A stretch of 40,027 nucleotides of DNA from positions 1 to 40,027 of the IMG/VR virus record IMGVR_UViG_3300049561_000014. The stretch is one strand, 5' to 3'. The notes beneath the pieces were generated by a model that saw nothing but the letters and a program-made list of their open reading frames with translations, made no database searches and was not told the DNA's origin. Of the stretch, positions 1 to 40,027 are shown one piece after another; position 1 is the first letter of the stretch; each line of letters starts with the position of its first letter. The DNA comes from a virus. Position numbers and translations under genes: made by a program.

Positions 1-143
1 AAATTTGATCTCGACCGACCCGCGCACCGCATCATCCAGCACCGACTTCAGCTTCTTGCGATTAGGGTCGAATGGGATTTTAAGATATGCGACGACCCGC
101 GGCTGACCGTCTACCGTCTCGATCTTTGTCAGTTCGGGTTGCG
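1..143. repeat. Terminal direct repeat, left copy
   Basis: This segment recurs at 39885-40027. The copies differ at one base: position 17 is G and its partner 39901 is A. Bases 18-143 match exactly over 126 bp. Such an overlap is what an assembler leaves when a contig closes on itself. A gene on the minus strand reads through the join in frame, which supports a circular map or a terminally redundant molecule. Whether the virion DNA has real terminal repeats cannot be told from this. Confidence 0.9.
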
Positions 144-441
144 CATCGAAAGACTCACCATCAATTTCGATTTGATGCGGCGGACAAACAAACTTCTTCT
201 TGCTTGGCGCGATCCTATCCTGCAAGAACGACAACGAGTCGCCCTCATCTTCTCCGCTGCCTTCCATCGGGCGCATTGAGCTAAAGGCCAGAGCCGCAAA
301 AGCCTCACCCCATTTCTCAACCGCCTCTTCCTGTTTGACAATTATCGCGACCTCAAACTCAGCCTCACGACCATCGGCTGAATCACTTTTCCTGACTGTG
401 GTTCGTTGGATCCCTGCTGTCATCTTTCCTTCGATTTTCAT
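1..441 (-). CDS. Unknown phage protein, N-terminal part (continues across the map join)
   Basis: This is the first 147 codons of a protein whose remainder is at 39756-40027. Joined through the terminal repeat it gives 189 residues. The start at 441 has an AGGA six bases upstream. An ATG at 447 overlaps the preceding stop as ATGA but has no room for that ribosome binding site. The middle is acidic, with Gly/Glu/Asp-rich residues, followed by a Lys-rich stretch. I recognise no domain. It lies just upstream of a VRR-NUC nuclease in the same operon, so a DNA-metabolism role is possible, but that is inference. The repeat mismatch changes one residue (Ser in this copy, Leu in the other). Confidence 0.75.
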   Translation of the reverse strand, partial: MKIEGKMTAGIQRTTVRKSDSADGREAEFEVAIIVKQEEAVEKWGEAFAALAFSSMRPMEGSGEDEGDSLSFLQDRIAPSKKKFVCPPHQIEIDGESFDAQPELTKIETVDGQPRVVAYLKIPFDPNRKKLKSVLDDAVRGSVEIKF

Positions 442-443
442 GG

Positions 444-653
444 TCATTCCTGTTCTTGGGTTTTCGCTTCTTGCTCTTCGGCGCCTTTGCATCCCGCGCA
501 ATAGGAATCCTTGTGCGGGCGCTTTTCGATCAACGGATTTCTCACAATAAATATAGCCCCACAGCCACAACGAATCTCGCGCCCAAATTCGCTGGTAGGC
601 GGAACTGCATGCCAGACCCCAATGCGGTCAGCAGTGTAAAGCGGTTTGGTCAT
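444..653 (-). CDS. Small Cys-rich protein, probable zinc ribbon (paralogue of 38186-38395)
   Basis: A 69-residue protein with paired cysteines (RCGCGAIF near the middle, YCAGC near the C-terminus) that could bind one zinc ion. It is clearly related to the protein at 38186-38395. Both begin MT-x-x-LY-x-x-DRIG-x-WH, both have EKRPH-x-D-x-YC-x-GC, and both end in Glu/Lys-rich tails. A longer reading frame opens at 692, but the ATG at 653 has a strong GGGGGA site and aligns with the start of the paralogue. Its stop overlaps the next gene by ATGA if that gene starts at 447. The function is unknown. Confidence 0.75.
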   Translation of the reverse strand: MTKPLYTADRIGVWHAVPPTSEFGREIRCGCGAIFIVRNPLIEKRPHKDSYCAGCKGAEEQEAKTQEQE

Positions 654-734
654 GCTTCCCCCGTCCGCTTGCTCCAGCAACGCTGGCACCAATATTTACC
701 AGCGGGGTCCACATGCGTTCGATACGCATGTGCA
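654..734. promoter_or_regulatory. Intergenic spacer with two perfect hairpins
   Basis: The 81 bases between two small zinc-ribbon genes hold two inverted repeats. One has 9-bp arms, CACATGCGT (710-718) and its complement at 724-732, around the 5-base loop TCGAT. The other is CCAGC-AAC-GCTGG (674-686). The larger one lies directly after the stop codon of the upstream gene on the minus strand. Neither is followed by a T-run, so a simple intrinsic terminator is unlikely. An mRNA-stability element, attenuator or operator would fit. Confidence 0.45.
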
Positions 735-866
735 TTACATAATGATGGTATTTTTTTGCCGACATACGGAGCACTCGATAATGGTTCCATTCTCGACCTT
801 ACCCTCGAATTTAATTTCTGTTCCGCAATGCGGGCAATCGAGCGACAAGGGTTTTTTATTAGCCAT
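735..866 (-). CDS. 43-residue zinc-ribbon protein
   Basis: A very short open frame starting MANKKPLSLDCPHCG and ending with a CSVC pair. The CPHC and CSVC knuckles are spaced about 20 residues apart, the classic treble-clef or zinc-ribbon layout. GGAGGGG lies seven bases before this ATG. Another in-frame ATG at 869 overlaps the upstream stop as ATGA, so coupled translation with the upstream gene is likely. Such mini zinc ribbons are common in phages, as DNA- or protein-binding adaptors or anti-host factors. Nothing here shows which applies. Confidence 0.7.
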   Translation of the reverse strand: MANKKPLSLDCPHCGTEIKFEGKVENGTIIECSVCRQKNTIIM

Positions 867-1048
867 CATGACCCCTCCGCTTTTTGGTCTTCGGCTCCGG
901 CTTTAGCCTGTATTTGTAGCCACGCCATCAACGCCTCGCGCATCGCAGCACCACGCGATGGATTGTATGGTATCTTTTTTCGTACGGCATCCAGCTTTTT
1001 TACAACTCCGGGCTCCACATGCACACCAATATATATAGATTTTGGCAT
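866..1048 (-). CDS. Small ribbon-helix-helix-like DNA-binding protein, first gene of the minus arm
   Basis: 60 residues with the layout of an Arc/CopG-type protein: a short N-terminal strand (KSIYIGVHV), then two helices (VVKKLDAVRKK and RGAAMREALMAWLQ) joined by a turn. Such proteins bind operators as dimers and usually control their own promoter. It is the first gene after the divergent control region, which is full of short palindromes, so autoregulation is a reasonable inference. No good ribosome binding site precedes the ATG. A TTGACA box with 17-bp spacing to GATAAG would start transcription at or beside the ATG, so the mRNA may be leaderless. Confidence 0.6.
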   Translation of the reverse strand: MPKSIYIGVHVEPGVVKKLDAVRKKIPYNPSRGAAMREALMAWLQIQAKAGAEDQKAEGS

Positions 1049-1054
1049 GATGTT

Positions 1055-1083
1055 CTTATCTATTTTATTTTTATTTTTGTCAA
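1055..1083 (-). promoter_or_regulatory. Putative leftward promoter (TTGACA, 17 bp, GATAAG)
   Basis: Reading leftward, a perfect TTGACA lies at 1083-1078, followed by a 17-bp A/T-only spacer and GATAAG at 1060-1055 (four of six matches to the consensus -10). Transcription would begin near 1048, the first base of the start codon of the first minus-arm gene. The A/T-rich spacer supports a promoter. The start point is inferred only from spacing. Confidence 0.5.
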
Positions 1084-1091
1084 TGCTAAAA

Positions 1092-1110
1092 ATATTGTTG
1101 CAATATGCAA
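1092..1110. promoter_or_regulatory. Overlapping palindromes, candidate operator between the two arms
   Basis: Two dyads overlap here: ATATTG-TTG-CAATAT (1092-1106, perfect 6-bp arms) and TTGCA-ATA-TGCAA (1098-1110, perfect 5-bp arms). They sit between the divergent promoters and overlap the likely rightward -35. This suits a repressor controlling both arms, with the adjacent ribbon-helix-helix-like protein as the obvious candidate. The string ATATTGTTGCA recurs at 11885-11895, in front of another small regulatory gene. Confidence 0.45.
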
Positions 1111-1126
1111 AGCTATGAAGTACATT
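1098..1126 (+). promoter_or_regulatory. Putative rightward (early) promoter
   Basis: TTGCAA (1098-1103) and TACATT (1121-1126) are spaced by 17 bp and each match the sigma-70 consensus at four of six positions. Transcription would begin near 1133, giving a leader of about 33 bases. That leader holds a perfect hairpin, GCTCAA-GA-TTGAGC (1137-1150), just before the AAGGAG ribosome binding site (1153-1158) of the first plus-arm gene. The match is moderate, and the call rests mainly on its place in the divergent gap. Confidence 0.4.
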
Positions 1127-1165
1127 CTATGTATGGGCTCAAGATTGAGCTCAAGGAGCAGGCAC

Positions 1166-1612
1166 ATGGCAGCAACAACGGCAATCACTGGCAGCGGCGT
1201 AATCATCGATATTTGTTCATGCGATAAGGAGTACACCGAGGCCGATATCAAAGCGGCGCCCGGGGTCAAGCGCGTACAGGGTGGCGGCACAGACGCCTAT
1301 TACTGGTGGAATTGCCACGGCGGCCAGGACCAGCGCGGCGACCCGTGTAAATCTCTACGATGTGCGATCGAGCGAGACGGCCGCCTTATGCCGCAGCCGT
1401 CAGTCACGATGCGAATGGCATCATCCATCGACGCATCAGGCGCGGCTCATTTTCACGTCGCTCGCATTGCCCTCGAGAAGCCATCGACCATGGAGGCCGA
1501 TAAAACCTTCATCGAAACCTTATGTGACCGGGCCAAAGCCCGGTCAGCGCAAACCGAAATCGCTACGCTTAAGACAATCGGACTTGGTGGCAAAAGGCTC
1601 GAAGATGTGTAG
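1166..1612 (+). CDS. Unknown early protein with Cys-rich N-terminal half
   Basis: 148 residues and the first gene of the plus arm. The open frame extends upstream to 1019, but this ATG has AAGGAG seven bases before it. The N-terminal half holds several cysteines (ICSCDKE near the start, later NCHGG and DPCKSLRC) and two adjacent tryptophans after a tyrosine pair, suggesting a small metal-binding domain. The C-terminal half is a plain Ala/Glu/Lys-rich helix region. I do not recognise the family. First position after an early promoter is typical of host-takeover proteins, but that is only inference. Confidence 0.65.
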   Translation: MAATTAITGSGVIIDICSCDKEYTEADIKAAPGVKRVQGGGTDAYYWWNCHGGQDQRGDPCKSLRCAIERDGRLMPQPSVTMRMASSIDASGAAHFHVARIALEKPSTMEADKTFIETLCDRAKARSAQTEIATLKTIGLGGKRLEDV

Positions 1613-1820
1613 CGTACAGATGAGCGGCCTCGAGCTTTGCGCCCAATATCAGGCCAGGGCCGAAGCTATGCTACGTCTGACAATCGCGAACATACGCATC
1701 CTTGCCGCGGCTCATGACTGTCCACAATCGCGAGCGGCGCTCAACATGATTGCCGACGATCTAGCTCATGGCGTCACAATAGACGATCCTGAACTCGGCG
1801 GCTATCCTATCTCTGATTAA
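1605..1820 (+). CDS. Unknown 71-residue helical protein
   Basis: Starts inside the preceding gene with an 8-base overlap and an AAAGG/GAAG site upstream. The protein is mostly helical by composition, rich in Ala, Leu and Arg through the middle and ending acidic. Three cysteines are scattered rather than paired. I recognise no motif. Its reality rests on the tight coupling with its neighbours and a complete open frame ending ten bases before the next ATG. Confidence 0.55.
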   Translation: MCSVQMSGLELCAQYQARAEAMLRLTIANIRILAAAHDCPQSRAALNMIADDLAHGVTIDDPELGGYPISD

Positions 1821-1830
1821 GGGGGAGACC

Positions 1831-2163
1831 ATGCGGCATACCACTATTGAGACCATGCTTAGGGACGTACCGATAAAGGTCAAGACCACGGTCTATGATG
1901 ACGGTGTGGTGCACGTCGAGCAAGTATTGCTTACTAACGATATGGCTGGCCCACTGCCGCAACCCGTTGAGCTACCTTACGGCATGCTCGGCGACAAAGA
2001 TATCGAAGCCATCGAGGAAGAGGCTCGCACCAGCGTGCAGGGTCAACGCGATGACGAGACAGAGGCTAATGCTAAGGCTCGCGAAGATACTTGTGGTAAG
2101 CTCTTAAGCATAATCATTGCTATAGGTTTAGGTTTAGCAGGTGGAGGAGGTAGATATGTGTAA
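1831..2163 (+). CDS. Unknown protein with a possible C-terminal membrane segment
   Basis: 110 residues, preceded by GGGGGAGA. The first part has alternating polar strands (KVKTTVYDDGVVHVEQVLL), the middle is strongly acidic (IEAIEEEARTS, DDETEANAKARE), and the end has a hydrophobic Ile/Leu/Gly run (LLSIIIAIGLGLAGGGG) that could span or tether to a membrane. The last codons overlap the next gene and carry its GGAGGAGG ribosome binding site. That Gly-rich end may be imposed partly by the ribosome site. The function is unknown. Confidence 0.55.
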   Translation: MRHTTIETMLRDVPIKVKTTVYDDGVVHVEQVLLTNDMAGPLPQPVELPYGMLGDKDIEAIEEEARTSVQGQRDDETEANAKAREDTCGKLLSIIIAIGLGLAGGGGRYV

Positions 2164-2347
2164 CCCTCTCAGAGAAGCAAACGAGCGACTTGAACGGGCT
2201 CGCGCTGAATATCATGAGGCGCTTAAGCCTGGCAATCTTGAGGCGACATTAGTCTGCGTCGCGATAGATAAGTTATTCCAGACGCGGCAAATGGTGTGCA
2301 GGGTTAGATATAATCTCGAGGTATTGAACTTGGAGCGACAATCATGA
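2156..2347 (+). CDS. Unknown 63-residue charged helical protein
   Basis: The ATG at 2156 is chosen over an in-frame one at 2141 because GGAGGAGG (2143-2150) lies at ideal distance. The protein is nearly all helix by composition, with heptad-like charged stretches (NERLERARAEYHEAL). It ends in an ATGA overlap with the next gene, so the two are probably translationally coupled. I recognise no family. Confidence 0.6.
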   Translation: MCNPLREANERLERARAEYHEALKPGNLEATLVCVAIDKLFQTRQMVCRVRYNLEVLNLERQS

Positions 2348-2745
2348 GCGAAAAAGATGGTGGGCCTGCGTACCCAACAGAGCATTTTGATGAGGAAGGT
2401 ACGCGCATGATTGATAGAGGCGCAAGCCTGCGCGATTATTTCGCGGGGTTAGCGCTTAATGGTCTGATTAGTTCCATTGGAGATGAGGACCTTCGCGGTG
2501 GTGATGCTGAGGAGTTTATTCAGCACTATCATGCGATGGCCAAAGATTCTTACTCATATGCCGACGCCATGCTCGTGGCGCGGGGGCCGGAACAAGAACA
2601 ACGCGTGGCCTTGCAGCCAAGCGAGTCTTGCCACACGTGCCTAAATATAGACGTAGGCGAAAGCATAGATGAGGGATGCTGGACAGGCTGGCAGCAACGG
2701 CCGGAGGAGCCCAAGAAATATAGACGTAGGCGAAAGCATAGATGA
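2344..2745 (+). CDS. Phage protein with LRDYF motif; C-terminus altered by a tandem duplication
   Basis: 133 residues. The early part (MSEKDGGPAYP, then SLRDYFAGLAL) resembles a small family of phage proteins that combine a KDGGPA-type start with an LRDYFA motif, of unknown function (from memory). A 73-bp segment is repeated exactly at 2643-2715 and 2716-2788. Because 73 is not a multiple of three, the second copy is read in another frame and ends the protein in KYRRRRKHR. Without it, the frame would end ...PEEPKP with its stop overlapping the next ATG as ATGA, like most junctions here. The basic tail is therefore probably recent. Confidence 0.65.
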   Translation: MSEKDGGPAYPTEHFDEEGTRMIDRGASLRDYFAGLALNGLISSIGDEDLRGGDAEEFIQHYHAMAKDSYSYADAMLVARGPEQEQRVALQPSESCHTCLNIDVGESIDEGCWTGWQQRPEEPKKYRRRRKHR

Positions 2746-2788
2746 GGGATGCTGGACAGGCTGGCAGCAACGGCCGGAGGAGCCCAAG
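2643..2788. repeat. Exact 73-bp tandem duplication
   Basis: Bases 2643-2715 and 2716-2788 are identical. The unit starts AAATATAGACGTAGG and ends GGAGGAGCCCAAG, so it contains the ribosome binding site of the next gene. The duplication shifts the frame of the gene it ends and breaks its ancestral ATGA overlap with the gene at 2791. It is either a very recent mutation or an assembly error. Confidence 0.95.
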
Positions 2789-2790
2789 CC

Positions 2791-3072
2791 ATGAATCTTC
2801 GTCGCGAGCCACCACTACGCGCCCGCGAGCTTGGCGAGCAATCGGTAGTGCGAGCTCTTAATGCTCGCCCAAGGCCGCTCACCCCGAAGGGTCCGGGGAT
2901 ACTTAAGCGGCTGATATCTACGCTAATGCGATGGAAAAGAAGAAAGAGGCCCGCACCTACCCCCTCTCCCGTATGCGCGAGTTGTCATAATTTTATGCGA
3001 CTCACGCATATAAGTAACGAAGGAATAAGGGTATATAGTTGCAATTATTGTGGCACTATGAGGTTAGGTTAA
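2791..3072 (+). CDS. Basic protein with C-terminal zinc ribbon
   Basis: 93 residues. The N-terminal two thirds is rich in Arg, Lys and Pro. The end has CASCHNF and, about 20 residues later, CNYCGTM, a good CxxC/CxxC zinc ribbon. The start at 2791 follows GGAGGAG and is where the ancestral overlap would have been. A basic arm plus zinc ribbon suggests nucleic-acid binding. The stop TAA overlaps the next ATG. An upstream in-frame ATG at 2749 lies inside the duplicated segment and is less likely. Confidence 0.6.
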   Translation: MNLRREPPLRARELGEQSVVRALNARPRPLTPKGPGILKRLISTLMRWKRRKRPAPTPSPVCASCHNFMRLTHISNEGIRVYSCNYCGTMRLG

Positions 3073-3227
3073 TGACTTCGATAGGTTCCGCCGCATCAGA
3101 GCTGAGAATAATGGCAGCGGCGGGAGCCGGGATGGTCCCGGGTAAATTGCTGACGGCAGTAGAAATGTACCCCCCTATTGCCGTCATCTCAAAACGAGAT
3201 TCCTGGGTGGTCCAGGAACGGTGGTGA
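3072..3227 (+). CDS. Unknown 51-residue protein
   Basis: Starts in a TAATG overlap with the previous gene, with a GAGG upstream at 3060. It is Ala/Gly/Met-rich in the first half and has no recognisable motif. It is included because the coupling and start context match those of neighbouring real genes. Confidence 0.4.
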   Translation: MTSIGSAASELRIMAAAGAGMVPGKLLTAVEMYPPIAVISKRDSWVVQERW

Positions 3228-3276
3228 GAGATTTGACATGTAACTGCCTAAAGCCTCTTGCCACCGACAATCGAGG

Positions 3277-3441
3277 ATGGTGTCATCAGTGAGCGCCTTA
3301 ACTATCGAAATATCGCGCGGTTCGCATGCCCCCTGCCAGGGCGCTTGTTCCCGCGCGAGAACGGTGGCGAGTTGCTTCGGCGAGGAGTATCGCGTGTGTG
3401 GGCGACTCGCCACCCAAATCGAGGAGATAGGTAGATGGTAA
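3277..3441 (+). CDS. Doubtful small ORF in a 207-bp gap
   Basis: An ATG-started frame of 54 residues with four cysteines runs through this gap and overlaps the nuclease gene by seven bases. Two other frames are also partly open: one from a TTG near 3258 covering most of the gap, and a short one near 3234 with a CxC and a WCHQ end before a TGA. GAGG sits too close to the ATG to serve it well. The gap may hold one small gene, possibly broken, but I cannot say which frame is used. Confidence 0.25.
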   Translation: MVSSVSALTIEISRGSHAPCQGACSRARTVASCFGEEYRVCGRLATQIEEIGRW

Positions 3442-4547
3442 TGCCTCCAGTAAGACCAAGCTCATTGCCATTGGCGCACGAATGCCCCAGCTCAATACTT
3501 CCCGCCGAGCATCCAATCTCTCGTGGCAGTGAGGCCAGCGACATAGGCCAAGCACAGCACTATGGCGCTGGCGCTATCGAGCTTGGGAAACCTTACGATG
3601 TGGTTGCGATAGCTCGCTCCTATAGTGTCGATACCGACGAGCTTGCTATCCTATTATATCAAACGGCCAAAGCCTGGGGATACTTGCAGCGCTATTTTCC
3701 CAACCCGCGTGTTGAGTATCGACTACACTCCGAGTTACTTGGCGACGGCACGGGCGATATCGTCGAGCATAATGGCGACACGGCCGCGGTCAACGACTGG
3801 AAGAGTGGCCGCGTGCAGCGCAACTACCGCTGGCAGCTATGGGGCTATGCCTACGACCTGCGCGAGACGTTGGGCATGCCGCGCAGCGGTGTCATCGACT
3901 CCTCGACTGCGTGGGTGCGCACTGGCGATATTGAGATGCATCCATTTTCCGACGCCGAGCTCGACGCAATGGCGGATGAACACCGGGCACTTGAGAGCAA
4001 GATTGGCGAGGTCTATTCACCAGGCGAGCACTGTGGCTTCTGTCGCCGACGCAATGAATGCGGAGCGCATGCATCAGCAATACGAGCTGCAGCGACAGCC
4101 TTAATGCCCTTAATCCAGGCTCTTTCTGAGAGCATTCCATATGGTTTGACATCCATAAAACTGGCTCATCTCTACCCACAAGCAAAGTTACTCGAAAAGG
4201 CGCTCACCAATTACAACGAGATGCTCAAGGCTTCCCTCGCCGATAGCATTAAACTCGCAGTGGGCGATGGTCGCATACTCTATCTCGCCGAAGTCCAACG
4301 CACGCAGCTCGACCCGACGTTGGCAATCGCCACGCTTGAACGAGAGCAATGGACTCAAGATGAAATCATGGCTTGCGTCGAAGTCAGCAAGGGTAGGGTC
4401 GAGGATATCGCCGAGGCTCAAGGTCGAGCAACCAAGGTACGCGGCGCCATCAAAGCGGCGCGAGAGAAGATACTTACCCAGCTCGAACAATCGGGCGCGG
4501 TTTCTAAGGTAATTCAACAACGACTAACTATCGGAAAGGCAGAATAA
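3435..4547 (+). CDS. Cas4/RecB-like PD-(D/E)XK nuclease with Fe-S cluster
   Basis: 370 residues. The layout is that of Cas4/AddB-type exonucleases: a first cysteine (C17 in HECPSS), Glu94 (VEYR), Asp108 (GTGDIV), then Asp121-Trp-Lys123 (NDWKSG), a Q134-LWGYAY motif, and a cysteine triplet C200, C203 and C209 that with C17 would hold a 4Fe-4S cluster. The C-terminal 150 residues are helical and extend beyond the Cas4 core, as in phage DUF2800-like proteins. Such enzymes chew DNA ends to make single strands for recombination. The next two genes suit that pathway. GAGGAG eight bases upstream supports the start. Confidence 0.85.
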   Translation: MVMPPVRPSSLPLAHECPSSILPAEHPISRGSEASDIGQAQHYGAGAIELGKPYDVVAIARSYSVDTDELAILLYQTAKAWGYLQRYFPNPRVEYRLHSELLGDGTGDIVEHNGDTAAVNDWKSGRVQRNYRWQLWGYAYDLRETLGMPRSGVIDSSTAWVRTGDIEMHPFSDAELDAMADEHRALESKIGEVYSPGEHCGFCRRRNECGAHASAIRAAATALMPLIQALSESIPYGLTSIKLAHLYPQAKLLEKALTNYNEMLKASLADSIKLAVGDGRILYLAEVQRTQLDPTLAIATLEREQWTQDEIMACVEVSKGRVEDIAEAQGRATKVRGAIKAAREKILTQLEQSGAVSKVIQQRLTIGKAE

Positions 4548-4549
4548 CT

Positions 4550-5500
4550 ATGGCAAGACAGCAAAGAGCAGATGATCGCGATGGGCGTGACAACCGCGGG
4601 CTCAATGATGACATCGGTGATGGCGAGATAGTACCCGCGGGCCAAAGCGATAGCGCTCTCACGGCCATCACTCGTGGTGAAGTGGACATGCAGGTGAGCA
4701 CTGCCAAGCGCTACCCGCGGAGCATTGCACGATTTCAAAAAAGCGCGCTCTCCATGGTGACGGCTGACAAAGATACGGCAGCATCATGCTTCTATACGCT
4801 CCCGCGCAAGAAGAAAGACACGAAGACGGGCGTACAAATCTCCGTGACCGGGCCATCGGTGCGGCTGTCTGAGATTGCGGCCGCAACCTGGGGAAATCTA
4901 CGAATTGAAGCTCGACCAATCGAGGAGAGCGACACCACGGTCACTGCTCAGGGCACCGCGTGGGATATGGAAAACAATGTATTAGTGCGGTTAGAGGTCA
5001 AGCGCAGGATCACTGATAAGGACGGCCGAAGGTTTAGCGAAGACATGGTAGCCATGACGACGAACGCTGCAACGAGCATCGCAAAACGTAATGCTATCTT
5101 CAATGTAATTCCTCGCTCGTACATTCAGCAGCTTGATACTGCCGCTCGGGGCTGTGCTATCGGGGATATCAAGACGCTACCCGCGCGGCGTGACGAATCT
5201 ATAGCCTGGTACAATAAGGTAGGAGTCACCACGGACCGCATACTTGCAGCACTCGGCAAAGATGGGCTTGCCGATATAGACCTGGAAGATCTTGAAACGC
5301 TCTATGGGTGGGGTACCGCACTCAAGGATAAGCAGGCGACGATAGAGGAGATATTCCCGCCTCCAATAATGACAGCAGGCACTGTCAAAGTGAGCAAGAA
5401 CGGCGAGGCTGCTCAGAAGCCTACGGCGCCAGCGGCAAATGAAGAGCCACCTCATAATCCGATCACTGGCGAAGTCATTGACCCCAAAGCAGGCTTCTAG
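4550..5500 (+). CDS. Putative phage recombination / strand-annealing protein
   Basis: 316 residues, two bases after the nuclease gene. The first 35 residues are Asp/Arg/Gly-rich and probably disordered. The core (about 50-200) contains a conserved-looking stretch, TTNAATSIAKRNAIFNVIP, reminiscent of phage proteins that sit beside exonucleases and are often listed as recombination-related. The C-terminal 60 residues are Pro/Ala/Glu-rich and end in ITGEVIDPKAGF. A role as annealing partner of the nuclease (the Exo-Bet arrangement) is an inference from position. I cannot assign it to RecT, Erf, Sak or Sak4, and no Walker motif is present. Confidence 0.5.
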   Translation: MARQQRADDRDGRDNRGLNDDIGDGEIVPAGQSDSALTAITRGEVDMQVSTAKRYPRSIARFQKSALSMVTADKDTAASCFYTLPRKKKDTKTGVQISVTGPSVRLSEIAAATWGNLRIEARPIEESDTTVTAQGTAWDMENNVLVRLEVKRRITDKDGRRFSEDMVAMTTNAATSIAKRNAIFNVIPRSYIQQLDTAARGCAIGDIKTLPARRDESIAWYNKVGVTTDRILAALGKDGLADIDLEDLETLYGWGTALKDKQATIEEIFPPPIMTAGTVKVSKNGEAAQKPTAPAANEEPPHNPITGEVIDPKAGF

Positions 5501-5533
5501 CCCTTGCTCATCACCCCAACTTGGAGAAGATAA

Positions 5534-6844
5534 ATGTCCACGATAGTTGCTCTCGAAGCCACCAATGTAAAACGCCTTAGAGCGATATCTATCAAGCCTG
5601 ATGGCTCCCTCGTCATAGTCGGCGGCGCGAATGGAAACGGAAAAACATCGCTCCTCGATAGTATTGCGTTTGCACTCGGTGGCAAGGACGTGATGCAGTC
5701 AGAGCCGCTACGTCGAGGTGCCGACAAGGGCCAAGTCATTGTCACCCTCGATGATGGTATGGTCGTTAAACGAACCTTCACGCCGGGCGGCGGCGGAACA
5801 CTCACTGTCAGCAATAAAGATGGTGCGCGCTTCCCAAGCCCGCAAGCTCTTTTAGACCGCCTTGTTGGCAAGCTCTCTTTTGATCCCCTTCAATTCTCGC
5901 GCATGGACTCAAAGGCTCAAGCCTCAACGCTGCGCCAGCTTGTGGGCATCGATACCGCGGCCATCGAAGCTAAGCGCAAGGCCGCTTATGACCAGCGCAC
6001 CGATGTGTCACGCGAGGTCAAGCGGCTACAGGGCGCTCTCGATACGCTGCCCGCGGCGCCTGAAGGGACGCCAGACAAAGAGGTAAGTATTGATGAGCTC
6101 GCGGCCGAACTCCAACGGCGCCAGGCCGTCAATGCGGAGAAGACCAAGGCCGAGCGCCTGCTTGATGCCAAACGAGCTGAGGCCATAGCTACGCGCAAGC
6201 GCGTAGCTGATATCGAGGAGCAGCTTGCTACTGCCCTCGCCGCAGTGGACCAAATCATTGCCGAGGGAAAGCAGCTCGCCGAGCAAACAATTGCAATGCC
6301 ATTTGCCGACGAGGCCGAAATTATTGACCAGCTTAAAAACGCGCAGGCTATCAATGCATCTGTGCGCGCTGCAACTGAGCACCGCAAGCTAGCCGCTGAG
6401 CTTGATGCGCAGCAATCCAAGGCCATGGAGCTAACAGTCGTTGTGCAAAAGGCTGATGACGAAAAGCGCGAAGCATTAGCCGCGGCGAAGATACCGATCG
6501 AAGGTATTGCCTTCGATGAGTCAGGTATGACGCTTAACGGTTTGCCGCTCGATCAAGCATCAAGCGCTGAGCAGCTACGCGCGAGCGTGGCTATCGGCTT
6601 GGCAATGCACCCTAAACTCAAGGTGCTGCTAGTGCGTGATGGCTCACTGCTCGACGAGAAGAGCCTGGCCATGGTCGCGGAGATGTCCGAGCAAGCCGGG
6701 GCGCAGGTATGGTTGGAGAAAGTGTCGAGCACCGGCGAGGGCTGCCAGGTAGTAATTGAGGACGGAATGGTCGCTAACAGCGACAAGCCACCATCCGATG
6801 CAAATAAGTCGGCGCGGCGAATGCGCGAATCGGGTGAAGACTGA
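5534..6844 (+). CDS. SMC/RecF-like AAA ATPase
   Basis: 436 residues. Walker A is GANGNGKTS at residues 31-39, close to the N-terminus as in RecF, Rad50 and SbcC. A long Ala/Lys/Glu/Gln-rich coiled-coil section fills roughly 150-320. A Walker B-like strand (LKVLLVRDGSLL, about 362-373) lies near the end, with Asp369 followed by Gly rather than Glu. The protein is much shorter than Rad50 and matches a compact phage class found beside Cas4-like nucleases. It probably acts with the two upstream genes in processing DNA ends. GGAG lies before the ATG. Confidence 0.8.
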   Translation: MSTIVALEATNVKRLRAISIKPDGSLVIVGGANGNGKTSLLDSIAFALGGKDVMQSEPLRRGADKGQVIVTLDDGMVVKRTFTPGGGGTLTVSNKDGARFPSPQALLDRLVGKLSFDPLQFSRMDSKAQASTLRQLVGIDTAAIEAKRKAAYDQRTDVSREVKRLQGALDTLPAAPEGTPDKEVSIDELAAELQRRQAVNAEKTKAERLLDAKRAEAIATRKRVADIEEQLATALAAVDQIIAEGKQLAEQTIAMPFADEAEIIDQLKNAQAINASVRAATEHRKLAAELDAQQSKAMELTVVVQKADDEKREALAAAKIPIEGIAFDESGMTLNGLPLDQASSAEQLRASVAIGLAMHPKLKVLLVRDGSLLDEKSLAMVAEMSEQAGAQVWLEKVSSTGEGCQVVIEDGMVANSDKPPSDANKSARRMRESGED

Positions 6845-6845
6845 C

Positions 6846-7025
6846 ATGAAACAGATAGATGCACTCAAACAATTGATCACGGAACAGCTAAATCGCACTC
6901 GTTGCGCGATTCTAGGAGACAGGAAGGCAGGACTCACGCCTTGTGGTTGCGAACAATGCAGATGGTCGAGTCGTGCGATAAAAGCATTAGAAGGAAAACA
7001 GAACGAGAAAAAATGGTGGGGTTAA
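6846..7025 (+). CDS. 59-residue protein with CxCxxC motif
   Basis: Starts one base after the ATPase stop, with GGTGAAG upstream. The first half is an amphipathic helix. The middle has CGCEQC plus one earlier cysteine (RCAIL), a possible small metal site. The end is basic and finishes with two tryptophans. The family is unknown. It closes the recombination cluster before the structured RNA leader. Confidence 0.5.
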   Translation: MKQIDALKQLITEQLNRTRCAILGDRKAGLTPCGCEQCRWSSRAIKALEGKQNEKKWWG

Positions 7026-7029
7026 TTAA

Positions 7030-7088
7030 GTTGTGCCACCAGGGCCGATAGTAGCGCCAAGGCGCGAAGCGGGTCTTGGTGGCGCAAC
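7030..7088 (+). ncRNA. Strong structured RNA element: 17-bp stem capped by a GC hairpin
   Basis: Bases 7030-7046 pair with 7072-7088 over 17 consecutive pairs. Three are G-U wobbles (7034/7084, 7042/7076, 7044/7074), so the stem is favoured in RNA of this strand rather than as a DNA palindrome. Inside the loop GCGCC (7054-7058) pairs with GGCGC (7061-7065). The two stems flank an asymmetric internal loop, GATAGTA against GAAGC. No T-run follows, so it is not a plain terminator. It opens the 191-base gap before the Cys-rich gene at 7217. I know no RNA family with this form. Confidence 0.6.
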
Positions 7089-7133
7089 GTCAGGAGTGGC
7101 ATCAGCCGACGTAAACTTTAAGGATGCCCGCGA

Positions 7134-7193
7134 ACGCCGGTGACGTACAGGGCGAGCCCCGTAGGCGTGCCTTGGCAGTGGAGAGTAACTGCC
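7134..7193 (+). promoter_or_regulatory. Structured 5' leader, second part: two more hairpins before the ribosome site
   Basis: ACGCC (7134-7138) pairs with GGCGT (7164-7168). Nested inside, TAC-A-GGG (7146-7152) pairs with CCC-C-GTA (7157-7163) around a CGAG tetraloop, leaving GGTGACG as a one-sided bulge. A third hairpin joins GGCAGT (7174-7179) to ACTGCC (7188-7193), only a few bases before the AAAGGAGG ribosome site (7199-7206). With the element at 7030-7088 this makes a compact leader that could control translation of the gene at 7217 in a riboswitch-like or protein-bound way. Confidence 0.45.
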
Positions 7194-7197
7194 ACTT
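7182..7197 (+). repeat. 16-bp repeat AGAGTAACTGCCACTT, copy 1
   Basis: The same 16 bases occur at 7402-7417, each time shortly before a ribosome binding site (AAAGGAGG and AAGGAG). In this copy part of the sequence forms the 3' arm of a hairpin. In the other it contains the stop codon of the upstream gene and the matching arm is missing. A shared regulatory site or a duplicated gene boundary would explain it. Confidence 0.6.
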
Positions 7198-7216
7198 TAA
7201 AGGAGGATTTCAAAAA

Positions 7217-7408
7217 ATGACAGTAGAACATTGCCATGAATGTGGATCACAACTTTGCAACCACGGTAGTTGCCCGCAATGTCGGCCATGCAAACAATGC
7301 AATGGCGGTGATCGAGCTAACAAATTCTTCGGCTATGAGAACGAAGAGGGCAATTCATCCAATGATTATAGGAGTGGTAATTATAGTCAATGCATGGATG
7401 AAGAGTAA
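7217..7408 (+). CDS. 63-residue Cys-rich (zinc-binding) protein
   Basis: The start follows AAAGGAGG at good distance. A longer frame opens at 7124 but would cover the structured leader. The first half is dense in cysteines and histidine (EHCHECG, CNHGSCPQC, CKQCNGG), enough for two zinc sites. The second half is Asn/Gly/Ser/Tyr-rich and acidic. It resembles treble-clef or rubredoxin-like mini-proteins, but I cannot name a family. Its leader contains three hairpins, so its expression may be controlled after transcription begins. Confidence 0.65.
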   Translation: MTVEHCHECGSQLCNHGSCPQCRPCKQCNGGDRANKFFGYENEEGNSSNDYRSGNYSQCMDEE

Positions 7409-7417
7409 CTGCCACTT
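7402..7417 (+). repeat. 16-bp repeat AGAGTAACTGCCACTT, copy 2
   Basis: This is an exact copy of 7182-7197. It spans the stop codon of the gene ending at 7408 and lies just before the AAGGAG site of the next gene. A second local repeat, CAAGGAGATTGAGATG, joins the start regions of the genes at 7435 and 8019 (7422-7437 and 8006-8021). Gene boundaries here seem to have been copied. Confidence 0.6.
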
Positions 7418-7434
7418 ACAACAAGGAGATTGAG

Positions 7435-7728
7435 ATGGCAACAAAGAGCAAGAAGGTAACACAGAATATTTTTTGGAAGCCAGGGCAACTATATCTCATA
7501 CGCACAGTAACTATGTACATCTTGGGTGAGTTAGTTTCGATGGATGAACACGAGATTACTCTGCGCGATGCTGCATGGATTGCCGACATGGGAAGATTCA
7601 GCGAGGCGCTCCTAACGGGTAAGTGCTCCGAAGTCGAACCCGCTCCTGAAGGATTGTCCATCGTAGGACGGGGAGCGATTATCGACGCTTACCGGTGGCC
7701 GCACGATCCACTGCGCATGGTGATTTAA
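7435..7728 (+). CDS. Conserved phage protein of unknown function
   Basis: 97 residues with AAGGAG upstream. The sequence is compact and globular-looking: GQLYLIRTVTMYILGEL, then DAAWIADMGRF, then SIVGRGAIIDAYRWPH near the end. It reminds me of a small phage family with the pattern LIRTVTxY, AAWIADxGRF and VGRG, for which I know no function. Its stop overlaps the next possible ATG as TAATG. It is transcribed with the Cys-rich gene upstream. Confidence 0.65.
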   Translation: MATKSKKVTQNIFWKPGQLYLIRTVTMYILGELVSMDEHEITLRDAAWIADMGRFSEALLTGKCSEVEPAPEGLSIVGRGAIIDAYRWPHDPLRMVI

Positions 7729-7976
7729 TGGACGCCGCCATAGCAAGAATTAGCTATGAAATATCGCTATCGCTGTTGCTGTCGCGGTCGCTGTCGCTGT
7801 CGCGGTCGCGGTCGCGGTTGCTGTCGCTGTCGCGGTTGCGGTCGCGGTCGCGGTTGCTATCGCTGTCGCGGTCGCTGTCGCGGTCGCGGTCGCGGTCGCG
7901 GTTGCTGTCGCGGTCGCGGTCGCGGTTGCTGTCGCGGTCGCTGTCGCGGTCGCTGTCGCGGTCGCTGTCGGGGTGA
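7729..7976 (+). CDS. Doubtful ORF read through the hexanucleotide repeat (Ser-Arg/Ser-Leu)
   Basis: A TAATG-coupled start leads into about a dozen normal residues (MDAAIARISYEI) and then some 70 residues of Ser-Arg and Ser-Leu dipeptides encoded by the 6-bp repeat. All frames across the repeat are open, so openness is no evidence. Repeat variation changes the protein in this frame (Ser/Leu, Arg/Leu), which argues against selection on it. Another frame from 7756 would give a Cys-Arg/Gly-Arg protein that continues to 8022. Either may be translated, but neither is convincing. Confidence 0.2.
7764..7973. repeat. 35-unit hexanucleotide tandem repeat, T(C/T)GC(G/T)(G/A)
   Basis: Exactly 35 consecutive 6-bp units fill 210 bp without an indel. 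Almost all are TCGCGG or TCGCTG, with a few TTGCTG, TTGCGG, TCGCTA and TTGCTA. Changes occur only at unit positions 2, 5 and 6, while positions 1, 3 and 4 are fixed until the last unit (TCGGGG). The final units alternate as a 12-bp unit. It lies between the genes at 7435 and 8019. Slippage, unequal recombination, a protein-binding array or phase-variable coding are all possible. Confidence 0.95.
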
Positions 7977-7980
7977 TCAC

Positions 7981-8022
7981 ATGAACAACGAAGAGTATTA
8001 TACTGCAAGGAGATTGAGATGA
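7981..8022 (+). CDS. Possible 13-residue leader ORF
   Basis: GGGGTGATCAC precedes an ATG encoding MNNEEYYTARRLR, and the stop overlaps the ATG of the next gene as ATGA. The good ribosome site and overlap suggest translational coupling. It is also in frame with the Cys-Arg repeat frame from 7756 and could be the tail of that product. The end is forced partly by the AAGGAG site of the next gene, so this may be chance. Confidence 0.3.
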   Translation: MNNEEYYTARRLR

Positions 8023-8273
8023 GTGAAGAAAGCTATTTAGCCGCGATTAACCTTAGCGCAAATCTCGGCAATTTGCTTGTGGCCAAAGATGAACGCATTC
8101 GCGAGCTTGAGAAGGACAACGCCGCTTACATCGAGCGAATAGTTAGGCTTACGAATAGAGTTAGTGAGTTAGAGGAATCGGTAAAGTGGGCTGACTCTAA
8201 CATTAACTCTTTTGCATTGCCTGCTGATGCGAGGGAATTCAGTGCAGAGCTTCGCAAGAAGGCTGGACTATGA
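8019..8273 (+). CDS. 84-residue coiled-coil protein
   Basis: Preceded by AAGGAG. After a short head, residues of about 25-60 (AKDERIRELEKDN, then IVRLTNRVSELEESVKWAD) have clear heptads of Ile, Leu and Val with charged flanks, the mark of a parallel coiled coil. The end is short and basic. Such small coiled-coil proteins are frequent in phage early regions. No function can be inferred. Confidence 0.65.
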   Translation: MSEESYLAAINLSANLGNLLVAKDERIRELEKDNAAYIERIVRLTNRVSELEESVKWADSNINSFALPADAREFSAELRKKAGL

Positions 8274-8308
8274 GCACACCAGCTAATGGCTCTAACTAGG
8301 AGGAAATG

Positions 8309-8620
8309 ATGTTTGTACTATGGCTGAATCCAATGACTGATAATTGCGAATCTCGTAAAGCAGTAGCGAAGGCCGACACACGAGAAGCGCTTGAACAATT
8401 GCTCGAACGCGAGTGTATAGAGCCCTATCAAGATGGTTGCTGGCATAAAATCTACCGCAAGGGCGGTCCTCTGGAGTGGTATAATGCTCCCGCTGATTTA
8501 TTCACTCCTCCTCCAATCGGAATAGCCGAATGTCTGAGCGAGGAGCAAGCCGTCGAACGTACGCGGCAAGATTATCGCGAGTGGATTTCAACCGTACTTG
8601 ATGCTTCGATGATGGGTTAA
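8309..8620 (+). CDS. Conserved-looking phage protein, unknown
   Basis: 103 residues from the second ATG of an ATGATG pair. AGGAGG lies five bases before this one and only two before the first. The sequence is aromatic and acidic, with DGCWHKIYRKGGPLEWYN in the middle, like phage proteins carrying a YQDG-x-WHK-x-x-x-x-GGPLEW signature that I recall without a known function. It forms part of a run of small early genes leading to the Gp37/Gp68-type gene. Confidence 0.6.
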   Translation: MFVLWLNPMTDNCESRKAVAKADTREALEQLLERECIEPYQDGCWHKIYRKGGPLEWYNAPADLFTPPPIGIAECLSEEQAVERTRQDYREWISTVLDASMMG

Positions 8621-8622
8621 CT

Positions 8623-8826
8623 ATGACCACCGACGGCCCCAATCGCAGGCAATTCGGTTCACGCCAGGCACGCAACCGCCAGCAAAGCGAAATAAATAGG
8701 TGTGCCAATACTATGGCGAAGGCGATCAAGAAAGAGAAACTAGCCGCAGAAGTACACTCGCAAGATTGCGTTGGGCAAATCATAAATACGAGTTTTGATA
8801 AGGTGTTTGGGAAGGCAAAGCCATGA
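8623..8826 (+). CDS. Unknown 67-residue basic protein
   Basis: Basic and Gln/Arg/Lys-rich (RRQFGSRQARNRQQ, then AKAIKKEKLA). No clear ribosome site precedes it, but it starts two bases after the preceding gene and ends in an ATGA overlap with the next. Basic composition and small size would fit nucleic-acid or protein binding. I recognise no domain. Confidence 0.5.
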   Translation: MTTDGPNRRQFGSRQARNRQQSEINRCANTMAKAIKKEKLAAEVHSQDCVGQIINTSFDKVFGKAKP

Positions 8827-9812
8827 GCGGCAAGACTAAGATAGCTTGGTGCACGGGCACATGGAATGTGATAGCGGGATGCTCCAAGGTCAGCTCGGGA
8901 TGCAAAAATTGCTATGCTTTGCGCATGGCTTGGCGTCTTGCTCATAGCTCAAATGCCAAAATACGAGAGACTTATAAAGGGCTGGTACGACACGGATGCG
9001 AGCAGAGTTGCAATAGCTGCGAGCATAACTCTTGTGGTTTCGAGGAACCATATACCTGGACCGGCGAAGTTCGCTGCCTACCCGAGGAACTATCAAAGCC
9101 ACTGCACTGGAAAAAGCCGAGATGCATTCTCGTTTGCTCGATGTCCGATTTGTTTAACGAGAAAGTGTCTAACGGGTTTATCGTCGACGTGTTTAATGTG
9201 ATGAACGCGTGCCCACAACACCAGTTCATGATTTTGACGAAACGCAGCAAGAGGATGAGGGAGTGGTATAGGTGGGTATCGACACCGTTCATTGGATCCC
9301 CAAACCAGGGGTGTTTGCCTGCGATGTGTGATAGATGGGAATGGCCATTGCCTAATGTATGGATTGGCGTCAGTGTTGAAGACCAACCCACCGCCGATGA
9401 GCGCATATCGGACTTGCAGGCGACGCCCGCGGCGAGGAGATTCGTGTCGCTGGAGCCGTGTCTGGCCCCGGTCATATTCAAAGACGAGTGGCTAATGTCA
9501 TGCCATGATTGCGGCAATGAAGGCTCGATAGCTTATGACTCAAAACCAGGAACTATCGCGGGAAGATTATGCTTAGATGCCTGCGAAAAACGCGGCAATC
9601 CGGCATCTATTTCGCTCGTGATTATGGGCTGCGAAAGCGGCCCTCACGCTCGCCCCATGGAGCTTGATTGGGCGAGGCAAGTCCGCGATGCCTGCGTCGC
9701 CGCCAAGGTGCCGTACTTTTTAAAGCAAGCGAACATTGGCGGCAAGCTCGTAAAAATGCCTGAGCTAGATGGCAAGGCGTGGGATCAACTTCCCGAGGTG
9801 AAGCATGGCTAG
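8823..9812 (+). CDS. Phage Gp37/Gp68-family protein (DUF5131)
   Basis: 329 residues. The opening TGTWNVIAGCSKVSSGCKNC is the family hallmark: Trp-Asn, then three spaced cysteines before Tyr-Ala. Further on, WTGEV, FVCSMSDLF-like (here LVCSMSDLFNE), FMILTKRS and WIGVSVED are in the usual order, followed by RRFVSLEPC, IMGCESG and VPYFLKQ. An extra Cys/His cluster (about 59-73) and another near 228-255 look like inserted zinc knuckles. The family is widespread in phages and islands. The cysteine trio suggests a metal or Fe-S centre, but the biochemical role is not established as far as I know. Confidence 0.85.
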   Translation: MSGKTKIAWCTGTWNVIAGCSKVSSGCKNCYALRMAWRLAHSSNAKIRETYKGLVRHGCEQSCNSCEHNSCGFEEPYTWTGEVRCLPEELSKPLHWKKPRCILVCSMSDLFNEKVSNGFIVDVFNVMNACPQHQFMILTKRSKRMREWYRWVSTPFIGSPNQGCLPAMCDRWEWPLPNVWIGVSVEDQPTADERISDLQATPAARRFVSLEPCLAPVIFKDEWLMSCHDCGNEGSIAYDSKPGTIAGRLCLDACEKRGNPASISLVIMGCESGPHARPMELDWARQVRDACVAAKVPYFLKQANIGGKLVKMPELDGKAWDQLPEVKHG

Positions 9813-9821
9813 GCGGCGGCA

Positions 9822-10961
9822 ATGACTGGCCTCACGCTCGAGCTATTTTCATGCTCAGGCGGCCTCGCCGAAGGCCTCCGCCGCGCCGGTATCATAATCG
9901 ACATGGCCTTCGATTTTGATATCGACGCCTGCGATAGTTATGAACGCAATCTGGGCCATCGGCCCGTACGAATGGACGTACGCGACTTACTGCGTATGGT
10001 CCGCGGCGGGTGGTCACCGGGAGAAATTGGGTTGGCTGTTTTTGATCCTCCGTGTACCCCCTGGAGCCGCGCCGGCAAGCGCCAGGGCCAAGCCGATAAG
10101 CGCGACATGCTCGACGTAACCGTCGAGCTCATCGACTTGTTGCGGCCGCGCTCGTGGATCATCGCCAATGTGCCAGGGCTTGATGACTCGGCCAATTGGG
10201 AGGCCGTAGTAAAACCTATCATTGGCGGCATGGCATCAAGGTGTGGCTATTGTGTCGATTATGCCAAGCTCAATTGTGCGGATTATTCAGTTCCGCAAAA
10301 GCGCATAAGACCATGGTGGTTTGGACATCCGACGGGCACGCCCTGCATTGAATGGCCGCACCCGACGCACTGCAAGCCGCCCGTGCTGCCGGGCTGCGGT
10401 TTGAAGTCCTGGGTCACGTGTCGCGACGCCTTAGCGCATTTGCCGATCGAAGAACTTGGGCGACCGATAAATATCCGCAAGCGCGGCACACTAGCGACAA
10501 GGCGGGCTGGCAAAAAGCCTAGGGCAAGCAATCTTGATAGCCCGGCCGGTGTTGTGACTTGCTCACCGCACCAGGGCGATGGCACCGTGTTGCTGATAAC
10601 ATCACCAGGACGAGATGGTCGCAATGGCGAAAGTCAGCGAGGCAATGCAAATGCGATAGTGCTCAGTGAGCGAGCTGCGGCTATTTTGCAGGGCTTTCCC
10701 GAGAGCTGGCAATTTTGCGGCCGCACGAAGCGGACACGATGGTCCCAAATCGGCCAAGGGATGTGTCCGCCAATGGCTCATGCTGTCGGCAATAGTATCA
10801 AAAAATGGATGGACTATGAGCACCGAGTAGTTATGGCACGTGCGAACTGTAAACCAAGTGCCCGCGATGCTGCACGCGCAATGGGCCTAGACCCTAAAGC
10901 TCTGGAGTCACAAGAAAATCAGGATTGGGAAATCGGCAATCTGGGGCCGAAAGAGTCATGA
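9822..10961 (+). CDS. DNA C5-cytosine methyltransferase with altered motif VI
   Basis: 379 residues. Motif I is LELFSCSGGLAEGL (AdoMet binding, residues 6-19), motif IV FDPPCTPWSRAG with nucleophile Cys78, motif VIII QKRIR (159-163), and motif X GQGMCPPMAHAVGNSI. Motif VI, normally ENV with the glutamate that assists catalysis, reads ANV (115-117). The rest appears intact. The enzyme would methylate cytosine to shield phage DNA from restriction, but loss of the glutamate should impair it unless the residue is replaced by another. The target sequence cannot be read off. The stop overlaps the next ATG. Confidence 0.9.
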   Translation: MTGLTLELFSCSGGLAEGLRRAGIIIDMAFDFDIDACDSYERNLGHRPVRMDVRDLLRMVRGGWSPGEIGLAVFDPPCTPWSRAGKRQGQADKRDMLDVTVELIDLLRPRSWIIANVPGLDDSANWEAVVKPIIGGMASRCGYCVDYAKLNCADYSVPQKRIRPWWFGHPTGTPCIEWPHPTHCKPPVLPGCGLKSWVTCRDALAHLPIEELGRPINIRKRGTLATRRAGKKPRASNLDSPAGVVTCSPHQGDGTVLLITSPGRDGRNGESQRGNANAIVLSERAAAILQGFPESWQFCGRTKRTRWSQIGQGMCPPMAHAVGNSIKKWMDYEHRVVMARANCKPSARDAARAMGLDPKALESQENQDWEIGNLGPKES

Positions 10962-11230
10962 CCTTCGACTGCATCAGATGCGGCGCCTGCTGCACTGAGC
11001 AGCTAGTCGCTCTCACGCCACGAGACAAGTGCGTGCCGGTGGTCATGCGATCGCCTGATGGTGCTTGGATGGGCCAGCAAGGTGGCCGCTGCGTAGCTCT
11101 AGAGGGCCGAGTCGGAATCGAGGTGACGTGCTCCATCTATGCTGATAGACCCGAGATGTGTCGAGTCTTCCCCGCGGGTACGCCGTATTGCTTGGCGGCG
11201 CGAGAGGTGTACTCGATAGGAGGCCGGTAG
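10958..11230 (+). CDS. YkgJ-like CxxCxxCC cluster protein
   Basis: 90 residues starting in an ATGA overlap with the methyltransferase. FDCIRCGACC at the start is the CxxCxxCC signature. Later cysteines (GRCVAL, TCSIYADRPEMCRVFP, YCLA) match the usual Y-x-x-RP-x-x-CR-x-FP pattern of the YkgJ/UPF0153 family. Members bind zinc or possibly an Fe-S cluster, and their biochemical role is unsettled. The tight overlap with the methyltransferase suggests the products are made together. Confidence 0.8.
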   Translation: MTFDCIRCGACCTEQLVALTPRDKCVPVVMRSPDGAWMGQQGGRCVALEGRVGIEVTCSIYADRPEMCRVFPAGTPYCLAAREVYSIGGR

Positions 11231-11231
11231 C

Positions 11232-11405
11232 ATGGCAAGATTTTGGGAGCGCGGTTGGTCGCGAGCATATCAGCGTTATGCCTCTCTGCTCATGGCCGAC
11301 GACCGCCAATGGCGCTGCTATCATGAGAGCTGGCGCCGTCTATGCCTAGCTCGGGCTCGGATATGTGAGTATACGCTAACAGCACCACCGGATGTAATGC
11401 CTTGA
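11232..11405 (+). CDS. 57-residue Trp/Arg/Tyr-rich protein
   Basis: Below common gene-size cut-offs, but it has a strong AGGAGG (11218-11223) eight bases before its ATG and starts one base after the upstream stop. The sequence is unusually rich in Trp, Arg and Tyr (RFWERGWSRAYQRY, HESWRRLCLARAR), with three cysteines later. It is likely an amphipathic basic helix protein. I recognise no family. Confidence 0.55.
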   Translation: MARFWERGWSRAYQRYASLLMADDRQWRCYHESWRRLCLARARICEYTLTAPPDVMP

Positions 11406-11408
11406 TAC

Positions 11409-11514
11409 TGAACAGCTTTTCATGTGTTCACTGGTGCGTAAATACGATCCTAGACGATCGCAAAATCGACGCAATCCGGACGATTATTCTTGCAGCCTAG
11501 CACCAGTATGCTAG
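11409..11514. promoter_or_regulatory. Operator-like cluster of inverted and direct repeats
   Basis: The 118-base gap before the small regulatory genes holds a perfect dyad TGAACA-n10-TGTTCA (11409-11430), three direct hexamers ACGATC/ACGATC/ACGATT (11444-11449, 11454-11459, 11480-11485, the first two one helical turn apart), and a dyad CTAGC-n8-GCTAG (11497-11514). TTGCAG (11490) with 16-bp spacing to TAGACT (11512) would start RNA at about 11524, the ATG of the next gene. This suits a regulated promoter. The promoter match itself is weak. Confidence 0.4.
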
Positions 11515-11523
11515 ACTATAAAT

Positions 11524-11646
11524 ATGAGCACAACGACAACACATTTGACCGACTACAATCACGAAGACAGCTTGTCGATCACGGTAGCCCCTACCGCCGC
11601 ACACATATCAGAGCAACAACATCACTGGCAAAGCGTTTTGACATGA
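11524..11646 (+). CDS. Small 40-residue Thr/His-rich protein
   Basis: A short frame that begins MSTTTTHLTDYNHED and ends in an ATGA overlap with the Fis-like gene. No ribosome site precedes the ATG. The nearest promoter-like boxes would place the RNA start at the ATG itself, so a leaderless message is possible. The overlap with a convincing gene is the main support. A longer frame from 11490 in another phase runs into the Fis-like gene and is an alternative N-terminus for it. Confidence 0.35.
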   Translation: MSTTTTHLTDYNHEDSLSITVAPTAAHISEQQHHWQSVLT

Positions 11647-11849
11647 CCACTCTCGCCACAATTCGCGCACGACGCGACAAGCACGAACGAGCCCTGGTGC
11701 TTCGCGCGCTCGAGCGCCACGCCCGGAACATCGGCGCCGCGGCGCGCGAGCTCGGTGTCACACGTAGCAGCCTGCAACGGCTGATGGCCAGGCTAGGCAT
11801 TGAGAGTCAAGGGAGCGGCAGGCCGGGGAGGCCGAGAAAAAAGGCATAA
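11643..11849 (+). CDS. Fis-type helix-turn-helix protein with GRP-rich tail
   Basis: 68 residues. RALERHARNIGAAARELG followed by VTRSSLQRLMARLG is a standard Fis-type (HTH_8) helix-turn-helix, as in the C-terminal domains of bacterial enhancer-binding proteins. The tail GSGRPGRPRKKA resembles an AT-hook. It is all DNA-binding domain with no sensor part. A second protein of the same design lies at 12039-12266. The ATG at 11643 gives an ATGA overlap. The frame is open back to 11490 without similarity to known proteins. Confidence 0.75.
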   Translation: MTTLATIRARRDKHERALVLRALERHARNIGAAARELGVTRSSLQRLMARLGIESQGSGRPGRPRKKA

Positions 11850-11890
11850 GGTGATGTATGCTGTACAGTATTTTATTTTACAATATATTG

Positions 11891-11919
11891 TTGCATTAAT
11901 TTACAATGTGCTGTATATT
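11891..11919 (+). promoter_or_regulatory. Putative promoter (TTGCAT, 17 bp, TATATT)
   Basis: TTGCAT (11891-11896), a 17-bp spacer and TATATT (11914-11919, five of six consensus matches) lie in a strikingly A/T-rich stretch. Transcription would begin at about 11926, the ATG of the next gene, which has no ribosome site. Direct repeats flank it: TGCTGTA twice (11859 and 11909) and TTTACAAT twice (11876 and 11900). These could be binding sites for the neighbouring HTH proteins. Confidence 0.5.
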
Positions 11920-11925
11920 AATAAT

Positions 11926-12036
11926 ATGAACACTACATCAACAAACCAAGCCAACATCGACATCAGACACCAGTCATTGAGCGCAGCATTTCGGCTAGGG
12001 CAGCTCGTAAAGAAAATCAGCAAAGGATCGAAGTAG
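11926..12036 (+). CDS. Possible 36-residue protein, leaderless
   Basis: MNTTSTNQANIDIRHQ opens a frame that ends LGQLVKKISKGSK two bases before the next gene. The A/T-rich stretch upstream has a good -10 element but no Shine-Dalgarno, so the mRNA would start at the ATG. The frame is open further upstream to 11800, but that part translates A/T-rich promoter DNA. The product is basic at its end. The function is unknown. Confidence 0.4.
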   Translation: MNTTSTNQANIDIRHQSLSAAFRLGQLVKKISKGSK

Positions 12037-12038
12037 CC

Positions 12039-12266
12039 ATGACCACCGACGCTGAAATCCGCGCGCACTTCGATGACCAGCGCAAGGCCAATCTCGTGGC
12101 CGAGCTCGAACGCAACGGTTGGAGCCTCACAGCTACAGCGCAAGCGCTAGGCGTGGCCATCAATTACTTGCAGTGGATGATTAAGCACTACGGGCTGAGT
12201 GAGCAATACGCAAAGAGCGGGCACCCGGGGCGGGGCAACCCGCACTCAAAAAGCGAGAACACTTGA
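12039..12266 (+). CDS. Second Fis-type helix-turn-helix protein
   Basis: 75 residues. AELERNGWSLTATAQALG followed by VAINYLQWMIKHYGL is again a Fis-type HTH, preceded by a short charged helix and followed by a Gly/Pro/Arg tail (GHPGRGN). The pattern of helix, HTH and GRPGR-like tail matches the protein at 11643-11849, suggesting old paralogues. Both may act on the repeats in the surrounding A/T-rich gaps. The stop overlaps an upstream in-frame ATG of the next gene. Confidence 0.7.
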   Translation: MTTDAEIRAHFDDQRKANLVAELERNGWSLTATAQALGVAINYLQWMIKHYGLSEQYAKSGHPGRGNPHSKSENT

Positions 12267-12295
12267 AACGTGGTAATATTTCAAAGGAGCATGTC

Positions 12296-12790
12296 ATGAA
12301 AAAATTACTTGCGTTATTTGTTTGTATTAGCGGCTGTGCCCATATGCAGCATGCGAATACTCCTTATGACCACCGGCTCATTCGCTGGTGTGAGGCACGG
12401 CCAATCACGGTTAACATCTGGGGTGACCTCGCGGCGAACGAACAGGCAGCGGTGTCCGAGGCAGTAAGGCTATGGACTCAAGCTACTATCCGCTCCGGTG
12501 ATCTGGATACTACGCGGCGCCGAGTCGAGATCATTGAAGCCGATCGCTTTGCTGATATCGCGGTATCGCGCAATGGTGGTGATTGGGGCGAAACTGAGCT
12601 AGCGTATAACCCCGAGAACGGCTGCATCTTGCATGCCCATGTAGAGATAGGCCCGTCGCTCGATAGTCTTGGTGAGCAAGTACTATTGCGAGCCATAACC
12701 CACGAAATGGGGCATGCGCTGGGCTTGACGGATAGCTACACGCCAGAGGATATAATGCAGAGCGGGTATCGGGTATCTATTGCACCATGA
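12296..12790 (+). CDS. Lipoprotein zinc metalloprotease, matrixin-like
   Basis: 164 residues. A short Lys start and hydrophobic stretch end in ISGC (residues 11-14), a lipobox, so the mature protein should be lipid-anchored at Cys14. The C-terminal part has His126-Glu127-x-x-His130-x-x-Gly133-x-x-Asp136 (THEMGHALGLTD) and a later DIM with Met144 as the Met-turn, the metzincin signature of matrixin-like proteases. The domain is small but complete. AAAGGAGC supports this ATG over one at 12263. An exported lipoprotease in a phage without visible lysogeny genes is odd. It could act on the host envelope or on rival phages. Confidence 0.8.
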   Translation: MKKLLALFVCISGCAHMQHANTPYDHRLIRWCEARPITVNIWGDLAANEQAAVSEAVRLWTQATIRSGDLDTTRRRVEIIEADRFADIAVSRNGGDWGETELAYNPENGCILHAHVEIGPSLDSLGEQVLLRAITHEMGHALGLTDSYTPEDIMQSGYRVSIAP

Positions 12791-12798
12791 GGTCTAAC

Positions 12799-13146
12799 AT
12801 GAAAACATTATTTTTTCTATCATTGCTCATAACGGCGGTAGGGTGTGGTTCCGAAAAGTGCCAGGCATATATCGGCGAATGGGCCTGCACTGTCTCGACT
12901 GAAAATAGCCCAGATACCTATCTTGCATTAGACAACCACGCCGAAGAATGCGGAGATTATCAAATTTCCTATTACAAATATGTACGTACAACGATTAATT
13001 ATACTATGGATGAATCAAATATCAATGGCCAGATAATTTATCGTTATAACGGACCCACTCCCACAATTGTTGAAGGGACAATTGCATGTGTGCCGAATCA
13101 CACCGGCCAGCAAATCATTCCCACGACCACACCGAACACCAAGTAG
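12799..13146 (+). CDS. Small lipoprotein of unknown function
   Basis: 115 residues. MKTLFFLSLLITAVGCGS is a typical signal peptide with lipobox AVGC. Four or more further cysteines (EKCQAY, EWACTV, EECGDY, IACVP) suggest disulfides in the periplasm or outside. The middle is Tyr/Asn/Thr-rich and beta-like. It follows the metalloprotease directly, and the two lipoproteins probably work together. GAGG precedes this ATG. An earlier ATG at 12787 overlaps the protease stop but lacks a ribosome site. Its 3' end overlaps the convergent minus-arm gene by 49 bases. Confidence 0.7.
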   Translation: MKTLFFLSLLITAVGCGSEKCQAYIGEWACTVSTENSPDTYLALDNHAEECGDYQISYYKYVRTTINYTMDESNINGQIIYRYNGPTPTIVEGTIACVPNHTGQQIIPTTTPNTK

Positions 13147-13439
13147 CAAAACATCGGCGTAGGCGTCGCGAGCGAGATTACTTCGGCGACTACCGCCAGC
13201 CAAAGCATCAGCGGTATTCCCATCGAGCGTGGGAGTGCCCACATATCTAAGTGCCATAGATGACCACCAAGAACACCACCGGCAAATGGCAGCAGTTTAG
13301 CGTAACGACTCAGGAAATTTATTACTTCTGAGAACGTATTGCCCGGAACGTGATCGGCTGCCCAGAAGATATCAATACCGATAACCGCGAGGAATACTAC
13401 CAAAGCAGAGATTGCAGTGATGAGCATTGCGGGAGTCAT
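13098..13439 (-). CDS. Small integral membrane protein, last gene of the minus arm
   Basis: 113 residues with about four hydrophobic segments (LITAISALVVFLAVIGIDIF, LLPFAGGVLGGHLW, MGIPLMLWLAVVAEVISLA, FCYLVFGVVVGMI). It starts in an ATGA overlap with the gene at 13436. It sits at the end of the lysis region, so it could be a second holin, an antiholin or another envelope protein. A holin call is possible but not provable. Its end overlaps the plus-strand lipoprotein gene tail to tail. Confidence 0.6.
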   Translation of the reverse strand: MTPAMLITAISALVVFLAVIGIDIFWAADHVPGNTFSEVINFLSRYAKLLPFAGGVLGGHLWHLDMWALPRSMGIPLMLWLAVVAEVISLATPTPMFCYLVFGVVVGMICWPV

Positions 13440-13672
13440 TTCGCCCTTCTCTCCGCCAGCACATCTAGCGCCTCAACAACCTTGTCGCAGCTATAACCTA
13501 TTTTCTTGTACTGCTCTTTCGCGCACATGTGAGCGGCGTGTCGGTAGGCGTCCATGCCGTATGACTTCCAGAGCAGTGCGGCTAGCTTCTGCTCTTTCGT
13601 CGGCTCTGGCGCAGCGTAACTGGATGAATCCGCGAGTGGGTAGCTCCGCGTGGTGTCTATTGATAGGCCCAT
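13436..13672 (-). CDS. Unknown 78-residue soluble protein
   Basis: Starts in a TAATG overlap with the upstream gene. A longer frame opens at 13714 inside that gene. The sequence is helical and charged (EPTKEQKLAALLWKSYGMDAYRHAAHMCAKEQYKKIG) with two cysteines. It is located between a membrane-anchored protein and a multi-span membrane protein in the lysis region. The function is unknown. Confidence 0.55.
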   Translation of the reverse strand: MGLSIDTTRSYPLADSSSYAAPEPTKEQKLAALLWKSYGMDAYRHAAHMCAKEQYKKIGYSCDKVVEALDVLAERRAK

Positions 13673-14400
13673 TACCTTACCATCCTTCCTAGAATTGTCC
13701 CCGCCCCATGCCATCCCCCTTGGCCGGTACCCGCGGCTAGTGTGAGATCGAGCTGTAGCGCCCAGATGCGCAGCGGCGGCGGGCTCACAGCGAGACCTAG
13801 AGCTGTGCCTTTGCCGCTCGCGAATGCAGCGACGCCAAGACCTAGCCCGAGCTCACCCGCGGGCTTGGACTGCTCGAGTTCTATCACCTGCGTATGCTCG
13901 GCGACGTAAGGACCACTAAACAATTTTCGATCGGGGTTATTTTGCCAGCATTCGACAAATCCATCTACCACGGTGGTGCCTTTGACCGCGCGCACGTAAG
14001 CCTCTTTTACGCGGCCCTCTCCTTGAATGTCCGAGGGTGGCGCCGTCTGCTCTCTAGGTAGCTCTTTGCACAATGCGCGCAAAGCCTCTTGATCCATGGG
14101 CACTGGCCCGGTAGATGCCTCGACGGTGCGTACCACCTTGGCGCCGGGTGCCGCTCGCATCGTCTTGGCTAGCGCTATCGCGAGCTCACCATTCATCGCG
14201 TGGGCGAGAGCCAAACGTAGAGCATCCTTATCGACTTCAAGCACGCGTATTTGGCCATCGGCATCGAGCTCGCGCGCCTCTTGCTGGCGTGCCATTTCGG
14301 ATTGGGCCTCGGCTTCGCGATGTAGCGCAAGCTGCACTACGACATAGGCACCTGCGCCGAAGGCGATCACCAGGAGCCAGGGAGCGATGCGGGCTATCAT
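13672..14400 (-). CDS. Membrane-anchored protein of the lysis region
   Basis: 242 residues. One N-terminal hydrophobic segment (residues about 3-25, IARIAPWLLVIAFGAGAYVV) is followed by a charged helix rich in Glu, Arg and Gln (about 26-60), then mixed alpha/beta sequence with two cysteines. One membrane anchor and a periplasmic domain next to amidase and holin would suit an inner-membrane spanin, but the domain is longer than usual and no partner lipoprotein is encoded beside it. The ATG at 14400 overlaps the upstream stop as ATGA. The frame itself is open to 14481. Confidence 0.6.
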   Translation of the reverse strand: MIARIAPWLLVIAFGAGAYVVVQLALHREAEAQSEMARQQEARELDADGQIRVLEVDKDALRLALAHAMNGELAIALAKTMRAAPGAKVVRTVEASTGPVPMDQEALRALCKELPREQTAPPSDIQGEGRVKEAYVRAVKGTTVVDGFVECWQNNPDRKLFSGPYVAEHTQVIELEQSKPAGELGLGLGVAAFASGKGTALGLAVSPPPLRIWALQLDLTLAAGTGQGGWHGAGTILGRMVR

Positions 14401-14603
14401 GCGAGATCTGGCCTTGGTCCGTAGCACATTCCAATATCGGCGGCGGTCATGGTTTGCCAATGCATCGGATCTGGTTGACAATCACAATGCGGCGTCGCCG
14501 GGGCATTGATGCGCCTGCATCGAGGGCATTCCCAAGCCGGACCGGCCTTTACTGCCGGTGGCTCACTGGCGGCTAACGTTGTCACTCCGGGGATTATGTT
14601 CAT
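14397..14603 (-). CDS. 68-residue zinc-ribbon protein
   Basis: WECPRCRRINAP followed by HCDCQPD gives two cysteine pairs spaced like a RanBP2-type or ribbon zinc finger. The N-terminal 20 residues are Pro/Ala/Thr-rich. It overlaps both neighbours by ATGA. Its place between holin and the anchored protein is unusual for a zinc ribbon, and no role in lysis is obvious. Confidence 0.6.
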   Translation of the reverse strand: MNIIPGVTTLAASEPPAVKAGPAWECPRCRRINAPATPHCDCQPDPMHWQTMTAADIGMCYGPRPDLA

Positions 14604-14878
14604 GATTGCACTTTAGGTTCTTCCCCCGGCTTCGCGTCGGTCATCAGCGCGGCGACTGCCCCTTTAACGCCAGAGCCTCCAGCCAAATGCTCTACTGCGC
14701 TCTTGCCGCCGAGTACTCCAGCTAGCCCTACTATAGCCAGCGCAAAGGGCGAGAATAGGGCGGAGGCCATCAATGCCACCGGGCCAGTAATAGCACAGCA
14801 TAATAGCAACCCTACAAGCAGATTGAGCCCAAGCAACTCAACCGCGATAACTGTGCGCCATTGAAATAGTTGTTTCAC
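14600..14878 (-). CDS. Putative holin
   Basis: 92 residues from a GTG that overlaps the amidase stop as GTGA and has GGAGG upstream. Two long hydrophobic segments (about residues 9-32, VIAVELLGLNLLVGLLLCCAI, and 35-56) are followed by a soluble acidic tail. Size, topology and position directly after the endolysin are those of a two-span holin, which forms the inner-membrane lesion that releases the amidase. The frame opens further upstream at 14926, but that start lacks a ribosome site. Confidence 0.7.
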   Translation of the reverse strand: MKQLFQWRTVIAVELLGLNLLVGLLLCCAITGPVALMASALFSPFALAIVGLAGVLGGKSAVEHLAGGSGVKGAVAALMTDAKPGEEPKVQS

Positions 14879-15441
14879 GTGGAACCTCCAGCATGCAATA
14901 CTTGCGCGATACCTGCTGCGGCGCATGTTATAATGGCCGTCCGAGATTCCATAGACTTTAGATAGTCTGCGTCTTTCGCGTTAGTAGCGAATCCCCACTC
15001 GATGAGTACTGCCGGGAGCCCAAACTTGCGGTAATGCATGAGGCACCAGAGTACGCGCGGCCAATTGGTGGTCGTAGCTGGCGATGCATGACCGCCGCGC
15101 CATAGTGGGGCAGGCGTTGCATGAGCGATAGCCAATGCTACCAAATGACCGAGCTCATCATCAGGCGAGTAGAACGACATCAAGCCATGACAAGCGGGGT
15201 CCTCATTGGCGTTGATATGGTGCAACAACACTATCGAGGCACCCTCAGAATGAGCCTTGATCGCGCGCTCTAAATAGGATGGCGCCGAAGTTTCATCGCG
15301 CAGTAGTAAATGTTGTGCTTCGGGTACCGCCGCTGCGATGCTCCCGGCGAAGGCAAGTACAAGGTTGGCCTCGATAATGCCATTATGTTGGCAACCGATA
15401 TCGCCGTCATGGCCGTGACCAGGATCATGAGCTACGAGCAT
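14875..15441 (-). CDS. N-acetylmuramoyl-L-alanine amidase (endolysin)
   Basis: 188 residues, the length of a single Amidase_3 domain. The zinc ligands and catalytic residue are in order: His9 in DPGHG, Glu24 in IIEANL, His74 or His75 in LLHHINAN, and Glu148 in LIEWGF. It would cleave the amide between MurNAc and the peptide stem in the host wall. There is no signal peptide or separate binding domain, so export should depend on the adjacent holin. GAGG lies five bases before the ATG. Confidence 0.9.
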   Translation of the reverse strand: MLVAHDPGHGHDGDIGCQHNGIIEANLVLAFAGSIAAAVPEAQHLLLRDETSAPSYLERAIKAHSEGASIVLLHHINANEDPACHGLMSFYSPDDELGHLVALAIAHATPAPLWRGGHASPATTTNWPRVLWCLMHYRKFGLPAVLIEWGFATNAKDADYLKSMESRTAIITCAAAGIAQVLHAGGST

Positions 15442-15842
15442 GACTTCCTCGCCTTTCCCCTCCCTGAATTGCTTTTCACTTGCTCGCGTAACGTGTCAAT
15501 AAGCTCAAGTAGCCGATTCTCAATCGCCAATCCCCGCTCATCCTGCTTGCAGTTGCGTTCGGTATACTCGGCGTAGCGTTTGAGATGAGTACCCATTTCG
15601 ATGTTAATAGCCTCGCTGCGTTTGATGTTCGCTTCGCTGCGTTGTGCGGTTGTTTCATTACGTTGTATAGATGTTTTTAGTTCTTGTGAAAGCATGCGCA
15701 CCTCGGCCGTGAGTACATGCACCTCATCAGTAATTGCATCACGCCAAGCTTCAAGAGCAGTGACGCGTGCTTGCGCTGGGCAAGCATCATGTGTAGATGG
15801 TAATTTCATAACCATGGGCAATCCATTATCTGATTCTGCCAT
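15432..15842 (-). CDS. Coiled-coil protein
   Basis: 136 residues from the ATG two bases after the upstream stop. A longer frame begins at 15875. A long coiled coil spans residues of about 25-125 (VTALEAWRDAITDEVHVL, later SQELKTSIQRNE and RLLELIDTLREQ), and a basic tail (RGKARKS) follows. It overlaps the amidase gene by ten bases. With the membrane-coil protein upstream it may form a complex at the inner membrane. Tail or spanin-like roles are possible. Confidence 0.6.
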   Translation of the reverse strand: MAESDNGLPMVMKLPSTHDACPAQARVTALEAWRDAITDEVHVLTAEVRMLSQELKTSIQRNETTAQRSEANIKRSEAINIEMGTHLKRYAEYTERNCKQDERGLAIENRLLELIDTLREQVKSNSGRGKARKSCS

Positions 15843-15843
15843 T

Positions 15844-16146
15844 TCACGGCCCTTTTTCTGGTTTAATTTCATCATTCTTTATTTCGGTTTTATTATGAGT
15901 AATCAACGCCATTGTCATGGCATCGACTTTCTTCTCAATGCGCCGGGTAACTCGCTCTATCTCATCATGTAATTCTTTTTTGATCGCCGCGTGCTGAACT
16001 TGTGCTTCGGTCTTTGTTTGTAGATCAATACTTACTCCAAATAGTTTTAATATGGCAGCCAGAGTAAGTATGAAGGTCATTACTGTCGCCAAGTGTTTAC
16101 CCCACCAACCGGCGCGCTTATGCATTGTCCAGTCACGAGTTGTCAT
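15844..16146 (-). CDS. Small membrane protein with coiled coil (XhlA-like layout)
   Basis: 100 residues. A basic N-terminus, one hydrophobic segment (about 19-38, HLATVMTFILTLAAILKLFG), then a charged coiled coil (KKELHDEIERVTRRIEKKV). This is the layout of haemolysin XhlA-type or holin-accessory proteins, though in reverse order to XhlA itself. It lies between the tail gene and the amidase, the usual place for lysis helpers. The function is inferred from position only. Confidence 0.55.
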   Translation of the reverse strand: MTTRDWTMHKRAGWWGKHLATVMTFILTLAAILKLFGVSIDLQTKTEAQVQHAAIKKELHDEIERVTRRIEKKVDAMTMALITHNKTEIKNDEIKPEKGP

Positions 16147-16180
16147 AATTTTGCAGCCTCTGGTTTGCGGTCTATGCGCA

Positions 16181-19100
16181 TCATTTTATGGCCTTCTTTT
16201 CAAGTGTTTCAATGCGTTTGACGAGGTCTTTAAGTATCTTGTCGTGGTCTGCGATTATAGTCTCGTCGGCATCAGCACGCGCCTTGGCTTCGGCGATAAT
16301 TGCGTCTCCGCGCTTACTTACTTCCTGCACGGCTTGTACCAATACAGGTATTAGTGCTGTTCGTATTACTGTCTTAGTATCATTATCGGGAGACGAACTA
16401 ACGGCGTCTGGGAATATTCCTTCAAGGTCTTGCGACGTAAATCCTATTGGATGTAAATAACTATCTTTGCCGTATTTTTTAAAACGATACTCTATAAGTT
16501 TAATCGCATTAATTACATCAAGCCCTTTGACCTTTGTGGGCGCTATATCTTGTTTAAGGCGTTCATCTGAAATATCAGCCAGCGCAAATACGCCAGCTAC
16601 GGTTTGAAGATAACCCGTGAGGCCATCACCACCATCATAAGCGCCTAAGAAATAATTAGTTCCTATGGGGTCATTTTCTCCGCAACGTATCTTGATTCCC
16701 CGTCGATTTTCATTATTGCCATCATTGTGAAAATTGGCCGCATAACCACTAGCAAGATTGGCGTTAACTATTATCTGTCCCGATGTTCCTGCCTGTAGTA
16801 TAGTATTTGCTCCACCAGACGCAGAGAAATCACCCCCAGCACTTAATAATTGTTTACTGGCGTTTGTGCCCAGAGCGCAAGAGGCGTTGAGGCCAGGAAG
16901 AGTCAATACCTTCCCTTCGGATAACGTCATTGCCGTTACCCAGGTAGTACCGTCCCAACTACCCCAATTGAAATGTCCTAAGCCACTTCCTGACGCGCAG
17001 CAAAATGCACTATTCTCATAGGTACTCCCCGACATATCAACGCCAAAGCCTGATTTTGTAGTGGTAACATTTTGGTCGTAAAATAAAACCTTGATTCCTG
17101 TTGTTGCCCCGAATGATATTGGGGCATTCTGATAGGATGAGTTTATATTCAATCGTACTACTTTAGCATAACCAGAAGCATCGAGCTGTAATATAGATGA
17201 TGCTGCGGCAGCCTGAGAATAGGGGATATTTATAACGTTCTTGCCGTCATCAGTACCCAAAAGTTGCGAAGCCGTAGCCCACGGCAACTGTAAATGAACT
17301 CCGGCAAATTTAAATATCTCGGTATCAGTTCCATTACCGCGCCACAGGATCGAACCGCTGAGCCAGCCCGTCTCGTCCTTTAACCGTAATTTGATTCCCC
17401 AATCCCCGTTTAGGCCGCAGTATATCTGATCGAGATAACTTCCCGCCGCTGGCGTGCCATATATCGTCTGACAGCCAGTAGCGTTGAGCTGCACTATCTT
17501 ATTAGCTCCACCCGTAGTGCTGCATCCTATCGTGAGCACATAAGCAGCATCAGTCGCCGTCACGTAGCGGTTGCCATCCGCTGGAATGCCATAGGTGCCC
17601 GCGAGCGCGGCTTTCTCGCCTGCCGTAGGATCGTTGGCGTTGCTGTGCGAAGCTGTGACTGCGGCGGCGACGGCACTGTCCGTATTTGTCGCATTGACAG
17701 GGAGCCCGTCAGCATTTGCCTTAAGCATCTGCCCAGAGGTCGCGCTCGAAGTGTGGTCGCTCGTCGAGGTGATGGCGTGCTGACGAGCATGCAGCGCGTT
17801 CAACTGTGTCGTAGTTAGGTGCTGATGATCATTGGTTGCACCTCCAAGTAATCCAGTCAGTGCCTCATGATTTTGTGTGGTGGTGGAAAACTTAAACCAA
17901 CGTCCCGGCGCCGGTGGGGTGATGTCGTGCGGCACGATAGTGATGTTATCATCATCAGCTCCGGTACCAGCCGTGTCATACCTATAGATGGCGTCCTTGT
18001 CCTCGACCAGGCGCATATTTTTATCGGCTTCGGATGCACCATCGAGAGCGCGCAGCGCGGTTGTGGTCTGCACCCCAGCCTTGACCGGCCCCCCCATGGT
18101 GCTCACTGCGGTATCGACGTACAGCGTACTCGCGACCGTCGAGGTGCCGACGCCATGCACGTCCGTGGTGAGTCCGGAGTGAGTCGATACTGCACCGGAT
18201 GGCTCGGGCGTAATAGCCGCCACAAATTCACCATTGGAATCAGTAGCTGCATAAGCAAGGCTGGCTTGCTGTGGTATCCGCACCTTGCCGGTAGCTTTTA
18301 CTATTTTTAGCGCGGTAACGCCGCCGTCAGTTATGGCGCTACCTGCTGCCCCGGTGTCAGCCACTCGCAGGGTGACATCACCGGCGAGCTCCATCAAGCA
18401 AGCGGCATAACCTGCGGCGATGCGTCTGTGCTGTCCGGTACCATAGTTCCAATTAAATCCCCACCAGCCGTTATTGACAGCGTCATGTGATTGGACCGAT
18501 AAACCGCCTACCGAGAAAGCTTCAACATTAGTCGTAGATGCCAGGGACGCATGACCAACCGAGTCTATGCCCAGATATCCACCGTTCTGGTTTTTATGCG
18601 AGATTTGCTCGACATCCGTTACTGCGATTGCAGATGACGTTATATAGTTAGCCTCATCATTAATAATAGCGCTGGTTAAAATATAACCAGTAATCAAACC
18701 AGAACTATATATCAATCCCCGGTTGAGATTAAGGAAAAATTTTACATAATCATTATATGCTGGAACAGATACAATATTACCATTTTGATCAAATATCCTG
18801 CCGGTCATCCAACCGCTATGATCAAAGATAGATATACAACCAGGTAAACCGACAGTATAGTCATCTGTGACCGTACCCTTTTGACCCACCGTGAAGAAAA
18901 TTTCCTTACTAAGAGAATTATTTGGTGGCAGGTATCCATCGGGCATAGCTCCTGGCACGCCAAAGGCATCATATCGCACATCCCACGGCACGATCTCGAA
19001 CATATTATTTGTATCTTCTCGCTGGATCCACAACATTCCATTCGGCCCTACCGTCTTAAATACATTACTAGTAATGGCACCTCCGGGTATCAGCACTTGG

Positions 19101-21430
19101 CCATCTTCATCCACACGTAAAGAGGATGTAGCAGGTACTGATGGATCATCTACGGTTACGTTGAGCAAGTCGGTCGTAACACCAGTACTTAAGGTCTTGC
19201 TGGCTATTACCTGTTTTGTTACGAGCGAGCCTGTAGTTGTCCCACTGGCATAAAATTGTTGTATTACCTTAAGGTTATCTATGTATGCCGGGTAGGCTTC
19301 GTACCCGGTTGTTGCATAGCTGCGTGCGATATAAACGCGAAAATACCTTGCTGTGGTGGGCGCTAAAAACGCTCCACAATACCCACCGCTTGCCGTGCTA
19401 TCTGATATCATCCACGTATAAGTTTCATTACCCGAGCCGATGCCCGGCGTTGCCGCGCTGATATATGTTTTTGTAGAATCATACCATAATATCCTAGCGG
19501 TTACCAAAACACCGTGAAAAGTCGGAGTCGGCCCGTTCTCTATGTAGTATTTGATCGTACCCGATAAGGTGTAATTACCACTTGCCTCGCATGGATAAAA
19601 ATCACTCACTAGGTGTGGCCAACCGGATTGTGAGCCGTTAGTTACCTTTAAACAAACATCGCCCGATTGTTGGTCGGAGGTCTCCAAGAAAAAACACACT
19701 CCCCACGACGTGCCACCTAGCCCGGCTCGGTCATAACCGACTCCGCTAGCGCCATACCAGCAATCGGGCGGCACATCACCTGCAACAGCCGGTGGGGATG
19801 TTACTTGAAAATCACCGTTAGCGATGATGTTAGAATGTAGCGTATCATTATCTACATGCGTCGGACCGACAAGAGCAGTAGCGGTGATCGCCTGTGCACT
19901 AGCCACAGCTCGATTACCCGCACCATCAATGACGATGATTTTTATATAATAGGTGGTCCCTGGAATTAGCCCACCGATTATAAATTTATTGGTTCTACCT
20001 CTCGCAATGAAGTTATCGGCTGACGGTGTAAAATCCGCAACGGTACTAAGATATAATTCACTATATGCCCATTCGGTCGAAGTTGGCTCGTCATAGGTTA
20101 CAGTAATACCACCAAGTGTTGCGGCAGTATTAAGAGAGGTGGCGCCATCCACGGCTATGAGTTTTTTGTTGGCTCCCACTCCTCGCCGCGCTTCAAGATT
20201 GAGCCACTTGAGATAACCGCCACTTGGTTTGCCTCTCAGATCTAGCGTGGTACTGTTACCGTCTGCTCTGAAAGTATCTTGTATCCCAACAACGGCCAAC
20301 GTTTGAGCGGTATCAAATATCTTTGGAGCTGGCAGTAGCGTTGCGGGGAACGAATATAAATCCCCGAGCTCAGAATGTGGGTAGCATATCAGCTCAGCGC
20401 TCCCCAGCAACAACGGGTCTTTGAGGTCCAAGAGAACAGCGTTGGCAAAGTTAGTTGCATCAGTGCTGTTGTCTATCTGTGAGGTGGCGGCCTCTGCTAT
20501 CTCACTTGCTTTTCTTCCGTAAGCAGAAATGCTATCTGCGTTATCCCGCGTTACACTCGACCGCTCCCCCGTGGCTGGATCTACTTTGTACACCACGGTC
20601 ACGACGTTACGAACATTGGTGCCATCAACCGCCGCGCTCATCCAAGACTTTATAATCAATGGCGAGATAGTAGCATCTGCTGATGTCTTTGTTCGATCAA
20701 TATTATAGAGAGTGAGTTCATAGGCGCTATCCGCTACCGACCATTTATAGCGTAATTCCCATCCGATTTGATCGGATAGCGCGCGTATGGCCTCCGCAAT
20801 TGATGATTTATCCTGTTGCCACTTCTTGATATTCCAACCGGGCGAGTCATACTCGAGCGTAACGGCCGGGCTAGACCAATCATCAAGTATATCCTGTATA
20901 ACTGACTCGACACTCTGACCGCCGTCAGTGCCATAAATAGAGGTGTTCTCAATCTGGCGATCTTGCAGCTGCCCGCCCAAGTCCCGCGCCTCGATGCCGA
21001 TTGCATCACCGGATGATAAATCAAGGCGATCGATTACCCCGTCGAATTTGAGAAACCAGGCAGCATCGGCTGGTTGAGAGTCTACCGGTGAGAGCGCCAA
21101 ATATAACCTTATGCCGCGCCCTACCGCCAGCAGCTCAACGAAGTCGCCACCAACGAGATTGAGCGGTGATTTTAGAGCCAGCGGCGAAAGCGAATAATCA
21201 CCAAAATCTCTCGTAACGACGGCCGTCAGAGAGGCGCAGGGATCGTCAACATTCTCCGAGCGATCAATGGAATCTACTAAATCACCGATGCCCGGGTAAT
21301 CCGATAGGTTCACCCAGCCGGTCCCCCACCCCACGTCCGCGGCCCCCGGCTGCTCAAAGCACAAGGCTACGTGGGTATCGTATTGACCAATAGCATAAAG
21401 TGCGTCGTCCTGTGCCGTAGTAGGCAGCAT
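16181..21430 (-). CDS. Giant tail hub/fibre protein with C-terminal S74 chaperone
   Basis: 1749 residues. Residues 1-400 look like the hub or tip protein that follows the distal tail protein in siphoviruses. About 410-520 is a fibronectin type III-like domain (TYDEPTSTEWAY, GLIPGTTYYIKIIV), and 530-700 a carbohydrate-binding-like beta region (ANGDFQVTSPP). A long Ser/Thr/Gly-rich fibre follows. The last 131 residues are an intramolecular chaperone (Peptidase_S74): SDERLK carries the Ser1621-Lys1626 dyad that should cut the chaperone off after trimer folding, followed by a terminal coiled coil. It is the likely receptor-binding protein. Confidence 0.85.
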   Translation of the reverse strand: MLPTTAQDDALYAIGQYDTHVALCFEQPGAADVGWGTGWVNLSDYPGIGDLVDSIDRSENVDDPCASLTAVVTRDFGDYSLSPLALKSPLNLVGGDFVELLAVGRGIRLYLALSPVDSQPADAAWFLKFDGVIDRLDLSSGDAIGIEARDLGGQLQDRQIENTSIYGTDGGQSVESVIQDILDDWSSPAVTLEYDSPGWNIKKWQQDKSSIAEAIRALSDQIGWELRYKWSVADSAYELTLYNIDRTKTSADATISPLIIKSWMSAAVDGTNVRNVVTVVYKVDPATGERSSVTRDNADSISAYGRKASEIAEAATSQIDNSTDATNFANAVLLDLKDPLLLGSAELICYPHSELGDLYSFPATLLPAPKIFDTAQTLAVVGIQDTFRADGNSTTLDLRGKPSGGYLKWLNLEARRGVGANKKLIAVDGATSLNTAATLGGITVTYDEPTSTEWAYSELYLSTVADFTPSADNFIARGRTNKFIIGGLIPGTTYYIKIIVIDGAGNRAVASAQAITATALVGPTHVDNDTLHSNIIANGDFQVTSPPAVAGDVPPDCWYGASGVGYDRAGLGGTSWGVCFFLETSDQQSGDVCLKVTNGSQSGWPHLVSDFYPCEASGNYTLSGTIKYYIENGPTPTFHGVLVTARILWYDSTKTYISAATPGIGSGNETYTWMISDSTASGGYCGAFLAPTTARYFRVYIARSYATTGYEAYPAYIDNLKVIQQFYASGTTTGSLVTKQVIASKTLSTGVTTDLLNVTVDDPSVPATSSLRVDEDGQVLIPGGAITSNVFKTVGPNGMLWIQREDTNNMFEIVPWDVRYDAFGVPGAMPDGYLPPNNSLSKEIFFTVGQKGTVTDDYTVGLPGCISIFDHSGWMTGRIFDQNGNIVSVPAYNDYVKFFLNLNRGLIYSSGLITGYILTSAIINDEANYITSSAIAVTDVEQISHKNQNGGYLGIDSVGHASLASTTNVEAFSVGGLSVQSHDAVNNGWWGFNWNYGTGQHRRIAAGYAACLMELAGDVTLRVADTGAAGSAITDGGVTALKIVKATGKVRIPQQASLAYAATDSNGEFVAAITPEPSGAVSTHSGLTTDVHGVGTSTVASTLYVDTAVSTMGGPVKAGVQTTTALRALDGASEADKNMRLVEDKDAIYRYDTAGTGADDDNITIVPHDITPPAPGRWFKFSTTTQNHEALTGLLGGATNDHQHLTTTQLNALHARQHAITSTSDHTSSATSGQMLKANADGLPVNATNTDSAVAAAVTASHSNANDPTAGEKAALAGTYGIPADGNRYVTATDAAYVLTIGCSTTGGANKIVQLNATGCQTIYGTPAAGSYLDQIYCGLNGDWGIKLRLKDETGWLSGSILWRGNGTDTEIFKFAGVHLQLPWATASQLLGTDDGKNVINIPYSQAAAASSILQLDASGYAKVVRLNINSSYQNAPISFGATTGIKVLFYDQNVTTTKSGFGVDMSGSTYENSAFCCASGSGLGHFNWGSWDGTTWVTAMTLSEGKVLTLPGLNASCALGTNASKQLLSAGGDFSASGGANTILQAGTSGQIIVNANLASGYAANFHNDGNNENRRGIKIRCGENDPIGTNYFLGAYDGGDGLTGYLQTVAGVFALADISDERLKQDIAPTKVKGLDVINAIKLIEYRFKKYGKDSYLHPIGFTSQDLEGIFPDAVSSSPDNDTKTVIRTALIPVLVQAVQEVSKRGDAIIAEAKARADADETIIADHDKILKDLVKRIETLEKKAIK

Positions 21431-21431
21431 T

Positions 21432-22418
21432 TCACACCTCGGTCAAAATAAATCCCACTTTGCAGCCATTAACCAAGCTGCCACTTTCGCCATAATCAAT
21501 CGGGTCCAAACTGTCCAAAGTCGCTCGGCATAGAACGATGCGATCTTGAACTATGACCCCGGTGATCCTGCGCAGCGGCCAATCACCAAGCAACAGCCCG
21601 TTACGACTGTTGTAGAGGGCTAGCGCCTGGCTGACGGTCATGGCCGCGCCAACGAAAAACGGTTGATAAATATACCCCGGATATGTATAGGTGTTGGTGT
21701 TGCCCATCACATCGTAAGACGCCAGCTGCACCACGGTTGCATCTTCGAGCGATACCCAACCGCTTGTCGCGGTATCGCTATCGGCCAGCGCCCCGTCGCA
21801 AAACAGGCTATAATGCTCAGTATTGGAGCTATCACGATATGCTGAAATTATCACATGGTGCCAAAGATTATCATCTAGATCGCAGCCGGTCATCACCGGT
21901 GACGACCAAGTGACTACCCCGGTGTCAGGCACATATAGATATTTACTGCCAACATGCAGCACATGACCGTTGTGGCTGCCAGTAACCCCGCCCTTGATCC
22001 AAATGCCAAACGACCAAGCGTCGTCGTAATGCCAGAAGGGACTTGCCGTTGCAGATACCAGCGATATTTCGCCGTACGTAGGGCTGTAGTTCAAGTGCTG
22101 CGCGGCCTCGAGCGTTGGTGCCGCGGCGGCATCCTGATTGATACCTATGGCGGTGATCGGCAAGTAGCCGCTTGTCGTGGCGTAGGGCGACGCCGTGAGT
22201 TTAGGTCTTATGCACCTACCAATCCATCCCGCCAATGCTTCGGCCTTGGCGATGGTCATAGGAGTTGTGCATATTTCCCACTTGCGTTTTTGTTCGCGCC
22301 TTGCTAAGAGCAGATTTCCCGATATCGATCTCTTGTCCTCACCCACGTTCTCAAACGATTGCCTTGGTGTATCAACGGCCACCGAAATAGTAATACCATC
22401 TATTTTAAGGTAGGCCAT
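21432..22418 (-). CDS. Distal tail protein with inserted LamG-like domain
   Basis: 328 residues, one base before the giant tail gene. The N-terminal part (MAYLKIDGITISVAVD, SFENVGEDKRSISGNLLLARREQKRKW) and the last 60 residues (TGVIVQDRIVLCRATL) resemble the two halves of a small siphovirus distal tail protein. Between them, about 115-290, lies a concanavalin/LamG-like jelly roll: WSFGIWIKG, DDNLWHHVIISAYRD and later LYNSRNGLLLGDWPL are typical. The insertion probably binds host glycans. This is a common design in tail-tip proteins. Confidence 0.7.
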   Translation of the reverse strand: MAYLKIDGITISVAVDTPRQSFENVGEDKRSISGNLLLARREQKRKWEICTTPMTIAKAEALAGWIGRCIRPKLTASPYATTSGYLPITAIGINQDAAAAPTLEAAQHLNYSPTYGEISLVSATASPFWHYDDAWSFGIWIKGGVTGSHNGHVLHVGSKYLYVPDTGVVTWSSPVMTGCDLDDNLWHHVIISAYRDSSNTEHYSLFCDGALADSDTATSGWVSLEDATVVQLASYDVMGNTNTYTYPGYIYQPFFVGAAMTVSQALALYNSRNGLLLGDWPLRRITGVIVQDRIVLCRATLDSLDPIDYGESGSLVNGCKVGFILTEV

Positions 22419-22419
22419 A

Positions 22420-24501
22420 TCATCTTCCTAAGTATGGTGATCCTACATAGGCTAACCTAGTACCAACCCGGACTAAGTTACGGCGCGCGGCTTCGTTCTG
22501 AATTTTATTGAACATCTCCTTGGGATCGTCGCTACTGACGCTCAGATTTTGTATGGTGATCGAATTGTAGTTGTGGTATGGGCCGGTTGCCGACCCACTC
22601 CCGCCCTCAGTGCTGATTGCGTTGTAATGCGCTAGGGCCACTTTGTAACCGCTTGGTATATTGGTCAGTGATTCGGCAACAGAATCCGCGACATCCCCTA
22701 GATTGCTCAACGAGCTAGAGGCATCTTCCGAAGCGGCCATTTGATCATCGAGCGATGATATTGTCATATCGTTTATTTCATCTATTGAACGATTGAGGCC
22801 ATCCATATTGAATTTTATCTTGTCTAAACTACCTCCGAACCAGCCAATCACTTCATCTACAGCGTCGACGATCCAATTCCATGCAGTACCTAGTCCCTTG
22901 ATAATATACATGATGGCAAGTCCTAAATATTTGAACAAATAAAAAAGTGACATTATGGCTGGAATAATCCCTATTTTTATAATAGGCATTAACGCCTTCG
23001 TTATGATTTCGCCAAACTTACCGAGCATAATAATTAATGGCCCGATCGCATCCATAAGCGGCTCTGTCGATTCCGAGAGCTTACCGAAGCCCTCCCCGAG
23101 GATGGACAACATACCCATGAATCCCTTTGTTTTACTCAGAAGCGCTGCAAGAGCAGCACCAAACGCGCCCCAGATACCCCCTTGCTGTGCTCCTTGTATC
23201 CCCGCGCGCATGACATCTAGGCCGTTATTGATGCGCTCTTCCTTTTTGGCCCTTGCCTTCTCTGCCGCGGTAAGCCCCGCGGTGGATTCTGGGGGGCTAT
23301 AACTAAGATTGAGGTTCGATAAAAAACTGCTACCTGCCGCCTTCGCTGCATTTATTGCCTCACTCAAGGCGTTTGAAAGCTTATTAGCAAAGTCTACGAC
23401 GTCGCTCACAAGCTTGGCGCCAAAAGTATTAGCGGCAAGATCATAAGCGCCTGCAATGGCATCATCAAAAGAACTCGAGGCTTTAGACAGCGAGGCGACA
23501 TACTCCTCGCCAGCCGCGCGAGCTACATTATCAATTCGCTTCAACGCTTCCCTGGTACTAGCTAGCGCACCGACATTGATCTCGGCTAGTGCCCGCTGGG
23601 CCTCCTCATGCACCTCAGCGTCAACGCCCTGGCTGGTCATAACAGTCATTGGCGTTTGACCACCCACGCCCCAATCGCTAAATTCCTTTTTCCTCTCCTG
23701 CCATTTTTGAGCAGCTTCGAGCCTCTTCTGGGCCGAAGCCATCTTTTCGAGCAGGTCAATCTCGGCGCGCGAGGCTCCCATCTGTTCACGTTTGAGATTA
23801 ATTTTGTCTTTAAGAAATTTTAGCGATTCTATCTCCGAAAGGAGCAGTTCCCCTTCTGCGCCCGCCACACGCCCGATCTGCTCGTCATAGAGATTCATAT
23901 TGCCAAAATATGCCTGTGAAGCCCTTGCATATTCCGCATTTGCTTTGATCAATTTTTGCGATGCCGGTGACTCACCGAGTACCGCAAGTTCTCCAGTCAG
24001 ATTTTGCACACGCTTACGTGTGGCTTCGAGTTCCGCGGCTACAGGCTCGAGCATAGCATGTAATTCTTTGCCCATATTAGTGACGGCCTGCTCAGATTCT
24101 TTGTAAGAATTCCAGGCTGCCACTCCCATGTACACAGCGGCCGCTACTGCGGCGATGGGTAAAGCGGCCCCGGCTATTTGAATTGCTAATGGTGCTATCC
24201 CCTGCATCATGCCGATAGCAGTTCTAAAGCCCGCAGCCATGGCCGGAACGCCAAGAGCAAGCTCCTTCACAGAGCCGCCAATCCCCTTGAACATTTCTCC
24301 ATAATTTCCATTTTGCACACCTTCAAACACCTCCCCGATGCTCCCGCTTATTCTGGTGAAGTCCACCATGGAACCAGATACTTCGTTAATACCTTTGCCC
24401 CAAGTACGTAGCTCGCGCGCGGACTCCTTCATTTCGGTTTTAAAATTTTCGGTTACTGCCGATAATCGTAACTCTACATCTGTCCCAGCGCTCGCGCCCA
24501 T
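22420..24501 (-). CDS. Tape measure protein
   Basis: 693 residues, mostly helical. An N-terminal coiled region is followed by a hydrophobic stretch (about 100-130), central Glu/Lys/Ala coiled coils, a second long hydrophobic block (about 485-545, PLIIMLGKFGEI, IIPAIMSLFYLFKYLGL), and a Ser-rich end. Position after the tail chaperones and before the distal tail protein is diagnostic. Using the usual 0.15 nm per residue, the tail would be close to 100 nm long. The protein also forms the DNA channel at injection. Confidence 0.9.
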   Translation of the reverse strand: MGASAGTDVELRLSAVTENFKTEMKESARELRTWGKGINEVSGSMVDFTRISGSIGEVFEGVQNGNYGEMFKGIGGSVKELALGVPAMAAGFRTAIGMMQGIAPLAIQIAGAALPIAAVAAAVYMGVAAWNSYKESEQAVTNMGKELHAMLEPVAAELEATRKRVQNLTGELAVLGESPASQKLIKANAEYARASQAYFGNMNLYDEQIGRVAGAEGELLLSEIESLKFLKDKINLKREQMGASRAEIDLLEKMASAQKRLEAAQKWQERKKEFSDWGVGGQTPMTVMTSQGVDAEVHEEAQRALAEINVGALASTREALKRIDNVARAAGEEYVASLSKASSSFDDAIAGAYDLAANTFGAKLVSDVVDFANKLSNALSEAINAAKAAGSSFLSNLNLSYSPPESTAGLTAAEKARAKKEERINNGLDVMRAGIQGAQQGGIWGAFGAALAALLSKTKGFMGMLSILGEGFGKLSESTEPLMDAIGPLIIMLGKFGEIITKALMPIIKIGIIPAIMSLFYLFKYLGLAIMYIIKGLGTAWNWIVDAVDEVIGWFGGSLDKIKFNMDGLNRSIDEINDMTISSLDDQMAASEDASSSLSNLGDVADSVAESLTNIPSGYKVALAHYNAISTEGGSGSATGPYHNYNSITIQNLSVSSDDPKEMFNKIQNEAARRNLVRVGTRLAYVGSPYLGR

Positions 24502-24504
24502 TGG

Positions 24505-24867
24505 CTAGCCCTCTTCCTGCTCGTCGTCAGGCTCATCGCGCATTTCACTTACACGCGCGTCAAACTCCTCGGGGGATAGATCTCTTGCATCAATCTCTTC
24601 GCCCAATAGGCGAGCTGGCGATACCCTTTCCCCGCGCGCGAGGTGCGGCGCCATAACCCACGAAGCATGTATAGCAAGCATGCGCATAACCTCATGATCG
24701 GCCTCCGCTCTCCCTTCGGCATATGCTCGTAGCTCGCCATAAGTAAGCCCATGCCAAAATCTATGAGGCTTTATGCCGAGTCGCGCAGCGAGGCGTACTA
24801 GCTCTGGCCATCCGAGGCACCATCCTCGCCTGCTATCGTCTTTTCTGGTGCCTCTTCGGTAGGGCTT
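24505..24867 (-). CDS. Tail assembly chaperone, T-like extension (made by -1 frameshift)
   Basis: This frame is open from inside the upstream chaperone gene to 24505. It has no ribosome site of its own at a suitable place. It encodes about 120 residues, beginning after the A6 run, with GWPELVRLAARLGIKPHRFWHGLTYGELRAYAEG in separate short blocks typical of the gpT part of lambda GT fusions. It ends in an acidic tail (DEPDDEQEEG). The fusion with the first 118 codons of the gene at 24798 would be about 238 residues. Short ATG frames here (24687 or 24752) are probably not real starts. Confidence 0.65.
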   Translation of the reverse strand, partial: KPYRRGTRKDDSRRGWCLGWPELVRLAARLGIKPHRFWHGLTYGELRAYAEGRAEADHEVMRMLAIHASWVMAPHLARGERVSPARLLGEEIDARDLSPEEFDARVSEMRDEPDDEQEEG

Positions 24868-25220
24868 TTTTCTTTGTCCAACGCCAGCCCCGAAAAGAAG
24901 CTTTGCAACGCATTCTTAAGTGCAATCGTGGCCTTGGCAATCTTCATGGGCTCGGCGGAAAACCATAGGCCGACAGTCGAAGCGCGTACTGTGCGTTTGT
25001 CATCACTAAGCGCCGCGGCTACCGCCTTTCTCACGAAGTCAATCGTCGAAGATTTCCGATCAATCTCCTCACGCTTCTTGGCGTCCTCTGGGTCATAGAG
25101 AAATGATACGCCCGTCGCCTGCTCGATCTCGGCTAGCACGTTGAAATCAATTATGAGCTTTCGCTCTTTGCCGCCGATATCAAGTTCGGCCTCGCCTCGA
25201 TGCGGATTAATAAATACCAT
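24798..25220 (-). CDS. Tail assembly chaperone, G-like
   Basis: 140 residues between the tail tube and tape measure genes. RKLIIDFNVLAEIEQATG is the characteristic opening of phage tail chaperones of the gpG type, followed by helical sequence (FVRKAVAAALSDDKR) and an acidic end. Such proteins coat the tape measure during tail assembly. A share of ribosomes is expected to slip to the -1 frame to make the longer GT form. Confidence 0.8.
   Translation of the reverse strand: MVFINPHRGEAELDIGGKERKLIIDFNVLAEIEQATGVSFLYDPEDAKKREEIDRKSSTIDFVRKAVAAALSDDKRTVRASTVGLWFSAEPMKIAKATIALKNALQSFFSGLALDKEKSPTEEAPEKTIAGEDGASDGQS
24865..24872 (-). promoter_or_regulatory. Candidate -1 frameshift site (GAAAAAAG)
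   Basis: In the chaperone gene the codons are GAA AAA AGC over the run GAAAAAAG (24872-24865). A -1 slip of the AAA codon gives AAA again and moves reading into the open T-like frame, with no stop until 24505. The canonical heptamer would be read A-AAA-AAG. Here the register differs by one, so only the first of the two codons re-pairs fully. A second, weaker site (GAA AAG, about 24845) lies downstream. Confidence 0.5.
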
Positions 25221-25231
25221 GCAATCTCCTA

Positions 25232-25645
25232 TTATTGTGCACTATCCGTTGGTGTGCCGCTCAATTGGACATCAAATGATAACGGGATTACACCCTCATT
25301 TGGCGCCGTAATTTTGAATGAATTGACTATGCCCAATGCATATACTTCCTTGTAACCGGAGCCTACGGCTCCACGGAATTTAAAATAACAGGTGGATCTT
25401 GCGAAATATGCCGTACGCACTATCGCCTGACCTGGATCGACCTCATTATAATTGCCTGAATATGATATTTTAGCATCACCGCGTCCAGGTATGTATTCTT
25501 TAAACAATCCGGAATCGTGGTCAGTAGTCTCCTCTGCCGACCCTGAGCCATCAAAGCCGGTATCCTTAACACCTGTAACCTCTGTATAAGTGGAGCCCGC
25601 GGCGCTGGCATAAATTTTAGAGTTCCGTGCTGGTAATTCTGCCAT
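25232..25645 (-). CDS. Major tail tube protein
   Basis: 137 residues, beta-rich, with a pattern common in siphovirus tube proteins: a short N-terminus (MAELPARNSKIYAS), TEVTGVKDTGFDGSGSAEETTDHDS, a YIPGRGD turn, and an end with a PLSFDVQLSGTP-like strand. It lies just before the two chaperone frames, the standard order. Hexamers of this protein should stack around the tape measure. Confidence 0.8.
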   Translation of the reverse strand: MAELPARNSKIYASAAGSTYTEVTGVKDTGFDGSGSAEETTDHDSGLFKEYIPGRGDAKISYSGNYNEVDPGQAIVRTAYFARSTCYFKFRGAVGSGYKEVYALGIVNSFKITAPNEGVIPLSFDVQLSGTPTDSAQ

Positions 25646-25655
25646 GTTAATCTCC

Positions 25656-26021
25656 TTATAAATGTAGCGATACTAACGCGATAGTTAGACCGTCATCACT
25701 GTCATAATCAAGAAATATTTTGCCGAGGTCGCCCGCGCCAATTTGATTGAAGAGCTCTTGGCGGAGTGGACCGATTACTGCTATGGCCCCATTTGCCACC
25801 GTGCGCGCAATGGTACCGGTTCGGTTGTTTTTGTTTGCCACACTCGTCACGGTAACGGTGCGCGAAGCCCCACCCGAAGCATTCTTAGCTAATAGGACCA
25901 CCGAGCCGTCATTAATAAAATAGCTACCGTTGGCTTGTGTCACTGCATTGAAGGTAGCCGCAGCCAATGTCCCACCATTGGCGGCAACGACTTGAGGCGT
26001 AAGCATATCTCTTGCTGCCAT
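25656..26021 (-). CDS. Virion structural protein, Ig-like (paralogue of 26032-26391)
   Basis: 121 residues. Shares with its neighbour a common pattern: N-terminal MA-R-x-x-L-x-x-x-V-A-A-x-G-G, a GSYFINDGSVVLLAKNASG strand pair, and FNQIGAGDLGKIFLDY near the end. The fold looks like a small beta sandwich. Proteins like this are found among head decoration and tail components. The position before the tail tube leaves either open. The tandem pair points to gene duplication. Confidence 0.6.
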   Translation of the reverse strand: MAARDMLTPQVVAANGGTLAAATFNAVTQANGSYFINDGSVVLLAKNASGGASRTVTVTSVANKNNRTGTIARTVANGAIAVIGPLRQELFNQIGAGDLGKIFLDYDSDDGLTIALVSLHL

Positions 26022-26031
26022 AGTATCCCCT

Positions 26032-26391
26032 TCAAGGGTTAAGCTGGATTGCTGCTACGGTTATGGTGGTCACGGCGCTATAGTCAATAAACACATGACC
26101 AAGATCAGCGGCCCCGGTTTGATTGAATAAGTCAGGGCGAAACGGCCCGAAAGTGGCGGTTTTACTGGCCGCTACCGCCGTTATGTCGGTAGCTCTGCTC
26201 CGTCCGTCGGAATCCGCGACGCTGGCAATGGTAACATTGATAGAATCTCCAGAACCATTTTTAACTTGAATGATAACATTGCCATTATTGACGATGTAGC
26301 TTCCGAGCGCGTCTGCCACACCATAGGCGGTATCCGCTAGAGCACCTCCGTAAGCCGCTACTGACTGTAGCGCGATGTTAGACCTAGCCAT
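26032..26391 (-). CDS. Virion structural protein, Ig-like (paralogue of 25656-26021)
   Basis: 119 residues with the same layout as the next gene: LGSYIVNNGNVIIQVKNGSG, a TVADSDGR-like loop (here SVADSDGRSRA), FGPFRPDLFNQTGAADLGHVF and a final Thr/Val strand. A similar phage family carries GNTILHVKNGSG and an IGPFP-like loop, as I recall, and is thought to be structural. Copies have diverged considerably, so the duplication is not recent. It overlaps the upstream gene by eight bases. Confidence 0.6.
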   Translation of the reverse strand: MARSNIALQSVAAYGGALADTAYGVADALGSYIVNNGNVIIQVKNGSGDSINVTIASVADSDGRSRATDITAVAASKTATFGPFRPDLFNQTGAADLGHVFIDYSAVTTITVAAIQLNP

Positions 26392-26566
26392 TGCTTACCT
26401 CCTCCTCTGGCTCAAATTCCGGCTCTGCTATTGGCGGCTCAGCATTACACCATGCGCGCGCCAGCTCTTCATCGACTAGATATAGGTGCCCTGCTGGGTA
26501 CGTGATTTTGCCCCCTCTCTCGACCTCTAGCTCGACAGTCCTCAACATCATTACTCTTCCGCTCAT
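26384..26566 (-). CDS. Small 60-residue acidic protein
   Basis: The ATG at 26566 has GAGG upstream. The frame opens to 26665, but that part overlaps the preceding gene. A short beta-like head (MMLRTVELEVERGGKITYPAGHL in parts) with a YPAGHLYLVDEELA motif precedes a Glu/Pro-rich tail. The GxxYPAG-type start resembles small head-tail connector or head-assembly accessory proteins found beside connector genes. No firm family. Confidence 0.5.
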   Translation of the reverse strand: MSGRVMMLRTVELEVERGGKITYPAGHLYLVDEELARAWCNAEPPIAEPEFEPEEEVSNG

Positions 26567-26573
26567 AGCAGCC

Positions 26574-27044
26574 TCATGGATCTTTGACGTCGCAAACAAC
26601 GCCAAAAGCAAAAACGTAGCGCGTGGAGCTATTGGCCCCGCGCAGCACATCCGACGAATAATCACGCAACGATAAAGCGGTTATCGCACCGCTAAGAGTT
26701 GCGCTATAGCGCAAAGTATCAATCATCACCGTAGTATATCGGCGCATCATCAGCTCGTTGGCAGCAGTATCAGCATCCCCCGCAAACGATAGGGCGATTG
26801 TACACGTGATCTCCCACTCATTCATGCGGTTGTTAACGCATCGGGCGGAAGCATCAAACACTTCGATGAGCGGCGAGCGCAGATCATCGGGAGAATTAGC
26901 GGCTATCACCTCAATAGGATCTGGCAGGGTGTTTGCTGCAAGTCCCTGCGCGCTTTCAAGCGCCCGCGCATAAGTCGCGAAGTTAGCGGCTATCATGCTG
27001 GTAAGCGCTGTGACCGTTGCATCTATTAGACGTTCACCAGCCAT
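26574..27044 (-). CDS. Tail terminator/completion-like protein
   Basis: 156 residues from an ATG in a TAATG overlap. A helical N-terminus (LIDATVTALTSMIAANFATYARAL), a PLIEVFDASAR strand and WEITCTIALSFAGD fit the fold of tail terminator proteins. Its place between the connector proteins and the small structural genes agrees. Such proteins cap the finished tail and join it to the head. Assignment is by position and general pattern. Confidence 0.6.
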   Translation of the reverse strand: MAGERLIDATVTALTSMIAANFATYARALESAQGLAANTLPDPIEVIAANSPDDLRSPLIEVFDASARCVNNRMNEWEITCTIALSFAGDADTAANELMMRRYTTVMIDTLRYSATLSGAITALSLRDYSSDVLRGANSSTRYVFAFGVVCDVKDP

Positions 27045-27553
27045 TAGCGCGCGCCTCCGGCCGCCCGACAAGCGCGGTTGGCCACTTGCGAGAGATAGCC
27101 GGACATGAGATCGGCGACCTCTGATTCCATCGACTGTGACATTCCGAAAAACGGGCGCTTAACGAAATTTAGAAGCTGCACATATTTAAGACCGCGAGTG
27201 CCGAAAATAAGTTGCCGTGGCGTGCACCGTCTTACGCCAGCTACAGTCGTTATTTGCGAAATGAGCCTGCCTGAATATAGTAGATCTACTGAGCCATGCC
27301 CTTCACGTTGTTTCCTGCGTAAATATCGCGAATCGGCAGGAAACCAAGCATGGCCATAAGAAAGATATCCGGCTATCTCCCCACCTTCGCTATCTATGAT
27401 GCGTTTAATGCCTTCAATCAATCGTGCAACTATGAGCGGCCACAGAGGCATCCAGTCGGCCGCTTCGGCTAGCCCTGTCTCGAGGAGCTGCGAAAGAGCC
27501 TCAATGCTCGGCGTTAGTCCTATTCTAATTCTAATAATGCCGCTTCTCGCCAT
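27044..27553 (-). CDS. Virion morphogenesis protein, Mu gpG-like
   Basis: 169 residues. A basic helical first half leads to a motif block typical of the Mu gpG/tail-completion family: KQREGHGSVDLLYSGRL, then ISQITT, an IFGTRGLKYVQLLNF run and KRPFFGM. In Mu this protein helps join head and tail. Here it follows the adaptor gene with which it overlaps by one base (TAATG). The match of SGRL, FGT and RPFFG in order is good evidence. Confidence 0.65.
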   Translation of the reverse strand: MARSGIIRIRIGLTPSIEALSQLLETGLAEAADWMPLWPLIVARLIEGIKRIIDSEGGEIAGYLSYGHAWFPADSRYLRRKQREGHGSVDLLYSGRLISQITTVAGVRRCTPRQLIFGTRGLKYVQLLNFVKRPFFGMSQSMESEVADLMSGYLSQVANRACRAAGGAR

Positions 27554-28005
27554 TACCAGACCTCATCCCGCTCAAACTCCGGCGCGATATAGTCGTCTGC
27601 CTCGGTATCTGCGTTCGAGCCCCTGCACTTGCTTGTACCCTCGGGCGCATCTCCTGACGCAAGCATCGCCCCGTAGTCCGAAGGGTGACGACGAATGTTG
27701 ACGGTAAGCGTTTTAAACGACTCGACTAAATCCTTGCCATCATCGTTCGTGCCATCGCCGCCCGCTGATGCGTACGCCATGCGTGCGTGACCCTCTGCAT
27801 AATCGCACTCCCACGCGCACATTATTGAGGCGCCAGTGGTATCGACCTCTGGCAAGGGTATGTCGGCAGCGCCAAGTGATCCCGCGAGCATAGCTTCGGC
27901 CTCAGCAATCCATTTCTCAACTTGTGCCGTCGAAGGCTTGGTCAACGCTGAAATGGCGCGTCCAGGTATGCGTGCTTGTACATCGCTTAGGACTGCATAG
28001 GTCAT
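27553..28005 (-). CDS. Head-tail adaptor (DUF1320/gp6-like)
   Basis: 150 residues. MTYAVLSDVQARIPGRAI is the usual opening of adaptor proteins that dock under the portal. The helices AQVEKWIAEAEAMLAGSLG and a C-terminal helical/acidic section agree with the DUF1320-like connector of Mu-type phages. It follows the capsid region in the standard order. Three cysteines in the second half are probably incidental. Confidence 0.7.
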   Translation of the reverse strand: MTYAVLSDVQARIPGRAISALTKPSTAQVEKWIAEAEAMLAGSLGAADIPLPEVDTTGASIMCAWECDYAEGHARMAYASAGGDGTNDDGKDLVESFKTLTVNIRRHPSDYGAMLASGDAPEGTSKCRGSNADTEADDYIAPEFERDEVW

Positions 28006-28008
28006 GAG

Positions 28009-28344
28009 CTATTTGTGACCCTTACGCTTGCGGGATTGATCGCCATCTGGATGTTGCATTTCATCGTGCGGCTCAGCATCTGGAGGCGATTGGATAGGGC
28101 CAGACGAGCGCTCCGTGGTGCGCCGTGAGTCATCCTCTTCAAATAATTTGTTTTCGGCTTCAATGGCTGCGAGGTCTTCTTGGGTTTTGACCGTGCGAAC
28201 CTCCACGTCGCATCCGCCCTGCTCAGTGGTCCCCCGCGGCAGTATGTCAAATGGTATCCATTGGCGTGGACCAATATTCAGCATTTTTCCGGTCTCTGGG
28301 TCGCGCATTTTGAGCGCCCGGGCCTTGGAGCGTACAAAAAACAT
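28009..28344 (-). CDS. Small protein downstream of the capsid gene, disordered acidic tail
   Basis: 111 residues. The first half (RDPETGKMLNIGPRQWIPFDI) has a compact beta look, and the second half is Asp/Glu/Ser/Pro-rich and ends in a basic stretch (SRKRKGHK). Position between major capsid and adaptor is often taken by head-fibre or small head proteins. I recognise no family. Confidence 0.55.
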   Translation of the reverse strand: MFFVRSKARALKMRDPETGKMLNIGPRQWIPFDILPRGTTEQGGCDVEVRTVKTQEDLAAIEAENKLFEEDDSRRTTERSSGPIQSPPDAEPHDEMQHPDGDQSRKRKGHK

Positions 28345-28403
28345 ATGTCACCTCGATGCAATGCGGGGCCATCGGCTAAATCAATGACCCCGCCCGCAAG
28401 AGA

Positions 28404-29375
28404 CTAGGTGTTGTTGATTTTGATCAAGCGCTGCGGACGACCGAATGCTGGTGCACCACGGCAAGTAACCGCATACTCAACTTGTCGAAGATTAGTCCAC
28501 ATCTCCGAACCTTCGCCGATTTCCTCGAGCCGTACACCTTCACGGTCCTGCCAGATGAGGCCGCGTACCGGTGCATCAAGGATACCAATATAATAATCAA
28601 CCGCGCTATCGAGATCGAGCAGCGGTTCACGGATGAGTTCAATACTCGGCGAAAATCCTACATTGCTCGTTTGCGAGATGATGGCGGCGAGTACAGCGGT
28701 GCGCATTGGCACCTCGAGCGCGGCCGGATGAAGTATAAAAATCTGCCGGCCATAGTCGCGATTCAGCGGGATATTAGCCTCATCGGGTATGGTATACATA
28801 ACCGTAAGCGCACTGCCAATATCTGTGGTGAGTTGCGCTACAGACGTACCCGTGCCTGTGAGCAAATTGCTCCAGGTTGCGGTCTGCTTGCCGCGCGCTG
28901 CATGCGTCGCAGAAAAGAAAGCTTCGGCCGTAGCTCCGACCTTGAGATAACAAGTATCGGTCGTACCGGCGACTAGCTTAGCGACAAGCAATCCATCCGG
29001 TTTGCGCAGGGCGCGCACCGCCGCATCACGTATGCGTTGCTGATAACCGCCCACCTTCTCATCTGCGAGATCATCACGCCTGAAAATGAGGGCACCAGCA
29101 TATGTCTTGTTTTTGACCTCATAGCCGGGTCCATCACTACCCGTTTCCGCAGTCAGTTCAGTGTCGGTGAGGGGATGGATTGGCATACCATCCACGAATT
29201 CATCCATATCATAAACTTCTGATAGCCAGGCATAATTCTCTTTGTCGCTAGTACTACTCATCCTTGAGGCGATGCGCTCAATAAGCAATTGCTCACGTGG
29301 TGTCATTAGCGCTTCGATGAACTCGCCACGCACATCTTTACGCAGCATCTGAGGGGCGAAGATTGGATTTGCCAT
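28404..29375 (-). CDS. Major capsid protein, Mu gpT-like
   Basis: 323 residues, close to Mu gpT in length. Landmarks include an N-terminal RIASRMSSTSDKENYAWL (the Mu gpT family has SxxxxExYxWLG near here), then a VKNKTYAGALIFRRDDLADE strand pair in the middle and a final QVEYAVTCRGAPAFGRPQRL block. It folds as an HK97-type shell subunit. Unlike many HK97-fold proteins there is no long N-terminal delta domain, since scaffold is supplied by the upstream polyprotein. A good AAGGAGAT site precedes the ATG. Confidence 0.85.
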   Translation of the reverse strand: MANPIFAPQMLRKDVRGEFIEALMTPREQLLIERIASRMSSTSDKENYAWLSEVYDMDEFVDGMPIHPLTDTELTAETGSDGPGYEVKNKTYAGALIFRRDDLADEKVGGYQQRIRDAAVRALRKPDGLLVAKLVAGTTDTCYLKVGATAEAFFSATHAARGKQTATWSNLLTGTGTSVAQLTTDIGSALTVMYTIPDEANIPLNRDYGRQIFILHPAALEVPMRTAVLAAIISQTSNVGFSPSIELIREPLLDLDSAVDYYIGILDAPVRGLIWQDREGVRLEEIGEGSEMWTNLRQVEYAVTCRGAPAFGRPQRLIKINNT

Positions 29376-29403
29376 TGTAGTATCTCCTTAGTTTCTGAAT
29401 TTG

Positions 29404-31254
29404 TTAGAGCTTCGCCCAAACGCCTTGACACTGGACGACACAATATGCTGATGAAGAGCAACCCATAAGGGAAATTCCATCTCCCTTTAGGCTAGTACCT
29501 TTGGTTAGGTTTATATCACCATCCGCCGCGGTATTGAGGCTCACAATAGTCCCAGTCGAAGTAGTGCAGTTACCAATAATTGTGTCGGCATTACCTGCAT
29601 CAGTCGGGGTAATGGTGAGGTCCACGCTCGCATCGGCGCCCACATAAACGAAACGGAATAGGCAACCGGTAGCAGTGCTTGCAGGCGGTAATACGATATT
29701 ATGAGTATCGAGGCCAGCGGAAACAGTAACCATCTTACCGCAGTCCTCAAGCCCTAAGGTCGTCTGACCTGTTATAGCTTTGATCGGCATTTGAAGTCCA
29801 TTGCCGATAATGAGATGTTCGTGACTATCGGTGGTATCGAAAGTTAGCATAGTTGTGGCGCCGGTCGAGCCAAGCACTAAGCCGGTTGCAGAATTATCGG
29901 CTGAGCTATTCAGCAGGATCGAGCTCGCGGCCGTACCAAATGTGAGCGCTCCGGCTGCACCGCTTAGGGTCAAATCATCGGCGAAAGTAACAGTACCGAC
30001 AGCCACACTAAGTGCGAGGGCTCCGGCATAGCCGCTTATCGTCAATTTGCCCGCATTGGTGCCGGTCGAGAGGCGCAATAAGGATGTATTGCCGCTCGAT
30101 CCAATATCCAAGGCGGTAGTATCGCCATCCCCAACGACGATTGATGCGGTGCTATCGGTAAAGGTTATGGCTCCCGCACCTCCTCCCGAGAGGGTCAAAT
30201 CGCCGGTGAGCGTCAGTGGGTCGGTGGCTGAGTAATAATACCGCGCTTGCATGACAGGAGAGATATAGATCCACCCAGAAGTACTTGAAATATATTCAAG
30301 CATCACACCGGCGATCGGTTCATTGGTTCCTTGGGTAGATGATACCGTATCATCGGCTGACGCATAGACAATGGAACCTACCTGCGTTTGCGCCATTCCG
30401 ACCCCGACGAATTTACAGAGAACCTCACCAGAGACTCTAATCCAATAATTCCCACTTGCGCCGCTGGATTTGGTTTCCTGCGCTACACCAACGACGCCAT
30501 GATTACTGGCGCTTGCCTCTGCCGGATGAGCAAGTCCAGTGGAGTCAATCATTACAAGACTTCCAGAATAGATCGTGTGGCTTGCCTTCATGAGATAAGC
30601 CTTAACTGATCCGCCTCCCGCAAAGTTCTTGCATTCTGTGGCCCGCGCGGCCGTAAGTGCGGCATACGCGCTACCTGTAAAGAGTAAAGATAATAGAAAG
30701 GCTATGCCTGCGACTGCACCGGTCAACCCGAGTCGATTCCTAAGTTCCTTGCGAGTTGTTCGATTACCATCTTGGAGTACAGCCATTGGCTCCATAATCA
30801 CTTTGCCATCGGGGGTGATCGTCCGCTCATATTCAACATGATCGACGTTATCGCCGATCGCCTGCATATCGCGGCATCGCTCAGGACTTTGGCCAAAAAT
30901 CTTGGCCAATGAGCGTTCCTCAATGCTTGACTGCGCTCGTTTCAAGATCTGTGCGGGTAGCGTATCTCCAGCACCCGTCAGCCGCTCAATATGGGCAATA
31001 ATCGGTAAATCCTTTAGCCATTTTTCGAGATCATCCGCGTTCATGATTATGGCAGCCTGTTTAAAGCCAAAGAGTGCCGCAGGCGCGATGCGATCGCGGT
31101 ACTGCCCGAGTAATGCTTCTTTGCGTTGATCATCTAAAGCCTTCGCATTAGCTTCAAGTGCAACATTACGCGCATTCGCTGCCGCAAGATCCGCCTTGAG
31201 CTTGTCAACGCCCTCGGCGTCGGCTTGGGCAGCTAAAATCTTTGTTTCCGACAT
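29404..31254 (-). CDS. Internal in-frame product: scaffold onward (lambda Nu3-like start)
   Basis: At codon 308 of the protease gene an ATG (31254, MSETKILAAQ) follows GAGGAG at six bases, the best ribosome site in the region. This is the arrangement of lambda C/Nu3, where the scaffold is made from an internal start in the protease frame. The product would be 616 residues if read to the same stop. A weaker possible start at 30786 (MAVLQDG, GGAG three bases upstream) lies just before the hydrophobic segment and would give a decoration-like protein with its own signal-like N-terminus. Confidence 0.65.
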   Translation of the reverse strand: MSETKILAAQADAEGVDKLKADLAAANARNVALEANAKALDDQRKEALLGQYRDRIAPAALFGFKQAAIIMNADDLEKWLKDLPIIAHIERLTGAGDTLPAQILKRAQSSIEERSLAKIFGQSPERCRDMQAIGDNVDHVEYERTITPDGKVIMEPMAVLQDGNRTTRKELRNRLGLTGAVAGIAFLLSLLFTGSAYAALTAARATECKNFAGGGSVKAYLMKASHTIYSGSLVMIDSTGLAHPAEASASNHGVVGVAQETKSSGASGNYWIRVSGEVLCKFVGVGMAQTQVGSIVYASADDTVSSTQGTNEPIAGVMLEYISSTSGWIYISPVMQARYYYSATDPLTLTGDLTLSGGGAGAITFTDSTASIVVGDGDTTALDIGSSGNTSLLRLSTGTNAGKLTISGYAGALALSVAVGTVTFADDLTLSGAAGALTFGTAASSILLNSSADNSATGLVLGSTGATTMLTFDTTDSHEHLIIGNGLQMPIKAITGQTTLGLEDCGKMVTVSAGLDTHNIVLPPASTATGCLFRFVYVGADASVDLTITPTDAGNADTIIGNCTTSTGTIVSLNTAADGDINLTKGTSLKGDGISLMGCSSSAYCVVQCQGVWAKL

Positions 31255-32175
31255 GGGTTTCTCCTCTAAGGCGCCGACGCTCGGCGCGGTTATCTGACTA
31301 AGACTAGGGGTCGATATAGTGGCTATTGCCGCGTGAGCGGTGGCCGAGCTCGTGATGCTATCGATGAGTCCGCGATGCATAGCCTCTCCGGCAAACCAAA
31401 GCTGGCCGGTCGATACTTTCTGCGCATCGTCTATCGTCATGTGCCTGCCGCGCGCTACCGCCGCGGTAAACATCGTCGCGGCCTCATCTACAATGCGTTG
31501 TTGGTCAGCTAGCTGTGCGGTTGTAAGACTATCGCCAGCTCCGGCGCCCTTGAGCGGGGAGCTCCGCAACACATGCACCTTGATACCGGCTGCCGCGTCC
31601 GCGGCGCTCGCATCCTCGATCACCGAGTAAACACCGATTGAGCCGACCATCGCCGCTTCATTAGAGCTCAACCTCGAGGCTTGCGATCCAATCCAGTATG
31701 CAGCAGAGGCAATCAAATCACTCGCATGGGCGATAGTAGGCTTTAGGCCGGATGCCGCGGCAACATCATCCGCGAGCTCCTGCACTCCAGCGAGCGATCC
31801 CCCGGGTGAGTCGATATCGAGAGAGATAGATTTTACCGCATCATCCTCGACGGCTGCACCAAGGGCGCGCTGTATCGCGAGCGTGCTTGTGGCTGGCATG
31901 CCGAGCAGATCAAAGATGCAGGGTACTTCCTTGAGTATCACACCGGACACACTGATATGTGCAACGCCGTCTCGCAGATCATAGAGCGGCCGGTCGGTGT
32001 TAGACCGCGCTCCCGCTTTTGGCCTTGCAGCAGTTGCTTCTTGAGCAGCTTTCAGCGTATCCGCTGGTATTTTTTCGAGCGCCAGGGCGATAGAATCGGC
32101 GAGGGCTTGCAGTTGTATCGGGTCCATAGCCCATTGGCGGGACGTTAAATAGCTGATAACTGCTCGCGAATTCAT
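29404..32175 (-). CDS. Head maturation protease / scaffold / decoration-like polyprotein
   Basis: 923 residues. Residues of about 60-290 are an S49 (SppA/lambda gpC-type) protease: DSPGG at 122-126, nucleophile Ser157 in ASAAYW, and Lys209 in SPLKG, 52 residues apart as in lambda gpC (S166/K218, from memory). About 308-470 is a helical scaffold. Residues 484-504 are a signal-peptide-like hydrophobic segment ending GSAYA. About 508-640 resembles DUF2190-type capsid cement proteins (VMIDSTGLAHPA, GVVGVAQET). The last 280 residues are Ser/Thr/Gly beta repeats like fibre stalks. The start overlaps the portal stop as ATGA. A cement/fibre module fused to the protease is unusual. Confidence 0.8.
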   Translation of the reverse strand: MNSRAVISYLTSRQWAMDPIQLQALADSIALALEKIPADTLKAAQEATAARPKAGARSNTDRPLYDLRDGVAHISVSGVILKEVPCIFDLLGMPATSTLAIQRALGAAVEDDAVKSISLDIDSPGGSLAGVQELADDVAAASGLKPTIAHASDLIASAAYWIGSQASRLSSNEAAMVGSIGVYSVIEDASAADAAAGIKVHVLRSSPLKGAGAGDSLTTAQLADQQRIVDEAATMFTAAVARGRHMTIDDAQKVSTGQLWFAGEAMHRGLIDSITSSATAHAAIATISTPSLSQITAPSVGALEEKPMSETKILAAQADAEGVDKLKADLAAANARNVALEANAKALDDQRKEALLGQYRDRIAPAALFGFKQAAIIMNADDLEKWLKDLPIIAHIERLTGAGDTLPAQILKRAQSSIEERSLAKIFGQSPERCRDMQAIGDNVDHVEYERTITPDGKVIMEPMAVLQDGNRTTRKELRNRLGLTGAVAGIAFLLSLLFTGSAYAALTAARATECKNFAGGGSVKAYLMKASHTIYSGSLVMIDSTGLAHPAEASASNHGVVGVAQETKSSGASGNYWIRVSGEVLCKFVGVGMAQTQVGSIVYASADDTVSSTQGTNEPIAGVMLEYISSTSGWIYISPVMQARYYYSATDPLTLTGDLTLSGGGAGAITFTDSTASIVVGDGDTTALDIGSSGNTSLLRLSTGTNAGKLTISGYAGALALSVAVGTVTFADDLTLSGAAGALTFGTAASSILLNSSADNSATGLVLGSTGATTMLTFDTTDSHEHLIIGNGLQMPIKAITGQTTLGLEDCGKMVTVSAGLDTHNIVLPPASTATGCLFRFVYVGADASVDLTITPTDAGNADTIIGNCTTSTGTIVSLNTAADGDINLTKGTSLKGDGISLMGCSSSAYCVVQCQGVWAKL

Positions 32176-33674
32176 GCGGCTTGCTCCTCGCCTTGGTTTT
32201 CGTTCATTGGCATCGATTCAGCCGGGTGTTCCTGGTTGCGTTGCTCGCGCGTTGGAAGTATCGGGGTCGGTACGCGCGCGGGCAGCTCGGTGTCAGGATC
32301 GAAGTCATCAAACTCTAGGGCTTCGCGGATAGCGTTTTCCGTGCGGCCGTCACGCCGCACAAGCCCAACGTTCGCCGCGTTAATCATGAGCGGGATACGA
32401 TCGGCCCAGTTAGCAGTTGGTAAATTGCGAACGACCAAGGTTGGTATATTTACGGCATCGCCATAATTGAGCTGCACGATCCGCTTTACTGGCGACCACC
32501 CATCATAGCCAAGGTTCCAGCCCGCGGCGATGAACCGTGCATGCGCGAGCTCTGCGAGATGATATTTACCTTGCTGAGTCGAACCCAAAGCATAAGATCC
32601 GCTCTTGCCGGTGAGTCCCAAGAGCATAAATGCCGCCGAGACGTTAAAGGCGATATCTTGATTGCACTGCGAAATAGCGGCCTCAATATTACTGCCATCA
32701 CTGATCGTCGCCCCCTCCCATTTGAAGGTCCAACCATTATCAAGTACAAGATAACCGCGGGCATTCGCGCGCATCTCTTCAAGTATTTTCTCTACGGCGT
32801 CAATATCATCATCTGTTGCAACCTCGGGAGCGATTGCAACCGGTACTGGTAATGCGAGGCGCTCATGCTTCATCGCAGCAAGCGTTTGAAACGCCATCTT
32901 CATCTTCCATGGGGCGTAGGCACTGCGCAGGATCGCGAAGCCCTCGAAGTTGGCACCGTCTTGATCCCAAGTCCAACGAAGCAACCGGTCTACAGGGATA
33001 GTCGGCCATCCGAGTTGCTCGGCATCAGAGCCATATAATTGCTGCACAATGCCAGCGATTTGAGAGGTCGATGTTTTAGATTGCAGCCATTGATAAACAG
33101 TCCAGCCGGGTACCTGATATATTCCCGTGGGCACGATTCCGCTACCGCCCCCGGGGTGCAGTGGGAATCTATCGGCCGGGATCGAACGGCTCTCGTCGGT
33201 CATCTCCGCGAGTGCAAAGCCGTTCATGCCATAATCTAAGATGATCCGCTTGGTGGCTTCGTGCCAGAGCAGACTATCTATGAGGCACCAAGTCATAAAG
33301 TCGGCGACCTCGCGGTCAATGGCGCTCGAGCTAGCGGGCTTGAAGCGCCATGTGCCAGCAAGCAGCGGCTCATATACATCGGCAAGAGATTGCCGTACGT
33401 GTAAATCCTTCATCATTTTTTGCGCAATGCCAGGCGTCCCAGGGCGGCCATACCATTTTGATCCGCGCAGCTCGGGATTCTGATCGATTGATTCAATGAA
33501 ACCTGAAGTGATTCGCGTTCCGGAACCACTTAATCGCTTACCGCGCTCTGCCCGCGCCATCCTCGAGTTGGCCGCGGCGGCCATAGCTATCCCGGTACCG
33601 ACTTGTGGGGCCAAAGAGGCAGGCCCCACAAGATTACCACCAACCAAGGCAAGCAATGCCGTGCTCCATACCAT
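32172..33674 (-). CDS. Portal protein, Mu gp29-like (DUF935)
   Basis: 500 residues, the usual size. GIAQKMMKDLHVRQSLADV near residue 85 and the central WTWDQDGANFEGFAILRSAY block, followed by WKMKMAFQ, are typical of the Mu-type portal family, as is a long C-terminal helical part. The dodecamer forms the DNA entry vertex. The start is uncertain: the first 30 residues are hydrophobic, lack a ribosome site and contain a strong hairpin (33605-33629). An internal ATG at residue 31 or 39 may be the real one. Confidence 0.8.
   Translation of the reverse strand: MVWSTALLALVGGNLVGPASLAPQVGTGIAMAAAANSRMARAERGKRLSGSGTRITSGFIESIDQNPELRGSKWYGRPGTPGIAQKMMKDLHVRQSLADVYEPLLAGTWRFKPASSSAIDREVADFMTWCLIDSLLWHEATKRIILDYGMNGFALAEMTDESRSIPADRFPLHPGGGSGIVPTGIYQVPGWTVYQWLQSKTSTSQIAGIVQQLYGSDAEQLGWPTIPVDRLLRWTWDQDGANFEGFAILRSAYAPWKMKMAFQTLAAMKHERLALPVPVAIAPEVATDDDIDAVEKILEEMRANARGYLVLDNGWTFKWEGATISDGSNIEAAISQCNQDIAFNVSAAFMLLGLTGKSGSYALGSTQQGKYHLAELAHARFIAAGWNLGYDGWSPVKRIVQLNYGDAVNIPTLVVRNLPTANWADRIPLMINAANVGLVRRDGRTENAIREALEFDDFDPDTELPARVPTPILPTREQRNQEHPAESMPMNENQGEEQAA
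33605..33629. other. Perfect 8-bp hairpin at the start of the portal gene
   Basis: GTGGGGCC (33605-33612) and GGCCCCAC (33622-33629) are exact complements around a nine-base loop. In the minus-strand mRNA this would be a very stable stem within the first codons of the portal frame. It could be a remnant terminator or attenuator between the HTH gene and the head genes, which would favour a portal start downstream of it. There is no clean T-run. Confidence 0.5.
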
Positions 33675-33706
33675 CGGCTATCGTTGTCATATATTTTGGT
33701 ATTAAA

Positions 33707-33733
33707 AGTAAAGATAATCTTGCTAACTTTACT
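33707..33733. promoter_or_regulatory. Inverted repeat AGTAAAG-n13-CTTTACT, candidate operator
   Basis: Perfect 7-bp arms (33707-33713 and 33727-33733) flank a 13-bp A/T-rich spacer in the 62-base gap between the MerR-like HTH gene and the portal gene. A 20-bp centre-to-centre arm spacing is suitable for a dimeric MerR-type regulator. The gap is A/T-rich and could hold a promoter for the head genes, although no convincing -35/-10 pair is seen on the minus strand. Confidence 0.4.
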
Positions 33734-33736
33734 AAA

Positions 33737-33946
33737 CTATTCGATTATGCGCCGCTTATCGCGCCAGGCGTTTGGATCTTGGAGTATCTCATTGACAACC
33801 ATCCGTTGTAAGTAATAATGTCCAGTAATATCTTGCCGCGCCAGAATACGGCCCTCTCTACACCAACGATACATGGTATCAATTCTTACTCCCAACAATT
33901 TCGCTGCATACCTAGCTCTTATTTCTCCGATGCGAGGTAGCGGCAT
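33737..33946 (-). CDS. MerR/excisionase-type HTH protein
   Basis: 69 residues. ARYAAKLLGVRIDTMYRWC is the helix-turn-helix, followed by REGRILARQDITGHYYL, the winged turn of MerR-like and excisionase (HTH_17) proteins. There is no integrase, so an excisionase role is unlikely. A DNA-binding role in late regulation or packaging is more likely. It sits seven bases after the large terminase gene, where some phages keep small packaging factors. Confidence 0.7.
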   Translation of the reverse strand: MPLPRIGEIRARYAAKLLGVRIDTMYRWCREGRILARQDITGHYYLQRMVVNEILQDPNAWRDKRRIIE

Positions 33947-33953
33947 TATGATC

Positions 33954-35747
33954 TCACCAGCTATTCTCGCCCAGCCGTCCGAAAATATTTGACGATCTGC
34001 GATCGGTTGTATGTTCTATTGGCACCGAGCTTTTTATGGTCGATGTCCGGCGCATGCGCTCCGCAATTGACGAACCTGCACGAGCATGCATTTGTAACTT
34101 CGCGATCATCCAACAACAACAGGCGATACTCTGCGTAATGTCCTTGTGCATAATACGCCGATTACGATCTGCTATCGTCGCCTTGCGGTCACTACTCTTG
34201 GGGGTCGCCCGCATCAATCCCTTAAACTCTTCTAGGATTTCAGTGCTCTGCTGCATGCGAATAGTCTGCCCTTCGATGCGACTCAGAAATAGATCCCACC
34301 CTATATCCGCAGCATCATGGTCCTGCTTCCACCCTCGTAACTTTCGCCGCCATTCGCCGGTATTTTTACGCAGCTCGCGGAGCATAATCGCAGGCCAGAG
34401 ATAGTCAGGGTTATCATTGGCTACCGCCGCCTTTAGATCGACTTGAAAATCAACAAGGTGGGTGTAAAGCGGCAGCACGGTTTCAAGGGCTCGCTTCACT
34501 TCTTGATCGGGAACCTTGCGCGTGCCAGCACAACGGCCATGCCCCGGCCACCAAAATTCTAGGTAGCTAATATAAACGCGCTGCCATGGCACCTCACAAT
34601 CAGGCTCCTCGGCCAAGATCACGAACGAGGTTTTTTCAACACTCATGCTTGTATCGAGAAACCCAACGCACGGGTGGGACGTGCCCTCTTCGTTGTGGAG
34701 GCTCGCGTCCATTGCTTGCTTAACGCTCGCTATACTGATCACGTCCTCACCCTTCCTCGTCCACTGATTCCCAAATTCTGCCGCCATATAATGGCGTGTC
34801 GATGGCAGCTTACCAAAAACACTCTCTAGGGCTCCAGATACTTTCGCGCTCTTGCGCGGATTGAGCGAACGGCCCCATTTCTCGCTAGTGAACAGGTGAT
34901 AATTGGGGTGTGGGTTGGCCCCAAGCTCTTCAACGAGCTCATAGAGCCAGTCCTTTTCGGTGCCTCCAAGTATGCCCGCGGCGCTTGCCATGATAATACG
35001 TGGCCACCATTCGCCAAGCCGCTCGCCACACGTCGAGCATTTTACCGGTATCTTACCGGCCATCATCTCTAGCTCTTCAGGGGTAAGTTGCACGTGGCCA
35101 TTTGGGCATTCATAACCATGCATGGCGTTGACGCTGGGCAATAATGCGATCACGGTACGGGCCTCGATGTCTCGAGCTTCATCAATAAGTATATGCGTGC
35201 GGCGCCGTCCGGTAATGCTACCGTGGCTCGCGGCGAGCACCTCCATACGGCTTCGTGTTTTGGGCACCAAGATCTGCGGTGGTGTGCCATATACCTCGCA
35301 GCGAGAGCGCAGGGCTGGCGCCTGCTTGATCGCTTCATTCCACGTCTCTTCGAAAATCTGCGCACCCTGATCCTCGGATGACCATAGCGCGGCAATGCTT
35401 TTGTTGCGCCCCTTGAATATCGTTGCGAGTGAGTACCCCATGAGATTAAACGTCTTACCGTCACCGCGATCGAGATTGAGTATCGTGACCAAGATTGGCT
35501 CAGCGACTAGTCCGCCACATTCGCACCTAGTTGTAGGATTGTCCGCCGGATGCTCAATGATCTCACCCGCATGCCCCAAGCAATCCTTGCAATGGTCAGC
35601 ATCATCGCGGCGCCAAAGCTTGAAACCATCGGCGGGAAGCCAAAATTCTGACTCAACCCATTCACGGCCCTTGAGCGACCAAGGCACGCCCTCTTTATTT
35701 TTAATATATTTTTTTGCGAATGCTATTTTGTCGGCGAGGGTCGGCAT
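33954..35747 (-). CDS. Terminase large subunit with zinc-ribbon insertions
   Basis: 597 residues. The ATPase has Walker A DRGDGKT (93-99) and Walker B HILIDEARD with Asp189-Glu190. The nuclease begins at VGFLDTSMSVEKTSF with Asp365. Two cysteine clusters are added: C53/C56 with C75/C77 before Walker A, and C214/His218 with C237/C240 after Walker B. The second lies where gpA-type terminases carry a zinc site. The motor pumps DNA into the head and cuts it. The packaging type (cos or headful) cannot be deduced. Confidence 0.85.
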   Translation of the reverse strand: MPTLADKIAFAKKYIKNKEGVPWSLKGREWVESEFWLPADGFKLWRRDDADHCKDCLGHAGEIIEHPADNPTTRCECGGLVAEPILVTILNLDRGDGKTFNLMGYSLATIFKGRNKSIAALWSSEDQGAQIFEETWNEAIKQAPALRSRCEVYGTPPQILVPKTRSRMEVLAASHGSITGRRRTHILIDEARDIEARTVIALLPSVNAMHGYECPNGHVQLTPEELEMMAGKIPVKCSTCGERLGEWWPRIIMASAAGILGGTEKDWLYELVEELGANPHPNYHLFTSEKWGRSLNPRKSAKVSGALESVFGKLPSTRHYMAAEFGNQWTRKGEDVISIASVKQAMDASLHNEEGTSHPCVGFLDTSMSVEKTSFVILAEEPDCEVPWQRVYISYLEFWWPGHGRCAGTRKVPDQEVKRALETVLPLYTHLVDFQVDLKAAVANDNPDYLWPAIMLRELRKNTGEWRRKLRGWKQDHDAADIGWDLFLSRIEGQTIRMQQSTEILEEFKGLMRATPKSSDRKATIADRNRRIMHKDITQSIACCCWMIAKLQMHARAGSSIAERMRRTSTIKSSVPIEHTTDRRSSNIFGRLGENSW

Positions 35748-35750
35748 CCG

Positions 35751-36074
35751 CTAGAACTCCGTGTCATCTTCCTTCACGCGCTCAGTCACGCGCAGCATTT
35801 CAAGCCATTTGCGGTATTGGCTGCTAGCGGCGATGAGCGCCTTCTCCTCATCCACCGTACGCGCCCTGCCATCGAGCTCACGCAACTGGCGAGAGAGCTC
35901 GGTCGCACGCACAGCGGCGAGATGTTTCGCAGTTTGATTCAAGAGCGGGCTACCAATTTCGAGTTGATTGCAATGTTCTTTGTCCCCGCGGGTCCATTTG
36001 GAGGAGCGGGGCGCCTTCGTGCATCGCGCATATTTACCGCGCCTCTTGCGCTCCTGTCCATCACCAGTCGGCAT
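35751..36074 (-). CDS. Putative terminase small subunit
   Basis: 107 residues, ending four bases before the large terminase. A basic N-terminus (ERKRRGKYARC) is followed by a helical domain with charged repeats (HLAAVRATELSRQLRELDGR, then KALIAASSQYRKWLEML). Small terminases bind the packaging site through an N-terminal helical domain and oligomerise through helices. The position is standard, but I see no clear HTH, so this is a positional call. Confidence 0.5.
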   Translation of the reverse strand: MPTGDGQERKRRGKYARCTKAPRSSKWTRGDKEHCNQLEIGSPLLNQTAKHLAAVRATELSRQLRELDGRARTVDEEKALIAASSQYRKWLEMLRVTERVKEDDTEF

Positions 36075-36415
36075 GCCTTACCTCGAAATCCCTAGAAAAC
36101 AGCATTATTGCGAGCTGAGCCTAACTCCTCACAGGGTAGGTCCTCGGGTAATTTTGACCGGGTAGTATGGCTTATCATCGCGAGACCATAGGTCTTTACA
36201 TCTATCTCGCTGCCCACTGAGCTTCGACCTTCGATCTCGGCCGCTATCAGCGTTGTAGCGCCACCCGCGCATGGGTCTACCACTAGCTGCCCGGGCTTAG
36301 AATAATCGCGTATGATAGCCTGCATGAGCCATAGGGGCTTAGCACCAGTCGTGATACGCTTACTGCGGTCATGGGCGTTCTCACCCTTGTCGAAGTTCTG
36401 CCCGACATAGGCACC

Positions 36416-36478
36416 GGTATGTTTTATATATCTTGCTATGCAAAGTTTGCGTACCAGTATGCAAAGTTTGCGTACCAG
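36416..36478 (-). promoter_or_regulatory. Putative late promoter with tandem 21-bp dyad repeats
   Basis: Two exact 21-bp copies (36437-36457 and 36458-36478), each centred on the dyad GCAAA-G-TTTGC, are followed leftward by A/T-rich GATATATAAAAC (about 36432-36421). The repeat length equals two helical turns, so bound proteins would sit on the same face. This is the layout of an activator-dependent promoter lacking a good -35. It lies upstream of terminase and all virion genes on the minus strand. The activator is unknown. Confidence 0.45.
36437..36478. repeat. Tandem 21-bp direct repeat, two copies
   Basis: The unit TATGCAAAGTTTGCGTACCA (plus a final G) occurs twice without mismatch. Each copy holds a perfect 11-bp palindrome, GCAAAGTTTGC (36440-36450 and 36461-36471). 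There is no third good copy. It occupies what used to be, or replaced, the 5' part of the methylase gene. Confidence 0.95.
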
Positions 36479-36633
36479 CACGCAATATTGGGTAGTTAGA
36501 TGTATGCAATTTTTTCTCCTTGACAGGTTTGGCATTATGTGGCCCTTCTTTCTCCCACCTCTGGCGTGGGGAGGGGCGAGGACGTGCCCTGCCGTTGCTA
36601 GTTCGCTCTCCGAGTGGCAGCGAGTGATAAGGA

Positions 36634-36936
36634 TTATCTCTCGATGGCATCACTACTCTCATCGCTATGGATATCCAGTAGACGTTTGCCTAATGCGATA
36701 TCATTAGCCTTGATAGCATCCTTGATTGCCTCGGGTGTAGTTAATATCACTGACTCATACCCCAACCGCGGGTAAACTTCTTGCGGTGTCTCTCGGTACC
36801 CGCACTTGTTACACTGATAGACGACCTGGAAGAGCGGCGGCGGCACATACTTCTCGGTTGAAACCATTTCCCCACCGCAATCGCACATCAGGTGCTCAAT
36901 GTAGACTCGGGCGGGCTCACGGGTGATGTGGGTCAT
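36634..36936 (-). CDS. 100-residue zinc-ribbon protein
   Basis: The ATG at 36936 overlaps the upstream stop as ATGA. HLMCDCGGEM and, about 26 residues on, VYQCNKCGYRE form a typical zinc ribbon at residues 18-48. The rest is helical and acidic. It could be a nucleic-acid-binding or adaptor protein. It is the last intact gene before the repeat region, so a link with the putative late promoter is conceivable but unproven. Confidence 0.65.
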   Translation of the reverse strand: MTHITREPARVYIEHLMCDCGGEMVSTEKYVPPPLFQVVYQCNKCGYRETPQEVYPRLGYESVILTTPEAIKDAIKANDIALGKRLLDIHSDESSDAIER

Positions 36937-37430
36937 GGCCTTGCCTGCTGCTGTGCTTGTTGCTCCTTGGTCCATTGCTCAGCCAGCCTACGCACGAGCT
37001 CACAACTGGGGATGATAAGCGGGTCACAGCGCCTGGGGGCCTCGCCCAATGCGGCTTCAATGGCTGGCGCAGCAAACCCGTGCAAATGATACCACCAGAA
37101 TGTCCCCGATTGTGGGTGGACCATGACCGCGGGGTACAGGGATAGCATGTGCTCTAAGAGCGTACCGAACCACGGGGGGGCGGGATCGTAATGACGAAGT
37201 ATTTGCCCCGGCTCCAGAGGTGTTAAGGGGTGGGTCGGGCCCTCGAGCGCAGGGGCCTGTTTATCGGCGTTTTGAGCCTCATTAGCGGCCTTTATTTCGG
37301 CCATCGCTTTCATTACCTCTGGTGAAGGCGTTATACCCATCATGTTCTCTTCCATAATTTTGTGGCCCGAGACGGCATCTCTTATCCCTTGGGTTATCGC
37401 TTCACTTGGTTTCTGCTCTGCCTCGCTCAT
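36933..37430 (-). CDS. Unknown 165-residue protein
   Basis: GAGGAG lies nine bases before the ATG. The first 60 residues are polar, helical and rich in Glu/Ala/Met. The second half is aromatic and Pro-rich (HYDPAPPWFGTLLEHML, GTFWWYHLHGF), ending in a Gln-rich tail. I recognise no family. Confidence 0.6.
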   Translation of the reverse strand: MSEAEQKPSEAITQGIRDAVSGHKIMEENMMGITPSPEVMKAMAEIKAANEAQNADKQAPALEGPTHPLTPLEPGQILRHYDPAPPWFGTLLEHMLSLYPAVMVHPQSGTFWWYHLHGFAAPAIEAALGEAPRRCDPLIIPSCELVRRLAEQWTKEQQAQQQARP

Positions 37431-37536
37431 CTTTTGGTTCTCCTCTTTGCCTAACTGACCATTTTCCTAGCTCCCAAATAGCAACTCCCAACCATGGCAA
37501 CAATATCCCCATGGCAATATAGACCCAAGTGCTCAT
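37402..37536 (-). CDS. 44-residue single-span membrane protein
   Basis: Too short for common gene finders. MSTWVYIAMGILLPWLGVAI is a hydrophobic helix, followed by a basic, polar tail. The ATG overlaps the upstream stop as ATGA, and the frame runs 29 bases into the next gene. Another mini membrane protein of the same kind is at 38586-38690. Such small proteins often act in superinfection exclusion or host inhibition, but no evidence here tells. Confidence 0.5.
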   Translation of the reverse strand: MSTWVYIAMGILLPWLGVAIWELGKWSVRQRGEPKDERGRAETK

Positions 37537-37856
37537 TCAGCGCTCATTGCCATCGGTTTATTCTTGCTCCCAGGTGGGCGGCCGCGGTGAGACTTCTTGG
37601 TGCCAGATTTCAGCTTCGCCCAATATAACTGCATCCGTTCCTTTGCCGCCCTGCGTTTTGCCGGTGTCCAGCTCGCTGATTTTCTTGTAGATACAATTCC
37701 CACTCTGCCAAGATAGCCACGCGCCCTTAGTGTGCCTTCCCATTTGTTTTTGACTTTCCCACCCAACAATTCAGCGATGGCTCGGGTGGTTGCTGTTATG
37801 TTTTGCTGCTCGGCTTTAAGGACCAAGAGCGCTTCTTGTAGACTTTGCATATTCAT
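37533..37856 (-). CDS. Basic protein with AT-hook-like motif
   Basis: 107 residues. The N-terminal half has a helical region (LQEALLVLKAEQQNITATTRAIAELLG) that may be a small HTH. The C-terminal half is very basic and holds HRGRPPGSKNKP, an AT-hook-type sequence used to bind the minor groove. It is a candidate DNA-binding regulator of the minus arm, and perhaps the activator of the dyad repeats about 1 kb downstream. That link is speculative. There are ATGs at 37856 and 37850. Confidence 0.6.
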   Translation of the reverse strand: MNMQSLQEALLVLKAEQQNITATTRAIAELLGGKVKNKWEGTLRARGYLGRVGIVSTRKSASWTPAKRRAAKERMQLYWAKLKSGTKKSHRGRPPGSKNKPMAMSAE

Positions 37857-37898
37857 GTTTTTGCCTTGTTTGTTGTTTTACATTGCTGCGTATCAAAT

Positions 37899-38189
37899 TC
37901 ACCGCACAGCCCAGTTCTCGCCCGTAAACGAGTTTTCAGGAGGGGGGTCGCCGCTTGGGTATTCATCCACCCCGTCACCTTCGCCAGTTGCGTCGCTCAT
38001 GCCAACGGCTGACGAAGTAGGGGTATCTGCAACTGCGTCCGATATCGGGCGGTACGGCCAAAGTGCGCAAGTGGTGGTACTCGGACAGCGCTCTGTCTGC
38101 TGTTTCCAGGTTCCACCGGCTAACTTGTCATAACAATAATCGCGACACTTGGCGTTAATAGCTTGCTGCCTAGTAAGATTACCTTTCAT
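37899..38189 (-). CDS. Small phage zinc-binding protein
   Basis: 96 residues. The start, AINAKCRDYCYDKLAGGTWKQQ in parts, then ERCPSTTTCALWPYRP, is a pattern I recall from many phage proteins: KC-x-x-C, about 16 residues, then C-x(5)-C-x-LWPYR. Two CxxC-type pairs would bind one zinc. Its function is unknown. The remaining 55 residues are Asp/Ser/Pro/Glu-rich and disordered. The stop falls after the 42-base gap to the next gene. Confidence 0.65.
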   Translation of the reverse strand: MKGNLTRQQAINAKCRDYCYDKLAGGTWKQQTERCPSTTTCALWPYRPISDAVADTPTSSAVGMSDATGEGDGVDEYPSGDPPPENSFTGENWAVR

Positions 38190-38395
38190 GTTTTAACCTC
38201 TTTCCTTGCTTCTCGCTCCTCGACCCCTAAGCATCCGCAGCAATACTTGTCGGGGTGTGGGCGCTTTTCGACTGGTGGCCTCGCTGGCTCAAAGTCATGG
38301 CCGCACTTGCCACGTACCTCAGGCTTAAACTCATTGGTCGCTGCAACCATGTGCCACGTACCTATGCGGTCAGGGGCGTAGAGAGCCGCGGTCAT
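38186..38395 (-). CDS. Small Cys-rich protein, probable zinc ribbon (paralogue of 444-653)
   Basis: 69 residues, equal in length to its paralogue. They share the LY-x-x-DRIG-x-WH start, an EF-x-x-E-x-R core with a CG knuckle, the EKRPH-x-D-x-YC-x-GC motif and a Glu/Lys/Arg tail. Here the first knuckle has KCGHDFE rather than two cysteines. Overlaps by ATGA on both sides tie it into the operon. Two diverged copies about 2 kb apart on the circular map suggest an old duplication. Confidence 0.75.
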   Translation of the reverse strand: MTAALYAPDRIGTWHMVAATNEFKPEVRGKCGHDFEPARPPVEKRPHPDKYCCGCLGVEEREARKEVKT

Positions 38396-38589
38396 TCTTG
38401 CGCCTCGGGGTCGTACACGATGGGATTTAGCGATTCTATTTCGCTATGTCGTTTGGCCAGCTCTTCGCGATTAGCCATCATCTCCAACGCAAGCACGCGA
38501 TCTTGAAGCAAAGTAATTCTCTCATCCTGGTGGTTTAAACTTCTCACCAGCAACGAAACCATTTCTTGAAGATATGCGCCTTCGTTCAT
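38392..38589 (-). CDS. 65-residue coiled-coil protein
   Basis: Almost the whole length (YLQEMVSLLVRSLNHQDERI, then LQDRVLALEMMANREELAKR) shows coiled-coil heptads. It overlaps both neighbours by four bases. It is similar in style, though not in sequence, to the coiled-coil protein at 8019. The function is unknown. Confidence 0.6.
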   Translation of the reverse strand: MNEGAYLQEMVSLLVRSLNHQDERITLLQDRVLALEMMANREELAKRHSEIESLNPIVYDPEAQE

Positions 38590-38690
38590 GCTATTTTCTC
38601 CTTCCGCCCCACTGGCGTGGACCCAATCGCTAGATGCAGAATGAAAGAATCTAGCGCCACAATAGCCAGTAAAATAATGAATATTAGCAT
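38586..38690 (-). CDS. 34-residue single-span membrane protein
   Basis: MLIFIILLAIVALDSFILHL is a near-perfect membrane helix, followed by a short basic tail (GRKEKIA). The frame is coupled on both sides: its ATG lies inside the last codons of the upstream gene, and its stop overlaps the next ATG as ATGA. The tail also carries the next gene's GAAGGAG ribosome site. Tiny phage membrane proteins often modulate host envelope functions. Confidence 0.5.
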   Translation of the reverse strand: MLIFIILLAIVALDSFILHLAIGSTPVGRKEKIA

Positions 38691-38887
38691 GGCATCCCTG
38701 TATTCATTTTGGCGGCGCCGCCCGGCTCAAGCTCATCCGCGATAAGCTCCAGGTTGTCTGCCTCGCGGGTGAGCACTAGCTCGAATGCTTTCGAGTCGCC
38801 GCGGGTCATCTTCGGCAGTTGCCCGGCCCAAGCGCGGTGACGATCGACGCTTTCGCGTAGAGCGGCGCTGACTTGGTGGGGGTTCAA
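38684..38887 (-). CDS. Unknown 67-residue helical protein
   Basis: The sequence is helical and charged (AALRESVDRHRAWAG, KAFELVLTREADNLELIADELEP). It begins in an ATGA overlap with the DUF2493 gene. I recognise no motif. Small size and full coupling suggest a real gene. Confidence 0.55.
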   Translation of the reverse strand: MNPHQVSAALRESVDRHRAWAGQLPKMTRGDSKAFELVLTREADNLELIADELEPGGAAKMNTGMPC

Positions 38888-39273
38888 GGCTTAACCTCGA
38901 TGACTTCGATACGCATTGACCGCGCTTTCTTGACTAAATTTGCTGTGCCCTTCCCGCCAGGAAACGCGATCACAAAATCTGGTTTGCCCTCAACCAGCAT
39001 GCGACAGTTGCGTATCGGACCCGCGGCTTTGCCGTATTTTTGCCAGTCAGCTCTAAACCCGAGTGCCTTTGTGCGTGGCTCGCGTTTTATTTCTGCTAGC
39101 ATTTCGGCAACTAAGGCAGCCTCAGAATCAACACCAGTTGCGCAGCCATGAATGACAACAGCAAACGGTCCGCGAGTGGCGTCGAGATCACTCAATGTGT
39201 TCCAAACAAAGTCACGGTTGGTAAAATCGCGACCGCCGCAAACCAACACTCGCTTTCCAATGACCTCACTCAT
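38884..39273 (-). CDS. DUF2493 protein (SLOG superfamily, YspA-like)
   Basis: 129 residues, full length for the family. KRVLVCGGRDFTNRDFV is the diagnostic opening, followed by VVIHGCATGVDSEA, where the phage family has HGxAxGAD, then GPIRNCRML and VIAFPGGKGTANLVKKA. The Rossmann-like SLOG fold binds nucleotides or related ligands. Phage members are widespread and of unknown role, but relatives sense nucleotide signals. It overlaps the nuclease gene by eight bases. Confidence 0.85.
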   Translation of the reverse strand: MSEVIGKRVLVCGGRDFTNRDFVWNTLSDLDATRGPFAVVIHGCATGVDSEAALVAEMLAEIKREPRTKALGFRADWQKYGKAAGPIRNCRMLVEGKPDFVIAFPGGKGTANLVKKARSMRIEVIEVKP

Positions 39274-39700
39274 ACCGCCCTCGATGCTTGTACCCCAAGG
39301 TCGTCAAAAACCCGATCGCATCCGCCGCCCCCAAGGCCACGCGAGTGCACCAGCCAACCGCCGCCAAATCCTCTATCCATTGCTTTTGCTCCGCCGAGAG
39401 CTTGCCCCCGCGAATGCGCTTGAGCTCTATGGCCACACCGCGGTACTCGGGGTGATTGGGCGATGGGGTCAGTACAATCAGGTCAGGAAAACCCTTTCGC
39501 ATTCCTTCGGCCCGGAGCCTCGCAGCCGTGGCGAATGACCGCTTGCCTTCATTCGGACAATGCACCCAAAGCACCCCAGCATAATCTAGCCATTGCGCGA
39601 GTATGCGCATCTCCTGAGCTTCGGTAGGCGCTAGACTAATCCACCCTACAAGCGACGCGGGGGGCTTACTCGCCGGTGCGGTATTAATCGGCATCATCAT
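39266..39700 (-). CDS. VRR-NUC domain nuclease
   Basis: 144 residues. The PD-(D/E)XK core reads GFPDLIVL (Pro72-Asp73), then AIELKR with Glu92 and Lys94, and LSAEQKQWIEDL with Gln105, the exact VRR-NUC order. The N-terminal 30 residues are extra. Single-domain phage VRR-NUC proteins are structure-selective nucleases that can process branched DNA, as in Holliday junctions. No separate RuvC or RusA resolvase is visible, so this may fill that role. Three tandem ATGs make the start uncertain by two codons. Confidence 0.85.
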   Translation of the reverse strand: MMMPINTAPASKPPASLVGWISLAPTEAQEMRILAQWLDYAGVLWVHCPNEGKRSFATAARLRAEGMRKGFPDLIVLTPSPNHPEYRGVAIELKRIRGGKLSAEQKQWIEDLAAVGWCTRVALGAADAIGFLTTLGYKHRGRYE

Positions 39701-39755
39701 CGGCCTTCTCGATGGCGTTTAGCTCGATTTCCTGCTCGTTCACCGTACTTTTCGC

Positions 39756-40027
39756 TCATTGTTCTTTCACCGCCGCGATCGCTGCTTTGGTTCGGTGGGG
39801 TTTTGCCGTGAGTGTGACAGAATAGATCCCTACTTTCGCCTCCGCGGTCTTCGGCTTAAATTCAAAGCTAGCTTGTTTTACGGTAAATTTGATCTCGACC
39901 AACCCGCGCACCGCATCATCCAGCACCGACTTCAGCTTCTTGCGATTAGGGTCGAATGGGATTTTAAGATATGCGACGACCCGCGGCTGACCGTCTACCG
40001 TCTCGATCTTTGTCAGTTCGGGTTGCG
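39756..40027 (-). CDS. Unknown phage protein, C-terminal part (continued from 1-441)
   Basis: This is the second part of the protein that starts at 441. Through the repeat overlap it contributes 42 new codons, ending in AAIAAVKEQ. The TGA is followed, still in frame, by 19 open codons that end in a strongly acidic run (EKADDDAD) and TAA just before the nuclease gene. A GTG in that stretch could start a tiny peptide, or the tail may once have been part of the protein. A second short frame of 20 residues starts at 39759. Confidence 0.75.
   Translation of the reverse strand, partial: QPELTKIETVDGQPRVVAYLKIPFDPNRKKLKSVLDDAVRGLVEIKFTVKQASFEFKPKTAEAKVGIYSVTLTAKPHRTKAAIAAVKEQ
39885..40027. repeat. 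Terminal direct repeat, right copy
   Basis: This is the counterpart of 1-143, with A at 39901 where the left copy has G at 17. The difference changes a Leu codon (here) to Ser (left copy) in the gene across the join. This suggests a polymorphic population or a sequencing/assembly error at the contig end. Confidence 0.9.

Follow-up and report, generated by a model that had tools for sequence, protein, structure and literature searches.

Tailed phages of the textbook kind build and decorate their heads in the cytoplasm. In lambda (C/Nu3) and Mu (I/Z), an S49-type protease and the scaffold lie in one frame, the scaffold has an internal ribosome site and ATG, and the genes run in the order portal, protease/scaffold, decoration protein, major capsid protein. 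Head proteases of the S49 family process the scaffold, and SppA, a member of the same family, degrades signal peptides. In phage JBD30, procapsids lack decoration; the decoration protein binds on the outside, and only after expansion (PMC11445458). Phage phi29 gp8.5, a decoration-fold base followed by a fibre (base and spike), serves host adhesion (PMC7602432).

The window, which is the whole 40,027-nt stretch of DNA analysed here (IMG/VR record IMGVR_UViG_3300049561_000014), shares the one-frame protease and scaffold, the internal start, the gene order and the base-then-fibre build. However, whereas the lambda, Mu and D3112-type genes stop after the scaffold, the window frame appends the next gene, that of the head fibre (Table 1).

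Table 1. Features of the fused frame and its neighbours in the window
Feature	Position	Strand	Basis
Fused frame, 923 aa: S49 protease, scaffold, signal/anchor segment, head-fibre base, fibre	29404..32175	-	ORF; fusion also at L007:4590-6953 and L045:3844-6612
S49 (SppA/lambda gpC-type) head protease, residues 1-290	31306..32175	-	Pfam, PHROG; Ser157 and Lys209 conserved
GAGGAG Shine-Dalgarno of the internal scaffold start	31261..31266	-	duplex -9.1 kcal/mol
Nested scaffold, internal ATG (Met308) to residue 485	30721..31254	-	ATG and SD-like sequence in 10/10 related proteases; raised codon identity at 286-330
C-terminal tail of the protease/scaffold, DGNRTTRKELRNRLGLT, net charge +3, in the former place of the signal peptide's n-region	30721..30771	-	charge comparison
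Met464 ATG (GTG in L007), a possible but weak internal start for the head-fibre part	30784..30786	-	GGAG 3 nt upstream, duplex -5.2 kcal/mol
Residues 486-505, hydrophobic h-region then c-region, with a final AYA that resembles a leader-peptidase site	30661..30720	-	alignment with N-terminal signal peptides of L008, L009 and L014 head-fibre genes
Head-fibre base, capsid decoration domain, residues 506-640	30256..30660	-	PHROG 1731; AlphaFold; Foldseek
Fibre, residues 641-923: a beta repeat of ~55 residues in two copies, followed by a C-terminal part containing six Cys	29407..30255	-	self-comparison, alignment, AlphaFold; tip common to L009
Mu-type portal gene, upstream neighbour	32172..33674	-	PF06074 E=4.8e-27
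Major capsid protein (Mu gpT / JBD30 type), downstream neighbour	28404..29375	-	PF10124 E=9.7e-19; PDB 8rkc E=8.6e-14

The fused frame and its relatives

The initial annotation described a single frame of 923 codons, and on the minus strand the frame does run from ATG to stop without an internal stop. Its naming of an S49 protease, a scaffold and a cement domain agrees with the Pfam and PHROG matches and with the AlphaFold and Foldseek results. The N-terminal part matches Pfam PF01343 (E=2.8e-25) and PHROG 53 'head maturation protease' (E=6.7e-57). Ser157 and Lys209, the latter within PLKG, are conserved, and we take them, from what is known of the family, to be the catalytic pair. The domain, the Ser/Lys motif and the portal and capsid neighbours together identify an S49 head maturation protease, and the Mu portal (PF06074) with the gpT capsid protein (PF10124) marks a head module of the Mu/JBD30 type.

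A lambda-type internal scaffold start at the GAGGAG-ATG had also been proposed, correctly as far as comparison can tell. The site reads GAGGAG-AAACCC-ATG (N6 spacing), with the ATG at 31254 and residues 308 to 485 downstream, and the duplex energies in the fused frames are -9.1, -7.4 and -9.1 kcal/mol. An ATG with a Shine-Dalgarno-like sequence is present at the equivalent site in all ten related proteases examined, and codon identity between the window and its relative L007 is raised at residues 286-330 (18/26, versus 0.45 overall). Because the start occurs in all ten proteases and codon identity is raised around it, the comparison with lambda C/Nu3 holds, and the sequences support a nested scaffold of this type.

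Residues 505-638 match PHROG 1731 'virion structural protein' (E=7.5e-17), and AlphaFold modelling of 14 aligned base domains gave a pLDDT of 88 and a pTM of 0.82. Foldseek matches in the PDB include capsid-structure chains of T1, HFTV1, Sf11, FCWL1, Pam3, XM1 and TW1; each of the first 14 is either the gp8.5 base or a chain from a tailed-virus capsid structure, with modest E-values (best 8.7e-4). The phi29 gp8.5 base (6qyy) was matched with a probability of 1.00 and a TM of 0.51-0.57, and lambda gpD (1c5e), a beta-tulip decoration protein further down the list, with a probability of 0.97. A PDB sequence search with decoration profiles returned chance matches only. As modelled, the base domain is a capsid decoration fold, and its family and gene position suggest that it would form a trimer on the outer surface of mature heads. 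Among the viral-library matches, a 'capsid fiber protein' ranks best, and numerous others are proteins of 500-1300 aa with fibre-type or collagen-repeat names. Since both the Foldseek and the viral-library matches show it, a decoration base followed by a fibre is a known build, that of a head fibre.

The fibre itself is less sharply defined. Of the 280 residues of beta repeats first described, one clear internal repeat of ~55 residues stands out within residues 641-923 (self-score 93, shuffles at most 62), but the remainder is low-confidence beta (AlphaFold of base plus fibre, pLDDT 47), and these residues have no family match in the libraries searched. A tblastn search with residues 642-923 against 50,697 phage genomes likewise gave no match. 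The C-terminal tips are of at least two kinds, one common to the window and L009 and the other, with six cysteines in about 50 residues, common to L007, L045, L008 and L014. Since the window and its sister L007 differ in their tips, an exchange of tip modules such as occurs in adhesins is suggested.

The informative relatives came from IMG/VR scans with the window capsid and portal proteins; nothing was found with the 923-aa protein as a direct query against viral and genome collections, and scanning genome contigs with the decoration alignment found no prophage. The same fusion, in a single frame, is present in L007 (787 aa; capsid protein about 83-84% identical to the window's) and occurs again in L045 (about 923 aa; portal 60% identical over the alignment), the two fused proteins being 67% and 40% identical to the window protein. 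In L008, L009 and L011 (= L014), two neighbouring genes encode a protease/scaffold of 467-503 aa and then a fibre protein of 354-458 aa. The L011 protease/scaffold gene is interrupted by an apparent frameshift.

The initial annotation held that relatives with the modules as separate genes might reveal an assembly fusion. Such relatives exist, but because two further independent contigs are fused, the fusion is evolutionary and not an assembly join. By sequence comparison, it is a real gene fusion within a small clade of uncultured Mu/D3112-like phages. The portal tree groups the three fused phages (100/100). The protease and decoration trees do not settle whether the fusion had a single origin (AU p=0.058 and 0.36), and the capsid tree places L045 elsewhere than the other fused phages, a position consistent with gene exchange.

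The hydrophobic segment and the joint

The hydropathy maximum of the whole protein, 2.06 over the best 19-residue stretch, falls at residue 482. The segment had been said to look like a Sec signal peptide, and the relatives give this strong support: in three of them, a free-standing head-fibre gene opens with the same segment. The fibre protein begins with MKTFKTILSALAMALVLTFAVDAGA, then TALSAAR, in L008; with MKTLRNILILVMAMAFIWDAHA, then TELSAAR, in L009; and with MKTINRLLGVFALALVLVFAANAQA, then TALSAAR, in L014 (= L011). Each gene has its own ribosome site (-5.6, -11.4 and -6.7 kcal/mol, respectively). With a basic n-region, a hydrophobic h-region and an A-x-A site for signal peptidase I, these leaders are, judged by sequence, canonical Sec signal peptides. 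A crude scan for genes in which a ribosome site is followed by a signal peptide picked the fibre gene in all three unfused contigs, while picking at most three genes per contig.

The segments of the fused proteins align with these separate-gene signal peptides. Their sequence has changed, but the hydrophobicity and the endings AYA (window), AHA (L007) and VSA (L045) are retained. The predicted mature start, TALSAAR or GALSAAR, coincides with the native N-terminus of signal-less homologues, both among the contigs (MAALSAAR in L017, MTALAA in L012 and L018, MAALTAAK in L048, MALSSDR in L030) and among described phages (LMLSAARNT in RC1, MTALTTDRNT in LESphi4, MALTKDRNT in Fc22). Because the separate fibre genes open with the segment and the AxA site lies at the signal-less start, the hydrophobic segment is taken to descend, with confidence, from an N-terminal export signal. 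In the distant L027 and L028 (30% identical, from two data sets), this domain also follows a leader that is basic and hydrophobic, MSKTKRKRLFNYGLIGLAVLFFGCLIMMGYVDPAAAAF, and is extended at the C-terminus, so a leader on the head-fibre protein may have originated twice. More than 100 records (50,697 phage genomes, partial library) contained homologues of the base, and among the matches listed none aligned across the hydrophobic leader.

The joint itself indicates how the two genes were fused. Unfused protease genes end in DGREVERDEVDAALGLN (L008) or DGREIAKEDLDKVLGLN (L011) directly before the stop, and the fused window chain reads DGNRTTRKELRNRLGLT-GAVAGIAFLLSLLFTGSAYA-ALTAAR. The fused chain keeps the whole protease tail but has lost the stop, ribosome site and start codon, together with the basic residues of the signal itself. 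Counted from the last DG onwards, the net charge is +3, +3 and +2 in the three fused proteins, versus -4, -2, 0, -1, -1, +1 and 0 in seven unfused protease tails. A basic tail is what the segment would need to keep acting as a signal-anchor with its N-side cytoplasmic; the comparison is suggestive rather than a statistical proof, because the fused proteins form one clade by the portal tree. Over joint codons 456-505, the window and L007 differ with a pS of 0.79 and a pN of 0.23, and the differences fall 15/8/33 by codon position. Therefore, the reading frame is translated across the joint and, under purifying selection, conserved as protein.

Export of the fibre and its alternatives

Two roles had been offered for this arrangement, cutting of the chain by the phage protease or tethering of proheads to the membrane by the segment. 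Both are possible, but the relatives suggest that a third role, that of an export signal with a leader-peptidase site, fits better. In this reading, to which we give about an even chance, the segment of the fused protein still acts as a signal-anchor, and the fibre reaches the periplasm when host leader peptidase cuts it free. Two products would be made, the full-length protein of 923 aa from Met1 and a protein of 616 aa from the scaffold start Met308. In both, the segment would enter the inner membrane as a signal-anchor, with protease and scaffold on the cytoplasmic side, and leader peptidase would cut after Ala505 to free a decoration-fibre protein (residues 506-923) into the periplasm. There the fibre would fold, its cysteines able to form disulphides, and it would coat finished heads once lysis opens the inner membrane. 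What remains of the protease/scaffold would stay in the membrane and would start heads there.

Some such separation is needed, since the scaffold lies inside the prohead and the decoration outside the expanded head, and the two halves must part before assembly. A cut at the AxA site is favoured because only that cut restores the exact native N-terminus. Export and leader-peptidase cleavage are inferred from comparison of the sequences, and points against export can be named. A head protein in the periplasm could not reach heads until lysis, an odd arrangement for a cement protein, and signal-anchors seldom follow a folded domain of 485 residues. The fibre is present in all six signal-bearing proteins, with 6-9 Cys in base plus fibre, whereas the signal-less homologues have no such fibre and 0-4 Cys (L018 has another extension). 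However, because disulphides also form within virions, among the capsid proteins of JBD30 (PMC11445458), the cysteine content argues only weakly for export. The fuller picture, in which the head fibre passes through the host Sec system, acquires disulphides in the periplasm and is mounted at lysis, while the fused form anchors protease and scaffold and so couples head assembly to the membrane, is put forward tentatively, as somewhat more likely wrong than right.

The fibre might also be made from its own start within the protease tail (Met461 or Met464 in the window, Met460 or Met466 in L045), like Nu3 inside C, and then exported, with the full-length fusion a minor read-on product. Such use of an internal start is already present in the same gene, for the scaffold. 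All three fused frames have an ATG at the Met461 position, though a Met occupies the joint position in the unfused L009 and L017 as well. GGAG precedes both ATG464 of the window and GTG463 of L007; in L045, the ATG460 site is moderate (-7.2 kcal/mol) and ATG466 would give MSRDAWRKLVGFVAALFVILFAGDVSA, a good signal peptide. However, the joint sites in the window and L007 are weak (-2.1 to -5.2 kcal/mol, spacing 3 nt) next to the scaffold start. The Met464 site, at -5.2, falls within the range of random positions (median -2.2, 5% quantile -6.6 kcal/mol). Neither the duplex energies nor synonymous codon identity, which is not raised at 466-510 (9/31 versus 0.45 overall), revealed a conserved RNA-level start element at the joint. 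Given these weak candidates and the codon identity, a separate fibre start is possible but not favoured, and we regard this route as unlikely, though well short of negligible.

A cytoplasmic head polyprotein that is never exported is also unlikely, slightly more so than a separate start. In that case the S49 prohead protease, which is present in cis with its conserved Ser157 and Lys209, would cut at or near the hydrophobic segment to free protease, scaffold and fibre, and the former signal would serve as a cleavage handle; the habits of the family, scaffold processing by its head proteases and signal-peptide degradation by SppA, are in keeping with this. However, a fibre fused to the scaffold would end up enclosed by the prohead, although decoration proteins attach from outside and only once the head has expanded, as in JBD30 (PMC11445458), and the signal peptides of the sister phages and the basic flank of the fused form would be left unexplained. 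Finally, the existence of relatives with two genes would also be expected if a lost stop codon, a chimera or a decaying gene had produced the frame through assembly, sequencing or the population sampled. This is very improbable: the fusion is common to three separate contigs of the divergence given above, and the joint shows strong purifying selection with no remnant of a stop, ribosome site or start. An assembly artefact was rejected on the presence of the fusion in L007 and L045 and on the pS and pN of the joint.

Comparison with known systems

An export signal on a head fibre is unexpected, because phage heads assemble inside the cell. We know of no signal peptide on gp8.5 or gpD, nor, to our knowledge, is any tailed-phage head protein with a Sec signal peptide known. 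None was found among the titles and abstracts listed by full-text literature searches, and a review of decoration proteins does not mention signal peptide, signal sequence, periplasm or secretion (PMC7602432). If export through the periplasm is true, part of a tailed virion would be matured outside the cytoplasm, with disulphide chemistry, and joined to it at lysis, and the fused form would be a rare example of a prohead protease/scaffold linked to the membrane. One family that includes separate, fused and signal-less forms provides a natural series for testing this.

The direct sequence relatives of the base, the 'capsid fiber protein' of D3112/LESphi4 and the proteins of RC1 and Fc22 (PHROG 1731), occupy the same place between protease and capsid genes. 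Unlike the window protein, they are of about 130-145 aa, have neither signal peptide nor fibre, and are unfused. Phage phi29 gp8.5 and lambda gpD are likewise free-standing, whereas here the base follows a Sec-type signal, and the fibre, beta with Cys-bearing tips, differs from the gp8.5 spike. Thus, the parts are of known kinds, and their combination is, as far as can be told, new.

Gene pairs and tail-region genes of the window

The window encodes a protein in which a lipoprotein-like leader ending in ISGC precedes HEMGHALGLTD, a zinc protease motif of matrixin type. This product, which matches PF00413 (E=2.4e-5) and PF12388 (E=5.5e-5), is probably a secreted phage metalloprotease, and its gene adjoins a second lipoprotein-like gene. 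The DUF5131 protein gene (PF07505, E=3e-74) likewise adjoins a methylase gene. Between the capsid and tail genes lie two similar, adjacent genes of ~120 codons each, a probable tandem duplication; one of the pair matches PHROG 38030 (7e-7) and the tail family PHROG 16194 (2e-5). A 1749-residue tail protein carries a C-terminal Peptidase_S74 self-cleaving chaperone domain (E=2.2e-10).

Features of the window and of related metagenomic contigs
Contig	Positions	Strand	Feature
window	8823-9812	+	DUF5131 protein
window	9822-10961		C-5 cytosine methylase
window	12263-12790	+	zinc protease (probable)
window	12799-13146		lipoprotein-like
window	16181-21430	-	tail protein
window	25656-26021	-	duplicate pair (probable)
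window	26032-26391	-	duplicate pair (probable)
L010	3-656		truncated fibre
L011	4089-5587		S49 protease
L027	4685-5698		decoration protein

Head genes of related contigs

The L010 fibre lies upstream of a related capsid gene; its Cys-rich tip, CSSCDTECVIYYSY, is of a third type. The L011 protease gene is split near 4750 by an apparent frameshift (GVYTVVDD / RLIKTHVV), either a sequencing error or a broken gene. The decoration protein of L027 and L028, which is D3112-like and belongs to a separate branch, also carries a leader that is both basic and hydrophobic, MSKTKRKRLFNYGLIGLAVLFFGCLIMMGYVDPAAAAF, together with a beta extension at its C terminus; its sequence is identical in two metagenomes.
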